Below, in pieces: positions 1 to 53,733 of a stretch of DNA of 53,733 nucleotides (within the stretch, counting starts at the first letter, position 1; each line of letters opens with the position of its first letter). A program made the translations under genes and the position numbers. The notes under the pieces were generated by a model. That model did not search any database, was not told where the DNA came from, and saw only the letters and a list, made by a program, of their open reading frames with translations. Source of the stretch: Clostridia bacterium (GTDB taxonomy: Bacteria > Bacillota > Clostridia > TANB77 > CAG-508). Where the stretch lies: the NCBI GenBank assembly GCA_022799315.1, contig JAAWOE010000009.1, forward strand, positions 1 to 53,733, read 5' to 3'.

Positions 1-980
1 TGATTACTACTACACTTCCAGAATAATATTTTAATGTTTAGAATAAAAAATAGTAAAAAACAATAAAATATTATTTTTTTTGAATAAAAAAGGATAAAAA
101 AAGAAGAATTTAAAATAAACAAAAAGACACAACCAAATAGACAAATAAATCAAATGAAAGTATAAACCAAAATGGATATAAGTTAAAAGCTATTATTGTA
201 TTAGAGAAGAATAATAAAAGTATAGAAATAGATAATGAAGCAATTTCATAAAAACAATCAAAAGTCAAAATAAGATAGGGAAAATAAAGGAAAAGAGGAT
301 AATTAAGTTTAAAAAACGGAGTCAAAATTAGTTTTAAATTTATATAAAATGAAAACATTGAAAAACGAAATATTATGTAAAGCAAACAATAATAAAAATG
401 GCTTGAAATAGGTTAATAATAAGGCGAAATATAATTTGCAACAAGAAAAAGGTATAAACAAAACAACCCCAAAACCAAGGGAATAAAGAAAAATAGAGAA
501 AATCTAAAAAACAGAAAAACAGATTACATAAATCGACAAAAACAGCTATTTATATGATTCTTAACTTAAAGAAGATAGAGAATTAGAAAAATAATTTTGC
601 GAAAAAAGCAAAATTAAAAAGTATACCCCAAAGATAAAAGTTTAGGTATAAAAGAATTTATTAATTAATATCTGAAATAAATAATGAATTAATTAATAAA
701 AAATATAAAATATTTAAAAATTTTAATTAAAACAATTTAAATAATTAAAACAATAATTTAAAAGCAATATAAAAATAATAAAATAAAAAAATATGTAAAA
801 TTTTATTTACAATAATTTAAATTATAAATTAAAATTATTAAACATTAAAAATAAAATTTATATAAAAACAAAATAATTAAAAAGAAATAAATTAAAATAA
901 ATTTATTAAAATAAAAATTAAAAATAAAAATAGATAAATATAAAATAAAAATAAATTAAAAGAAAATTTATTTTCAATAA
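1..980. other. Gene-less, extremely A/T-rich stretch
   Basis: No reading frame here looks like a protein. Composition is strongly skewed to A on the plus strand, and from about 650 to 980 G and C are almost absent, with short runs of A, AAT and TTAA. The one longer frame, on the minus strand at 110-385, is rich in Phe/Leu/Ile/Tyr only because the opposite strand is A-rich, and has no clear ribosome binding site or family motif. It may be decayed sequence or a spacer. Confidence 0.6.
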
Positions 981-1017
981 TAAAAAACAAATTGATCTTT
1001 TATCAATTTGTTTTTTA
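981..1017 (-). terminator. Intrinsic terminator of the activase-like gene
   Basis: A 16-bp perfect stem (981-996 with 1002-1017, 5-nt loop) lies 10 bp past the stop codon. Read on the minus strand it ends in a T-run, so it is an intrinsic terminator. The symmetric A/T tails would let it work in both directions. Confidence 0.85.
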
Positions 1018-1027
1018 TTATAAATAA

Positions 1028-4000
1028 TTATTTATTAATTAATGTATTTATTTTATTACTATTTTCTTCATTAATTTTTAATTTGGAATTTTCTTTTAAT
1101 TTTAAATTATCTTTTGCAACAGTCATTAATAATTTAATTCTATTAGTTTGGTTTGCTTCACTTGCACCAGGATCGTAATCAACAGGTGAAATATTTGCTT
1201 CTGGAAATTTATTTCTAATTGTTTTAATAACACCCTTTCCAACAACATGATTTGGTAAACAAGCAAAAGGTTGTACACAAACAATATTAGGAATATCGTT
1301 TTCAATATATTCAATCATTTCAGCTGTTAAAAACCATCCTTCACCAGTTTGATTTCCAATAGATAATACATCACTAACTTTTTCTTCTAAATGCCATATA
1401 TCACAAGGTTGTAAATAATTCTTTTTAGAATTAGAAAGTGCAATTCTTACATCTTTTTCAAAAATATCAATTAAGTTAATAGCTAGTTTTGAAATTTTTG
1501 AAGAAGTTTTATTTATTTTTAATAAATTATTAAATGTAATCTTATGAGTAGCCATAAACTTAACAAATCCCATAAAGTCTGGAAGAATAACCTCAGCACC
1601 TTCTTTTTCTAAAAGATCAGCAACAAAATTATTTCCAAAAGGATGATATTTAATTAAAACTTCACCAACAATTCCTACTTTTGGTTTTTCAACACTTGTA
1701 TCTAGTTCGATTTTTTCAAAATCATTTACTATATCGTAAATACTTTGTTTAAATTGTTTACTATTAGAATTTTCGACTAACCCTTTACACTTTTCAAGCC
1801 AAATATCAAATAATTTTTTTGTTTCTCCTTTATTTACTTCATAAACTCTATTTTTAGTAAGCATTTTTTGAAGTAAATCACCATAAATAACACCTTTAAG
1901 TAATTTCTCTACCATTGGTATAGTTAATTTAAAACCAGGGTTTTTTTCCATACCAACAAGATTAAATGATATAACAGGTACTTGTTCAAAACCAGCATCT
2001 TTTAGCGCTTTACGAATAAATCCTATATAATTTGTTGCACGGCATCCGCCACCTGTTTGAGACATAACAATAGCAGTCTTATTAACATCATATTTTCCAG
2101 ATTCCAAAGCTTCTATAAATTGACCAGTAGTTAAAATAGATGGATAACAAGCATCATTATTAACATATTTTAACCCAGTTTCAACAGTATTAGGAGTACA
2201 TTCGCTTAATAATTCTACATTATAACCACAAGAACCAACAGCAGCAGTAATTAACTCAAAATGTATTGGTGCCATTTGTGGAACTAAAATAGTATAATCT
2301 TTTCTCATATCTTGTGTAAATGGAATTTTATTAACCCCATAATTACCAGTTGGTTTGTTTTCTTGTTTTTTAGCTAAACGTTTTTCCATACTAGCAAGTA
2401 AAGAACGAATACGAATACGTACGGCACCTAAATTATTAACCTCATCAATTTTAATTAAAGTATACATTTTTTCAAAGCTAGATAATATTTCTTCAACTTG
2501 ATCAGTAGTTACAGCATCAACACCACAACCAAAAGAATTTAATTGAATAAGTTCTAAGTTGTCATGTTTACCGACAAACTCTGCAGCAGCATATAATCTT
2601 GCATGGAACATCCATTGGTCAACAACCCTTAAAGGACGTTTAGCTTCAGCTAAATTGGCAATACTATCTTCTGTTAAAACACATAGACCTAAACTTGTGA
2701 TTAAAGTATCAATACCATGATTAATTTCAGGGTCTACATGATAAGGACGACCTGCAAGAACAATACCTTTTAGATTATTTTTTTCAATGTATTCTAAAGT
2801 TTCTTTACCTTTATTATGAATATCATTTCTACAATTTTGATATTCTTCTTCTGCTTTTAAAGCAGCATCCATTAATTCCTTTTTATTAAAGTTAAATTCT
2901 TTAAATTCATTTAATTCTAAAATTCTCTTAGTAAGATTTTTTGCATCAAAAGGTAAAAATGGATTTAAGAATTTAATATTTTTATCTTTTAACTCTTCAA
3001 TGTTATTTTTTAATACTTCTGAATAAGAAATAACAATTGGACAATTATAGTGATTATCAGCTTTTTCATATTCTTTTCTAGAATATGGAATACAAGGATA
3101 GAAAATAGTAGTAATACCAGCCTCTAATAAACTTGCAATATGGCCATGAGCTAGTTTCGCTGGGTAACAAACAGACTCAGATGGCATAGATTCCATACCC
3201 TTTTCATAAGTTTTTCTATTACTCTTTTCAGATAAAACAACTCTAAATCCTAAAGAACTAAAGAAAGTAAACCAAAATGGATAATCCTCATACATATTTA
3301 ATACTCTAGGAATACCAATAGTTCCACGAGGAGCATCCTTTTCTTCACGAGGAGTATAACCAAAAACTCTTTCAAATTTATATTTGATTAGGTTTGGTAG
3401 TTTTGTATTATCAGAAACAATACCTGCACCACGCTCACAACGGTTTCCAGATATGTGCTTCTTTCCATTACTAAATTTATTAATAGTAAGTAAACAATGA
3501 TTTTCACAAATATTACATCTTGTATGAGTAACTTGAATATCAAGAATATCAAGATCTTCCGATTTTGCAATTTTAGAATGATATTCCATATCAAAATTAG
3601 CTTCAAATTGTTCTTTAGCAAGTAGTGCCACACCATAAGCTCCCATAAGACCAGAAATATCAGGACGTACTACATTTTTACCAACAATCAATTCAAAAGC
3701 ACGAAGAACAGCGTCATTATAAAAAGTACCACCTTGTACAACAATGTAATCTCCTAAAGTTTTTGTATCTCTTACCTTCATAACCTTTTGAATAGCATTT
3801 TTAATAACAGAATAAGAAAGACCAGCTGAAATATCTCCAACAGCATAACCTTCTTTTTGAGCCTGTTTAATTTTAGAATTCATAAAAACAGTACATCTAG
3901 AACCCAAATCAACAGGTCGTCTAGATTTTATAGCCTCATCAACAAATTCTCCAATAGAAAGATTTAAGCTCTTTGCAAAAGTTTCTATAAAAGAACCACA

Positions 4001-5344
4001 ACCTGAAGAACAAGCTTCATTAAGCATAATATTATCTATAACACCATTTTTAATTTTTATATATTTCATATCTTGTCCACCAATGTCAACAATACTTGTA
4101 ACATTAGGCATAAATTGTTTAGCGGCAGTATAATGAGCAATAGTTTCAATTTCATTTAAATCAACATTTAATGCAGTTTGAATTAATTTCTCTCCATAAC
4201 CTGTAACACCACTATATCTAATATCAACACCACTTGGTAAAACAGAATATAATTCCTTTAACATTTTAATAACACTAGTTAGAGGGTTACCTTCATTACT
4301 TCCATATAAAGAATATAATAATTCACCATCTCTACTAATTAAAACCAATTTAGTTGTAGTAGAACCAGCATCAATACCAACAAAAGCATCACCTTTATAA
4401 TCTTTTAATTCAGCTTTTGCAACCTGGTCACTGTCATGTCTTTTCTTAAATTCTTCATAATCAGCATCAATACTAAATAAAGGTTTTAAAGGAATAGTAG
4501 TATCATCATGAGAAATTTTTAAAACTTCAATTTTACTCTTCAATTTTTCAACAGAAATAGGATTAGTGTTTACTGAATCAAGGGCAGCCCCTTTTGCTAC
4601 AAGTAAGTGAGCTTCCTCAGGTATAATAGTAGCTTCAGGTGTTAAATGTAAAGTATCAATAAATCTTTGTCTTAATTCAGATAAGTAATTTAAAGGACCA
4701 CCTAAAAATGCAACATTTCCACGAATAGGTCTTCCACAAGCAAGTCCACTAATTGTTTGATTAACAACAGCTTGAAAAATAGAAGCAGCTATATCTTCTT
4801 TTGCAGCACCTTCATTTAAAAGTGGTTGAATATCAGTTTTTGCAAAAACACCACAACGAGAAGCGATAGGGTAAATAGTGTTAAAATGTTTTGCATATTC
4901 ATTTAGACCAGCAGTATCAGTATTTAATAAAGAAGCCATTTGGTCAATAAAAGCACCAGTACCACCAGCACAAGTACCATTCATACGTTGCTCAATAGAT
5001 TTATCAAAATAAATAATTTTTGCATCCTCTCCACCAAGTTCGATAACAACATCAGTTTGTGGAATATACTTTTCAACAGCACGTTTACAAGAAACAACCT
5101 CTTGAATAAAAGGAAGCTCCAAAAAGTTTGCAGCACTCATTGCACCAGAACCTGTAAGAGCAACTGTGAAAGTATTATCTGGATATTTAACAGTAAGTTC
5201 AGTTAAAACCTCACAAACCGTATTTTTTGTATCAGAAAAATGTCTTCTATAAGACATATCAATAGTTTCTAAATCACGGTTCATTACTACAATTTTTACT
5301 GTAGTAGAACCAACATCTAAACCAACATGAAGTAAATTATTCAT
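1028..5344 (-). CDS. 2-hydroxyacyl-CoA dehydratase activase-related fusion protein
   Basis: 1438 residues. Two BadF/HgdC-type ATPase domains lie in tandem: the first opens with GLDVGSTTVK near residue 8, the second with FVGIDAGSTTTK near residue 320. The second carries the CSSGCGSF motif, whose Cys residues bind the activase [4Fe-4S] cluster in this family. A DUF2229-type region follows (from about residue 690, IGIPRVLNMYEDYPFW), then an HgdB-like C-terminal half with Cys-containing motifs (NNDACYPS, QTGGGC). Proteins of this layout are common in anaerobic Firmicutes as stand-alone genes, and their substrate is unknown. By family the role would be ATP-driven electron transfer to a radical enzyme. 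No separate HgdA/HgdB dehydratase genes lie nearby. The ATG follows AAAGGAG by 8 nt. Confidence 0.85.
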   Translation of the reverse strand: MNNLLHVGLDVGSTTVKIVVMNRDLETIDMSYRRHFSDTKNTVCEVLTELTVKYPDNTFTVALTGSGAMSAANFLELPFIQEVVSCKRAVEKYIPQTDVVIELGGEDAKIIYFDKSIEQRMNGTCAGGTGAFIDQMASLLNTDTAGLNEYAKHFNTIYPIASRCGVFAKTDIQPLLNEGAAKEDIAASIFQAVVNQTISGLACGRPIRGNVAFLGGPLNYLSELRQRFIDTLHLTPEATIIPEEAHLLVAKGAALDSVNTNPISVEKLKSKIEVLKISHDDTTIPLKPLFSIDADYEEFKKRHDSDQVAKAELKDYKGDAFVGIDAGSTTTKLVLISRDGELLYSLYGSNEGNPLTSVIKMLKELYSVLPSGVDIRYSGVTGYGEKLIQTALNVDLNEIETIAHYTAAKQFMPNVTSIVDIGGQDMKYIKIKNGVIDNIMLNEACSSGCGSFIETFAKSLNLSIGEFVDEAIKSRRPVDLGSRCTVFMNSKIKQAQKEGYAVGDISAGLSYSVIKNAIQKVMKVRDTKTLGDYIVVQGGTFYNDAVLRAFELIVGKNVVRPDISGLMGAYGVALLAKEQFEANFDMEYHSKIAKSEDLDILDIQVTHTRCNICENHCLLTINKFSNGKKHISGNRCERGAGIVSDNTKLPNLIKYKFERVFGYTPREEKDAPRGTIGIPRVLNMYEDYPFWFTFFSSLGFRVVLSEKSNRKTYEKGMESMPSESVCYPAKLAHGHIASLLEAGITTIFYPCIPYSRKEYEKADNHYNCPIVISYSEVLKNNIEELKDKNIKFLNPFLPFDAKNLTKRILELNEFKEFNFNKKELMDAALKAEEEYQNCRNDIHNKGKETLEYIEKNNLKGIVLAGRPYHVDPEINHGIDTLITSLGLCVLTEDSIANLAEAKRPLRVVDQWMFHARLYAAAEFVGKHDNLELIQLNSFGCGVDAVTTDQVEEILSSFEKMYTLIKIDEVNNLGAVRIRIRSLLASMEKRLAKKQENKPTGNYGVNKIPFTQDMRKDYTILVPQMAPIHFELITAAVGSCGYNVELLSECTPNTVETGLKYVNNDACYPSILTTGQFIEALESGKYDVNKTAIVMSQTGGGCRATNYIGFIRKALKDAGFEQVPVISFNLVGMEKNPGFKLTIPMVEKLLKGVIYGDLLQKMLTKNRVYEVNKGETKKLFDIWLEKCKGLVENSNSKQFKQSIYDIVNDFEKIELDTSVEKPKVGIVGEVLIKYHPFGNNFVADLLEKEGAEVILPDFMGFVKFMATHKITFNNLLKINKTSSKISKLAINLIDIFEKDVRIALSNSKKNYLQPCDIWHLEEKVSDVLSIGNQTGEGWFLTAEMIEYIENDIPNIVCVQPFACLPNHVVGKGVIKTIRNKFPEANISPVDYDPGASEANQTNRIKLLMTVAKDNLKLKENSKLKINEENSNKINTLINK

Positions 5345-5461
5345 ATGAAAAACTCCTTTCTTTATAACAAAATAAATGCTATAAATTTAACATATATTTT
5401 ATACTTAAAGTAGTAATTTGTCAAATATCAAAAACTGTAAAAATCTTACAATTAGACAGCG

Positions 5462-5490
5462 TTGCAAGAAAAAACATGTAATGATATAAT
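5462..5490 (+). promoter_or_regulatory. Sigma-A promoter of the nuclease gene
   Basis: TTGCAA, 17-bp spacer, TATAAT, 30 bp upstream of the start codon. The -10 box matches consensus perfectly. Confidence 0.7.
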
Positions 5491-5519
5491 ATCAAAAAAT
5501 AAAAGGAAGAAGGACTAAA

Positions 5520-6098
5520 ATGAAATTAACCAAAAAACAAAAGAAATATATAATCGAAACTTTAATAGCATTAATAATATTAATTCCAGGAATAATAGCA
5601 GGAACAGTAAAAAAAGAAGAAATATTTAGTGCTCTAGGAATACAAACTAAAATAAAAACATCTGAAAAGAACACATCCGCAATAGATGGAGAATATGAAG
5701 TAATATCTGTAACAGATGGAGACACATTTGAAATTAATTATAATGGAACAAAGGAAAAAGTAAGATTAATAGGAGTAGATACTCCAGAAAGTGTACATCC
5801 AAACTCTAAGAAAAATAACGAATACGGAAAACAAGCATCAAATTACACGAAAAATTTGTTAGAAAGAAAAGTAGTAAAACTAGAATTTGATGTATCACCT
5901 AGAGATAAATATGGAAGATTACTTGCATATGTTTATTTAGAAAATGGAGAAATGCTAAACAAGAAATTGTTAAAAAAAGGATATGCTCAAGTTGCAACAT
6001 ATCCGCCAAATGTAAAATATGTGGAAGACTTTAAAACTATTCAAAAAGAAGCAAGAGAAAATAAAGTTGGATTTTGGGCAAAAGACGTATTTAAATAA
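5520..6098 (+). CDS. Thermonuclease-family secreted or membrane-anchored nuclease
   Basis: 192 residues. One hydrophobic segment at about residues 10-30 (signal peptide or anchor) is followed by a staphylococcal-nuclease (SNase) domain from about residue 55. The family's active-site features are visible: the DGDTF metal-binding stretch, R in KVRLIGVDTPE with the catalytic Glu, and the second Arg in DKYGRLLAYV. Predicted to cleave DNA/RNA outside the membrane using calcium. It is a single gene with its own promoter and terminator. The RBS is GGAAGAAGGA upstream of ATG. Confidence 0.9.
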   Translation: MKLTKKQKKYIIETLIALIILIPGIIAGTVKKEEIFSALGIQTKIKTSEKNTSAIDGEYEVISVTDGDTFEINYNGTKEKVRLIGVDTPESVHPNSKKNNEYGKQASNYTKNLLERKVVKLEFDVSPRDKYGRLLAYVYLENGEMLNKKLLKKGYAQVATYPPNVKYVEDFKTIQKEARENKVGFWAKDVFK

Positions 6099-6128
6099 AA
6101 AATACTACTAATATTAGTAGTATTTTTT
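6097..6128 (+). terminator. Intrinsic terminator after the nuclease gene
   Basis: A perfect 32-bp palindrome (A6-TACTACTAAT and its complement) overlaps the stop codon and ends in T6. It is symmetric, so it could also stop transcription arriving from the minus strand. Confidence 0.85.
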
Positions 6129-6145
6129 GAAATCTCTAATTTTAA

Positions 6146-6176
6146 AGTCCGCTTCATCCAGCAAGATGAAGCTACA
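6146..6176 (+). repeat. Short GTCCGCTTCATC palindrome, copy 1 (minimal form)
   Basis: GCTTCATC, 6-nt loop CAGCAA, GATGAAGC, flanked by AGTCC and TACA. This is the shortest member of a family seen again at 14505, 17874, 26845, 40318 and 51883. The other copies keep the ends and vary in what lies between. Confidence 0.75.
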
Positions 6177-6223
6177 TAGAAATCTAATTAGTTAATATCC
6201 TTTTGAAATTAAATGCATATAAG

Positions 6224-6889
6224 CTATATATATAACAAATATCTTAAAATAAACCAATATTGACAGAAGCTACCAAGCATTACAAAGATGTGAAAAACCT
6301 CATGGTAACCAAAATACTTATTTTCAAACTTTGGAATTTTAAATCCATAAATAATTGCACCAATAGTATAAAAAATTCCACCAGCAAGTAGCCACCATAA
6401 ACTAGATAAAGCGTTAAGATTACTAAAAATAGTAATCATTGGGTAAACTGCAATTATAACAGTCCAACCCATTGCAAGATAAAGAATTGTAGTAAGCCAT
6501 CTTGGTGCATTAATCCAAATTGCAGCTAAAATAATACCAATAACAGCTAGTCCCCAAACAATTCCGAAAATAGTCCAACCCCAAGGACCTCTTAATGGGC
6601 CTAAACAAATAGGAGTGTAGGTTGAAGCGATTAAAACATAAATCATAATATGGTCAAATTTTCTTAACACTCTTGTTGCAGTTTCACCAACATTGAGTAA
6701 ATGATATAAAGAACTAAAAGTATATAACAAGATAAGTCCTGTTCCAAAAATAGAAAAAGAAGTAATATCCCACCCTTTTTCATTACTATAAAGAGCTGCC
6801 ATAACTATTAAAATAACTAAACCAGCGATAGAAAGTATTGCTCCAAATAAATGAGTAAACCCACTAACAGGATCTTTAATTTTCTTCAT
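6224..6889 (-). CDS. Hemolysin III family (PAQR-like) membrane protein
   Basis: 221 residues from the chosen start. Seven hydrophobic segments and the family's conserved residues are visible: GFTHLFGA near the N-terminus, SSLYHLL, DHIMIYVLIASTYTP, and the C-terminal HEVFHIFVMLGSFCQY with paired His. PAQR relatives bind zinc through these His/Asp residues. The biological role in bacteria is poorly defined and haemolysis is not implied. A longer frame begins 11 codons upstream, but the ATG at 6889 has GGAG 11 nt before it and starts the conserved MKKIKDPVSGF, so it is preferred. Confidence 0.88.
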   Translation of the reverse strand: MKKIKDPVSGFTHLFGAILSIAGLVILIVMAALYSNEKGWDITSFSIFGTGLILLYTFSSLYHLLNVGETATRVLRKFDHIMIYVLIASTYTPICLGPLRGPWGWTIFGIVWGLAVIGIILAAIWINAPRWLTTILYLAMGWTVIIAVYPMITIFSNLNALSSLWWLLAGGIFYTIGAIIYGFKIPKFENKYFGYHEVFHIFVMLGSFCQYWFILRYLLYI

Positions 6890-7082
6890 AAAATCATCAT
6901 CTCCATAAATAAAGTAACACACATTCTACTACAAAAATATGATGTAGTCAATTTAATATGGAAAAAATTTACAATTGTAATTAATTATGTAAAAATGTTA
7001 TATTTAAAAATCGTTCTTTTCATTGTTATGGTTAATATAGAAATATATAATAAAACAAAAAATGGAAAGGACAAAAGAGAAC

Positions 7083-8459
7083 ATGAAAATAGAAAGAGGA
7101 ATTACGCTAATTGCTCTAATTATAACAATCATTTTAATGCTAATTCTTGCAGGAGTAGTGTTAAGTTTAACAATAGGAGAAAATGGAATATTTAAAACAG
7201 CAAAATATGTTACAAAGAAATGGAATAATAGTGTAGAACAAGAAAATAGAGAACTAGATAAATTATATGCATATATAAATGGAGAGAGTTTACCAGAAAA
7301 TACAAAAGATACAGATGCAGGAACATTAGTAGCAGTACCAGATGGTTGGAAAACAAATACACCTGCATATGTACAAACACCAGATGGAAAAGAAGTAGTA
7401 TCAAGTAAAAAGATATCAACAGTTCAAGCAGTAGCAACAGGAGATGGAGAAACAGTACCAGTACCACTAGGGTTTTACTATGTAGGAGGAAAAGTAAGTA
7501 CAGGAGTAGTAATAAGTGACAATAAAGCCGATCAAAATAAATACAAAAATGAAATAGAAATACCATCAGGAATAGAAGCAGTGTTAAATGAAGATGGAAG
7601 TGTAAAAGAAATAAAAAGAACATTAATAGGAAATCAATTTATATGGGTACCATGTACAGAAGAAGAATATGTAAAAATAAACTGGGGAAATGATTATAGC
7701 GATTCAGTATGGGATACGACTACCGCTAAAGCAGAAACAATACAAATAAGAAAATATAAAGGATTTTATGTAGGACGATATGAAGCAGGACTTGATAGTA
7801 ATATTTTAGAATTTACAACTACACAAGCAAATGCATCAAGTATATATAACCAAGAAGGAAAACCACAAAGTAAACCAGGAGTGATTCCATGGAATTTTAT
7901 TAGTTGGACACAATCTAAAGAAAATGCTGAGAATATGTATAAAACAAATTATGTAGATAGTGGTCTAATAACAGGAACCCAGTGGGATGTAATGATAAAT
8001 TGGATGACAAATGAAAATGAATCAGAATTAGTAGATTCAGGAACATTTGGAAATTATGCAAATGTAACTCTCAAAATTAATTTAGGTAGAATGGCCTATG
8101 GATATATAACAACTGCTTGGTATCAAGATGCATTTGAAAATGAGTGGGTTAATAATGGTCCTAAACCAATGGGAGATGTAAATACAAATAGAAATGGAAA
8201 AGGACATTTATGGACAACTGGAGCAAGCGATGAAGCAAGAAAGAAAAATTTATATGATGTAGCAGGAAACTTGAATGAATGGGTAGAAGAAACATCATTT
8301 TATGGTGGAAGTGATTCTAAACAATATCGTGTTTTTCGCGGAGGAGGATTTTTAGATTCAAAAACAGGTCGTCCTATTTGCTATCGTGGTTGTGGTTCTG
8401 ATGATTCAAAAGCCACAGACCAAGAGATTGGATTTAGAGTTGTACTTTATATGAGATAA
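7083..8459 (+). CDS. Pilin-like N-terminus fused to a formylglycine-generating-enzyme-like domain
   Basis: 458 residues. The N-terminus ERGITLIALIITIILMLIL resembles a type IV prepilin signal: Gly followed by a hydrophobic helix, but with Ala where classical pilins have Glu at +5. A linker rich in polar residues leads to a C-terminal FGE-sulfatase/SUMF1-type domain (from about residue 180: QFIWVPCTEEEY, FYVGRYEAG, DVAGNLNEWVEE, VFRGGGFLD, GFRVVL). A Cys is present in YRGCGSDD, but FGE's usual catalytic Cys pair is not clear, so it is probably a structural or binding module. Likely displayed on the cell surface. The ATG at 7083 has AAAGGA 11 nt upstream; the in-frame ATG at 7062 has none. Confidence 0.75.
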   Translation: MKIERGITLIALIITIILMLILAGVVLSLTIGENGIFKTAKYVTKKWNNSVEQENRELDKLYAYINGESLPENTKDTDAGTLVAVPDGWKTNTPAYVQTPDGKEVVSSKKISTVQAVATGDGETVPVPLGFYYVGGKVSTGVVISDNKADQNKYKNEIEIPSGIEAVLNEDGSVKEIKRTLIGNQFIWVPCTEEEYVKINWGNDYSDSVWDTTTAKAETIQIRKYKGFYVGRYEAGLDSNILEFTTTQANASSIYNQEGKPQSKPGVIPWNFISWTQSKENAENMYKTNYVDSGLITGTQWDVMINWMTNENESELVDSGTFGNYANVTLKINLGRMAYGYITTAWYQDAFENEWVNNGPKPMGDVNTNRNGKGHLWTTGASDEARKKNLYDVAGNLNEWVEETSFYGGSDSKQYRVFRGGGFLDSKTGRPICYRGCGSDDSKATDQEIGFRVVLYMR

Positions 8460-8466
8460 ATTTAAA

Positions 8467-8493
8467 AGTCAGGATATATTTCCTGATTTTTTT
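8467..8493 (+). terminator. Intrinsic terminator after the pilin/FGE-like gene
   Basis: A TCAGGA hairpin with a TATAT loop and TCCTGA arm is followed by seven T, starting a few bases past the stop codon. Confidence 0.8.
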
Positions 8494-8554
8494 GTTCTAA
8501 AAAGGACTTGCCTATCATAATATTTACAAACAATAAAAAAGGAAGGGAGTTATT

Positions 8555-9118
8555 ATGAAGAACAAAAAGATATTAGTAATATTAATAATAATCATCATTA
8601 TTTTAGGACTTGTAGGGTATTTTATAAACGCACAAATTAAGAAAAATAAAGAACAAAATAAAATAACAGAATACGTTCCAGAAGAAGAAATAACACTAGA
8701 ACAACTAAGACAAACCACAGTATCACTATATTTTAAACAAAAAAATACAAATACACTAGTTCCAGAACCAAGAAAAATTGATGTAAAAGAACTAACTAAA
8801 ATACCATACGAAACATTAATGAAACTATTATTAGAAGGGCCCAAAAGCGAAAAATTAGAAAAAGTAATACCAGAAGGAACAAAACTAAATAAAATAGAAT
8901 TAAAAAAAGGAATTATATATATAGATTTATCTAAAGAATTTATAGAAAACCATAAAGGAACAATAGAAGAAGAAACATTAACAATATATTCAATAGTAAA
9001 TACCTTAACTAGTTTAAATGAAATAGAAGCAGTAAAAATACAAATAGATGGAAAAGAAGATGCAAGTTTTAAAGATAATGCAATAAAATTTAAAGATCCA
9101 TTTGTAAAAAGAGACTAA
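8555..9118 (+). CDS. GerMN-domain membrane-anchored protein (GerM-like)
   Basis: 187 residues. A short N-terminal transmembrane helix (about residues 5-25) is followed by a charged linker and a GerMN domain (about 50-180), with the family's VSLYF start, the LLEGP turn and the GIIYIDLSKEF strand. GerMN proteins such as B. subtilis GerM act in spore cortex assembly or germination, outside the membrane. No lipobox Cys is seen. The RBS GGAAGGGAG lies 8 nt before ATG. A small gene on the other strand ends at the very next base. Confidence 0.8.
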   Translation: MKNKKILVILIIIIIILGLVGYFINAQIKKNKEQNKITEYVPEEEITLEQLRQTTVSLYFKQKNTNTLVPEPRKIDVKELTKIPYETLMKLLLEGPKSEKLEKVIPEGTKLNKIELKKGIIYIDLSKEFIENHKGTIEEETLTIYSIVNTLTSLNEIEAVKIQIDGKEDASFKDNAIKFKDPFVKRD

Positions 9119-9280
9119 TTATTTAAAAAAGCAGTAAAATTTAAAGCACTTTATAGCCTTTTGACAGCTACATAAAAAATTTTCAACCTCATGAAGAGAA
9201 CAAATAGTGTTCTCTTTTTTTTGAGCAAAATCGAATTTATTCTTATTACAATTCTTATTACAAACCTTATAAGGATTCAT
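9119..9280 (-). CDS. 53-residue Cys-rich protein of unknown function
   Basis: MNPYKVCNKNCNKNKFDFAQ begins the protein, which carries seven Cys in 53 residues, some spaced as in small metal-binding proteins (CNKNC, CSCQKAIKC). The coding call rests on a strong ribosome binding site (AAAGGTGG, 9 nt before the ATG at 9280) and on the ORF fitting exactly between the end of the GerMN gene and the trmN6 promoter. A longer in-frame extension upstream lacks such a site and would overlap trmN6. No family is recognised. Metal binding is inference. Confidence 0.6.
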   Translation of the reverse strand: MNPYKVCNKNCNKNKFDFAQKKENTICSLHEVENFLCSCQKAIKCFKFYCFFK

Positions 9281-9294
9281 ATTTATAACCACCT

Positions 9295-9323
9295 TTGCAT
9301 AAAACGTAAATTTAATATATAAT
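9295..9323 (+). promoter_or_regulatory. Promoter of trmN6-rsmI
   Basis: TTGCAT, 17-bp spacer, TATAAT, 30 bp before the trmN6 start, in the divergent gap shared with the small Cys-rich gene. Confidence 0.65.
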
Positions 9324-9353
9324 ATGTTAAAACATAATAAAAAGTGAGGTACT

Positions 9354-10097
9354 ATGGAAAATATATTAGAAAATGAAAGAATAGATGACCTTGAATACAA
9401 AGGATTAAAAATAATACAAAATAAAGACGGATTTTGCTTTGGAATAGATAGTATACTTTTATCAGACTTTGCAAGTGAAATAAAAAGAAACTCTAAAGTA
9501 ATAGATTTAGGAACAGGAACAGGAATAATAGGAATTATGTTGTGTGCAAAAACGGAGCTTTCTCAGATGGTAGGAGTAGAAATACAAAAAGAAGTATATG
9601 ATATGGCAAAAAGGAGCATAAAGCTAAATAACTTACAACATAAATTTGAAATAATAAACGATAATATAAAAAATTTAGAAAATATACTAGAAATGGGAAC
9701 GTTTGACGCAGTAGTAACAAATCCACCATATAAAAAAGTAGGGACAGGAATAACAAATGAAAACCATAAAAAGCTATTATCACGTCATGAAATAACAGCA
9801 AATCTAGAAGATTTTATAAAAGTATCAGCTAAATTATTAAAGGATAAAGGAAATCTATATATGGTACATAGACCAGATAGACTAGTAGATATTATAGAAC
9901 ATTTAAGAAAATACAAACTAGAGCCAAAAAAAATTAGATTTATAGAGCCAAGCATAGGAAAAGAAGCAAACTTAATACTAATAAAAGCAACAAAAAATGC
10001 AAAGCCATTTTTAAAAATAGAAAAAACATTATACGTATATAAGGAAAATGGAGAATATACTAACGAAATACTTAAAATTTATAATAAGGAGAAATAA
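9354..10097 (+). CDS. trmN6: tRNA1(Val) (adenine37-N6)-methyltransferase family protein
   Basis: 247 residues. A class I SAM-dependent methyltransferase fold: motif I VIDLGTGTGIIGIML near residue 45, and the N6-adenine catalytic motif NPPYKK near residue 123. The family start QNKDGFCFGIDSILLSDF is characteristic of the YfiC/TrmN6 group, which methylates A37 of tRNA-Val in E. coli. The exact substrate here is by family only. The RBS GTGAGGT precedes ATG. It is transcribed with rsmI, whose RBS lies inside the end of this gene; the two genes are 1 bp apart. Confidence 0.85.
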   Translation: MENILENERIDDLEYKGLKIIQNKDGFCFGIDSILLSDFASEIKRNSKVIDLGTGTGIIGIMLCAKTELSQMVGVEIQKEVYDMAKRSIKLNNLQHKFEIINDNIKNLENILEMGTFDAVVTNPPYKKVGTGITNENHKKLLSRHEITANLEDFIKVSAKLLKDKGNLYMVHRPDRLVDIIEHLRKYKLEPKKIRFIEPSIGKEANLILIKATKNAKPFLKIEKTLYVYKENGEYTNEILKIYNKEK

Positions 10098-10098
10098 A

Positions 10099-10932
10099 AT
10101 GCAAGGGAAATTATATATTGTAGCAACCCCAATTGGAAACTTAGATGATATAACATTAAGAGCAATAAGAACATTAAAAGAAGTAGATATAATTGCAGCA
10201 GAAGATACAAGACATACATTAAAACTATTAAACCATTTAGAAATATCAAAACCATTAATAAGTTACCATAGGCATAATGAAGAAGTAAAAACAGAAGAGC
10301 TAGTAAACAAACTATTAGAAGGAAAAAATATAGCATTAGTATCAGATGCTGGAACACCAGCAATATCTGATCCAGGTGCAGAAGCGGTAAAAGTAGCAAT
10401 AGAAAAAAACATAGAAGTAATTCCAATACCAGGAGCTTGTGCAGCAATCACTGCTCTAATAGCATCTGGAATGGATACAAAAGAATTTACATTTATAGGA
10501 TTCTTACCACAAAATAAAAAGAATAGAAAAGAAAAATTAGAACAAATAGAAAAAGAAGAAAGAACTATAATTCTATATGAAGCACCACACAAATTATTAA
10601 AAACATTAGAAGACTTAAAGGACATACTACAACAAAGAAAAATAGTGTTAGCAAGAGAATTAACAAAAATTCATGAAGAATATATCACAGGAACAGTAGA
10701 AGAATTACAAAACAAAATAATATCGCCAAAAGGAGAATACGTTATAATAATTGAAAAAAATGGTATAACACAAGAAAAACTAGAACAAATGAAACTAACG
10801 GAAATTTCAATAGAAGAACAATATAAATACTATGAAACTCAAGGGATGGATAAAAAAGAAATTATAAAACAAATTGCAAAAACAAGAAAAGTAAACAAAA
10901 ATGAAATATATCAAAAATTCATAAAAGCGTAA
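10099..10932 (+). CDS. rsmI: 16S rRNA (cytidine1402-2'-O)-methyltransferase
   Basis: 277 residues, the usual RsmI length. A tetrapyrrole-methylase fold with the SAM-binding LYIVATPIGNLDDITLRA start, the AAEDTRHT motif near residue 40, SDAGTPAISDPG near residue 80 and the PIPGACAAI motif near residue 112. It methylates the ribose of C1402 in 16S rRNA, fine-tuning the decoding site. The ATG at 10099 has AAGGAG 7 nt upstream. An upstream in-frame start would overlap trmN6 and lacks this signal. The trmN6-rsmI pairing is common in Firmicutes. Confidence 0.93.
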   Translation: MQGKLYIVATPIGNLDDITLRAIRTLKEVDIIAAEDTRHTLKLLNHLEISKPLISYHRHNEEVKTEELVNKLLEGKNIALVSDAGTPAISDPGAEAVKVAIEKNIEVIPIPGACAAITALIASGMDTKEFTFIGFLPQNKKNRKEKLEQIEKEERTIILYEAPHKLLKTLEDLKDILQQRKIVLARELTKIHEEYITGTVEELQNKIISPKGEYVIIIEKNGITQEKLEQMKLTEISIEEQYKYYETQGMDKKEIIKQIAKTRKVNKNEIYQKFIKA

Positions 10933-10953
10933 CTTCTAAAGTTACGCTTTTTT
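10923..10953 (+). terminator. Intrinsic terminator after rsmI
   Basis: A 13-bp stem (AAAAGCGTAACTT with its complement), loop CTA, then a T-run. The rsmI stop codon lies inside the left arm. Confidence 0.9.
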
Positions 10954-10991
10954 ACTATAAAAGTTACATATCAAACGTTAAACTAACTATC

Positions 10992-11249
10992 TTAATCTAA
11001 ATTTGAAGCTAATTTATTAATCTTTTCAGCACATTTACTGCAAATCAATTTATCACTATAAGTAACTATTTTTTTAGTTGAACCACAGAAAATACAATTA
11101 GGTTCATATTTTTTTAAAACTATTGTAGAACCATCTACAAAAATTTCAATTGGATCTTTTTCGTAAATTCCAAATTGATTTCTAAGCTCGATTGGGATAA
11201 CTACCCTACCAAGTTCATCGACTTTTCTAATAATCCCCGTTGACTTCAC
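10992..11249 (-). CDS. AbrB/SpoVT-type transition-state regulator with zinc-like tail
   Basis: 85 residues. An N-terminal swapped-hairpin AbrB DNA-binding domain (STGIIRKVDELGRVVIPIEL, then FGIYEKDPIEIF) is followed by a C-terminal pair of CxxC motifs (CIFCG and CSKC), a likely zinc-ribbon-like tail found in clostridial AbrB proteins. Such proteins act as dimers or tetramers controlling growth-phase transition and sporulation genes. The start is a GTG at 11249, 8 nt after a perfect AAGGAGG; the upstream ATG frame has no such site. It lies directly upstream, in divergent orientation, of spmA-spmB. Confidence 0.9.
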   Translation of the reverse strand: MKSTGIIRKVDELGRVVIPIELRNQFGIYEKDPIEIFVDGSTIVLKKYEPNCIFCGSTKKIVTYSDKLICSKCAEKINKLASNLD

Positions 11250-11307
11250 TACAAAAACCTCCTTAAAATAAAACCCATATACAACAAAATTCGACAAATT
11301 TTTATAT

Positions 11308-11337
11308 ATAATAACATTAAAAGACTCATTTTGTCAA
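11308..11337 (-). promoter_or_regulatory. Promoter of the abrB-like gene
   Basis: On the minus strand TTGACA, 18-bp spacer, TATTAT, about 60 bp upstream of the GTG start. Confidence 0.6.
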
Positions 11338-11481
11338 TGGAAAAACACAACAAATGCAACAAATAGAAATAGTATTTTACATATAAAAACCCAAAAACAT
11401 ACTATGCGCAAGCATAATATAAAAACAAGTTCTTTTTTTAAAACAGAAGAATAAAATTAATAAAAACAATAGGAGAAAATA

Positions 11482-12057
11482 ATGTTAAATATAATATGGC
11501 CAATTTTCATTATAATATCATACATATATGCAATACTTACAGGGAGAGTAAACGAAATCAACAATTCAGTATTTGAATCTTGCGAAAGTGCAGTAAAATT
11601 AACAATTACATTTTTAGGCACGATGTGTTTGTGGAGTGGAATAATGCAAATAGCTAAAAAAACGACATTAATAGATAAATTAACAAACTTCCTAAATCCT
11701 ATTATGAAAATATTATTCCCAGAAATACAAAAACAAAACCCTGTACATAAAGAAATTTCGATGAATATGGTAGCAAATATATTAGGACTTGGAAATGCTG
11801 CAACGCCTTTAGGGTTAAAAGCAATGAAAACAATGCAAAAAGAAAATCCTAAAAAAGACACACTAACTAATTCAATGGCAATGTTTATAATAATAAATAC
11901 AGCATCAATTCAAATAATACCAACAACAGTAATAGCAATAAGAAGTTCACTGGGCTCTACTAATCCAACATCAATTATAATACCAGTATGGATTGCTACA
12001 ATATGTGCGGCATTTGCAGGAATAATTGCTGCAAAAATATTAATGAAAAAATATTAA
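11482..12057 (+). CDS. spmA: Spore maturation protein A
   Basis: 191 residues, an integral membrane protein of the nucleoside-recognition (Gate) domain family. Family signs are LTITFLGTMCLWSGIMQIA, the NMVANILGLGNAATPLGLKAM block near residue 100 and the SMAMFIIINTASIQIIPTTVIA segment. SpmA and SpmB together are needed for spore core dehydration and heat resistance in B. subtilis and Clostridium. It is followed 25 bp later by spmB on the same transcript. RBS AGGAGA precedes ATG. Confidence 0.93.
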   Translation: MLNIIWPIFIIISYIYAILTGRVNEINNSVFESCESAVKLTITFLGTMCLWSGIMQIAKKTTLIDKLTNFLNPIMKILFPEIQKQNPVHKEISMNMVANILGLGNAATPLGLKAMKTMQKENPKKDTLTNSMAMFIIINTASIQIIPTTVIAIRSSLGSTNPTSIIIPVWIATICAAFAGIIAAKILMKKY

Positions 12058-12082
12058 TGAAAAAATATTGAAGGAGATTAAT

Positions 12083-12610
12083 ATGAACATAATAAACTAC
12101 TTATCGGCAGCAGCTGTACCATTAGTAATACTAATTATAGTAATATATGCGTTAATAGAAAAAAACAAAGTATATGATACATTTTTAGATGGAGCAAAGG
12201 AAGGACTAGAAGTAGTAATAAATATATTTCCTACCCTAATAGGAATATTTTTAGCAGTAGGAGCATTAAGAGCATCTGGAATATTAGACTTAATAGTAAA
12301 TATAATAAAACCAATAATAAATATACTTAAGATACCAGCAGAAATAATGCCACTTGCAATATTAAGGCCAATTTCAGGAAGTGCATCTATGGCAGTAGCA
12401 ACAGATATAATGGCAAAATATGGAGTAGATAATATAATAGGAATAATAGCTTCAACAATTATGGGGTCAACAGAAACGACATTTTATACAATTGCACTAT
12501 ATACAAGTGCAGTAGGAATTAAAAAAATTAGGTTTGTACTAGTAGCAGCATTAATAGCAGATGTGGCCGGAATGCTTACGTCTGTAGCTATTTGTCGAAT
12601 TATGTCGTAA
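12083..12610 (+). CDS. spmB: Spore maturation protein B
   Basis: 175 residues, the partner membrane protein of SpmA with the same Gate-domain ancestry. Diagnostic blocks are DTFLDGAKEGLEVVINIFPTL, RPISGSASMAVATDIM and MGSTETTFYTIALYT. The start is the ATG at 12083 with GAAGGAG 8 nt upstream; a TTG five codons earlier is in frame but lies at the ribosome binding site itself. The spmA/spmB pair is conserved across endospore formers and supports a spore-forming host. Confidence 0.93.
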   Translation: MNIINYLSAAAVPLVILIIVIYALIEKNKVYDTFLDGAKEGLEVVINIFPTLIGIFLAVGALRASGILDLIVNIIKPIINILKIPAEIMPLAILRPISGSASMAVATDIMAKYGVDNIIGIIASTIMGSTETTFYTIALYTSAVGIKKIRFVLVAALIADVAGMLTSVAICRIMS

Positions 12611-12847
12611 TATTTTTGTTGACATATAAGGAAAAATGTAGTAACATATAAATAGATTAAGTTCAAAAAAACGCAAAGCAATTTTAAAAACAAGAGTATT
12701 TCTTTTCATATTTTTTCTATCAGAAAAATTATCAAGAAAATTCAATCTAAAAATTCTTAAAAAATCCAAAAAATTAGGAAACAATTAAAAATTGGTCACA
12801 ACGATAAAAGTGTGTGTTTTATTAGTGTACAAAAAAGTTATTAATCT
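12611..12847. other. Gene-less spacer between spmB and the pyrimidine leader
   Basis: No reading frame with a ribosome binding site is visible. Together with the repeats and hairpin at 12848-13081 it forms a 600-bp gap before pyrC. Overlapping minus-strand frames here look like chance translations of A/T-rich DNA. Confidence 0.5.
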
Positions 12848-12960
12848 TGTAGGGGATGAAAAAAGTAAAATAAAAATATTTTTGATAGCCCAACAGTATT
12901 CTTTATAGGTTCCAATATGTTCAAGTACTTCCCTTATATTGAACAATCACATCCCCTACA
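12848..12960. repeat. TGTAGGGG...CCCCTACA element, copy 1
   Basis: 11-bp perfect inverted ends, TGTAGGGGATG and CATCCCCTACA, enclose 91 bp with no gene. The ends match a dispersed family seen at 13055, 24892, 29913, 43416 and 49861. The size and ends resemble the 43416 copy, which also has two ends and about 80 bp inside. Confidence 0.65.
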
Positions 12961-12984
12961 GCCCCCAATATATTTTTTCAATTG

Positions 12985-13018
12985 TACTAGGGTATTAAAC
13001 CCTAGTATGTCTTTTTTT
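12985..13018 (+). terminator. Hairpin with T-run upstream of pyrC (possible attenuator)
   Basis: TACTAGGG, 7-nt loop, CCCTAGTA, then TGTC and seven T. It has the form of an intrinsic terminator and lies about 190 bp before pyrC, far downstream of spmB. It could end the spmAB transcript or attenuate pyr transcription. No PyrR-binding loop was recognised, so attenuation is only a guess. Confidence 0.6.
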
Positions 13019-13054
13019 AGGGAAATAAATAATATCAAAAAAATTCTAACAAAT

Positions 13055-13080
13055 GGGTCGATGAGGGTATCGCCCCCTAC
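13055..13080 (-). repeat. GTAGGGGGCGAT palindrome, copy 2 (reverse)
   Basis: GGGTCGAT, loop GAGGGT, ATCGCCCCCTAC. Read on the minus strand it begins GTAGGGGGCGAT, as do the copies at 24892 and 29913. Confidence 0.6.
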
Positions 13081-13209
13081 TAAAAATCTAATCAAAAATA
13101 AGATGATAATATATTACAAAATTACTCCAATAAATCGTGTAAAAAATCTTGCAAAACCTTACGGAAAATGATAAAATTAGAAAAATTATTATTAGGAGGT
13201 AAAATATAT

Positions 13210-14484
13210 ATGACAATTTTACTAAAAAACGGAAATGTAATAGATTATGCATCAAGATTAAACGAAAAAATGGATGTATTAATTGAAGACAAAAAAATCA
13301 AAACAATTAAAAAAGAAATAAACGAAAGTGCAGACCAAGTAATTGACTGTACAGGTCTATCTATTATACCAGGAATGATAGATATGCACTGTCATTTAAG
13401 ACAACCAGGATTTGAATACAAAGAAACAATAGAAACAGGTTCAAAAAGTGCTGTTAAAGGTGGTTTTACAACAATTTGCCCTATGCCAAATACAAAACCA
13501 ACCCCAGATAGCGCTATTGTTTTGCAAGAAATAATAGATGAAGCAAAACGTGTTAACCTATGTAATGTTCTACCATACTCTAGTGTAACAAAAGGGGAAA
13601 AAGGAGAAGAACTAGTAGACTTTGAAGAAATGAAAAAAGCAGGTGCAATTGCTTTTTCAGATGATGGAATGCCAGTAGTAAATAGTAAAACCATGAGACA
13701 AGCTATGATTAATGCAGATAAACAAGATACATTTGTTGCATCACACTGTGAAGAAAAATCAGTTGCAGCTGGTGCAATAAATGCGGGAGAAGTAGCAGAG
13801 CAGCTAGGAGTAGATGGGGTTTTACCAGAAGCAGAAGAAATAATGGCAGCAAGAGAAATTGTTATATCAGAAACAAACAAAGTAAGAGGTCATATATGTC
13901 ATATAAGTACAAAAACATCAGTGGCAATGATTAGAGATGCAAAAAAACGTGGAGTAAAAATAACATGTGAAACATGTCCACACTACTATAGCTTTACAGT
14001 AAAAGAAGTATTGCAATCTGGAACAAACGCAAAAATGAATCCACCATTAAGAGAAGAAGAAGATAGACTTGCAATAATAAAAGGATTACAAGATGGAACA
14101 ATAGATGCAATAATAACAGATCACGCGCCACATTCAGAAGAAGAAAAACAAAAACCACTAGCAAGTGCACCAAATGGAATAATAGGATTTGAAACAGCAC
14201 TAGCTGCAAGCATAACAAACCTAATAGAACCAAAACATATTAGCTATTTAGACTTAGTACGTTTAACATCATATACACCTGCAAAACTATTAAAATTAGA
14301 AACAAAAGGACAAATAAAAGAAGGTTATGATGCAGACATAACAATATTTGATTCAAACATTGAATATGTATATCAAAAAGAAAGTATAGTATCAAAATCT
14401 AAAAATACACCATTTATAGGTAAAAAACTAAAAGGAAAAGTAATGTATACAATCGTAGGTGGAAGAATAGTATACGAAAAATAA
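13210..14484 (+). CDS. pyrC: Dihydroorotase
   Basis: 424 residues, the long class I dihydroorotase of Firmicutes. Metal-binding motifs are visible: DMHCHLRQPG near residue 57, ASHCEE near 179, CHIST near 231 and the catalytic DHAPHS near 304. It closes carbamoyl aspartate to dihydroorotate. The ATG at 13210 has AGGAGG 10 nt upstream; a frame extending 14 codons further back is not needed. First gene of a pyrimidine cluster whose carbamoyl-phosphate synthase and aspartate transcarbamylase genes are not in the window. Confidence 0.95.
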   Translation: MTILLKNGNVIDYASRLNEKMDVLIEDKKIKTIKKEINESADQVIDCTGLSIIPGMIDMHCHLRQPGFEYKETIETGSKSAVKGGFTTICPMPNTKPTPDSAIVLQEIIDEAKRVNLCNVLPYSSVTKGEKGEELVDFEEMKKAGAIAFSDDGMPVVNSKTMRQAMINADKQDTFVASHCEEKSVAAGAINAGEVAEQLGVDGVLPEAEEIMAAREIVISETNKVRGHICHISTKTSVAMIRDAKKRGVKITCETCPHYYSFTVKEVLQSGTNAKMNPPLREEEDRLAIIKGLQDGTIDAIITDHAPHSEEEKQKPLASAPNGIIGFETALAASITNLIEPKHISYLDLVRLTSYTPAKLLKLETKGQIKEGYDADITIFDSNIEYVYQKESIVSKSKNTPFIGKKLKGKVMYTIVGGRIVYEK

Positions 14485-14504
14485 AATATGCTACTGTTAA
14501 CACA

Positions 14505-14583
14505 GTAGCTTTACATGGATGATGTGCTTTTCTTTTTAAGCCTAAAAAGAAAATGCCCATCATCCAGCAAGATAAAGCGGATT
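14505..14583 (-). repeat. GTCCGCTTCATC-family palindrome, copy 2 (expanded, reverse)
   Basis: On the minus strand the left end (TCCGCTTTATCTTGC) and right end (GTAAAGCTAC) match the family. Between them is a long hairpin: GGATGATG and CATCATCC arms continuing into GCTTTTCTTTTT and its near complement. A separate GCTACTG...CAGTAGC hairpin sits just before it, at 14490-14509, directly after pyrC. Confidence 0.65.
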
Positions 14584-14619
14584 ATGTAAGAGTTATTTAT
14601 ATAAAGGAGAAATAAAATT

Positions 14620-15552
14620 ATGAAAAATGCAATGGACAGATTAATAGACAAAATAAAAGAAATGGACAACCCTACAGTAATGGGATTAGACCCAAGATAC
14701 GACATGATACCATCATGCATAGCAAATAAATACCCAAAAACAATAGATGGAGCATGTGACGCAATACTAGAATTTAATAAAGCATTAATAGATGCTACAT
14801 ACGATATAATCCCATCAGTAAAACCACAAATAGCATTTTATGAAATGTTTGGAACAAAAGGAATAGAAGTATTTAAACTTACATGTGAATATGCACATGA
14901 AAAAGGTATGATTATAATAGCGGATATAAAAAGAGGAGACATTGGTTCAACAGCAGCTGGTTACTCAAACGCTTATCTTGGAAAAACACCATTATTAGAT
15001 GTTGAAGAAGCAATATTTGATGTAGATTTTGTAACAATTAATCCATATTTGGGAATAGATGGTGTAAAACCATTTATAGAAGACTGTAAAAAATATGGAA
15101 AAGGAGTATTTATAATAGACAAAACTTCAAATCCATCATCAGGTGAATTACAAGATTTAAAATTAGAAAACGGAAGAACAATATATGAAGAAGTTGCAAC
15201 ATTAATTGAAAAATGGGGAGAAGACTTACGTGGAGAATATGGTTACAGTAGCATATCATCTGTTGTAGGAGCAACATACCCAGAACAATTAGAAAGCCTT
15301 AGAAAATTAGCACCACATACATTCTTCTTAATACCAGGATACGGTGCACAAGGTGGAAAAGCAGAAGATATTGCATTAGGATTTGATGAAAACGGAATAG
15401 GTGGAATAGTAAATGCATCAAGAAGTTTAATGTGTGCATACAAAAAAGATATGTGGAAAGACAGGTTTGGTGAAGAAGAATTTGCTAAGGCAACAAGAGC
15501 AGAAGCAATAAGAATGAGAGACGAATTAAATAGCGTAATTAAAGCTAAATAA
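14620..15552 (+). CDS. pyrF: Orotidine 5'-phosphate decarboxylase (long, group 2 type)
   Basis: 310 residues, matching the long PyrF group rather than the 230-residue B. subtilis type. The catalytic Asp-Lys-Asp array is in IIADIKRGDIGSTAAGYSNA near residue 102. VMGLDPRYDMIP near residue 20 and FFLIPGYGAQGGKAED near residue 236 (phosphate-binding) complete the set. It makes UMP from OMP. RBS AAGGAG lies 9 nt before ATG. The 135-bp gap after pyrC holds a palindromic repeat rather than a promoter. Confidence 0.95.
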   Translation: MKNAMDRLIDKIKEMDNPTVMGLDPRYDMIPSCIANKYPKTIDGACDAILEFNKALIDATYDIIPSVKPQIAFYEMFGTKGIEVFKLTCEYAHEKGMIIIADIKRGDIGSTAAGYSNAYLGKTPLLDVEEAIFDVDFVTINPYLGIDGVKPFIEDCKKYGKGVFIIDKTSNPSSGELQDLKLENGRTIYEEVATLIEKWGEDLRGEYGYSSISSVVGATYPEQLESLRKLAPHTFFLIPGYGAQGGKAEDIALGFDENGIGGIVNASRSLMCAYKKDMWKDRFGEEEFAKATRAEAIRMRDELNSVIKAK

Positions 15553-15587
15553 AAATAAGAATATAAAAATAAAAAAGGAGAATAAAA

Positions 15588-16382
15588 ATGAAAGTAAATT
15601 GCAAAGCAGAAATATTAAAAATTGAAAAATTAAAAGAAGACTTATACAAATTTAGTATAAAAGCAGACAAAATAGTAAGTTCTGCCAAACCTGGTCAATT
15701 TATTGAAATACGTGTAGTAGATGGAATAGAGCCATTACTAAGAAGACCAATTAGTATATACAACTTAGATAAAGAAAATGGAATATTAGAGTTTATATTT
15801 CAAGTAAAAGGAAAAGGAACAAATTTACTTAGTAAGCGTAAAGTAGGAGAAGAATTAGACATTATAGGACCAATTGGTTATGGAACATTTGGAGTAAAAG
15901 AATATAAAAAAGTTGCAATAATAGGTGGAGGAATTGGAATGTTCCCACTATATGAACTTGCAAAACAACTAAAACAACAAACTTCTACAAATGTACATAT
16001 TTACATGGGATTTAGAAATAAAGAATTAATCACATTAGAGGAAGAATTTAAAAGCGTTTCAGATGAATTAACAATAACAACAGATGACGGAAGTTATGGA
16101 GTACAAGGCTTTGCAATAAATGAACTAAAAAAAGATTGCGAAAAAGAAATACCAGATAAAATATTTGCATGTGGACCATTACCAATGTTAAAGGCAGTAC
16201 AAGCTTTTGCAAAAGAAAATAACATACCATGCGAAATATCTTTAGAAGAAAAAATGGCATGTGGTTTGGGAGTGTGCTTAGGATGTGCTGTAAAAACAGC
16301 AGCTAGCCCAGCTGATGCACCAGTTTATTGGCATGTATGTAAAGCAGGACCAGTATTTAACGCAAACGACGTAGAAATCTAA
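15588..16382 (+). CDS. pyrK: Dihydroorotate dehydrogenase electron-transfer subunit
   Basis: 264 residues. A ferredoxin-reductase-like FAD domain (RRPISIYNLDKENG near residue 50), an NAD-binding domain (VAIIGGGIGMFPLYELAKQL near 108) and a C-terminal [2Fe-2S] site with four Cys (CGLGVCLGC and later HVC). It passes electrons from PyrD to NAD+, which marks the class 1B dihydroorotate dehydrogenase. A CYTH gene separates it from pyrD, but spacing suggests one transcript. RBS AAGGAG before ATG. Confidence 0.95.
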   Translation: MKVNCKAEILKIEKLKEDLYKFSIKADKIVSSAKPGQFIEIRVVDGIEPLLRRPISIYNLDKENGILEFIFQVKGKGTNLLSKRKVGEELDIIGPIGYGTFGVKEYKKVAIIGGGIGMFPLYELAKQLKQQTSTNVHIYMGFRNKELITLEEEFKSVSDELTITTDDGSYGVQGFAINELKKDCEKEIPDKIFACGPLPMLKAVQAFAKENNIPCEISLEEKMACGLGVCLGCAVKTAASPADAPVYWHVCKAGPVFNANDVEI

Positions 16383-16396
16383 TAATAAGAAAGGAA

Positions 16397-16939
16397 ATGC
16401 TTATGCAATCAGAATATATAGAACATGAAATAAAAGTTTTAAATGTAAACATAGAACAAGTACAATCAAAATTAGAAGAAATGGGAGCTAAAAAAGTTTA
16501 CGATGATGAGAGAAAATTTACAGTTTTAGATAATGAAAATGGAGATTATTTAAGACAAGACAAACTAATTAGAGTAACAGAAGAAGGAAATGTAAAAGTT
16601 TCGATACATATTCATAATAGTAAACCAGAAATAAAAGAAGCGATAAAATATAAAGCAAGTAGAGTAAAAGAACAATTAGACTTCTTTTCAGCAATAGGAT
16701 TAAAACCAATAGCAAAAGCAAATGCACGTAGAATTTCTTATGAATTAGGAGATATAGATTTTGATATTGATGATTTTTATAAAATTCCGCCATTTTTAGA
16801 AATTGACTTAGAAAATGTTGAAGATGAGAAGAAATTATTAAAAGAATTAGGATTAGAAAATAATGAAGTAGTAAGAATGGGAACAGAAGCAATATTTGAA
16901 CATTATGGACTTAATTATTTTGAAGAATATAAAGTATAA
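16397..16939 (+). CDS. CYTH-domain protein
   Basis: 180 residues. It begins with the CYTH signature ExExK (EHEIKVLNV, residues 8-16), followed by alternating strands rich in Arg, Lys and Glu that would line the triphosphate tunnel (KLIRVTEEGNVKVSIH, FLEIDLENVEDE). CYTH proteins include class IV adenylate cyclases, thiamine triphosphatases and inorganic triphosphatases, which all act on a triphosphate with divalent metal. The exact substrate cannot be told. It lies between pyrK and pyrD with 14-15 bp gaps, so it is probably co-expressed with pyrimidine synthesis. A second ATG two codons downstream is possible. Confidence 0.8.
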   Translation: MLMQSEYIEHEIKVLNVNIEQVQSKLEEMGAKKVYDDERKFTVLDNENGDYLRQDKLIRVTEEGNVKVSIHIHNSKPEIKEAIKYKASRVKEQLDFFSAIGLKPIAKANARRISYELGDIDFDIDDFYKIPPFLEIDLENVEDEKKLLKELGLENNEVVRMGTEAIFEHYGLNYFEEYKV

Positions 16940-16954
16940 GAAAAGGAGAAATAT

Positions 16955-17863
16955 ATGAATACAAGTGTTAATTTAGCAGGAATAAAAATGAAAAATCCTG
17001 TAACAGTAGCATCAGGAACATTCGGTTATGGAAGAGAATTTGAAGAATTTATAGACCTAAACAAATTAGGTGGAATATGCACAAAAGGAACATCGTTAAA
17101 ACCAAGACCAGGAAACAAACCACCACGTGTATATGAAACAATAGCAGGAATGCTAAACTCTATAGGATTACAAAATCCTGGAGTAGAATATTTTATGAAT
17201 AATGACTTACCATACTTAAAGAAATTTGACACAGCTATAATAGTAAATGCATGTGGAAGTTCAATAGATGAATATGTAGAACTTGCAAAAGTATTAAATA
17301 CATTAGATATTGATGGTGTAGAATTAAACCTATCTTGCCCAAACGTAAAAGCAGGATGTATGGCATTTGGAACAACTTATGAAGGGGTTAAAGAAGTAAC
17401 ATCTCAAGTAAGAAAAGTATTAGATAAACCATTAATAGTAAAATTAACACCAAACGTGACAGATATTACTTTACCTGCAAAAGGAGCCCAAGATGCTGGC
17501 GCAGACGGAGTATCATTAATAAATACACTATTAGGAATGAGCATAGATACACATACAAGAAGACCACATCTTGCAAACAACATGGGAGGATTATCAGGAC
17601 CTGCAGTAAAACCAGTAGCAGTAAGAATGGTATACCAAGTAGCACAAGCAGTTAATATTCCAATATTAGGATTAGGTGGAATTGTAACTGCAAATGACGC
17701 AATAGAATTTATGCTAGCAGGAGCAAGCGCAGTATCTGTTGGAACAGGAAACTTCGTTGCACCAGATGTAAGTATAAAAGTAGTAGATGGAATTGAAGAG
17801 TACATGAAAAAATATGGTATAGATGATATAAATAATATTGTTGGAACAGTACAAATGAACTAA
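16955..17863 (+). CDS. pyrD: Dihydroorotate dehydrogenase, class 1B catalytic subunit
   Basis: 302 residues, a FMN TIM-barrel. Class 1B signs: the GTSLKPRPGNKPPRV block near residue 46, the active-site Cys in VELNLSCPNVKAGC near residue 128, and the phosphate-binding GLGGIVTANDAIEFMLAGA near residue 246. It pairs with pyrK above; the heterotetramer uses NAD+. RBS AAAGGAG before ATG. Last gene of the cluster, followed by a repeat and a terminator. Confidence 0.95.
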   Translation: MNTSVNLAGIKMKNPVTVASGTFGYGREFEEFIDLNKLGGICTKGTSLKPRPGNKPPRVYETIAGMLNSIGLQNPGVEYFMNNDLPYLKKFDTAIIVNACGSSIDEYVELAKVLNTLDIDGVELNLSCPNVKAGCMAFGTTYEGVKEVTSQVRKVLDKPLIVKLTPNVTDITLPAKGAQDAGADGVSLINTLLGMSIDTHTRRPHLANNMGGLSGPAVKPVAVRMVYQVAQAVNIPILGLGGIVTANDAIEFMLAGASAVSVGTGNFVAPDVSIKVVDGIEEYMKKYGIDDINNIVGTVQMN

Positions 17864-17873
17864 CAAATCAAAT

Positions 17874-17959
17874 AGTCCGCTTCATCTTGCATGGTGTAGG
17901 ACATTTTCGTTGCTCGTCAGGCTCGCAGACGAAAAGTGCTACACCATCGTGAAGCTACA
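17874..17959 (+). repeat. GTCCGCTTCATC-family palindrome, copy 3 (expanded)
   Basis: AGTCCGCTTCATCTTGCA at the left and GTGAAGCTACAC at the right. Between them is a nested hairpin with TGGTGTAG/CTACACCA arms, then TTTTCGT/ACGAAAA, capped by a GC-rich loop that contains GCTCGTCAGGCTCGC. Confidence 0.7.
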
Positions 17960-17985
17960 CAGAAACAAGATTTTTATATAATATT

Positions 17986-18018
17986 AAAATGATGTCTAAA
18001 AGGTAGACATCATTTTTT
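17986..18018 (+). terminator. Intrinsic terminator of the pyr cluster
   Basis: ATGATGTCTA and TAGACATCAT arms with a short purine loop, followed by T6. Confidence 0.85.
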
Positions 18019-18059
18019 GTTAAATCCGCGATTTCCCTAAGAAAATATTACAAAAAAAC

Positions 18060-18088
18060 TTGTAAAAAAAGGTAGAATATAGTATGAT
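18060..18088 (+). promoter_or_regulatory. Promoter of purM-purL
   Basis: TTGTAA, 17-bp spacer, TATGAT, 34 bp upstream of the purM start. No purine riboswitch fold was recognised in the short leader. Confidence 0.6.
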
Positions 18089-18121
18089 ATTAATGTATAA
18101 AAAAGAAAAGGAGATGCCTTT

Positions 18122-19162
18122 ATGGAAAAAAGTTTTAGTAATAGTTATAAAGAAGCGGGAGTAGATGTAACAGCAGGTTACAAATCAGTAGAATTAATGA
18201 AAAAATATGTACAAAGTACATACATTCCAGGAGTTGAATCAGACCTAGGAGGGTTTGGTGGACTTTTTGCGCCTGATATAAAAGATATGAAAAAACCAAT
18301 TTTAGTTTCTGGTACAGATGGAGTAGGAACAAAACTAAAATTGGCTTTTTTAATGAATAAACACGATACAATAGGACAAGACTGTGTAGCAATGTGTGTA
18401 AATGATATAGTATGTTGTGGTGCAAGACCAATATTCTTCCTAGATTACATGTCACTATGGAAAAACATACCAGAAATGGTAGCAACAATAGTAAAAGGTG
18501 TAACAGATGGATGTAAAATGGCAGGATGTGCATTAGTAGGTGGAGAAACAGCAGAAATGCCAGGTCTATATTCAGAAAATGAATACGATTTAGCAGGATT
18601 TAGTGTGGGAATTGTAGACCAAGAAAAAATGATAAACTCTGAAAGTATAGAAGTAGGAGATGTAGTAATAGGACTTGCATCATCAGGAGTACATTCTAAT
18701 GGATTTTCGTTAGTTCGAAAAATATTTAATGTAAATGAAGAAAACCTAAAAGAATATAGGGAAGAATTAGGTAAAACTTTAGGTGAAGCATTAATAGAAC
18801 CTACCAAAATATATGTAAAACCAGTACTAAAACTACTAGAACAAGTAAATGTAAAAGGCATATCACATATAACAGGTGGAGGCTTCTATGAAAACATGCC
18901 AAGAATGCTAAATGAAAAAGTAGCATTAAACATTAATAAAGACTCATATGAAGTTCCAGCAATTTTCAAATTAATCCAAAAAGAAGGAAACATTCCTTTA
19001 AGAGATATGTACAATACTTTCAATATGGGAATAGGAATGGCAATTATAGTTCCTAAAAATGAACAAGAAAAAGCATTAGAAATATTAAAAGAAGCTGGAG
19101 AAACAGCATACGTAATTGGAGAAGTAGTAGAAGGAAATAAAGAGATAAATATAAAATATTAG
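18122..19162 (+). CDS. purM: Phosphoribosylformylglycinamidine cyclo-ligase (AIR synthetase)
   Basis: 346 residues, typical length. Family motifs include YKEAGVDVTAGYKSVELMKK at the N-terminus, VSGTDGVGTKLKLAF (substrate/ATP site), VCCGARPIFFLDYMS, LVGGETAEMPG and HITGGGFYENMPR. It closes FGAM to AIR using ATP, step 5 of purine synthesis. The stop codon TAG forms the first bases of an intergenic hairpin repeat that separates it from purL. RBS AAGGAGATG precedes ATG. Confidence 0.96.
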   Translation: MEKSFSNSYKEAGVDVTAGYKSVELMKKYVQSTYIPGVESDLGGFGGLFAPDIKDMKKPILVSGTDGVGTKLKLAFLMNKHDTIGQDCVAMCVNDIVCCGARPIFFLDYMSLWKNIPEMVATIVKGVTDGCKMAGCALVGGETAEMPGLYSENEYDLAGFSVGIVDQEKMINSESIEVGDVVIGLASSGVHSNGFSLVRKIFNVNEENLKEYREELGKTLGEALIEPTKIYVKPVLKLLEQVNVKGISHITGGGFYENMPRMLNEKVALNINKDSYEVPAIFKLIQKEGNIPLRDMYNTFNMGIGMAIIVPKNEQEKALEILKEAGETAYVIGEVVEGNKEINIKY

Positions 19163-19253
19163 AGGTTAGAGGTTAGAAGTTAGAAGTTAGAAAAAAGAAT
19201 TCTTGGAAGAAATTTCTTTAAATCTAACATCCAACATCTAACATCCAACTTCC
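19161..19253 (+). repeat. TTAGAAGTTAG hairpin repeat, copy 1 (purM-purL gap)
   Basis: Tandem GGTTAGA/AGTTAGA units, then AAAAAAGAATTCTT and AAATTTCTTT, then complementary TCTAACATCCAAC units. It begins at the purM stop codon and ends just before the purL ribosome binding site. A near-identical copy fills the LCP-rsfS gap at 51405. Confidence 0.8.
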
Positions 19254-19274
19254 AAAAGAAGGAGTGAAAAATTA

Positions 19275-22200
19275 ATGGTAAAAAGAATTTATGTGCAAAA
19301 AAAGCCAGGGTTTGATGTAGAAGCAAAAGGAGTGTTAAGCGATTTACAAGAAAATCTACAAATAAAAGGATTACAAGACGTAGTAATACTAAACAGATAT
19401 GATGTATCTGGAATTGATGACGAAACATATGAAAAAGCAAAAAACACAGTATTTTCAGAACCACAAGTAGATGTATGTTTTGACGAAGACTATAATTTTG
19501 AAAAAGAAGATAAAGTATTTGCAGTAGAATTTCTACCAGGACAATTCGACCAAAGAGCAAACTCTCTTGCAGAATGTTTACAAATAATTAGTGGAAGTAA
19601 AAGACCAATTGCAAAATCTGCAAAAGTATATGTTTTAAAAGGAACAATAACAGATGAAGAAGTTGCAAAAATTAAAAAATACCTAATAAATTCAGTAGAC
19701 TCACAAGAAGCAAGTCTAGAAAAACTAGATACTCTAGAAGAACAAATGGAAGAACCAAAAGACGTAGCAGTAATCGAAGGATTTATAGATATGACAGACG
19801 AAGATGCTGTAAAATTCTATGAAAAATATGGATTTGCAATGGACATAGCTGACTTAAAATTCTGTCAAAAATATTTTAGAGATACAGAAAAAAGAAATCC
19901 AACAATGACAGAAATGAAAATGATAGATACATATTGGTCAGACCACTGTAGACATACAACATTCCTTACAAAGTTAGAAGTAATAGACATCAAATGGGAT
20001 TTATTAAAACAAATATATGAAGATTATATAGCATCTAGAAAATTTGTATACGAAGATAGAAAAAAAGATATATGTTTAATGGATGTTGCGACAATAGCTG
20101 CTAAAGAATTAAAGAAAAAAGGACTATTAAAAGACTTAGATGAATCAGAAGAAATAAATGCATGTAGCATAAAAGCAGACATATTAGTAGATGGAAAACC
20201 AGAAGAATACTTAATAATGTTTAAAAACGAAACACATAACCACCCAACAGAAATAGAACCATTTGGAGGAGCTGCAACATGTCTTGGTGGAGCAATAAGA
20301 GATCCATTATCTGGACGTGTATATGTATACCAAGCAATGCGTGTTACAGGATGTGGAGACCCAAGACAAACAATACAAGAAACTTTAGAAAATAAATTAC
20401 CACAAAGAAAACTAACAAATGAAGCAGCACGTGGTTATAGTTCATATGGAAACCAAATAGGACTTGCAACAGGACAAGTAGCAGAAATATATCACCCAGG
20501 ATATGTTGCAAAACGTCTAGAAATTGGAGCATTAGTAGGAGCAGCACCTGCAAAAAATGTAGTAAGAGTAAGACCAGAACCAGGAGATAAAGTAATCCTA
20601 CTTGGAGGAAGAACAGGAAGAGATGGTTGTGGAGGAGCAACAGGTTCATCAAAAGCGCATACAAGTAGATCTCTAACAACATGTGGAGCAGAAGTACAAA
20701 AAGGAAATGCACCAGAAGAAAGAAAAATACAAAGACTATTCAGAAATGAAGAAGCTACAAAACTAATAAAAAGATGTAACGACTTTGGAGCAGGTGGAGT
20801 ATCAGTAGCAGTAGGAGAATTAGCAGATGGATTAGTAATAAACCTAGATAAAGTTCCAAAGAAATATGAAGGATTAGATGGAACAGAACTTGCAATTTCA
20901 GAATCACAAGAAAGAATGGCAGTAGTTGTAGCAAGTGAGAATGTAGAAAAATTCGAAAAATTAGCAAAGCTAGAAAACATAGAAACAAGTATTGTAGCAG
21001 ACGTTGTAGAAGAACCAAGAGTAAAAATGTACTGGAGAGGAAACTTAATAGTAGATATAAGCCGTAAGTTCTTAGATACAAACGGAGATACTAAAAAAGC
21101 AAATTTAGAAATCAATAAACCAAATGAAGCAAACAATTACTTCAATAAAAAAGAAGTAGCAAACAATGTAGAAGAATGGAAGAAAAATATATCAGACTTA
21201 AATTGTTGTTCACAAAAAGGATTAGTAGAAAGATTTGACTCAAGCATCGGAGCAGGAACAGTAGTAATGCCATTTGGTGGTAAATATCAATTAACACCAG
21301 CAGAAGGAATGGCAGCAAGAATACCAACATTAGAAGGCTACACAAACACTGGAACAATAATGACATATGGTTACAATCCATATCTATCAACATGGAGTCC
21401 ATTCCATGGAGCAGTATATGCAGTAGTAGAATCAGTAACAAAATATGTAGCAATGGGTGGAGACTACAAAAAAGCTTGGTTAACATTCCAAGAATACTTT
21501 GAAAAATTAAGAAACGAACCATCAAGATGGGGAAAACCATTTGCAGCATTACTTGGTGCATACTTAGTACAAGAAAAATTAGGAATTGCAGCAATTGGAG
21601 GAAAAGATAGTATGTCAGGTTCATATAACGAACTAGATGTACCACCAACATTAACATCATTCTGCGTAGGAACAGTAGATGTAAACAAAGTAGTAACAAA
21701 CGAATTTAAAAACACAAATTCAAAATTAGTAATACTGAAAACAAAAATGGATGAAAACAATCTACCAGATTTTGAAGACTTAAAAGAAAACTATGAAATT
21801 ATATTTAACCTAATAAATGAAGGAAAAGTATTATCAATAAGTTCAATAAAACATGGTGGAATTTCAGATAGTATTACAAAAAGTGCAATAGGAAATAAAA
21901 TAGGATTTAAATTTACTAAAAAAGAAGACTTATTTAAACCAATGTATGGAAGCTTTATAATAGAATTAAAAGAAGAAGTGCAAAATGAAAAATTAGAAGA
22001 ATTAGGTTACACAATAGAACAAAAAGAAATAGTAATAAATGAAAACGAAAAGTTAGACCTAGAAGAATTAATAAAACTATGGGAAGAACCACTAGAAAAA
22101 GTATTCCCAACAAAAGTAAGCAATAATACACAAAAAGAAGTTACAAATATTTTAAGTGATAAAACATGTAATGTATCTTCAAAAATTAAAATAGCAAAAC

Positions 22201-22997
22201 CACGTGTATTTATACCAGTATTCCCAGGAACAAACTGTGAATATGATTTAACAAAAGCTTTCCAAGATGCAGGAGCAGTAGTAAATACATCAGTATTTAG
22301 AAACCTAAAACCAGAATACATTGAAGAATCAATAAAAGAATTTGAAAAACAAATAAATGAAGCACAAATAATAATGCTACCAGGTGGATTTAGCGCTGGA
22401 GATGAGCCAGATGGTTCTGGAAAATTCATAGCATCAGTATTTAGAAATCCAAGATTGATGGATGCAATACATAAACACTTAAACGAACAAGATGGACTAA
22501 TGTTAGGTATATGTAATGGATTCCAAGCATTAATAAAACTAGGATTATTACCATATGGAAAAATCGCAGATATGGATGATACTATGCCAACATTAACATT
22601 TAATGATATAGCAAGACACCAATCAAAACTAGTAAATACAAAAGTAGTATCAAAATTATCACCATGGTTTAATAAAGTAGACTTAGGAGAAGAATTCATT
22701 ATACCAATTTCACATGGTGAAGGAAAATTTGTAGCAAGCAAGGAAGTAATGGACGAACTAATAAAAAACGGACAAGTCGCAACACAATACGTAGACCTAA
22801 ATGGAAATGCAACTATGGATATAGCATACAACCCAAACGGTTCTGTATGTGCAGTAGAAGGAATCACAAGTCCAGACGGAAGAATATTAGGGAAAATGGG
22901 ACATTCAGAAAGAAGTTACAAATCTGACATATTAAAAAATGTACCAGGAAACAAAGACCAAAAGCTATTTGAATCTGGTGTAGAATATTATAGATAA
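19275..22997 (+). CDS. purL: Phosphoribosylformylglycinamidine synthase, single-chain
   Basis: 1240 residues, the fused PurS-PurL-PurQ-like clostridial form. An N-terminal PurS-like region (KRIYVQKKPGFDVEAKGV) leads to the FGAM synthase core (DTYWSDHCRHTTF near residue 218; NETHNHPTEIEPFGGA near 319; GGRTGRDGCGGATGSS near 442) and a C-terminal glutaminase (PVFPGTNCEYDL near 982; nucleophile Cys in LGICNGFQAL near 1078; His in ISHGEGKF near 1144). It converts FGAR to FGAM using glutamine and ATP. RBS GAAGGAG precedes ATG. Confidence 0.97.
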   Translation: MVKRIYVQKKPGFDVEAKGVLSDLQENLQIKGLQDVVILNRYDVSGIDDETYEKAKNTVFSEPQVDVCFDEDYNFEKEDKVFAVEFLPGQFDQRANSLAECLQIISGSKRPIAKSAKVYVLKGTITDEEVAKIKKYLINSVDSQEASLEKLDTLEEQMEEPKDVAVIEGFIDMTDEDAVKFYEKYGFAMDIADLKFCQKYFRDTEKRNPTMTEMKMIDTYWSDHCRHTTFLTKLEVIDIKWDLLKQIYEDYIASRKFVYEDRKKDICLMDVATIAAKELKKKGLLKDLDESEEINACSIKADILVDGKPEEYLIMFKNETHNHPTEIEPFGGAATCLGGAIRDPLSGRVYVYQAMRVTGCGDPRQTIQETLENKLPQRKLTNEAARGYSSYGNQIGLATGQVAEIYHPGYVAKRLEIGALVGAAPAKNVVRVRPEPGDKVILLGGRTGRDGCGGATGSSKAHTSRSLTTCGAEVQKGNAPEERKIQRLFRNEEATKLIKRCNDFGAGGVSVAVGELADGLVINLDKVPKKYEGLDGTELAISESQERMAVVVASENVEKFEKLAKLENIETSIVADVVEEPRVKMYWRGNLIVDISRKFLDTNGDTKKANLEINKPNEANNYFNKKEVANNVEEWKKNISDLNCCSQKGLVERFDSSIGAGTVVMPFGGKYQLTPAEGMAARIPTLEGYTNTGTIMTYGYNPYLSTWSPFHGAVYAVVESVTKYVAMGGDYKKAWLTFQEYFEKLRNEPSRWGKPFAALLGAYLVQEKLGIAAIGGKDSMSGSYNELDVPPTLTSFCVGTVDVNKVVTNEFKNTNSKLVILKTKMDENNLPDFEDLKENYEIIFNLINEGKVLSISSIKHGGISDSITKSAIGNKIGFKFTKKEDLFKPMYGSFIIELKEEVQNEKLEELGYTIEQKEIVINENEKLDLEELIKLWEEPLEKVFPTKVSNNTQKEVTNILSDKTCNVSSKIKIAKPRVFIPVFPGTNCEYDLTKAFQDAGAVVNTSVFRNLKPEYIEESIKEFEKQINEAQIIMLPGGFSAGDEPDGSGKFIASVFRNPRLMDAIHKHLNEQDGLMLGICNGFQALIKLGLLPYGKIADMDDTMPTLTFNDIARHQSKLVNTKVVSKLSPWFNKVDLGEEFIIPISHGEGKFVASKEVMDELIKNGQVATQYVDLNGNATMDIAYNPNGSVCAVEGITSPDGRILGKMGHSERSYKSDILKNVPGNKDQKLFESGVEYYR

Positions 22998-23000
22998 TAT

Positions 23001-23029
23001 TTGACAAATTGTAATATGAGTGATACAAT
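23001..23029 (+). promoter_or_regulatory. Strong promoter for a short antisense RNA
   Basis: Perfect -35 TTGACA, 17-bp spacer, TACAAT, starting 3 bp after the purL stop codon. It points at a terminator only about 80 bp away and at the 3' end of the convergent small toxin-like gene. Confidence 0.75.
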
Positions 23030-23035
23030 GTAGAT

Positions 23036-23117
23036 ATAATAAAAGAGCAAGGGGTTAGCCCTGCTCGTGGTTGTTGGAGGTCTCATTCATGTGTGGTGGA
23101 GAGACCTCTAGTTTTTT
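23036..23117 (+). ncRNA. Putative antitoxin RNA of a type I toxin-antitoxin pair
   Basis: About 80 nt from the predicted start to an intrinsic terminator. It holds two hairpins: GAGCA...TGCTC (23045-23066) and GAGGTCTC...GAGACCTC (23077-23108), the latter followed by TAGTTTTTT. It is fully antisense to the last third of the small hydrophobic ORF on the minus strand. Convergent, 3'-overlapping geometry is that of txpA/RatA and bsrG/SR4 in B. subtilis. The same hairpins could instead terminate purL transcripts; the consensus promoter argues for a separate RNA. Start and end are inferred, not measured. Confidence 0.6.
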
Positions 23118-23228
23118 CTTTGTAAGATGTACATAATAATTTGTAATACTTGCAAAACCTAATATCAAGGCAATGCCAACACAAATACAAAGAACTAGAA
23201 ATCCTAAACCTAAATATGTATAAACCAC
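23055..23228 (-). CDS. Small hydrophobic toxin-like peptide (holin-like, TxpA-type)
   Basis: 57 residues: one transmembrane helix (about residues 4-28, LGLGFLVLCICVGIALILGF), then a basic stretch LTKKK and a polar tail with SPPHMNETSNN. Size and layout match type I toxins such as TxpA, which damage the membrane; direct homology was not tested. The start is a GTG at 23228, 7 nt after a perfect GGAGG; an ATG five codons upstream lies inside that ribosome binding site. It has its own extended -10 promoter, an 80-nt leader with a stem-loop (23266-23285) and a palindrome at the SD. It sits between purL and purB but points the other way. Confidence 0.65.
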   Translation of the reverse strand: MVYTYLGLGFLVLCICVGIALILGFASITNYYVHLTKKKLEVSPPHMNETSNNHEQG

Positions 23229-23325
23229 TTTATCACCTCCCATGATGCATCATACTAACAGTTGAAAACTAGCAACTGCTAGTTTATACAACAAAGAAGA
23301 ATTGGTGATATCCAACAACAAAAAT

Positions 23326-23354
23326 ATGATAGCACAATACACACAAAAAGTCAA
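23326..23354 (-). promoter_or_regulatory. Promoter of the toxin-like gene
   Basis: On the minus strand TTGACT, 17-bp spacer, TGC-TATCAT (extended -10). It predicts an mRNA leader of about 80-90 nt before the GTG start. Confidence 0.65.
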
Positions 23355-23391
23355 ATAAAAATGTCAAAAAGAAAATATAAAGGAGTAGAAA

Positions 23392-24825
23392 ATGGAAAAT
23401 AACGTGTATGTAACACCACTTGCAGGAAGATATGCAAGTAAAGAAATGAACAAAATATGGGCAAGTGACAGCAAATATAGCACATGGAGAAAACTATGGA
23501 TAGCACTTGCTGAAACAGAAAAAGAACTAGGAATAAATATTACAGATGAGCAAATAAGCGAAATGAAACAAAATGTAGAAAACATTGATTATGATGTGGT
23601 TGCAAAACGTGAAGCAGAATGTAGACATGATGTTATGAGCCACGTATATGAATTTGGAATAAAATGCCCAAGTGCAAAACCAATTATACATTTAGGTGCA
23701 ACATCTTGTTATGTAACAGATAATACAGATGTAATCCTAATGCGTGAAGCATTAAAATTAATAAGACAAAAATTAGTATTAGTAATAAACAACTTAAAAG
23801 AATTTGCACTAAAAAATAAAAATATAACATGTCTTGGTTATACACACTTCCAACCAGCACAACTTACAACAGTTGGAAAAAGAGCAACACTATGGTTACA
23901 AGATTTATTAGAAGACTTAGAAGAATTAAACTTTGTAATAGATAATATGAAACTACTTGGATGTAAAGGAACAACAGGAACACAAGAAAGCTTTATGAAA
24001 TTATTTAAAGATGAAGAAAAAGTAAAACAAATAGACGGAAAAATTGCTGAAAAAATGGGATTTGATAAAGTATACCATGTATCTGGACAAACATATACAA
24101 GAAAACTAGATTCAAGAGTATTAAACGTATTATCAAGCATAGCACAAAGTGCATCAAAATTTGCAAATGATATGAGATTATTACAACACGAAAAAGAATT
24201 AGAAGAACCATTTGAAAAATCACAAATAGGTTCATCAGCAATGGCATACAAAAGAAACCCAATGAGAAGTGAAAGAATAAACTCACTTGCAAGACATGTA
24301 ATGATACTTAGCCAAGACCCAGCAATTACAGCTGCAACACAATGGTTAGAAAGAACATTAGACGATTCTGCAAATAAAAGAATATGTGTACCAGAAAGTT
24401 TCTTAGCAGTAGATGCAATTTTAATACTATATGCAAATATCTCTTCAAACATAGTAGTATATGAAAATGTAATAAAGACTAACATGATGCAAGAATTACC
24501 ATTTATGGGAACAGAAGAAATAATAATGAATGCTGTTCTAAAAGGTGGAGACAGACAGGAATTACATGAAAAAATAAGAGTATACTCAATGGAAGCAGGA
24601 AGAGAAGTAAAAGAATTTGGAAGACCAAATGATTTAGTAGAAAGAATTGCAAACGATGCATCATTTGGATTAACTAAAGAAGAAATAATGCATGCACTAA
24701 ATCCAGATAACCTTTGTGGAAGAGCACCAAAACAAGTAGAAGATTTTATAGTTACAGCTGTAAATCCAGTACTTGAACAATATGGTGATTTAATTAAAGG
24801 AATAAACGTAGAAGTAAATGTATAA
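23392..24825 (+). CDS. purB: Adenylosuccinate lyase
   Basis: 477 residues. Fumarase/aspartase-superfamily signature GSSAMAYKRNPMRSE near residue 281, plus GATSCYVTDNTD near residue 103 and TCLGYTHFQPAQLTTVGKRA with the catalytic His near residue 146. It acts twice in purine synthesis, on SAICAR and on adenylosuccinate. RBS AAGGAG precedes ATG. The convergent/divergent toxin-antitoxin module separates it from purL, so it may depend on a promoter within 23244-23391 or on read-through. Confidence 0.96.
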   Translation: MENNVYVTPLAGRYASKEMNKIWASDSKYSTWRKLWIALAETEKELGINITDEQISEMKQNVENIDYDVVAKREAECRHDVMSHVYEFGIKCPSAKPIIHLGATSCYVTDNTDVILMREALKLIRQKLVLVINNLKEFALKNKNITCLGYTHFQPAQLTTVGKRATLWLQDLLEDLEELNFVIDNMKLLGCKGTTGTQESFMKLFKDEEKVKQIDGKIAEKMGFDKVYHVSGQTYTRKLDSRVLNVLSSIAQSASKFANDMRLLQHEKELEEPFEKSQIGSSAMAYKRNPMRSERINSLARHVMILSQDPAITAATQWLERTLDDSANKRICVPESFLAVDAILILYANISSNIVVYENVIKTNMMQELPFMGTEEIIMNAVLKGGDRQELHEKIRVYSMEAGREVKEFGRPNDLVERIANDASFGLTKEEIMHALNPDNLCGRAPKQVEDFIVTAVNPVLEQYGDLIKGINVEVNV

Positions 24826-24830
24826 AAATA

Positions 24831-24862
24831 AAACTCCAGAAAATTAATTTTCTGGAGTTTTT
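24831..24862 (+). terminator. Intrinsic terminator after purB
   Basis: 15-bp perfect stem AAACTCCAGAAAATT with its complement, ending in T5. Confidence 0.9.
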
Positions 24863-24891
24863 ACAAATAGGTACGATGCTTTAATTTAAAA

Positions 24892-24930
24892 TGTAGGGTC
24901 GATTTTAATCGCCCAAGTGGCGAAGCCACA
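24892..24930 (+). repeat. GTAGGG(G)CGAT palindrome, copy 3
   Basis: TGTAGGGTCGATTTTAATCGCCC followed by a second small hairpin GTGGCGAAGCCAC. The copy at 29913 has the same order of parts. Confidence 0.7.
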
Positions 24931-24953
24931 CTAGTATGTTCAATTAAAATTGC

Positions 24954-25158
24954 AAATAAGGTTCTTTTAAATAAAAATCATAAATTATAGAAAAACTTGT
25001 TCAAGCTAAATTTTGCACAGTATGTAATAAAAATTTGCAGGCCCCTCTCACAAGATGTGAGATTCTCCCACAAATTTTTAAAACATACGTATACAAAATT
25101 TACTTTCAGGGCGCTTTTCTAAATTTACTGATTTTTATTTTTAAAAGAACCTTTATTT
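24954..25158. repeat. 205-bp imperfect palindrome
   Basis: The ends AAATAAGGTTCTTTTAA and TTAAAAGAACCTTTATTT are inverted copies. Complementarity continues inward in blocks: AAATAAAAATCA with TGATTTTTATTT, TAGAAAA with TTTTCTA, AAATTTTG with CAAAATTT, AAAAATTTG with CAAATTTTT, and CTCTCAC with GTGAG at the centre near 25055. It has no coding potential and no copy elsewhere in the window. It could be a miniature inverted-repeat element or a large structured RNA. Confidence 0.75.
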
Positions 25159-25207
25159 TATTATCAGGGCTACACTTATTAATCTTTTCTAGTAGAATAC
25201 AAGTAAA

Positions 25208-25243
25208 AAGGTATAAGTAAGAATTATCTCATACTTATACCTT
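25208..25243 (-). terminator. Intrinsic terminator after purC
   Basis: AAGGTATAAGTA and TACTTATACCTT arms. On the minus strand a T-run follows, 20 bp past the purC stop. Confidence 0.8.
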
Positions 25244-25263
25244 CTTTAAAATTCATAGATTTT

Positions 25264-26115
25264 CTAAAATTTCTTTCCTGTAATTAACTCATAAGCCTCA
25301 ACATATTTTGAAGCAGTTGTATCAATTACTTCTTCAGGAATTGGAGCTTTTGTTTCTGGATCATAACCAGAAGATTTAATCCAATCACGCATATATTGTT
25401 TATCAAAGCTCTTTTGAGATTGTCCTACAACATAATCTTTTGCTGGCCAGAAACGGCTAGAATCTGGAGTTAAAACTTCATCTCCTAAAACAAGTTCACC
25501 ATTTTCGTCTAAACCAAATTCAAATTTTGTATCAGCAATAATAACACCACGAGAAGCCGCATATTCAGCACATTTTGAATAAACTTCAATAGTTTTGTCA
25601 CGTAATTTTGTAGCAAGTTCTTCTCCTAACATTTCACATACTCTTTCAAATGAAATATTTTCATCATGGTCACCAATTTCAGCTTTTGTTGATGGAGTGA
25701 AAATAGGTTCAGCTAATTTTTCAGATTCTTGTAATCCTTCAGGTAACTTAATACCACAAACAGTACCATCTTCCTTATAGCTTTTCCATCCCGAACCTGT
25801 AATGTAACCTCTTACAATACATTCAACAGGAAGCATTTTTAGTTTTTTAACTAACATACTTCTTCCTTCAAATTCAGGTGTTTGAAATTCTGCTGGAAAA
25901 TCTTTGCTATCAATTGAGATAACATGATTTGGGATAATATCCTTTACAAAATCAAACCAAAAAGCAGATATTTGATTTAACACCTTTCCTTTATTTGGAA
26001 TCATAGCAGGTAAGATATAATCAAAAGCAGAAATTCTATCAGAAACAACAAGCATAAGTTTGTCGTCATCTACTTCATAAATCTCACGAACTTTACCACT
26101 ACTAATCTTTTTCAT
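25264..26115 (-). CDS. purC: SAICAR synthetase
   Basis: 283 residues. GKVREIYEVDDDKLMLVVSD at the N-terminus is the nucleotide-binding hairpin; RGYITGSGWKSY near residue 97 and IIADTKFEFGLDENGELVLGDEVLTPDSSRFW near 190-222 are the family signatures. It joins aspartate to CAIR in purine synthesis. Transcribed after purE with a 108-bp gap that holds part of a hairpin repeat. An RBS AAGGAT lies before ATG. Divergence from the + strand purM-purL-purB genes splits the pathway into two transcripts. Confidence 0.96.
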   Translation of the reverse strand: MKKISSGKVREIYEVDDDKLMLVVSDRISAFDYILPAMIPNKGKVLNQISAFWFDFVKDIIPNHVISIDSKDFPAEFQTPEFEGRSMLVKKLKMLPVECIVRGYITGSGWKSYKEDGTVCGIKLPEGLQESEKLAEPIFTPSTKAEIGDHDENISFERVCEMLGEELATKLRDKTIEVYSKCAEYAASRGVIIADTKFEFGLDENGELVLGDEVLTPDSSRFWPAKDYVVGQSQKSFDKQYMRDWIKSSGYDPETKAPIPEEVIDTTASKYVEAYELITGKKF

Positions 26116-26174
26116 AATAATTCACAATCCTTTCATTTATGATTAAAGTTGAAATCATATATATTTTCATAGAA

Positions 26175-26217
26175 GTAAGATATATTTCTAACATCTAACC
26201 TCCAACTTCAAACCTCT
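26175..26217 (-). repeat. TTAGA(A)GTTAG hairpin repeat, degenerate copy (purE-purC gap)
   Basis: Read on the minus strand: TAGAGGTTTGAAGTTGGAGG then TTAGATGTTAGAA, immediately after the purE stop codon. It matches the left part of the copies at 19161 and 51405, but the complementary right half is eroded. Confidence 0.5.
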
Positions 26218-26223
26218 ATTAAA

Positions 26224-26745
26224 TTACATTTGCTCTAAATAAGCAGCATAACCTAAATCTTGTAATTTTTCATCTTTTTTTGTTACAGCATCTTTTAAGG
26301 AAGCCTTGTAATCTGCAAGTTTTTTCTTTATATCTTCATTTCCTACAGCTAATATAGAAGTAGCTAATATTCCTGCATTTTTAGCACCATTAATTGCAAC
26401 TGTTGCAACTGGAATTCCTGAAGGCATTTGTACAATAGAATATAAAGAATCTACACCAGATAATGTTTTTGTATGAATTGGAATACCAATAACAGGAACT
26501 GTTGGAACCATAGCAGCAAAAACACCAGGTAAATGAGCAGCACCTCCTGCACCTGCAATAATAACTTTTACACCGTTTTCTTTTAAACTTTCTGCATAAG
26601 CCATAGCTTTTTCAGGAGTTCTATGAACAGATAAAATCTTCATTTCATAAGAAATTCCCATATCTTCTAAAAACTTAGCAGCATCTTTCATAATAGATAA
26701 ATCTGAATCGCTTCCCATAATAATAGCAACATCAATATTTTTCAT
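26224..26745 (-). CDS. purE: N5-carboxyaminoimidazole ribonucleotide mutase
   Basis: 173 residues, class I PurE. IIMGSDSDLSIMKDAAKFL near residue 9, the catalytic His in ILSVHRTPEKA near residue 41, and AGAGGAAHLPGVFAA near residue 66 are the family signatures. It rearranges N5-CAIR to CAIR, just before the PurC step. First gene of the minus-strand purE-purC transcript, with GGAGGATT before ATG. The purK, purF, purD, purN and purH genes are not in the window. Confidence 0.96.
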   Translation of the reverse strand: MKNIDVAIIMGSDSDLSIMKDAAKFLEDMGISYEMKILSVHRTPEKAMAYAESLKENGVKVIIAGAGGAAHLPGVFAAMVPTVPVIGIPIHTKTLSGVDSLYSIVQMPSGIPVATVAINGAKNAGILATSILAVGNEDIKKKLADYKASLKDAVTKKDEKLQDLGYAAYLEQM

Positions 26746-26844
26746 TAAAAAATCCTCCCATCTATAAATTAAAATTATTATAACATTTATGTAGAAATTT
26801 GTCAGTAAATTTTATTAAATTATTTATCTATATAAGGTCGTGTG

Positions 26845-27070
26845 AGTCCGATTCATCTTGACTGATAATTTAATAATAAAACGGTAAGATATATTTTTTT
26901 ATTTCTTCCGTTCTCCAAGGCGTTTATTGTATAGTTGGTTTTAATAAAATACATACACACTATACTAACAATGCAGAAATATGACGCCTTTGGCTAGAAG
27001 GTCGAACTCATTCATGAAAAAATATATTTTACCGTTTTATTGTAAAGCACATCATCCATGTGGAGCTACT
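26845..27070 (+). repeat. GTCCG(C/A)TTCATC-family ends enclosing a large structured element
   Basis: Left end AGTCCGATTCATCTTG and right end CATCATCCATGTGGAGCTAC match the short palindrome family at 6146/14505/17874. Here the interior is occupied by the 167-bp element at 26875-27041. This fills the 340-bp gap between pfkB-like and purE genes. Confidence 0.6.
26875..27041 (+). repeat. Covarying structured element, copy 1
   Basis: 28-bp perfect terminal inverted repeats (26875-26902 with 27014-27041; inner end ...ATATTTTTTTAT) enclose a 111-nt core. Core parts in order: TTCCGTTCTCCAAGGCGT, GTATAGTTGGTTTTAATAAA, ACACTATAC, GAAATATGACGCCTTTGG, GGTCGAACTC. Within the core CCAAGGCGT pairs with ACGCC(T)TTGG and GTATAGT with ACTATAC. 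Three more copies exist at 40342, 40559 and 47734. Confidence 0.85.
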
Positions 27071-27087
27071 TTTCTGCATAAATTTAA

Positions 27088-27987
27088 TTAAACACGTCTA
27101 CTTCCTAATTGAGAAATAACATCTCTTGAAGCCTTATTTGCAATACTAAAAGTATGACTAATAAAATCAGAATCTATTTTTTCAGCATAAGCATACTCTT
27201 TTATAAGAGTTGCAAAAAACGCATCACCTGCACCACAAGAATCAAGAACTTTAGCAATTATTTCAGGAGATTGATTAATCATTTTAAATTCATTATTCTC
27301 TTTAAAAATAAAAGCAGCGCCTTTTTTTCCTTTTGTAATAACTAATAAATCTAAACCTAATAAATCAAAAAGTTCAAATTCATTTTTTACTTGTAAACGT
27401 TCAAACAATAAATCACAAACATTGTTATTTAATTGAACTAAGTTAGCATTTTTAAAAAACTCAGTTAAATATTGTTTAGAAAAATGCTCAATAAAACGAT
27501 AGTGTCCAATATCTAAACATACTTTTTTATTTTCAATATTATTTAAGAAATTTAAATTTACCTTTTCAAATTTATCTAAAAGAACAAAAACTTCTTTAGA
27601 AGAAAGTTCACTTGGTAAATTAATAGGTAAATTATTTCTAAATTCAAGTGTACGTTCATTTGTAATAGGAGAATACCAGCTATGAATAATAGTATCATCA
27701 CCTAATTCAGAATTTGGAATAATAATATTCATAACATCAGTACTAATATTATCAACCTGTATATAATCGGTATTTACACCACATTTTCTTAAAGAATCTA
27801 GTGCAATACGGCCTTCTTCGTCATCTCCGCAACTTCCAATAGCATAACAATCTTCGCCCATATAAGCAAGATTATACAAAGTGTTCCAGTTACTGCCACC
27901 ACCGTCTTCTTTAATTAAATTTAAATCTCCATCATATACTTTATCTAAAATAATATCACCATGTGATACAAATACTTTATTAGACAT
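27088..27987 (-). CDS. PfkB-family carbohydrate kinase
   Basis: 299 residues. The ribokinase-like fold is shown by GGGSNWNTLYNLAYMGEDCYAIGSCGDDEEG (residues 29-59) and the C-terminal anion-hole/catalytic motif DSCGAGDAFFATLI near residue 253. It should phosphorylate a sugar or related alcohol with ATP; fructoselysine- and fructose-type kinases share such features, but the substrate cannot be told. It is a single gene with no sugar transporter or isomerase nearby. RBS AGGAGGGAT lies before ATG. Confidence 0.85.
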   Translation of the reverse strand: MSNKVFVSHGDIILDKVYDGDLNLIKEDGGGSNWNTLYNLAYMGEDCYAIGSCGDDEEGRIALDSLRKCGVNTDYIQVDNISTDVMNIIIPNSELGDDTIIHSWYSPITNERTLEFRNNLPINLPSELSSKEVFVLLDKFEKVNLNFLNNIENKKVCLDIGHYRFIEHFSKQYLTEFFKNANLVQLNNNVCDLLFERLQVKNEFELFDLLGLDLLVITKGKKGAAFIFKENNEFKMINQSPEIIAKVLDSCGAGDAFFATLIKEYAYAEKIDSDFISHTFSIANKASRDVISQLGSRRV

Positions 27988-28051
27988 TAAAATCCCTCCT
28001 AAACAAGAACATTATAATACAAAAAATACATAAATACAAGACAAAAACATA

Positions 28052-28080
28052 TTTACAACTTAACATAATTGTGGTATAAT
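28052..28080 (+). promoter_or_regulatory. Promoter of the HD phosphohydrolase gene
   Basis: TTTACA, 17-bp spacer, TGG-TATAAT (extended -10), 30 bp before the ATG. Confidence 0.7.
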
Positions 28081-28109
28081 TATTTCATATTGTAAAAAGG
28101 AGTAAAAAA

Positions 28110-29861
28110 ATGGTAAAAACCAATATTATAAAAAAAGTAAAAAATACAAAAGAAAGATTTATTGATGGAAAAGGTTATTTATCAAAAGCAGTGCAAATAG
28201 AAAGAATTGCAAAATATGCAAATGAAACAGATATGGTATTAACAAAATACAACAAAAAAAGTTGTGACGAAACCATGATGGTAAAAGGTGCAAGAAAATC
28301 TTGTGGAGAAACAACCAACAGAAAAATACATGCAGAAGATTTAGAAAAAACTGTAGCGCAAATAGCAAAAGGATTAGGATTAAATGAAGCAATTGTTAAG
28401 ATTATGGGAAAACATCATGATAAAGGACACACATTCTGGGGACATGGTGGAGAATGGTGGATATCAAACATATTAGAAGACTATGGTATTGGAAACTTTT
28501 GTCACAATACATTAGGTGCAAGAGAATTAATATATACAGATAAAGTATATGATGAAATAATTCAAAAAATAAAAGTACATAACCCAAAAGTAAAACCTAA
28601 AGAATTAGCAAGAATAAGAAGTAGCTTATGGTTAATAATGGATGCAATAAATGGACACAATGGAGAAACACCAGACAAAGAATTTATACCACAATCTGCT
28701 AAAACAGAAAAAGACTTTGAGCAAGAAATGCTTAAATGCTATGTAATAAGAGGTTATGATAGAAAAATTATGCCAGCAACACCAGAAGCTTGTTTAATGA
28801 GACTTGCAGATAAAATATCATATACACCACTTGATATGGTAGATGGCTTAAGAGAAGGATTAATGCGTGATGAAGAAGGTAAAGTTATTGATTATCTAGA
28901 TCACGACTACGAAGTTGTTTTAATGAAAATCGGAATAACAAAAGAAGAATTCGATACAGCAAATGCAAAAAAAGATTATACAAAGCTTGCAGAAAGAATA
29001 AGAGAAATATTTATCAACGACGTAATAGCAAATAGTACAAAAAGAAAAATAAAAATGTCAAAAGAAATGACAGTATTAATGGGAGAACTGTTAAACCTAA
29101 ATAATGCAAAAGCAGTTGATAATGTTATGTTAGTAGAAGACCAAGAAACTTATCCACCAGCAGTTAGAAAATTAATGGTTAGATGTAAAGATATAATAAT
29201 GGAAAATGGACTTTTACCAAAATTACCAAATGCAAGTGAAGATATGGATATAAATGGAGAGTTAGAACAATATAGAGGAACACCAGATGAAGGATTTATA
29301 AACTATATTTGCAATACAAACCCAGAAGACTATGCACTTACAGTTAGAATTGTAGATGAAGCAACAATGCAATCAACAAAAGACGAACTAACAATAGCAA
29401 GAGAGTGCGTACAAAACAGAAAGCCATATGAAGATAAAGAAGAACTTGGTTATGACTATAGTATGAAAAATGCTAGAATTAGAAAATATATTACATACTA
29501 TGAATCACAATTAGAAGAAGGAAAATTAATAGGTTATAATGAAATAAGTCTAGAAAGAGAAGCATCAAGAGTTGTAGGAAATATAAAAAATGGAAAACAT
29601 AACGGAAATTATTTACCATATGAAGAAAGAATAGCAATGATGATATCTGCAAATTACATATCAAGTTTAAATGATATGGAATTTATGAAATTAATACAAG
29701 ATACAGAAATAATAAATGATGAACAATATAAGAGTTTAACAAGAAAATATAAAGATATACCAGACTTAAAAGCTGAAGTATATGACCAAAAAAACTGGAA
29801 AGAAATAAGTACAATGCAAAAAGAAGCAACTGCAAGACATAAAGAAGATGCACAATTATAA
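28110..29861 (+). CDS. HD-domain nucleotide phosphohydrolase (dGTPase-like)
   Basis: 583 residues. An HD metal site is visible: RKIHAEDLEKTVAQIAKGLG (His near residue 76), GKHHDKGHTFWGHGGEWW (HD pair near residue 103), and a later Asp in RLADKISYTPLDMVDG near residue 235. The order H...HD...D and the length fit the dGTP triphosphohydrolase-like group, which splits dNTPs into nucleoside and triphosphate. The protein is longer than E. coli Dgt; the C-terminal third is helical and unassigned. Single gene with its own promoter and terminator. Related HD enzymes can deplete dNTPs as phage defence, but nothing nearby supports that here. Confidence 0.8.
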   Translation: MVKTNIIKKVKNTKERFIDGKGYLSKAVQIERIAKYANETDMVLTKYNKKSCDETMMVKGARKSCGETTNRKIHAEDLEKTVAQIAKGLGLNEAIVKIMGKHHDKGHTFWGHGGEWWISNILEDYGIGNFCHNTLGARELIYTDKVYDEIIQKIKVHNPKVKPKELARIRSSLWLIMDAINGHNGETPDKEFIPQSAKTEKDFEQEMLKCYVIRGYDRKIMPATPEACLMRLADKISYTPLDMVDGLREGLMRDEEGKVIDYLDHDYEVVLMKIGITKEEFDTANAKKDYTKLAERIREIFINDVIANSTKRKIKMSKEMTVLMGELLNLNNAKAVDNVMLVEDQETYPPAVRKLMVRCKDIIMENGLLPKLPNASEDMDINGELEQYRGTPDEGFINYICNTNPEDYALTVRIVDEATMQSTKDELTIARECVQNRKPYEDKEELGYDYSMKNARIRKYITYYESQLEEGKLIGYNEISLEREASRVVGNIKNGKHNGNYLPYEERIAMMISANYISSLNDMEFMKLIQDTEIINDEQYKSLTRKYKDIPDLKAEVYDQKNWKEISTMQKEATARHKEDAQL

Positions 29862-29886
29862 AAAATGGAGGAAACTCCATTTTTTG
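29860..29886 (+). terminator. Intrinsic terminator after the HD gene
   Basis: AAAAAATGGAG, GAAA tetraloop, CTCCATTTTTT. Confidence 0.9.
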
Positions 29887-29912
29887 TTTTATATTATAGG
29901 AAAGTTGTTCTA

Positions 29913-29951
29913 TTGTAGGGGCGATTTTAATCGCCCGAGTGGCGAAGCTTC
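29913..29951 (+). repeat. GTAGGGGCGAT palindrome, copy 4
   Basis: TTGTAGGGGCGATTTTAATC then GCCCGAGTGGCGAAGC. Same order of parts as the copy at 24892. Confidence 0.7.
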
Positions 29952-30054
29952 TTTTGTTCTGAAAATACTAAATATATAGTTATAAAGCATATATAGAAAA
30001 TGGTTAAATAATATGTTATAATATTAATAGTTGCTAAGTATAGGAGGTATAAAT

Positions 30055-31212
30055 ATGATTTCAAAAATTTATTTTGATAACAATGCAACAACAAAATGTG
30101 ATGAAAATGTTGTAAATGCAATGTTGCCATATTTTAATGAAGAATATGGAAATCCTAGTAGCATTTATAGTTTTGGAAAAGAAATAAAAGACGACATAAC
30201 AAAAGCAAGGAAAAATATTGCTAAATTATTAAATGCAGATGAAAATGAAATCATATTTACAAGTTGTGCTAGTGAAAGTAATGTAACAGCAATTATGAAT
30301 GCAGTTAATAACAATCCTAATAAAAAACATATTATTACTACAAAAGTAGAACATGCATCTATAATGGAAACCATGAAAAACTTAGAAACAAAAGGATATG
30401 AAATAACTTATTTATCAGTCGATGAAAAAGGTAGAATAAGTATAGAAGAATTAAAACAATCAATTAGAGAAGATACTATTCTGATTTGCATAATGATGGC
30501 AAATAATGAAATAGGTAACATTTATCCAATAAAAGAAATAGGAAAAATTGCAAAAGAAAATAATATTTTATTTCATTGTGATGCTGTTCAAGCAGTTGGA
30601 AAGATAAAAATAGATGTTAAAGACATGAATATAGACATGTTATCATTATCTGGACATAAAATTCATGCGCCTAAAGGGATTGGAGTTCTATATGTAAATA
30701 AAGAAATACAATTTAATCAATTAATATTTGGGCACCAAGAAAAAAATAGACGTGGTGGTACAGAAAATGTACCATATATAATTGGGTTAGGAATAGCTGC
30801 CAAAAATATTTTAGAAGATGATTATAAAGTAAATGAAAAAATAAAAGGTTTAAGAGATAAATTAGAAAAAGAAATTAAAAACAATATAGAAGATATAATA
30901 ATATATGGAGACTTAGAAAATAGACTTCCAAATACATCTAATATTGCTTTTAAAGGAGTAAATGGAGAAGAAATATTATTAATGCTAGAATCATTTAACA
31001 TATATGTATCTACAGGTTCAGCATGTAACTCAGAAATAGCTGAACAATCACATGTGTTAACAGCATGTAAAGCTGATTTAGATAATTATAGTCCAATTAG
31101 AATAAGTTTAGCAAAAGATAACACAGAAGAAGAAGTAGACATATTTGTACAAAGACTAACTAATGTTATAAATATGTTAAGAAAGAAATCTGAAATGATG
31201 AGAGGAAAATAA
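30055..31212 (+). CDS. Cysteine desulfurase (NifS/IscS family)
   Basis: 385 residues. A PLP aminotransferase class V fold: YFDNNATTKCDENVV at the N-terminus, HASIMETMKNL, the PLP Lys in LSLSGHKIHAPKGIGVLY near residue 203, and the sulfur-carrying Cys in STGSACNSEIA near residue 325. It releases sulfur from cysteine for Fe-S cluster or thio-cofactor synthesis. The ATG at 30055 follows AGGAGG by 7 nt; an upstream TTG in frame is less likely. First of three tightly packed genes, ending 0 bp before the next; no IscU scaffold lies nearby. Confidence 0.9.
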   Translation: MISKIYFDNNATTKCDENVVNAMLPYFNEEYGNPSSIYSFGKEIKDDITKARKNIAKLLNADENEIIFTSCASESNVTAIMNAVNNNPNKKHIITTKVEHASIMETMKNLETKGYEITYLSVDEKGRISIEELKQSIREDTILICIMMANNEIGNIYPIKEIGKIAKENNILFHCDAVQAVGKIKIDVKDMNIDMLSLSGHKIHAPKGIGVLYVNKEIQFNQLIFGHQEKNRRGGTENVPYIIGLGIAAKNILEDDYKVNEKIKGLRDKLEKEIKNNIEDIIIYGDLENRLPNTSNIAFKGVNGEEILLMLESFNIYVSTGSACNSEIAEQSHVLTACKADLDNYSPIRISLAKDNTEEEVDIFVQRLTNVINMLRKKSEMMRGK

Positions 31213-31599
31213 ATGAGTAATAAAATAGATATAATAAACGTAGAATATGGTGAGGATAATTGCCCAGCAGATGCATTAATGAACGATTTTAGAACAAGAG
31301 CACATAATATGTTAAATTATCCTAAGAACGTAGAATTTTCAAAAGAGTGCATAGAATTTTTTAAGAAAATGGCAGACATTGTTGATGAAAGCGAAAATAA
31401 TATGTGTTTTAAGTGGGATGAAGTTCCAGATAAAGATTTACCACCATTAATAGTAAAAATAAGAAAATTAAATGATAAGTATATATTACAATATTTAAAA
31501 GAATTAGGAGAAAAAGAAACACTAATAAAAGGAAGACAGCGAAAAGGAAAAAATAAGAATGGTAAAATAGAAGTTATAAAAGAAAGAGAGGAAAGATAA
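31213..31599 (+). CDS. Unknown small protein in the cysteine desulfurase operon
   Basis: 128 residues, no family recognised. The first 85 residues are mixed acidic and hydrophobic with Cys in EDNCPADAL, SKECIEFF and NNMCFKW, followed by a helix LPPLIVKIRKLNDKYILQYLKEL and a strongly basic tail KGRQRKGKNKNGK. The ATG directly follows the desulfurase stop codon, and the next gene begins 1 bp after this one ends, so the three are clearly cotranscribed. A sulfur acceptor or adaptor role would fit the context, but this is inference only. Confidence 0.75.
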   Translation: MSNKIDIINVEYGEDNCPADALMNDFRTRAHNMLNYPKNVEFSKECIEFFKKMADIVDESENNMCFKWDEVPDKDLPPLIVKIRKLNDKYILQYLKELGEKETLIKGRQRKGKNKNGKIEVIKEREER

Positions 31600-31600
31600 T

Positions 31601-32206
31601 ATGGCAGTATTAATTAATTTTAAAATATGTGATAATGATAAAGCATGTAATGGGATGAGCATATGTCCTAAAGGTGTATTTAGTTGGGACGATGAAAAAC
31701 ATACATTGGTAATAGATAATAGTAAATGCATTAACTGTGGATTATGTGAAAAATCCTGTATGGTTTCAGCTATAAAAGTTGCTAAAACAAAAGAAGAATA
31801 TGAAAAAATAGAAAAAGAATATGAAGAAGATCCTAGAACAATAAATGACTTATTAGTAGAAAGATATGGAGCAATGCCAATTGATGCAGCAATGATAGGT
31901 TCTGCAGAAGAAATAGAAGAAAAACTTTTGGGTGCAACAAGGCCTTTTATAGTAGAATTATATAACGAAGACTCAATTATGTGTTTATTAAAAAGTATTC
32001 CTGTTAAAAAAATTGCAGATACATTTGATGAAGAAACAAGATATAGAAAAATCGAAGTAAAAGATAATACATTATTAGAAAAGTATAATGTAAAAGAATT
32101 ACCTTCATTATTATTTTTTAGAAATCAAAAATTAATAGGAAAAATAGAAGGTTATGTAGAAGAAGACGACAAAGAAGCATTATTTAGTAGAATAAGAAGC
32201 TTTTAA
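31601..32206 (+). CDS. Ferredoxin-like domain fused to a CxxC-less thioredoxin fold
   Basis: 201 residues. The N-terminal half has Cys arranged for iron-sulfur binding: three in ICDNDKACNGMSICPKG and four in KCINCGLCEKSCM, so one complete [4Fe-4S] site and a second, incomplete or altered one. The C-terminal half (about residues 100-200) looks like a thioredoxin fold: RPFIVELYNEDSIMCLL, a VKELPSLLFFRNQKLIGKIEGY strand pair with the cis-Pro position, but only one Cys where thioredoxins have CxxC. Last gene of the desulfurase operon. A redox or sulfur-relay role is suggested by the fusion and context. RBS AGAGAGGAAAG before ATG. Confidence 0.78.
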   Translation: MAVLINFKICDNDKACNGMSICPKGVFSWDDEKHTLVIDNSKCINCGLCEKSCMVSAIKVAKTKEEYEKIEKEYEEDPRTINDLLVERYGAMPIDAAMIGSAEEIEEKLLGATRPFIVELYNEDSIMCLLKSIPVKKIADTFDEETRYRKIEVKDNTLLEKYNVKELPSLLFFRNQKLIGKIEGYVEEDDKEALFSRIRSF

Positions 32207-32234
32207 TTAAAACAAATAATAATCATATAAAAAT

Positions 32235-32267
32235 AGAACTTAGTTTAAAGCTAAGTTCTTCTTTTTA
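32235..32267 (+). terminator. Intrinsic terminator of the desulfurase operon
   Basis: AGAACTTAG and CTAAGTTCT arms, 7-nt loop, then TCTTTTT. Confidence 0.88.
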
Positions 32268-32277
32268 TGGTAACCTA

Positions 32278-32341
32278 TTGACATTATTCTGAAAATGGTA
32301 TAAAATAAAAATATAAGATATTATTCTGAATTAAGAATAAT
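32278..32341 (+). promoter_or_regulatory. Promoter with three operator-like half-sites
   Basis: -35 TTGACA (32278-32283), 17-bp spacer, -10 TAAAAT (32301-32306). The 11-mer ATTATTCTGAA occurs inside the spacer (32283-32293) and again downstream (32320-32330), where it is followed at once by a near-perfect inverted copy TTAAGAATAAT (32331-32341). It lies directly before the HTH gene, so autoregulation by that protein is a reasonable inference. Confidence 0.65.
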
Positions 32342-32360
32342 ATGAAAAAGGAGAACAAAA

Positions 32361-33521
32361 ATGGGATATTTAACTGCGAAACAATTTTCTAACATATGGG
32401 GAATAACAGAAAGAAGAATTATAAAATTATGTAGTGAAGGTAGAATAAGTGGAGCAATAAAAGATGGTATGGTATGGGAAATCCCAGAAGAAACGCTTAA
32501 ACCATCAGATAAAAGAAGTAACATTTACAAATATATAAATATTGAAAAAAGAATAATGGTTGTAAATGTGGAAGAAGAAATAAAAGACCACCTATTAGAA
32601 CTAATAGAAAAAGAAGGTTATATAGCAGAATTTAAAGATTACAATTGGTTAAAAGATAATCTAGAAAATGTTAGTAGGTATTATGAAGGACTTATTTATT
32701 TTCGTGGGGATAGTGTAGTTAAAAATGAAGAAACATTTATAACAAATTTTTCTAATAAATTACATTCAGAAACAAGTATCGTAATAGTAGATTACAATAC
32801 ATATAGAAGAAATGAAATAGAAAGAAAATTAGCAAACAAATTAAAAGATGAAATAGGCTTAAGAATAAATACATTAGTTATAGATATACCAAAAGATAAA
32901 GATGTATTAATTAATTATACAGAAATTGCCCAAGATATAATGGATTTATTACTTAAATTAAAAAATACAACAGGAGTAGCAATAACAACTGATGGTGGCA
33001 AAATAGAATTTAATAAAAATGGAAGAACCAACAATTTAGAAATAGGAAAATTCTATAAAGTAATAAATAATTATTTTAGAAAATTAAATAAAGAATCATA
33101 TTTATGGTGTGCATCTACAATGCTAGAAGACGAATGGACAGAATCACCACAAGAAATGAAATTTAGAGTATTAAACTTAGAAGTTGCAAATAGAGGAGTA
33201 AATGTAGAAAGAATATTTATATTTAGTAAAGATAATATCAAAGAATTTAAGCAAAATAAAACCTTAAAAATATACATGCAAAGTAATATTAAAACACTAT
33301 TTGTAGATTACGATGAAATAAGAAAAAAACAGCCAGAGTTATTAGAAATAGTCAATAATGGTTGGGATGGAATAGACAAAGTTACATTAATTGTAGACTT
33401 ACCAGAAGGAGCAAAACAAAGAGGTTATGTTTCAAAAAATACAAAAGAAGTAATGGAAGCATATAACTGCTTCCAAGAGCTAAAAAAATATTCTAAAAAC
33501 ATAAAGGAGGTTTTAAAATGA
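32361..33521 (+). CDS. HTH regulator with a large unassigned sensor-like region
   Basis: 386 residues. Residues 1-50 form an excisionase/MerR-like winged HTH (YLTAKQFSNIWGITERRIIK, then GMVWEIPEETLKPSDKR). Residues about 60-190 have an alternating strand-helix pattern like a response-receiver fold (RIMVVNVEEEIKDHLLELI, TSIVIVDYNTYRRNEIER). Residues about 240-370 (SYLWCASTMLEDEWTESP, LEVANRGVNVERIFIFSKDN, KTLFVDYDEI) resemble PLD-like ligand domains seen in some bacterial regulators, but no catalytic HKD motif is present. The gene overlaps the next by 4 bp (ATGA) and has candidate operators in its promoter. RBS AAGGAG. Confidence 0.7.
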   Translation: MGYLTAKQFSNIWGITERRIIKLCSEGRISGAIKDGMVWEIPEETLKPSDKRSNIYKYINIEKRIMVVNVEEEIKDHLLELIEKEGYIAEFKDYNWLKDNLENVSRYYEGLIYFRGDSVVKNEETFITNFSNKLHSETSIVIVDYNTYRRNEIERKLANKLKDEIGLRINTLVIDIPKDKDVLINYTEIAQDIMDLLLKLKNTTGVAITTDGGKIEFNKNGRTNNLEIGKFYKVINNYFRKLNKESYLWCASTMLEDEWTESPQEMKFRVLNLEVANRGVNVERIFIFSKDNIKEFKQNKTLKIYMQSNIKTLFVDYDEIRKKQPELLEIVNNGWDGIDKVTLIVDLPEGAKQRGYVSKNTKEVMEAYNCFQELKKYSKNIKEVLK

Positions 33522-34429
33522 GTGCAAGAAATGAATTTTTAAATAGAATACAAAATATAACAAATCCTGAAACTGAAGAAAAAATTAATAGTGGGGATCC
33601 ATATGTAATATGTGATGTATTAGAAGAAACAAAAGGTGGGCCTAATGGTATCTATCTAAAAAAATTAGAAGATGCAATAATTGCAACTAATGACATAGTA
33701 CAAATATACGAGTTTATGTTTATGGCAGTAGATATGAATGTAACAGGCTTTGACAAAGAACGATTTGAAAGAATAATTAGAGAAAGTAGAAATTCAAAGC
33801 TTATGTGTTATTGTATGGGATTTGTTCCTGGAACAGATATAAAATTAATGCTTAGTGCATTAGAACAAACAAAAAATGCCAAATATATTGAAATGCTAAA
33901 GCAAGATGATGAATACAAAGATGTTTTTGAAGAAGTTATGAAAATAGATTCAAACTATGAAGAAAAAATAGAAGAAGCAAAACAATTTGATTATTTTCCA
34001 GAATCTTTAAAAGAATATATGGATTTAAAAGATAATATAAATGAACTAAAAAGTGAAATTAAACAAACTAAAAATCCACACTTAATAACAGAGCTAGCAA
34101 ACTATATTGCATATCTAAATGAATATAAAAATGGAAACTATGATATTGAAGACTTAACAAAAATACAAGAAGAAATAAAAGATCCGATGCAAGTATATGA
34201 ATTTTTAGCATCTGTTAATGTAAAAGATAAAACAAATTTAATACAAGCAGTAATAGATTCAGGTAGGGTAAAATTTATGTATTACATATATGAATATGTG
34301 CCAAATTTAACAGAAGAAGAAAAAGATTTATTAAAAGAAGAAATAATGAAACAAGATGATAGAGGAAAATATAAAGAAATGTTAGGAGAAACAAGTCTAT
34401 ACAATAATGAAAGAGAAAATAATGAATAG
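33518..34429 (+). CDS. Helical-repeat protein with internal duplication, function unknown
   Basis: 303 residues, acidic and almost entirely helical. Two related blocks are visible: residues about 56-125 (DIVQIYEFMFMAVDMNVTGF ... SKLMCYCMGFVPG ... AKYIEML) and about 225-292 (DPMQVYEFLASVNVKDKT ... VKFMYYIYEYVPN ... GKYKEML). The spacing suggests a tandem HEAT/TPR-like repeat. It starts inside the stop codon of the HTH gene (ATGA), so the two are translationally coupled and probably work together, for example as a scaffold bound to the regulator. No signal peptide, membrane segment or enzyme motif is seen. Confidence 0.7.
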   Translation: MSARNEFLNRIQNITNPETEEKINSGDPYVICDVLEETKGGPNGIYLKKLEDAIIATNDIVQIYEFMFMAVDMNVTGFDKERFERIIRESRNSKLMCYCMGFVPGTDIKLMLSALEQTKNAKYIEMLKQDDEYKDVFEEVMKIDSNYEEKIEEAKQFDYFPESLKEYMDLKDNINELKSEIKQTKNPHLITELANYIAYLNEYKNGNYDIEDLTKIQEEIKDPMQVYEFLASVNVKDKTNLIQAVIDSGRVKFMYYIYEYVPNLTEEEKDLLKEEIMKQDDRGKYKEMLGETSLYNNERENNE

Positions 34430-34506
34430 CAAATTTATACTAGAAATATAGTGGGCAAAATACATAAGAAGTATGCCTATAATAAGAAAAGTGGAAAGGT
34501 ATATAA

Positions 34507-35484
34507 ATGGAATATAGAAATGTTTTTGAAAGGATTAATAATGTAAATAATATAAATGAAGTTTGTAAAAACATATGTAGCATTTATCATATTGGAAATT
34601 ATATAAGCCATAAAATAATTGAAATTGGATATGAAGATTTTAATATTATTTTAAACACTACAGATGGCAAATATTTTATTAAAATACTAAATAAAGACAG
34701 AACAGATGAAGAATGTAATAGACTTGCTAATATATATGATATTGCAAGAAATAAAGGAATTAGAGTTCCAATGATATATAAAAGTAACAATAAACTAGTA
34801 ACGGAAATAAGTATTCAGTCTTATAAATTAAGAATACTATTAATGGAATATATTAAAGGTTCGAATATGTATGAATTAGAGAGAAATTTAAGCTTGGAAG
34901 AAATTGAGCAAGTTGTGTACCAAGCAGCCCTAATAAATTCTATAGATTTTAAAGTAAATCCATATTATGACGAATGGACTATTACTAATTTTAATAAAGA
35001 ATATAAGAGAAAATACAATGATATATGTGAAGAAGATAAAGAAATAGTAAAAAAAGTATATGAAAAATTTGCTAATATAAACTTAGATAAATTACCTAAA
35101 TCATATATTCATGGAGATATTATGAATGCAAATTTAATAAAAGATGGAGAAAAAATATGGATTATTGATTTTTCAGTATTAAGCTATCTTCCAAGAATAA
35201 TAGAATTAGTAGTAATGGCATATGGAATATGTATCCATAAAAATAGAGAGGATTCTATAAAAAGAATAAACTATTTATTAAGTAAGTATAATCAATACAA
35301 TAAAATAACGGAGTTGGAGTTAGATATATTTAATGCACTACTAAATGTGATGGGAGCTATGAGTATAATGCAGGCGTCATATATAAAAGCAACTAGTGGA
35401 AATTTTAAGGAAAATCAATATTGGATTGATAAAGGAAAAGAAGCTATTTCTTTAAATTTAACAAGAAATGAGATAGAATTATGA
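34507..35484 (+). CDS. APH/choline-kinase-like phosphotransferase
   Basis: 325 residues. The kinase-like fold of the aminoglycoside phosphotransferase family: N-lobe DFNIILNTTDGKYFIKILNK, hinge LLMEYIKGSNMYEL, catalytic loop SYIHGDIMNANLI (HGD...N) near residue 200 and the metal-binding Asp in IWIIDFSVLSYLP near residue 219. The natural substrate of such chromosomal relatives is often a sugar, amino alcohol or homoserine, and resistance should not be assumed. It overlaps the next gene, a cupin, by 4 bp. RBS GGAAAGG before ATG. Confidence 0.8.
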   Translation: MEYRNVFERINNVNNINEVCKNICSIYHIGNYISHKIIEIGYEDFNIILNTTDGKYFIKILNKDRTDEECNRLANIYDIARNKGIRVPMIYKSNNKLVTEISIQSYKLRILLMEYIKGSNMYELERNLSLEEIEQVVYQAALINSIDFKVNPYYDEWTITNFNKEYKRKYNDICEEDKEIVKKVYEKFANINLDKLPKSYIHGDIMNANLIKDGEKIWIIDFSVLSYLPRIIELVVMAYGICIHKNREDSIKRINYLLSKYNQYNKITELELDIFNALLNVMGAMSIMQASYIKATSGNFKENQYWIDKGKEAISLNLTRNEIEL

Positions 35485-35828
35485 AATTTGTAAAAGAAGA
35501 GGATTCAGAAAAAATTATAAATAGTGATACAAGTTATTTAAAAGAATACTCAAAGAAATTAAATGATAAAGATTTAGACTTTTGTATAAATACAATAAGC
35601 GGAAGATATCCAGAAAAAGGATACGCTGAGAATTTAAAATGTAAAGAAATATGCTATATTTTAGAAGGTTCTGGTTCAATAAATAAAAAAGACGAAAAAA
35701 TAGATTTTAAACAAGGTGATGTTATTTTAATAGACAAAGAAGAAATATACTTTTGGGAAGGAAATTGCAAAATAATAATGGTATGTAGCCCTGCGTGGTA
35801 TAAAGAACAATGTAAATTAATAAATTAA
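35481..35828 (+). CDS. Cupin-domain protein
   Basis: 115 residues. A single small beta-barrel: KCKEICYILEGSGSINKKDEKIDFKQGDVILIDKEEIYFWEGNCKIIMV covers the two conserved cupin motifs, with Gly-Asp at the first turn of motif 2. The usual His ligands of metal cupins are absent, so it probably binds a small molecule without a classical metal site. Its ATG overlaps the kinase stop (ATGA); the pair may handle one small-molecule substrate. Followed by a strong terminator. Confidence 0.75.
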   Translation: MKFVKEEDSEKIINSDTSYLKEYSKKLNDKDLDFCINTISGRYPEKGYAENLKCKEICYILEGSGSINKKDEKIDFKQGDVILIDKEEIYFWEGNCKIIMVCSPAWYKEQCKLIN

Positions 35829-35832
35829 ATAA

Positions 35833-35876
35833 AAAACGAAAGTACAAATTGCTGCAACAATTTGTACTTTCGTTTT
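35833..35876 (+). terminator. Strong intrinsic terminator, likely bidirectional
   Basis: A 19-bp perfect stem, from AAAACGAAAGTACAAATTG, with loop CTGCAA. It separates the cupin gene from the convergent, broken M14 peptidase gene, which ends 5 bp further on. Confidence 0.92.
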
Positions 35877-35880
35877 GCTC

Positions 35881-36800
35881 TTATAACACAGCCCCCAATA
35901 CCAATATTCCTAAATTATTTTTATAAATCTCATTAAATTGAGAAATAGGAAGCGGATTTTCACCGTAAGCCTGCCTCAATTGTATATCCGGGTCTATTAT
36001 AATTTTGGATAAACCAATCTTTATAACCTGCAAAACTAGAATTATAAGGAACATTTGTAAGCAAATATCCACTTGTAGAAGCAAAACGTCTTCCTATTTC
36101 ATAACCACGTGGTGGATTAATATTTTGAAAATTCCAGTAAATTTCCTTCCCCTGGGTATGATAAGCTATAACTAATTTGAAATCATGTTCTAAAGTAAAA
36201 TCGTATACAGCCTTTGCCTCAGGAGTAGAAAGAGGAAAATGACCAACAAAATCACGAGGAGCAGGAGCCGTAAAACCTTGCTCAAATTTTATTCTTTTAG
36301 CATCCTCCCAACCGTGCAGGAAACTGTAAATTTAAATCTACACCCTCAATGTTTGCTTTCCAACCGCTAGGAAAAGGGATATTAGGATAATTAGCAGCAA
36401 TATCTTTTGCATAATTATAGCCATTAGAATTAGGTGTAAGATTTCCAGTAACTAAATTAACACCATCTGGATTCACCATAGGAACAATATAAATAGAAGT
36501 AGAATTGAAAATACTTCTAGCACTATATTCATAAATATTAGAATTATTAGAATAACTTACACAAAAATCCTCTATAAATTTCATTAAAACAGGAGTAGTA
36601 ATCCATTCATTCGCATGGAATGAAGCGTTATAAAAGACTTCTTTTTTACCTTTACCAATTTTAATATAAAAAATAGAATTACCAAGAACACTATTTCCAA
36701 TACTACCAACATATAAAAAAGGATATGTACTTTTCAATAAATTAATATCATTAACTAAAACATCATAATTGTAAGAAACATTAGTAGAAACAATACTCAT
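35881..36800 (-). pseudogene. M14 zinc carboxypeptidase (gamma-D-Glu-Dap endopeptidase-like), two frameshifts
   Basis: The first frame begins MSIVSTNVSYNYDVL (ATG 36800, RBS AGGTGATT) and carries the zinc motif HxxE in SFHANEW. It runs into a stop at 36297-36299 after NLQFPARLGGC. Removing one base near 36310 restores NLQFPAGWEDAKRIKFEQGF and the downstream frame with the zinc His in VIAYHTQGK and the catalytic Glu in GYTIEAG. A second one-base insertion near 35975 cuts off the final YGENPLPISQFNEIYKNN. With both fixed, a complete M14 domain of about 300 residues is read with all catalytic residues. Relatives cut peptidoglycan stem peptides in spores. It is either a young pseudogene or two sequencing errors. 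It follows a SpoVT-like gene. Confidence 0.85.
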
Positions 36801-36844
36801 ATAATCACCTACTATATAATATGAGTAAGCGGGTAAAAAATGAA

Positions 36845-37252
36845 TCATAAATAATCTTTTGTGCTAAACAATTCAGCAAAATGTCTAGTTGTTTCTGCAA
36901 ACTTTAAATTAGATGGTAAATATTCTCTGTCTTCAGTAAAGAAAACTAATAATCCATCGGCTACATCATTATGAAAAATAGGTAAAATAATTTGAGATTT
37001 ATATTTTGAAATATTATCATTATTAACTAAAGGTACAATAGAATCTATTGTAGTATTCAAATAAGCAGATTTATTCAAATAAGGAGAATCTAAAACTTGT
37101 TTTATAGATTCACTTAATTCACTATTTAAATAATGTTTTTCTACATCAGAAGATGTAAAAATAATTCTCTTTAAATCGGTTAAAACAATATTAGAATTAG
37201 ATAAATAGCAAGATGAATTTAGAAAATCAATTAAGGATTTAGTTATAAACAA
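36845..37252 (-). CDS. SpoVT C-terminal (GAF-like) domain protein
   Basis: About 135 residues. It resembles the ligand domain of SpoVT without the AbrB DNA-binding part: VLTDLKRIIFTSSD, then the C-terminal SQIILPIFHNDVADGLLVFF and LKFAETTRHFAELFS that end these domains. It may be a forespore-type sensor or partner of an AbrB protein such as the one at 10992. Start is unsure: GTG at 37261 and ATG at 37258 are too close to AAGGGAG, whereas a TTG at 37252 has it 8 nt upstream and is chosen here. It is followed 44 bp later by the M14 gene on the same strand. Confidence 0.6.
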   Translation of the reverse strand: MFITKSLIDFLNSSCYLSNSNIVLTDLKRIIFTSSDVEKHYLNSELSESIKQVLDSPYLNKSAYLNTTIDSIVPLVNNDNISKYKSQIILPIFHNDVADGLLVFFTEDREYLPSNLKFAETTRHFAELFSTKDYL

Positions 37253-37304
37253 TTTCATCACTCCCTTATAAACATTATAAGTTAAAGTTTACTAACTTGC
37301 AATA

Positions 37305-37364
37305 GTATGCATATAAAAACTATATGTATATACAGTTAAAAAATGCATACCATATTATTATAAT
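37305..37364 (+). promoter_or_regulatory. Promoter and inverted repeat before the double RHH gene
   Basis: An 8-bp perfect inverted repeat, GTATGCAT (37305-37312) and ATGCATAC (37343-37350), flanks TATATGTATATACA. The second arm lies between a weak -35 (TTAAAA, 37336) and a perfect -10 TATAAT (37359-37364). RHH proteins often bind such sites to repress their own operon; that is inference. Confidence 0.55.
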
Positions 37365-37394
37365 CTAAATGATATAAGATTAAAGGAGAATAAT

Positions 37395-37727
37395 ATGGGA
37401 ACATTTGATAGATTTTGGAAAAGAGATAAACTATTGAAAAAGACAATAGATATAGATAATACACTATATGAAAAATTAAATGAGCTATCAAAGACAGTTT
37501 ATCACACATCAACAAACCAACTAATAAATGCCTGCATAGAAGAGTTACTTAATACAAGAAATATAAAAATATATGAAAAACCTGATGGAGAAATAACAGA
37601 CCAACGTTCATTACTCATAAGAAAATCATTATTTGATGGATTAGAACAATTAAGGGAAAAATATAATTTATCTATTTATAAACTAGTAAATATAGCAATT
37701 AAAAATGCAATAGATGAATTAGAATAA
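37395..37727 (+). CDS. Tandem ribbon-helix-helix DNA-binding protein
   Basis: 110 residues with two RHH units in one chain: KKTIDIDNTLYEKLNELSKT ... TNQLINACIEELL (about 15-52) and SLLIRKSLFDGLEQLREKYN ... IYKLVNIAIKNAIDEL (about 72-109). RHH proteins normally dimerise to make one DNA-binding sheet, so this protein is probably a pseudodimer that could bind DNA alone. It is followed 21 bp later by a 116-residue unknown gene, and the pair has one terminator. The layout resembles regulator or antitoxin gene pairs. RBS AAAGGAG before ATG. Confidence 0.7.
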   Translation: MGTFDRFWKRDKLLKKTIDIDNTLYEKLNELSKTVYHTSTNQLINACIEELLNTRNIKIYEKPDGEITDQRSLLIRKSLFDGLEQLREKYNLSIYKLVNIAIKNAIDELE

Positions 37728-37748
37728 AATGTCGAAATTGGATTTGAA

Positions 37749-38099
37749 ATGTCGAAAAAAATAATATATAGTTTTGGTATGAATAAAGAAATATTATATT
37801 ATCAAATACAAAACATAGGTATTAGGCTTAAACGCATACAAAATATTGATGAAAAATTAGATATAATAATTGAAAAATATTATAGTAGAGATATTCTCTT
37901 TAATCCATATCATAATTCAAAAAATAGATTAATGAGAATGATAATAGAAGATGATTTTCCCACAGTAGAAAAATGGAATAAGATTGCAGAAGATGAAGGC
38001 TATCTTTCACATATTTCATTAGAATACATAGCAGAATGTAATTGGAAACAATTAAAAATAAAAATGATTAAAGAAATAAAAGCAATATTATTAAAATAA
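37749..38099 (+). CDS. Unknown 116-residue protein cotranscribed with the RHH gene
   Basis: No family recognised. It is helical and charged (IGIRLKRIQNIDEKLDIIIE, then YYSRDILFNPYHNSKNRLMR), with no membrane segment and one Cys. The ribosome binding site is poor: GGAT followed by TTGAA. An 8-mer ATGTCGAA occurs twice, just before and at the start codon (37729 and 37749), which could mean a small duplication or coupled translation. A toxin-like partner of the RHH protein is possible from size and order only. Confidence 0.6.
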   Translation: MSKKIIYSFGMNKEILYYQIQNIGIRLKRIQNIDEKLDIIIEKYYSRDILFNPYHNSKNRLMRMIIEDDFPTVEKWNKIAEDEGYLSHISLEYIAECNWKQLKIKMIKEIKAILLK

Positions 38100-38132
38100 A
38101 GAAGGCAACTGTATAGTTGACTTCTTTGTTTT
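38100..38132 (+). terminator. Intrinsic terminator after the RHH pair
   Basis: AGAAGGCAACT, GTAT loop, AGTTGACTTCT, then TTGTTTT. One G-A mismatch in the stem. Confidence 0.8.
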
Positions 38133-38155
38133 AATTAATATATTTATATATTATT

Positions 38156-38920
38156 CTAAAAATTTAGAATTTTCTTTTTTCTTAATAGGATATTCGAAAG
38201 CATGCTGCAATCTCTATAATCAGCAACACAATAGAAATCTATTATTCCAGTTACATTTAATGTTTCATAAATTGTTTGATTATGATGATAATAAAAATCA
38301 TCTTTATTTGGCTGATGAACTAGAATAGCTTTTCCACCATTATTATGTACAAAACGCATTGCATCAGCATCACTATATCCATCACCAACATAATATACAT
38401 TACTACAATCGTTTTCTTTTCTATTATTTCTTCTTAATATATCACAAATTGCCCATATTTTTTTATCATCTGTCATAACTTCACCAATTCCAGAAATTAT
38501 CCCATCTTCATTATGTTGTACAGGTGTACCATAGATGCCATCAAAATATTTGGAAATTTTAAGATTTTGTAGAAATTCTTTTAATCCTCCAGAAACAATA
38601 TAATTTTTAACAGATGAATTTTTAATAAAATCATCTATTCCAGGATTATAATTAATATATTCTTCCCCCTCCATAAGTTCTGCATATGTAATAGATTGGC
38701 TATTTGTAGCAAGTAAATCGTTAAAAAAACCAAAAAAAGTTTCAAGTTCATTTCCACTATGTGTTTTTCTATATTCAGCCAAAGCATTTTCTAAATCGTT
38801 GTTTCTTTGTTCACCACTATAACCAAACTTTTTAACCCATACCCAGAACTTTGGCCAAGTCTCCGTAGTTAAAGTTCCATCAAAATCAAAAATATTTATT
38901 GGAGCAAGATTAAATTCCAT
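38156..38920 (-). CDS. HAD-superfamily phosphatase (phosphoserine phosphatase-like)
   Basis: 254 residues. HAD motifs in order: nucleophile DFDGTLTTET near residue 12, motif II Ser in YIVSGGLKEF, motif III Lys in TDDKK, and motif IV GDGYSDADAMRF. The large helical cap between the nucleophile and motif II fits the class IB group. The substrate is not determined. The ATG at 38920 has AGGAG 9 nt upstream; another ATG two codons earlier is too close to it. Unlinked to other genes, with a 199-bp gap to the next promoter on its 5' side. Confidence 0.82.
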   Translation of the reverse strand: MEFNLAPINIFDFDGTLTTETWPKFWVWVKKFGYSGEQRNNDLENALAEYRKTHSGNELETFFGFFNDLLATNSQSITYAELMEGEEYINYNPGIDDFIKNSSVKNYIVSGGLKEFLQNLKISKYFDGIYGTPVQHNEDGIISGIGEVMTDDKKIWAICDILRRNNRKENDCSNVYYVGDGYSDADAMRFVHNNGGKAILVHQPNKDDFYYHHNQTIYETLNVTGIIDFYCVADYRDCSMLSNILLRKKKILNF

Positions 38921-39034
38921 AGACATAGTCTCCTATTTTATAAAAATAAAAACTTTGAGTTATAATAATATATTTAAAGTATTTTTATTATACTTTAATA
39001 TTTAAAATTAATCAATATATTTTCCAGCGTTCTC

Positions 39035-39063
39035 TTGTATTATGCGAACAAATGTTGTACAAT
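39035..39063 (+). promoter_or_regulatory. Promoter of the 42-codon ORF
   Basis: TTGTAT, 17-bp spacer, TG-TACAAT. About 55 nt of leader follow, with a hairpin TAACCTT...AAGGTTA (39069-39092) and then CTTTTTT, which looks like a terminator placed before the ORF. Confidence 0.6.
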
Positions 39064-39125
39064 ATCGCTAACCTTACACTTTATGAAGGTTAACTTTTTT
39101 AAAAAAGTGGAAAGGGGGGAAAACA

Positions 39126-39254
39126 ATGAACATCGGGGATGCAATTCTTGTTTTAGTTGACAAGCTACTTGTTGAAAGAGAAAAAACAGTTAGACTAGAA
39201 CTTTTAGAAAATCAAAAAAAGCAAGAAGAGCAAAAGCATGAAGACTATACATAA
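39126..39254 (+). CDS. 42-residue acidic/basic helical peptide
   Basis: MNIGDAILVLVDKLLVEREK then a helical, charged second half ending EDYT. The call rests on a strong ribosome binding site (GGAAAGGGGGG), a promoter upstream and an intrinsic terminator 7 bp after the stop. The first part is amphipathic, the second a likely coiled helix rich in Gln, Lys and Glu. No family is recognised. The leader holds a terminator-like hairpin, so expression might be attenuated. Confidence 0.55.
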   Translation: MNIGDAILVLVDKLLVEREKTVRLELLENQKKQEEQKHEDYT

Positions 39255-39260
39255 TAGTCA

Positions 39261-39292
39261 ACAGGGTAGATTCACGGTCTACTCTGTTTTTT
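39261..39292 (+). terminator. Intrinsic terminator with TTCACGG loop
   Basis: ACAGGGTAGA, loop TTCACGG, TCTACTCTGT (one G-T pair), then T5. The loop is identical to that of the next hairpin. Confidence 0.8.
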
Positions 39293-39305
39293 ATGCATAA
39301 AAAAA

Positions 39306-39330
39306 GTATGTGTATTCACGGTACACATAC
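39306..39330 (+). promoter_or_regulatory. Second hairpin with an identical TTCACGG loop
   Basis: GTATGTGTA, loop TTCACGG, TACACATAC: a 9-bp perfect stem unrelated in sequence to the preceding stem. A third, smaller hairpin ATGAC-CATCGGA-GTCAT follows at 39340-39356. Confidence 0.55.
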
Positions 39331-39401
39331 GAAAAACAAATGACCATCGGAGTCATATGCATAAATTCGCCAGTCTTACAAAAAGAGTTATAAGACTGTT
39401 T

Positions 39402-39478
<77 letters not shown>

Positions 39479-39618
39479 ATATGAATTAATGCAATAATTA
39501 TATTAACACAAAAAACAAGACATGTCAATAATAGAGAACAAAAAAATAGTAAAAACTATGGTAAATATTCACAAAATATTATAAAATGTGTAATATAAAA
39601 AATGAAATGGAGAAAAAT

Positions 39619-40302
39619 GTGGAAAAGAAAGTACAAAAAATAACTATAAATCAAATTATATGGTATTTAATTATATTTAGTATATTGGGGTTATTAATAG
39701 AAACTATATTTTGTTATATAACAACAGGCGTTTTAGAAAGTAGAAAAGGACTAATATGGGGACCATTTTGCCCAGTGTATGGAGTAGGTGCAACAATCTT
39801 AATAATACTATTAAATAGATATAATGAAAAACCTATACAGTTATTTATAGCAGGAAGTATAATGGGAAATATAATAGAATATAGCTTAAGTTATATTCTA
39901 GAAGCAATGTATGGAGCAAGATTTTGGGACTACTCATATTTAAATTGGAATTTAAATGGTAGAATATGTATAACATACTCAATATTTTGGGGAATACTTG
40001 CAGTCATTTTAATTAAAATGGTAAAGCCAATTATAGATAAAATAATAAATAAAATTCCAAACAACGAAAAAATTAATATAACTATCATAATACTTATATT
40101 AATAGATAGCATTGCAACAGTATGGGCTGTAAAGACATATCAAAATAGAATTATAAGTAACAATTCACAAAATAAAAAGAATAAAATAATACAATATATA
40201 GAAAATACTTTGTTTTCAAATGAAAAAATGAAAAAAACATTTCCAAATTTAAGATATATAGATGAGACTGGTAAAGAACATTATATAAGAGACATGATAT
40301 AA
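39619..40302 (+). CDS. Putative ABC transporter permease family (CmpB-like) membrane protein
   Basis: 227 residues. Five or six transmembrane helices and the family signature IFSILGLLIETIFCYITTGV then SRKGLIWGPFCPVYGVGA. Members are annotated as ABC permease-like but have no proven substrate and rarely an ATPase partner; none is here. The C-terminal 40 residues are cytosolic. A GTG at 39619 has TGGAG 6 nt upstream; ATG codons at 39586 and 39607 in the same frame have no ribosome binding site. Confidence 0.75.
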   Translation: MEKKVQKITINQIIWYLIIFSILGLLIETIFCYITTGVLESRKGLIWGPFCPVYGVGATILIILLNRYNEKPIQLFIAGSIMGNIIEYSLSYILEAMYGARFWDYSYLNWNLNGRICITYSIFWGILAVILIKMVKPIIDKIINKIPNNEKINITIIILILIDSIATVWAVKTYQNRIISNNSQNKKNKIIQYIENTLFSNEKMKKTFPNLRYIDETGKEHYIRDMI

Positions 40303-40317
40303 TATTTATGATAATTA

Positions 40318-40546
40318 TTCCGCCTCATCTTGCCTGGATAATTTAACAATAAAATGGTAATATATATTTTTATTTCTTCCGTTCTCCAAGGCGTTTATTG
40401 TATAGTTGGTTTTAATAAAATACATACACACTATACTAACCATACAGAAATATGACGCCTTTGGCTAGCAGGTCGAACTCATTCATAAAAATATATATTA
40501 CCATTTTATTGTTAAAACGAATAATTTACGTGAATCGGGCTAAAGT
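40318..40546 (+). repeat. GTCCGC(T/C)TCATC-type ends enclosing structured element copy 2
   Basis: Left end TTCCGCCTCATCTTGCC and right end TTACGTGAATCGGGC are degenerate forms of the family seen at 17874 and 26845, and again enclose a copy of the large structured element. Confidence 0.5.
40342..40516 (+). repeat. Covarying structured element, copy 2
   Basis: 32-bp perfect terminal arms (40342-40373 with 40485-40516) and a core nearly identical to copy 1. The arm has AAATGGTAATATATA where copy 1 has AAACGGTAAGATATA, and the other arm changes to match. Confidence 0.88.
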
Positions 40547-40558
40547 AGTTAAATAATA

Positions 40559-40719
40559 AAAAAGTAATTAATATATTTTTTATTTCTTCCGTTCTCCAAG
40601 GCGTTTATTGTATAGTTGGTTTTAATAAAATACGTACACACTATACTAACGATACAGAAATATGACGCCTTTGGCTAGTAGGTCGAACTCATTCATAAAA
40701 AATATATTGATTACTTTTT
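40559..40719 (+). repeat. Covarying structured element, copy 3
   Basis: 25-bp arms (40559-40583 with 40695-40719) with a single T-G wobble, and a core nearly identical to copies 1 and 2. The right arm overlaps the last codons and stop of the minus-strand 5'-nucleotidase-like gene, and would serve as its terminator stem. Confidence 0.86.
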
Positions 40720-41511
40720 ACTTGAATTCTTTAATACATTCATAGCATCATCAAAAGAAGCGTTATCAGTTAAAACAACATCAAAAGAATTTCGGTAAGA
40801 TTCAAGATTAGCCTCTACATTTTTTTCTAAAAAACCAAAACTTAAAGTTCTATATAAATCATCTTTAGAAACCATGTTAATATCTTCAATAAAATCACCA
40901 AACAATAAAATATATTCTTTGTTAGAAATCTCTTTTTCAAAGTTATTAGGCAAGTTAGACATTTTCTTATTACAAGTATGAATAATTGGATTATTAAAAG
41001 GTAAAAGTTTATTATCATCAAAAGAAAAAAAGTTACTGATTATATGGATATTACCGTAAAAACAATCATTTAAAATTAAACATTCTTTAATTACATTTCC
41101 AATTCCAGCAGATAAAATAATGACAGGTATTTTATTCTTATTAAAATTTTGTAATAATTCTTTCAAGCCTTTTCTTAAAATAAGATTACCACACTTAATG
41201 CATTCTAAAAGCTTGTCATAAGTTAAATCATATTTATAATATAATTTCATAACAGACATATACCAGTCATACATATATTCACTTTTTAAATTAAAATCTA
41301 AATTATAATCCATTTCTATAGGGCAATATTTTTCGGCTAATTTTAAAGACTCTGTATTTAGTTTTGGGTCTAAAATATTTGGATTTTGTATAACAGTCCA
41401 AGAATCATCACTATCGATTGTAGTCATTGTTTTATCAAAATCCATAACAACATAAAAATTATTACTATCTAGATTAATATTATTCAATTTATTTTCATTA
41501 ATATAAATCAT
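40711..41511 (-). CDS. HAD phosphatase related to cytosolic 5'-nucleotidase III (UMPH-1)
   Basis: 266 residues. Nucleophile motif VVMDFDKTMTTIDSDDSW near residue 22, the helical cap with YMYDWYMSVMKLYYKY, motif II Ser in IPVIILSAGIGNVIKE and motif IV in LLFGDFIEDINMV. Animal and plant relatives release pyrimidine nucleosides from CMP/UMP; the bacterial substrate is not established. RBS AGGAG lies across the yhbY stop codon 10 bp upstream, so the two genes are cotranscribed. The final codons NSSKK and stop lie in the arm of structured element copy 3. Confidence 0.75.
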   Translation of the reverse strand: MIYINENKLNNINLDSNNFYVVMDFDKTMTTIDSDDSWTVIQNPNILDPKLNTESLKLAEKYCPIEMDYNLDFNLKSEYMYDWYMSVMKLYYKYDLTYDKLLECIKCGNLILRKGLKELLQNFNKNKIPVIILSAGIGNVIKECLILNDCFYGNIHIISNFFSFDDNKLLPFNNPIIHTCNKKMSNLPNNFEKEISNKEYILLFGDFIEDINMVSKDDLYRTLSFGFLEKNVEANLESYRNSFDVVLTDNASFDDAMNVLKNSSKK

Positions 41512-41521
41512 AAGTATACTC

Positions 41522-41812
41522 CTAATCAGGTATAACTATTTTAGAATTCTTTTTTCTTGCACGATATAAAGTGATTTTATTTCCTACTATTTGTACTAAA
41601 ATAGAATTAGTAGAAGAAGCAAGATCTTCTGCAAGAATACGTTTTTCCTCTGGGGCAGTTTCTAAAACAGAAACCTTAATTAATTCACGAGCTTCTAGTG
41701 CATCATCCACTTGTTTTATTAAATTATCATTTATACCGTTTTTACCGATTTGTAAAATAGCAGTTACTGAATTTGCTAAACTTCTTAAATAAGCTCTTTG
41801 TTTACTTGTCAT
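41522..41812 (-). CDS. yhbY: YhbY (CRS1/CRM-domain) ribosome-assembly RNA-binding protein
   Basis: 96 residues, one CRM domain: TSKQRAYLRSLANSVTAILQ at the N-terminus, the GxxG-like loop IGKNGINDNLI, then ELIKVSVL and VQIVGNKITLYRARK at the C-terminus. YhbY binds precursor 50S subunits. The ATG at 41812 follows AAGGAG by 6 nt; the longer frame upstream lacks a site. First gene of a two-gene transcript with the 5'-nucleotidase-like gene. Confidence 0.92.
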   Translation of the reverse strand: MTSKQRAYLRSLANSVTAILQIGKNGINDNLIKQVDDALEARELIKVSVLETAPEEKRILAEDLASSTNSILVQIVGNKITLYRARKKNSKIVIPD

Positions 41813-41930
41813 AAAAATCTCCTTAAATTTTAAAATTTGTAAAAATATTATACAATGAAAAGCAAAAAGGCGCAAGCTATAAATAATATAGAAGTAATAT
41901 TTGTATATTAACAGTTAATTACAACGGTAA

Positions 41931-41958
41931 TGGGTCCCTCATAACGAGGGACCCATTT
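41931..41958. terminator. Bidirectional terminator
   Basis: TGGGTCCCTC, loop ATAAC, GAGGGACCCA, followed by TTT. A GC-rich 10-bp stem, downstream of the membrane protein gene on the minus strand. Confidence 0.75.
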
Positions 41959-41980
41959 GAAAATCTGAGGATGAAACAGG

Positions 41981-42547
41981 CTAGGGAATAAAGATATAAA
42001 CCATAGGAATAATACTTAATCCCCAAGAAGCTATAAGTAAAGCTCCACCAAACCAGCCGCTTTCTTTAAACTCAGGCAAATATGGAGCAAAATGATAATA
42101 CCATTTCGACTTGCCATATGCTGCCAAACCTAAAAGCGGATTTAAAAGCAATAATTCCACAGTACTTATGACTCCAAGAAGTAAAAGAGAAGCATCATTG
42201 TATAAAATAAAGCTCAATTTTACTATAGAATACAACAAGTACATGCACAAAAACATCGACTGGTGGCGACCTCTTTTGGCAAACGGAAATGTTAAAAGGG
42301 TGATAATAGCATAAAGTACAACAAGCAGTACCACCACCGAATTATATCCGTCAGTAATTGTTTCAAACACATAGCTTGCCCTATTGTTTATTAGCGAAGT
42401 AAGAGTATCATTTCTAAAAAAAACAAAAATGACACAGTACAAAGCTAAATAAACAAGTGTCCAACCCCAATGCTTTTTGTAGCACCGGCGTGCAGCACTA
42501 AGTGCAAGGTAAACCAGTAAAACAACACATACAATTGTAGCAATCAT
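41981..42547 (-). CDS. Unknown multi-pass membrane protein, atypical composition
   Basis: 188 residues with four or five hydrophobic helices (IATIVCVVLLVYLALSAARR at the start; SVVVLLVVLYAIITLLTF; LLLLGVISTVELLLLNPLLG; ALLIASWGLSIIPMVYIF at the end). No family is recognised. Codon use is visibly less A/T-biased than its neighbours (many GCC, GGC, CTG-type codons), as is its GC-rich terminator, suggesting recent transfer. The ATG at 42547 has AAGGAGG 8 nt upstream; the longer frame is not supported. Lies between yhbY and a GDT1 transporter on the same strand. Confidence 0.65.
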   Translation of the reverse strand: MIATIVCVVLLVYLALSAARRCYKKHWGWTLVYLALYCVIFVFFRNDTLTSLINNRASYVFETITDGYNSVVVLLVVLYAIITLLTFPFAKRGRHQSMFLCMYLLYSIVKLSFILYNDASLLLLGVISTVELLLLNPLLGLAAYGKSKWYYHFAPYLPEFKESGWFGGALLIASWGLSIIPMVYIFIP

Positions 42548-42602
42548 TATATTGCCCTCCTTTTTATTTTGTGCTTTATTGATCTTTGCCAAATTAAAAA
42601 TA

Positions 42603-43223
42603 TTATATCACATTTACATAAATCTTGCAAATTAATCCTAATATACCAAAAGCTAGAAACAAACCGCCAGATAATAAATTCATAGTTTTTTCAGAAATTT
42701 TGCTATTTAAAAATTTGCCAAACAGTACAGCAATAAAATCACTAACCACCATACCTAAAACAGCGCCTAAGATTAAAAATAACTTAAAGTTTGGGTATTG
42801 TATACCAAGGCCTAAAGAAGCAAGAAAAGTCTTATCTCCGAATTCTCCAATAGCAATACTTGTAGCAATAATAAAAATATAACCAATACTTAAATTAGAA
42901 ATTTTCTTTAAAAGCCCAGATTTTTTAGAACTATCGCATGAATCCTCTTTATTCATTAAAGTGACAATACCAAAAAATAAAAAAGAAATATATGTAATAA
43001 ATTCTAAAATAGTATGAATAAATTCGTTATTCAATGAACCTAAAGCACTACCAAAAGCTATTGCTATACCATGGCTACAAAGTGAACCTAAAGCAACACC
43101 AATTAAGATAGTATATGTTTTCATCTTAGAAGAAAAAGATAAAACCAAAAGCTGAGTCTTATCTCCTAGCTCAGATAAGAAAATAAGAAAAAAGGCTATG
43201 AAAAACAAGTATAAACAATCCAT
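42603..43223 (-). CDS. GDT1/TMEM165 (UPF0016) family cation transporter
   Basis: 206 residues. The two family signatures are present: LSELGDKTQLLVLSFSSK near residue 16 and IGEFGDKTFLASLGLG near residue 127, each in one of two homologous three-helix halves. The acidic ExGDK(T/S) motifs carry cations; relatives export Mn2+ or exchange Ca2+/Mn2+ for H+. A manganese riboswitch is often near bacterial members, but none could be recognised upstream. The ATG at 43223 has AGGTG 9 nt upstream; a GTG four codons earlier coincides with it. Confidence 0.88.
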   Translation of the reverse strand: MDCLYLFFIAFFLIFLSELGDKTQLLVLSFSSKMKTYTILIGVALGSLCSHGIAIAFGSALGSLNNEFIHTILEFITYISFLFFGIVTLMNKEDSCDSSKKSGLLKKISNLSIGYIFIIATSIAIGEFGDKTFLASLGLGIQYPNFKLFLILGAVLGMVVSDFIAVLFGKFLNSKISEKTMNLLSGGLFLAFGILGLICKIYVNVI

Positions 43224-43339
43224 ATATAAAATCACCTAATTAATAACTATGTGCTATAACAAATAAATATTCAAAAGTATTTATCTCCCTAGGTATTGTG
43301 AAAGTTTTGTGAATAGACTGTAACTTATTAAAAATTTGC

Positions 43340-43368
43340 TTGTATGCAAAAAAATAACGTGATAATAT
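43340..43368 (+). promoter_or_regulatory. Possible promoter of the ABC exporter operon
   Basis: TTGTAT, 17-bp spacer, TAATAT. It lies about 175 bp upstream of the ATPase gene, before the palindromic repeat at 43416. Confidence 0.35.
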
Positions 43369-43415
43369 CGGATGGTAAATTTGAAGAGTGAAAAGTGAAG
43401 AATGAAGAGTAACAA

Positions 43416-43516
43416 TGTAGGGGCGTTCTTGAACGCCAGCAAAGTGTATTGTGCTATGAAAACAACTACTATTTAAGAATGCCATTCGAATAACGGGCGA
43501 TTAAAATCGCCCCTAC
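43416..43516. repeat. TGTAGGGGCG...CGCCCCTACA element, copy 5
   Basis: 10-bp perfect inverted ends enclose two smaller hairpins, GGCGTTCTTGAACGCC at the left and GGGCGATTAAAATCGCCC at the right, 100 bp overall. Just before it (43382-43412) is a run of GAAGAGTGAAAAGTGAAGA units. The right end lies 12 bp before the RBS of the ABC ATPase gene. Confidence 0.7.
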
Positions 43517-43541
43517 ACAAGATTTTGAAGGAGGAAAGAAT

Positions 43542-44510
43542 ATGATTGAAGTAAAAAATGTAGTCAAAAAATATGGCGATTTTACAGCTGTAGAAAATAT
43601 AAACTTCAACATAAAAGAAGGGGAAATTGTTGGACTACTAGGACCAAATGGGGCTGGAAAGAGCACAACAATGAATATGCTAACAGGATTTATAGAACCA
43701 ACTGAGGGAGAAATTATAATAAATGGTTATGATATAACAAAAAAATCACAAAAAGCAAAAAAACAAATAGGTTATATGCCAGAAGGAGTACCATTATACA
43801 ATGATTTAACAGTAAAAGAATTTGTGAGTTATATGGCAGATTTAAAAATGATATCAAAAAGAGATAAAAAAGAAAATATAAGAAAAGTAATAGAGCAAAC
43901 AAATCTAAGTGATGTACAAAACAAACTAATAAGAAATTTATCAAGAGGATACAAACAACGTGTTAGCATGGCAGGGGCATTAGTAGGAGCTCCTAAAATA
44001 CTGATACTAGATGAACCAACAGTAGGATTAGATCCAAAACAAATTACAGAAATTAGAACACTAATAAAATCATTAGGAAAATCTCATACAATAATTTTAA
44101 GTTCGCATATATTATCAGAAGTAAGTCAAATATGTGAAAAAGTAATAATAATAAATAAAGGTAAAATTATAGCAATAGCATCACCAAAAGAACTAGAAGA
44201 AAAAGTAAAAAATGAGAATTCAGTTCAAGTAACAATAGAAGAAAAAGAAAAGGACATAGAAAAAATAACAACAAGTATAAAAGGAGTTAAACAAATAAAA
44301 TTCGTAAAAGATAACGAAGATGGTACTAAAGAATATTTAATAATATCAGAAGAAAACACAGACATTAGAAAAGAAATATTTGAAAAATATGCAAAAGAAG
44401 ATATAACAATATATGAACTAAAAAAACAAGAAGCAACATTAGAAGATGCATTTATGAAATTAATAGAAGGAAATAAAGAGGGGGAAGAAAAAAATGTGGG
44501 CAATATTTAA
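43542..44510 (+). CDS. ABC transporter ATP-binding protein (GldA-like)
   Basis: 322 residues. Walker A GLLGPNGAGKSTTMNMLTGF near residue 32, ABC signature LSRGYKQRVSMAGAL near residue 132, Walker B ILILDEPTVGLDP near residue 150 and switch His in SSHILSEV. The C-terminal 90 residues form the regulatory tail typical of ABC-2 exporters. With the following permease and GldG-like auxiliary protein it makes a complete gliding-type ABC system, which in non-gliding Firmicutes has no proven substrate. RBS GGAGGAAAG before ATG. Overlaps the permease gene by 17 bp. Confidence 0.92.
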   Translation: MIEVKNVVKKYGDFTAVENINFNIKEGEIVGLLGPNGAGKSTTMNMLTGFIEPTEGEIIINGYDITKKSQKAKKQIGYMPEGVPLYNDLTVKEFVSYMADLKMISKRDKKENIRKVIEQTNLSDVQNKLIRNLSRGYKQRVSMAGALVGAPKILILDEPTVGLDPKQITEIRTLIKSLGKSHTIILSSHILSEVSQICEKVIIINKGKIIAIASPKELEEKVKNENSVQVTIEEKEKDIEKITTSIKGVKQIKFVKDNEDGTKEYLIISEENTDIRKEIFEKYAKEDITIYELKKQEATLEDAFMKLIEGNKEGEEKNVGNI

Positions 44511-45174
44511 AAAAGAAGTAAAAAGTTATTTTCTATCACCAATAGGGTATGTATTTATAGGACTATTCCTAGCAATGTGTAGTGTGTTCTTTTATTTAGA
44601 TGTTATAAACTATGGCAGTTTGCAGTTTGAAAATATGTTTTATTCAGCATCAACAATATTAACATTTATTGTGCCAATACTTACAATGAGAACATTTGCA
44701 GAAGAAAGAAAACTAGGCACAGAACAACTTTTATATACATCGCCAAGAAGCATAACAAGTATAGTAATTGGAAAATTTCTTGCAGCAGTCTTTGTAGTAA
44801 TAATAACTGAGATATGTACATTAGTATACTTTGGGGTTTTGTGCTTTTTTGGAACACCACATATACAAACAGCCCTAGTAACATTGCTTGGATTTTTAAT
44901 GTTAAGTATGGCATATATATCTTTTGGAATGTTTGCGTCAAGCATTACAGAAAATCAGATAATTGCAGGAGTATTAACAATAGGATTTTTTATAATAACA
45001 TGGTTTTTACCAAACTTTAGCACAGTACTTTCTCCGTTATCATTAATAAATATGTTTGATAAATTTCCATCAGGTTTAATAGCATTAGAAGAAATTATAA
45101 CATATATAACATTTACAGCGTTCTTTATAATACTTACAATAATAGTATTACAAAGAAAAAAATCTGTAAAATAG
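44494..45174 (+). CDS. ABC-2 type permease (GldF-like)
   Basis: 226 residues, six transmembrane helices. It begins MWAIFKKEVKSYFLSPIGYV and has the coupling-helix region TMRTFAEERKLGTEQLLYTSP typical of GldF/NosY permeases. Translation starts inside the end of the ATPase gene, which has GGGGGAAG upstream, so the subunits are made together. Followed 13 bp later by the GldG-like gene. Confidence 0.9.
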   Translation: MWAIFKKEVKSYFLSPIGYVFIGLFLAMCSVFFYLDVINYGSLQFENMFYSASTILTFIVPILTMRTFAEERKLGTEQLLYTSPRSITSIVIGKFLAAVFVVIITEICTLVYFGVLCFFGTPHIQTALVTLLGFLMLSMAYISFGMFASSITENQIIAGVLTIGFFIITWFLPNFSTVLSPLSLINMFDKFPSGLIALEEIITYITFTAFFIILTIIVLQRKKSVK

Positions 45175-45187
45175 AAAGGAGAAGAGA

Positions 45188-46630
45188 ATGAAAAAACTTA
45201 TTGAAAACTTAAAAAAGAAATGGTTAATAGATACATCTAAAACAGCAATATTAATATTAATACTATTTGCTATTTTTATAGGAATAAATGTATTAGTACA
45301 AAAACTAGATTTACAAGATATAGATGTAACGAAAAATAAATTATTCACATTATCAGAAGCATCAATAAATCAAGCAAAAGCTGTAAATGAAGAAATAAAA
45401 ATATATTTAATAGGATTGGGAGAAGGAAATTCTTTAGAAGATATAGTAAAACAATATACAAAACAAAACAGTAAAATAACGTATGAATTAATAGAAGACA
45501 TACAAGATAGGGTAGATTTAAAATCAAAATATGGGATTACAGAAGAAACACAAGTAATAATATTAGAAAGTAAAAGCAAAAATAAAATATTAACAATAGA
45601 TGATTTATATACATATGATTACACAAATTATACTCAAATAGATGTAACAGAAGAAAAAATAACAAATGCAATAGTAGATTTAAGCATAGTAGAAAAACCA
45701 AAATTATACTTTTTGATGGGACATAATGAATATGGAATAAATACAGATATGACAATGTTAAAAGCATATCTAGAAAATGAAGTAAATGAAATAGAAACAT
45801 TAGATTTATTAGTAACTGGAAAAATTCCAGAAGATATAAAATTACTAGTAATTGCAAGCCCGCAAAAAGATTTATTAGATACAGAATTAGAAATAATAAC
45901 AAATTATATAAATAATGGTGGGAAAATATTATGGTTAAATGACCCAACATTTACAGGAAAAAGTCTTCCAAATTTTGAAAAATTATCAGGATTATTTGGA
46001 GCAAAATTTGAAGATGGAATAATACTAGAACAAGATGCTAGTAAAATGGCATTACAATCACCAAACTATATAATACCTAATATTGCAAGTACAAAAGCAA
46101 CAGAAGATATAGCAACAGATGGTGGAATTTTATTAATAAATGCAAGCAAAATAATAATAGAAGATGAAGAAATTTTAAATGAACTAAATATATCAAAAGA
46201 AGAAATATTAACAACAGGAGATACGGCGCTATTTAGAAAAGACGCTACTAATACATCTACTTCAAAGATTTCATCAGATGAACAAGGAAGTTTTACAATT
46301 GGCGTAAAACTGACAAAAACAATAGAAGATAAAGAGGCAATATTATATATGCTATCAAATAATTTTTTTACAGTAGATTATCCAATAACGATAGGAAGCA
46401 GCCAAACATACCCAATAATGTTTTATAACAATAAAGATTATATATTAAACACAATTGCAGAATTAACAAATAGAGAAGACACAATTTCAATAAGAAAAGA
46501 TACAGGAATAATCACGTACACAGCAACAGAGGCACAAGATAGAATAATAAAAGTGGTAATTTCAGTATTTCCAGCACTTATAATAATAGTTGGAATAGCA
46601 ATATGGATTATAAGAAGAAGGAAAAAATAA
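45188..46630 (+). CDS. GldG-like ABC auxiliary membrane protein
   Basis: 480 residues. An N-terminal helix (ILILILFAIFIGINVLVQKL) and a C-terminal helix (VISVFPALIIIVGIAIWIIR) flank a large extracytoplasmic region of the ABC_transp_aux type, with DVTKNKLFTLSEASINQ near residue 45, LYFLMGHNEYGI near 178 and LWLNDPTFTGKSLPNF near 250. In Flavobacteria GldG works with GldF in gliding; Firmicutes homologues accompany exporters of unknown substrate. RBS AGAAAGGAGAAG before ATG. Confidence 0.88.
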   Translation: MKKLIENLKKKWLIDTSKTAILILILFAIFIGINVLVQKLDLQDIDVTKNKLFTLSEASINQAKAVNEEIKIYLIGLGEGNSLEDIVKQYTKQNSKITYELIEDIQDRVDLKSKYGITEETQVIILESKSKNKILTIDDLYTYDYTNYTQIDVTEEKITNAIVDLSIVEKPKLYFLMGHNEYGINTDMTMLKAYLENEVNEIETLDLLVTGKIPEDIKLLVIASPQKDLLDTELEIITNYINNGGKILWLNDPTFTGKSLPNFEKLSGLFGAKFEDGIILEQDASKMALQSPNYIIPNIASTKATEDIATDGGILLINASKIIIEDEEILNELNISKEEILTTGDTALFRKDATNTSTSKISSDEQGSFTIGVKLTKTIEDKEAILYMLSNNFFTVDYPITIGSSQTYPIMFYNNKDYILNTIAELTNREDTISIRKDTGIITYTATEAQDRIIKVVISVFPALIIIVGIAIWIIRRRKK

Positions 46631-46640
46631 TAAAATAACA

Positions 46641-46670
46641 AATCCCTCATATATATTTATATGAGGGATT
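46641..46670 (+). terminator. Hairpin after gldG-like gene that also holds the next RBS
   Basis: AATCCCTCATATA, loop TATT, TATATGAGGGATT: a 13-bp perfect stem with no T-run. Its right arm contains GAGGG, the only ribosome binding site for the ATG at 46676, so it may block translation of that gene as well as slow transcription. Confidence 0.55.
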
Positions 46671-46675
46671 GTTAT

Positions 46676-47690
46676 ATGAAAGATATTTTAAAAGTGACAC
46701 TTGTAATTATAGGAACAATAATAGGAGCAGGATTTGCTTCACGGAAAAGAAATATATTTATTTTTCGGAATATATGGAGTAAATGGAGTAATAGGGATAA
46801 TAATAGCTCAAGTTTTGGTAGGATTAATAATATATAAAACTATCACTATAACTAAAAAATACAATATCAAGAACTATAGTCAATTAATAGAAAAAATAAA
46901 TACTAATAATAAAATAAATGAAATAATAAAAATTATTATAAATATATTTTTGCTAATCTCATTTTATGTAATGGTTGCAGGATTTAGTGCCTACTTTGCA
47001 CAAGAATTAGGAATTCCAAATATTATTGGAACAAGTATAATTATAGTATTGTGCTATATGGTGTTTACTGGAAACATTGAAAGTCTTATAAAAGTAAATA
47101 CAATACTTGTACCAATATTAATAATATTTATTATTTTACTATCTGTTAAAAATATAGATGCATATAACAATATAAATCAAAAAATGATAGAAAAAGACAT
47201 AGCAAAATGCATATATAGTGCAATTATATACAGTAGTTATAACAGTATAACATTAATACCCATAATAGTAACTTTAAAAAAACATATAAAAAACAAAACA
47301 CAATTGATAAAAATATCAACTATATGTACAATTATATTAATAATACTGGCAATATCAGTATATGGAATAATATTAAAAGTAGATATAAATTTGAATCAAG
47401 TAGAATTACCAACTGTGTATGTGGCGGGACAAAGCGGAAGCATATATAAGTATCTATATGGATTAACAATAATACTTGCAATATTTACATCAGCAATATC
47501 TGCAGGTTATAGCATATTAGAAAACTATGTACAAAAGCCCAAAAGATATAAAAGTATAGCAATAGCAATATGTATAAGCGCAATATTCGTATCAAGAATA
47601 GGATTTTCCAATTTAGTTAATTTGCTTTATCCTGTTTTTGGTTTACTAGGTACAGTGCAAATAGGGATGTTGATGTTTCATTCACGTTAG
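46676..47690 (+). pseudogene. YkvI-like membrane permease, one frameshift near the start
   Basis: The N-terminus reads MKDILKVTLVIIGTIIGAGF then AS, but the frame then breaks at TTCACGG near 46740. Taking out one base joins it to GKEIYLFFGIYGVNGVIGII, and the remaining 300 residues are intact through to 47690. The rejoined IIGAGFASGKEIYLFFG block is typical of YkvI-family proteins, distant relatives of amino-acid/spore-germinant permeases, with about ten transmembrane helices. An internal ATG at 46734 has no ribosome binding site, so the downstream frame alone is unlikely to be made. It is either a recent null mutation or a sequence error. Confidence 0.75.
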
Positions 47691-47734
47691 TTTAAAATAC
47701 TATTAGAGCAACAGTTACTAAATAGTATTTTAAA
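47691..47734 (+). terminator. Hairpin after the YkvI-like gene
   Basis: A 14-bp stem TTTAAAATACTATT with AATAGTATTTTAAA, 16-nt loop. It abuts the left arm of structured element copy 4. Confidence 0.7.
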
Positions 47735-47896
47735 TAAACATACAGTAATATAAGAGTAAAAGCGAGTTCGACCATACGGAGCAAAGCGTTGACATTTCTT
47801 TTACTATGTATAGTGTGTCATGTTATTTATTTAAACCAATTATACTAAAACGCCTTGGAGAACGGAGCTTTTACTCTTATATTACTGTATGTTTAT
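47734..47896 (-). repeat. Covarying structured element, copy 4 (reverse, divergent)
   Basis: 30-bp perfect arms (47734-47763 with 47867-47896). Read on the minus strand the core keeps TCCGTTCTCCAAGGCGTTTT, TTGGTTTAAATAAA, ACACTATAC, AACGCTTTG and GGTCGAACTC, although it is clearly diverged from copies 1-3. The arm sequence is almost completely different next to the core (GAGTAAAAGC instead of ATTTTTTAT) but still perfectly paired. Confidence 0.88.
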
Positions 47897-47947
47897 AAGA
47901 TACACATTATATATTAAAAAGCAAACAATAAAAATACCATATCTATC

Positions 47948-47976
47948 TTGAAAAAAACATCTAAAACTGATATAAA
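47948..47976 (+). promoter_or_regulatory. Promoter of the DUF5711-cvpA genes
   Basis: TTGAAA, 17-bp spacer, TATAAA, 31 bp before the ATG. Confidence 0.6.
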
Positions 47977-48006
47977 AGAAGTAGTAAAAATAATAGGAGA
48001 AAAACC

Positions 48007-49173
48007 ATGAAAAAAATAAAAATTAATCTAAATAAAGCAGCCAAAAAGAAACTACTTATAACTGGAATAATAGCACTTATAACAGTAATAATACTGTGCA
48101 TAGTATTATATATTGGAAACCACGAATTTAAAAGATTTTTTGATAGGCATATACTAAGAAAAGAAATTGTAAGTAATAATGTAGCAGGTATAGATATTTC
48201 GACTTTAGAAAATCCAAGTATTTATGCATATAGCAAATATATTACAATTTTAAGTAAGAATAAATTAACTACATATTCAAATTCTGGTTCAAAAGAATAT
48301 GAACATGAAATATCAGTAAGTGACGCAATATATGCATCTAATAATAGATTTTTAGTAGTAGCACAAAAAAGTGGACAAAACTTATATGTAATATCTGAAG
48401 CTAATTTATTATGGCAAGCAGAAGTAGAGGGGCAAATACAAAAAGTAAATGTAAATAAAAATGGATATGTTTGTGTAACTATATCAGGGGGGAGCCATAA
48501 AACAATAATTTTAACATATAATCCGTCAGGAAAAGAATTATTTAAAACATATTTATCAAATACTGCAATAGATGCAGATATATCTAATGATAATAAATAT
48601 TTGGGAATTGCAGAAATTAACACATCAGGAACTTTAATACAATCAAACATCAAGATTATATCTATTGAAAAAGCACAAAATGATCCAACAAATTCTGTAA
48701 TATATACATACAATGCAGAATCAAATAAACTAATAACAGATATTAAATATGGAAATCAAAATAAATTAGCCATACAATATGATGATGGAATAAGTATATT
48801 ACATGAAGAAAAAGAAAATCAAATAGTTTCATTCAAAGATAATAAAATAACATTTGCAAGTATTGATTTAAATAACTATTCTGCATATACAAATGAAAAA
48901 AGTACAGGACTATTTAGTTCAAAAACACAAGTAATATTAAAAAATAACATAACAGAAAAAGAAAACATATACACAGCAGATGGAACAGCAAAAGATATAA
49001 AAACTCATGCTAGTAATATTGCACTAAATTTAGGTAGTCAAGTGGATTTTATAAATACAAATGGTTGGTTAATTAAAAAATATGTATCAGAAAGAGAAAT
49101 AAAAGATATCGTAATAGCAGAAAGTGTAGCAGGAATTGTATATAAAGACAAAATAGAAATAGCAAATATTTAA
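48007..49173 (+). CDS. DUF5711-family membrane-anchored beta-propeller-like protein
   Basis: 388 residues. One N-terminal transmembrane helix (LLITGIIALITVIILCIVLY), then repeated beta-blades outside the membrane (YITILSKNKLTTYSNSGSKE, NRFLVVAQKSGQNLYVISEA, KYLGIAEINTSG, KLAIQYDDGISILHEEKENQ). This matches DUF5711 proteins, which in Clostridia sit beside cvpA as here. The molecular role is unknown. RBS AGGAG before ATG; cvpA follows after 15 bp. Confidence 0.75.
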   Translation: MKKIKINLNKAAKKKLLITGIIALITVIILCIVLYIGNHEFKRFFDRHILRKEIVSNNVAGIDISTLENPSIYAYSKYITILSKNKLTTYSNSGSKEYEHEISVSDAIYASNNRFLVVAQKSGQNLYVISEANLLWQAEVEGQIQKVNVNKNGYVCVTISGGSHKTIILTYNPSGKELFKTYLSNTAIDADISNDNKYLGIAEINTSGTLIQSNIKIISIEKAQNDPTNSVIYTYNAESNKLITDIKYGNQNKLAIQYDDGISILHEEKENQIVSFKDNKITFASIDLNNYSAYTNEKSTGLFSSKTQVILKNNITEKENIYTADGTAKDIKTHASNIALNLGSQVDFINTNGWLIKKYVSEREIKDIVIAESVAGIVYKDKIEIANI

Positions 49174-49188
49174 AAGGAGAATTTATAT

Positions 49189-49851
49189 ATGTCAATTATA
49201 ATAGACTTAATACTAATAGGAATAATACTTTTAAGTACATTTCTAGGTTACAAAAAAGGATTAATAGGAGTAGCGTTTAAAATAATATCATTCATAATAG
49301 CTCTAATTGTAACTCTAATACTATTTAAACCAATTTCAAACTATATAATAACAAATACAGAACTTGCAAATAATATAGAAAATGCAATAGTAGAAAAACT
49401 ATCAACAACACAAATAGAAGAAGGACAAATAAAAGAAGAAAGTACAGACTTACCCAATGTAGTTGTAGATTATATCAACGGAGGAATAAAAGATACTGTA
49501 AATCAAGCAAAAGATAATGTAGTAAAAGTAGTTGCACATAATCTTACTGAAACTGCTATAAGTATTATTGTAATGATAGGAATATTTATAATTACAAGGA
49601 TAATACTATTATTTGCAAAAGCCATATTAGATGCAGTTTCAGAAATACCAATAGTGAAACAATTTAATGAGGTTGGAGGAATTATATATGGAATAATAAG
49701 AGCAATACTATTAATATATGTAATTCTTGCAATAATAAGTTTAATACTTCCGATGATTGATGAGACAATTATTTTAACAGCAATAAACAATTCAGTACTA
49801 ACTAAAATACTATATAACAATAATATAATTTTAATGATATTTTTTAAATAA
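49189..49851 (+). CDS. CvpA-family membrane protein
   Basis: 220 residues, four transmembrane helices. It begins with the family pattern IIIDLILIGIILLSTFLGYKKGLIGVAFKI and ends with VGGIIYGIIRAILLIYVILAI. CvpA is linked to colicin V production in E. coli and to envelope maintenance more widely. The region between helices 2 and 3 (about residues 55-115) is a polar extracytoplasmic loop. RBS AAGGAG before ATG. Confidence 0.85.
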   Translation: MSIIIDLILIGIILLSTFLGYKKGLIGVAFKIISFIIALIVTLILFKPISNYIITNTELANNIENAIVEKLSTTQIEEGQIKEESTDLPNVVVDYINGGIKDTVNQAKDNVVKVVAHNLTETAISIIVMIGIFIITRIILLFAKAILDAVSEIPIVKQFNEVGGIIYGIIRAILLIYVILAIISLILPMIDETIILTAINNSVLTKILYNNNIILMIFFK

Positions 49852-49860
49852 TAGAAAAAA

Positions 49861-49885
49861 CGTAGGGGCGAGCATTGCTCGTCCG
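49861..49885 (+). repeat. GTAGGGGCGAGC palindrome, copy 6
   Basis: CGTAGGGGCGAGCATTGCTC then GTCCG: the conserved GTAGGGGCG start with a different stem (CGAGCATTGCTCG). Confidence 0.65.
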
Positions 49886-50014
49886 TTCAAACTAATTATA
49901 TTTTATAGTGAAAAATCACAAATATTAAGATTTGATTAAAATAGTTTACCTAATATTGATATAAATACATATATTTGATATACTAGTAGAAACTAAAAAA
50001 TAGGAGTGAAAAAG

Positions 50015-51406
50015 TTGAAAAAAGAAAATGCAAAAGAAAATATAGAAAACGATTTAAATAGAAGAAGTAAAAAGATAACTACTAAAGAAGCCAAAAAACA
50101 AGAAAAGAAAAGAATAAAAAAAGAGAAAAAAGAAAAAAGAAAGAAAAGTAAAGCAAGAAAAATAATTAGGCTAATATTAATATTACTATTAATAGCACTA
50201 TTAGTATTTGCAGGAATGTTTACTTATAAATTTATAAAAAACGGTGGAGGTTTACAAGGATTTATTGCAACAGCAATGGGGCATGATGAAAACACTCTAA
50301 AAGATTTAGACCCAATATATTTCTTAGTAGTAGGAATTAGCGGATGTGAAGAAGATTATAAATTAGCAGATACAATAATGCTTTGTTCATATGACCCTAA
50401 AACGCAAAAAGCATCATTACTATCAATACCAAGAGACACCTATGTTGGAAAAAATAAAGAAAAAGCAACAGCAAGCTTAAAAATAAATGCAGTATATAGA
50501 AATGGCGAAAATATAAATGGAATGGTAAAAAGCATAGAAGACATTACAGGAGTAGAAATAAATAATTATTTAATAGTAGATACAGATGCACTAGTACAAG
50601 TAGTAGATGCAATAGGTGGAGTAGAATTTGACGTGCCAATAGACATGAAATATGATGATACTACACAAGATTTACACATTGACTTAAAAGCAGGTTATCA
50701 AAAACTAAATGGACAACAAGCAGAATGGCTTGTAAGATTTAGGCATAATAATGATGGAACAAGCTATCCATTTGAATATGGCGACAATGATATAGGAAGA
50801 ATGAGAACGCAAAGAGAATTTATAAGTGCAACCTTAAAACAAACACTTAAACCAAGCAATATATTCAACATAACAAAAATAGTTCAAATTGCATTCGACA
50901 ATATAAAAACAAATATGGAATTTGATACAATAAAAGACTATATACCATATGCCGTAAACTTTAGTACAGAAAATTTAAAAACAGGAACATTACCAGGAAC
51001 ACCAGAAAAATGTAATGGAGTTTGGATATATACAGTAAACAAAAAGCAAACAGAAAAATTAGTACAAGAATTATTTATTGATGAAGAAACTTCAGATGAA
51101 GACACTACTACATCACAAAATAGTAATGACACACAACAAAAACAACTAAAAATAGAATTGTTAAATGGGACAGGAAAAGATAGTAATCTATCGAAAGCTA
51201 CTGAAATATTAAAAGAAAAAGGTTATGATATTGTAAAAACAGGGAATACTAATTCTACAGCAAAAACACAAATAATAAATAGAACAAACCAAAAAACAGA
51301 AGAAACAAAAAAATTAAAAACATTATTAAAAGTAGGGACAACGTCACAAAAGATAAACAATTCAAAAGTGGATTATACAATAATATTAGGAAAAGATTAT
51401 AAATAG
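50015..51406 (+). CDS. LytR-CpsA-Psr (LCP) family glycopolymer transferase
   Basis: 463 residues. A very basic cytosolic start (about 50 residues), one transmembrane helix (IIRLILILLLIALLVFAGMF), and an LCP domain: IYFLVVGISGCEEDYKLADT near 108, the catalytic-site Arg motif LLSIPRDTYVG near 144, VVDAIGGVEFDVP near 200, and RMRTQREFISA near 266. A C-terminal LytR_C domain follows (IELLNGTGKDSNLSKATEIL). LCP proteins attach teichoic acid or capsule chains to peptidoglycan. TTG at 50015 has AGGAG 8 nt upstream; a GTG at 50006 overlaps that site. Confidence 0.92.
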   Translation: MKKENAKENIENDLNRRSKKITTKEAKKQEKKRIKKEKKEKRKKSKARKIIRLILILLLIALLVFAGMFTYKFIKNGGGLQGFIATAMGHDENTLKDLDPIYFLVVGISGCEEDYKLADTIMLCSYDPKTQKASLLSIPRDTYVGKNKEKATASLKINAVYRNGENINGMVKSIEDITGVEINNYLIVDTDALVQVVDAIGGVEFDVPIDMKYDDTTQDLHIDLKAGYQKLNGQQAEWLVRFRHNNDGTSYPFEYGDNDIGRMRTQREFISATLKQTLKPSNIFNITKIVQIAFDNIKTNMEFDTIKDYIPYAVNFSTENLKTGTLPGTPEKCNGVWIYTVNKKQTEKLVQELFIDEETSDEDTTTSQNSNDTQQKQLKIELLNGTGKDSNLSKATEILKEKGYDIVKTGNTNSTAKTQIINRTNQKTEETKKLKTLLKVGTTSQKINNSKVDYTIILGKDYK

Positions 51407-51490
51407 AGGTTAGAGATTAGAGGTTAGAAGTTAGAAAAAAGAATTCTTCGAAGAAATTTCTTTAAATCCAACATCTAACTTCCAACTTCC
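51405..51490 (+). repeat. TTAGAAGTTAG hairpin repeat, copy 2 (LCP-rsfS gap)
   Basis: Starts in the LCP stop codon (TAG), with GAGGTTAGAGATTAGAGGTT, AGAAAAAAGAATTCTT, AAATTTCTTTAAATCCAAC and ATCTAACTTCCAAC, ending just before the rsfS ribosome binding site. Nearly identical to the copy at 19161. Confidence 0.8.
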
Positions 51491-51509
51491 AAAAAAGGAG
51501 GAAAGTTAA

Positions 51510-51830
51510 ATGGAAAATGAATTATTAAATAAAATTATTAAATTACTAGAAGATAAAAAGGCAATAGACTTAAACACAATGGATGTAAAAGAAAAAACCA
51601 CACTTGCAGATTATTTTGTAATAACAAGTGGTACATCTACAACACATATAAGAGCCTTAGCTGATAATGTAGAAGTAGAACTAAAAAAAGAGCAAATATA
51701 TCCTAATAAAATAGAAGGATATAATACAGAGTGGATATTAATGGACTATGGAGATATTGTAGTTCATATATTCACTGAAAATGAAAGACAAAATTATAAT
51801 TTAGAAGAATTATATGAAAGAAATGCATAG
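51510..51830 (+). CDS. rsfS: Ribosomal silencing factor RsfS
   Basis: 106 residues, usual RsfS length. The family blocks are KAIDLNTMDVKEKTTLADYFVITSGTST and GYNTEWILMDYGDIVVHIFTENERQNYNLEELY. RsfS binds uL14 on the 50S subunit and blocks subunit joining when nutrients run low. The LCP-rsfS order is common in clostridia, where it usually follows nadD and yqeK; those are absent here. RBS AAGGAGGAAAG before ATG. Confidence 0.94.
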   Translation: MENELLNKIIKLLEDKKAIDLNTMDVKEKTTLADYFVITSGTSTTHIRALADNVEVELKKEQIYPNKIEGYNTEWILMDYGDIVVHIFTENERQNYNLEELYERNA

Positions 51831-51834
51831 TTAT

Positions 51835-51867
51835 AACAAACTGCTAGTTTTGCTAGCAGTTTTGTTT
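51835..51867 (+). terminator. Intrinsic terminator after rsfS
   Basis: AACAAACTGCTAG and CTAGCAGTTTTGTTT arms, 5-nt loop TTTTG. Confidence 0.85.
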
Positions 51868-51882
51868 ATTTAAGTTTCTCCA

Positions 51883-51910
51883 AGTCTGCTTCATCCACGT
51901 GAAGCTACTT
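51883..51910 (+). repeat. GTCTGCTTCATC palindrome, copy 6 (minimal form)
   Basis: AGTCTGCTTCATCCACGTGA then AGCTACTT: short form with GCTTCA/TGAAGC pairing, as at 6146. Confidence 0.6.
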
Positions 51911-52002
51911 TAACTCTTAAATTTTAATACATTATGTATAAATTTTATAAAAAAATAGCGAATTACAAAAATGTAAATAAAATGTCATAATAGCTATAAT
52001 AG

Positions 52003-52046
52003 AACGCCAAAACCCTACTTCCGTAAGTGGGTTTTTGGCGTTTTTT
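52003..52046 (+). terminator. Isolated intrinsic terminator before the surface protein gene
   Basis: AACGCCAAAACCCTACTT, CCGT loop, AAGTGGGTTTTTGGCG then T6. It lies 170 bp past rsfS, well beyond that gene's own terminator, and only 3 bp after a TATAAT at 51995-52000. The rest of this 310-bp gap shows no gene. Confidence 0.75.
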
Positions 52047-52141
52047 GTAATATATGGAAAAACCGGAAAAATCTGATATTGCAATATTTTTTAATATATT
52101 TTAAAGTATAATTAATATATTATATATTTGGGGGAGTACAT

Positions 52142-53733
52142 ATGAAGAAGAAAAGCATATTAATAACACTAATAATAACACTGCTAATGAATAGTATTAT
52201 AACTATACCAATTAACAGTATTGCAGCAGTGGAAGATGAAAAATTTACTGCCAGTGAAATTCCATATAATTTATCAATTATAAAAGCAGGACACTATACA
52301 AACGAGTATAATGACCAATATGCAGAAACTAATAATAGTAAATCTATATATTTAGATTCAGAAGGAAGACTATGGGAAATAGATAAAGATAAGCAAGAAT
52401 TAAAGCAAATTATAAAGACATATAGATTTTCAGATATTGCAGTTGGAAAAAGTCATATAATAGCATTAGATAAAGAAGGATATTTATGGGCATGGGGAAG
52501 TAATGCGTATGGACAATTAGGAAATGGAACAAAAAGTTCATCAACAGAACCCGTATCAATATATCCTACAAAAACATTTAAGAGCATAGCTTGTTCAAAT
52601 AATGCATCATTTGCTATTGATTTTGATGGTAAATTATATGCATGGGGTTCTAATAAATATGCAGAAGCACAAGCAAATAACGAAACAATGACAGAAACAT
52701 ATAATGCAGCTAGTCCAGCAAAGCACAATACTGTAAAGATTCAAACAACTCCTGTTAATATACTAGAAGAGAATAGATTTAGTAAGGTTATTGCATCTAG
52801 AGATAGTGTTATAGCTATTGATAGTGAAGGATATGCTTGGGGATGGGGATATAATACTTTTGGACAAGTAGGAAACTATGCTTCTAATTCAACTATATAC
52901 TACTGGCATGCATCTATAGCTGGTAGCGATTGTAGCTATATAAAAGATGCTATGAAAATAAGTACAACTCAAAAATTTATAGATGTATCTATTGGAACTT
53001 ATCATTCAGCTTTTATTGATGAAGAAGGAAAAGCATATACAATGGGCTCATGTAACGGAGGAGCTTTAGGAAATGGAAGCTCAAGTGGTGAAGTACATGT
53101 TTTAACACAACCTTCTTTCACAGAAGATATAGTTTTTAAAGATGTAATAGCAGGATATAACTTTACAGGATTTATAGATGAAAACAATAATGTATGGATG
53201 TGCGGAAACAATGCACTAGGATGTGTAGGAAATGGTACAACTACAGATACTGCAACAATTGTAAGAGTAAAAGTTGATGGAATAACATTTGTTAACTTTC
53301 TAAATGATACAGCATCTAGAAGTATACATGTTGTAGATTCTAATGGCAATTTATGGGGTTGGGGACTACCTAAAGAATTGTTGGCAGATAATACTGCATA
53401 TGGGCGTGTTAAAACTTCACCAATACAAATAACAGGAAAATTAAATGAATACACAGTAACATTTAAAGATGGAGATAAAGTATTAGACACACAAACAGTA
53501 ACATCTGGTGGATCAGCAACAGCACCAGCAAACCCAACAAAAGAAGGATATACATTTACAAGATGGGACAAAGACTTTAGTAATGTAACAAGTGACTTAA
53601 CAGTAAATGCAGTATGGGAACCAAATGCATATACAGTAACCTTAAACACAAATGGTGGAGCAATTCCAGAAGGAGAAAATGTAACAAGCTATACGTATGG
53701 AGTAGGAGTAACACTACCAACACCAACAAAAGA
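52142..53733 (+). CDS. Secreted RCC1-repeat surface protein with InlB B-type repeats (incomplete)
   Basis: At least 530 residues, no stop before the window ends. A signal peptide (KKKSILITLIITLLMNSIIT, probable cleavage near AVEDE) precedes RCC1/BNR-type blades with recurring LWAWGSNAYGQLGNGT, LYAWGSNKYAEA, AWGWGYNTFGQVGN and NLWGWGLP. From about residue 434 come Listeria-Bacteroides (Flg_new/InlB B) repeats: YTVTFKDGDKVLDTQ ... EGYTFTRWD, then YTVTLNTNGGAIPEG. Such proteins are surface adhesins or binding scaffolds in gut Firmicutes; an anchoring motif would lie beyond the edge. RBS GGGGGAG lies 7 nt before ATG. Confidence 0.88.
   Translation, partial: MKKKSILITLIITLLMNSIITIPINSIAAVEDEKFTASEIPYNLSIIKAGHYTNEYNDQYAETNNSKSIYLDSEGRLWEIDKDKQELKQIIKTYRFSDIAVGKSHIIALDKEGYLWAWGSNAYGQLGNGTKSSSTEPVSIYPTKTFKSIACSNNASFAIDFDGKLYAWGSNKYAEAQANNETMTETYNAASPAKHNTVKIQTTPVNILEENRFSKVIASRDSVIAIDSEGYAWGWGYNTFGQVGNYASNSTIYYWHASIAGSDCSYIKDAMKISTTQKFIDVSIGTYHSAFIDEEGKAYTMGSCNGGALGNGSSSGEVHVLTQPSFTEDIVFKDVIAGYNFTGFIDENNNVWMCGNNALGCVGNGTTTDTATIVRVKVDGITFVNFLNDTASRSIHVVDSNGNLWGWGLPKELLADNTAYGRVKTSPIQITGKLNEYTVTFKDGDKVLDTQTVTSGGSATAPANPTKEGYTFTRWDKDFSNVTSDLTVNAVWEPNAYTVTLNTNGGAIPEGENVTSYTYGVGVTLPTPTK

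Follow-up and report, generated by a model that had tools for sequence, protein, structure and literature searches.

A family of probably mobile, non-autonomous hairpin elements with a near-invariant inner helix and copy-specific matching arms in Clostridia

Small non-coding intergenic repeats with inverted arms have been described under the names of MITEs, ERIC, RUP, Correia and RPE (PMC2229807). Among the repeats bcr1-bcr18 of the Bacillus cereus group, Bcr1 is listed as being 167 bp long (PMC2267715), and bcr1-bcr3 have been termed MITE-like (PMC3446304). REPINs consist of inverted REP doublets with a spacer that together form a hairpin; they are extragenic and dispersed, and represent non-autonomous mobile DNA that goes with RAYT transposases (PMC3116915). 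Apart from mobile repeats, template switching between the arms of inverted repeats is known to homogenise these arms and, in the absence of selection, to give compensatory changes of several bases at once (PMC8794818, PMC8604942), while the drift of RNA stems through G.U intermediates is expected to favour transitions (PMC8794818).

Here we analysed a stretch of 53,733 nucleotides from a Clostridia bacterium of the gut (contig JAAWOE010000009.1), referred to below as the window, in which an earlier note, made from the sequence alone, had pointed out four structured repeats. All four are present and are not due to chance, as follows from direct reading, inverted-repeat ranks and folding z-scores (Table 1). 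Among the best 25 of 63 inverted-repeat pairs from a scan of the window, the arms of copies 1, 2, 3 and 4 ranked 4th, 2nd, 8th and 3rd, and these four pairs were the only ones of 25 nt or more in which complementarity reached 88%. The plus strand of copy 1 and the minus strand of copy 4 folded with z = -8.4 and z = -8.2, correspondingly, values equalled by none of 200 shuffles in either case. The opposite strands fold too (copy 1, z = -5.0; copy 4, z = -8.4), and folding alone therefore gives no choice of strand.

Table 1. Positions of the hairpin element copies and of the copy 1 core-edge blocks in the window
Feature	Position	Strand	Details
Copy 1	26870..27046	+	arms 26870-26902/27014-27046, 33 nt, 88% complementary; core in between
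Copy 1, left invariant block CCGTTCTCCAA	26908..26918	+	block search
Copy 1, right invariant block GGTCGAACTC	27000..27009	+	block search
Copy 2	40342..40516	+	arms 40342-40373/40485-40516, 32 nt, 100%; blocks 40379-40389, 40471-40480
Copy 3	40559..40719	+	arms 40559-40583/40695-40719, 25 nt, 96%; blocks 40589-40599, 40681-40690
Copy 4, reversed	47734..47896	-	arms 47734-47763/47867-47896, 30 nt, 100%; blocks 47855-47865, 47764-47773

The element is about 165 bp long; its arms measure about 28 bp and its core about 90-110 bp, and a near-invariant helix lies directly inside the arms. Arm length ranges from 20 to 45 nt and lies between 25 and 32 nt in 85 of 102 copies. From the outside inwards, the arm is followed by a short edge, the helix GTTC-T-CC/GG-TC-GAAC and a variable inner core. 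The constant blocks TCCGTTCTCC and GGTCGAACTC at the core edges are as first described; the inner pairing GTATAGT/ACTATAC, put forward at the same time, is not common to the family, whose shared helix is GTTC-T-CC/GG-TC-GAAC instead. This helix was predicted in seven of eight folded groups, being absent from the prediction for the CANOGC group. When three positions of the left block were freed, 53 of the 55 places found in 18 genomes still had CCA there; most of these genomes had been pre-chosen for having an exact copy. A scan of the family revealed five candidate places in four further genomes (G107, G116, G286 and G292) that vary at the CCA positions. Beyond position 7, the arms of 88 copies are 97% Watson-Crick paired, the count being 1820 Watson-Crick cells to 56 mismatches, apart from 32 cells with a gap. 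At position 8-9, mismatches of pyrimidine with pyrimidine are seen repeatedly, in several genomes. GTAG or ATAG stands near the outer part of many arms in the genus, at no fixed end, and was not seen in other genera. The layout is unusual in that the constant part lies inside, while the arms are variable and yet match themselves.

Block searches returned 28 copies in the genome to which the window belongs (1,565,227 bases, 47 contigs), so that a four-copy family describes the window and understates the genome. Both end blocks, each with at most one mismatch, are retained in 27 of the 28, the copy at C32:21267 having lost its right core end. In three copies (C2:31980, C10:21341 and C30:20757) the end blocks are kept around a different inner core, and two copies with a core similar to that of these three were detected in G107, a member of another genus. 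Searching a collection of species genomes with both blocks yielded at least 92 stretches. Eleven of those listed, from other phyla and without arms, were taken as chance and dropped before all copy counts; the remaining 81 among the matches listed come from records named Clostridia, Clostridiales, Eubacteriales or Clostridium, and there is no Bacillus record among the at least 92 both-block matches listed. The comparison set thus defined holds at least 112 distinct copies from 23 Clostridia genomes, the genome of the window included, and two genomes supply 55 of these at least 112 copies (29 from G021 and 26 from the genome of the window). Within the bacterial family of the window, a looser pattern matched 23 of the 390 genomes, from 12 of the 39 genera, with one match in all for the reversed-pattern control. 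Since the search patterns tolerate few differences, the copy and genome counts are lower bounds. The distribution is patchy, with few genomes bearing the element and many copies in some of them.

The initial description knew of no family matching the repeats, which is borne out by the database searches. Rfam (release 15) at the gathering score gave one match over the whole window, a tRNA, and none to any copy. At E-values up to 5, the search of eight element-bearing loci recovered RNase P and tRNA elsewhere on the loci; other matches were weak and far below the gathering score, none of them meaningfully covering a copy. Viral contigs contained no exact match to the element, and the core of copy 1 was unmatched in phage and plasmid records. 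Viral carriage was considered and rejected: one single-end match and at least 120 looser matches, of which 80 were read, were GC-rich and armless and were taken as chance, those read deriving mostly from one recurring phage region. Among the papers listed by literature searches nothing was recognised as this hairpin family.

Several other repeats occur near the element or resemble it. Positions 24958-25153 of the window hold another structured repeat, about 200 bp long and with inverted arms of its own (AAGGTTCTTTTAAATAAAAA...); it is present at about eight places in the same genome and at four in G016, and was found in neither G021 nor G003. At 14510-14575 there is a palindromic repeat consisting of TGGATGATGTGCTTTTCTTTTT and its complement, which is also seen by copies 1 and 2, both of which abut or sit within pieces of it, and in loci L007 and L027. 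A short GTAG-tagged palindrome, GTAGGGTCGATTTTAATCGCCC, is located at about 24894-24916, with a similar one, GTAGGGGCGCATGATTGCGCCC, in L095; we take it to resemble REP sequences. In G021 the short perfect palindrome AATAGGAAAGTAGAACTTTCCTATT replaces one arm in L035 and L045 and stands alone in L087. Furthermore, at about position 1664 of locus L146 (G003:C17) a broken-off copy of the element is followed by another GC-rich structured repeat with AT-rich arms.

Covariation of the arms, another claim of the earlier note, was assessed by pair counting with two controls, namely shuffling and sliding of the partner arm, in a formal set of 14 of the 28 copies from the genome of the window that form one gap-free arm class (copy 4 is within this set and copies 1-3 are outside it). 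Changes on both sides were seen in 11 of 27 arm pairs, compared with a shuffled mean of 4.0, and none of 500 shuffles reached that number. Pairing in this set amounts to 96.6% of cells and dropped to 38-52% once the partner arm was slid by 1-3 columns. In the same genome, the mean arm score was 22.3 for a copy's own pairing vs 9.1 with the right arm of another copy; mixing of copies lowered it from 15.7 to 10.1 in G021, from 19.4 to 9.3 in CATKWX and from 19.5 to 8.1 in CAOKJC, with a smaller fall, from 22.6 to 18.1, in CANOGC (G016). Non-covarying arms were specifically looked for in further copies, and the arms covary there as well.

All but 4 of the at least 112 copies are intergenic, these four lying inside mechanically called reading frames. 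Their orientation relative to codirectional neighbour genes is 40:32, and the gene arrangement around 90 element-bearing intergenic regions (++ 38, -- 32, +- 10, -+ 10) is that of ordinary intergenic regions, as represented by 302 others of at least 60 nt (++ 119, -- 103, +- 37, -+ 43). A locus-specific role was rejected, the neighbouring genes being of unrelated families or of none (18 proteins from other genomes and 10 in the window). Promoters in the flanks were likewise sought and rejected, promoter-like boxes occurring at no fixed position.

Comparison of sites between related species revealed occupied and empty states. At the site of copy 1 the flanks are joined without an element in all seven relatives examined (G001, G002, G006, G007, G011, G015 and G020), and the same applies to the site of copies 2 and 3 in all four (G003, G011, G020 and G021). 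Eight genomes were read at the L141 site: the element is full in G015, present in G016 and missing in G001, G004, G010, G014 and G019, while G005 (L340, G005:C22) has a deleted core and keeps two arms with a loop of few bases. By a putative sufC (read from its first residues), the genome of the window carries an element and G021 none; G004, G005 and G015 have there an element in the opposite orientation and with other arms. Beside the arms of 102 copies, direct repeats 2-9 bases long were not in excess beyond scattered small values. Pre-existing palindromes as targets were rejected, since in the genome of the window all places that match the commonest arm with up to 2 mismatches adjoin a core, the one exception being C17:19050 with 2; when 3 were allowed, matches of the reversed-pattern control were nearly as frequent. 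A site in G021 compared with the genome of the window measures 38 bp and has no arms, which also counts against a palindrome target.

Copies are thus dispersed, lie in both orientations, are present or absent between related species, lack target duplication and have arms that match copy by copy. The reading we consider probable is that these repeats form a family of non-autonomous mobile hairpin elements, the arms of which are kept matched mainly at the DNA level. An enzyme acting in trans would recognise the folded element by its invariant helix, and the form so recognised could be single-stranded DNA, a cruciform or RNA. Complementarity of the arms may then arise mainly at the DNA level, through template switching during replication or through copying at insertion; DNA-level copying between the arms would change the sequence of both together. 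The earlier note had left the choice between a mobile element and a structured RNA: empty sites, patchiness, both orientations and ordinary intergenic sites favour the former, and the latter has been weakened.

The most serious rival, which we regard as rather unlikely, is a multi-copy structured RNA, i.e. a long-hairpin transcript with a protein-binding internal helix, in which selection for pairing drives the covariation. The inner helix, invariant amid variable sequence, and the strong covariation of the arms speak for it, as does the fact that, read on the plus strand of 88 copies, the arms contain 14 mismatches of the G.U type vs 4 of the A.C type (p = 0.03), a hint that plus-strand RNA may matter. 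However, these are just 14 G.U cells compared with 1820 Watson-Crick cells, and the orientation of copies to genes is unbiased, the promoter-like boxes in the flanks lack a fixed position, presence is patchy and no Rfam match meaningfully covers a copy even under the relaxed threshold. Conservation of orthologous copies is also in favour of an RNA. The first of three shows no difference between G005 and G015 over 148 bases, the flanks being about 93% identical, and two differences from G004; in the second one base of 147 differs (G005, G015), and in the third eight of 151 (G004, G005). Two of the three are better conserved between species than their surroundings, which suggests some function after insertion; constraint on inserted copies is likely, if uneven.

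The nature of the changes in the arms bears on the same question. Across 50 of 76 copies in five groups we counted 77 distinct paired changes vs 27 one-sided changes and 12 other events. The paired changes comprise 56 transversions and 21 transitions (131:77 for core variants of the same copies; p = 0.16), so transitions are not favoured as they should be in a drifting RNA stem, although register shifts in the AT-rich arms may inflate the transversions and the gap-free set gives 7 transitions and 7 transversions. The one-sided changes include 7 G.U vs 4 A.C. G021 is the genome with most copies; 19 of these form 47 pairs with cores that differ by at most 3%, and the pairs, having members in common, are not independent. 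Without gaps, positions 1-6 of the right arm are identical in these pairs, positions 7-18 differ in 0-45% of pairs, positions 19-26 in 47-77%, position 27 in only 4% and the flank in 45-81%. With gaps, differences per base are 0.11-0.19 for inner arms, 0.45 for outer arms and 0.50-0.64 for flanks. The left and right outer arms of the same G021 copy differ by 0.29, and its flanks by 0.56-0.59 (gapped). In G016 and the genome of the window the outer arms differ by 0.24-0.29 between copies, with a self-match difference of 0.06-0.10, as if they were mostly inherited and altered by single paired changes. The copies of G015 and G010 at site B have the right core end and inner arm in common but differ at about half of the 15 arm positions that follow, and within either copy the arms match with one mismatch at most; independent insertion may be an alternative here. 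Among three neighbouring G021 copies in L116, one has a change in a single arm and another has changes in both.

Transversion-rich paired changes, together with outer arms in G021 that differ almost as much as flanks and still match themselves, argue for copying between the arms over RNA selection. The data point to arms that are kept matched less by RNA selection than by DNA copying, in the form of template switching or of renewal at insertion. Against this reading stand the mismatch at position 8-9, found in 7 of the 14 copies of the gap-free set and left uncorrected, the excess of G.U-type mismatches, the conservation of two orthologous copies, and the mostly inherited outer arms in G016 and the genome of the window. 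The initial suggestion that either selection or a copying mechanism preserves the fold is shifted towards the second: the 56:21 ratio and the largely copy-specific outer arms of G021 favour copying, and the step from covariation to a selected structure is insecure because template switching yields the same pattern. It is also conceivable, though doubtful, that new copies gain new self-matching outer arms by the copying of one flank onto the other, with the inner helix staying constant. Such renewal could proceed by fill-in of a folded intermediate or by template switching right after insertion, and would amount to an inverted rather than a direct target duplication. Arm renewal is made slightly less likely by the outer arms being, once gapped, nearly but not fully flank-like.

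A MITE of the classical kind, mobilised by a DDE transposase and with long terminal repeats that look variable through decay, is improbable. The inverted arms would fit, as would the size, the number of copies and the insertion polymorphism, and an inward-facing GTTAC motif is enriched at 8-59 nt outward from the arms, with 11 of 103 on one side and 13 of 103 on the other vs 3.8 expected. These motifs, on about 24 of 206 sides, are possibly worn outer ends, with the true end of the element further out; a second, outer inverted repeat was rejected, being clear in few copies only (own flanks 9.46 vs mixed copies 9.07). Against a MITE stand the absence of target duplication at the arm ends and the arms themselves, which match within a copy and differ between copies, the reverse of decay. 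Moreover, no longer parent with the same ends and no unpaired end leading to a gene was found in eight draft genomes, the assemblies of which are fragmented.

The mobiliser of the favoured non-autonomous element was sought among known enzymes. Reverse transcriptase was rejected in this role: PF00078 was present in 22 of 29 genomes and undetected in the carriers G021 and G062. The Y1 transposase domain PF01797 was found in 14 of 29 genomes and was undetected in the carriers G021, G016, G015, G005 and G065; G021, which has the most copies, thus yielded neither domain; this counts against the favoured reading, as does the failure to find a long version with the same ends in the eight draft genomes. 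A clear copy was found at one of 20 Y1 loci (C45 of the genome of the window), and in G058:C6 a Y1 match lies about 1 kb from a copy.

That the elements are bidirectional transcription terminators or mRNA-end elements, inserted and then kept for function, is highly improbable: gene 3' ends lie nearer (median 44 nt) than 5' ends (114 nt), and at the L141 site the place taken in G015 by the element, with a weaker terminator beside it, is occupied in five relatives by a clear terminator, but divergent gene pairs are hardly avoided (10/90 vs 43/302), there is no clear depletion of terminators beside elements, and G016 retains a terminator adjoining its element.

Functional RNA stems are usually proved by compensatory change, and in this family strong covariation comes together with signs of DNA copying. 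With more than 100 copies and some sites comparable between species, the hairpin family represents a natural test case for selection vs template switching in bacteria. Should arm renewal prove to go with insertion, transposition would here have an unusual outcome.

We have not filed the hairpin family as a MITE, a REPIN or an Rfam family, because defining features of these were tested and do not describe it. MITE-type repeats (PMC2229807) are likewise small, non-coding and intergenic with inverted arms; the hairpin family differs in being without target duplication, conserved arm ends or a parent found. REPINs are defined by the repeated sequence of their arms, whereas in the hairpin family it is the inner part that stays constant and the arms that vary; the REPIN/RAYT system also needs a Y1 transposase beside the repeat, unlike the situation in G021 and at 19 of the 20 Y1 loci. 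Repeats of the bcr1 type are likewise intergenic, of similar size and with a conserved fold, but belong to another host group, and the text available of their descriptions (PMC2267715, PMC3446304) mentions no invariant inner helix with copy-variable arms; they are set apart here by description. The closest likeness in the behaviour of the arms is offered by quasipalindrome correction through template switching, which gives the same homogenised arms and multibase compensatory changes (PMC8794818, PMC8604942); that, however, is a mutation process and not an element, and here it would act throughout a dispersed family in which about 100 nt separate the arms.
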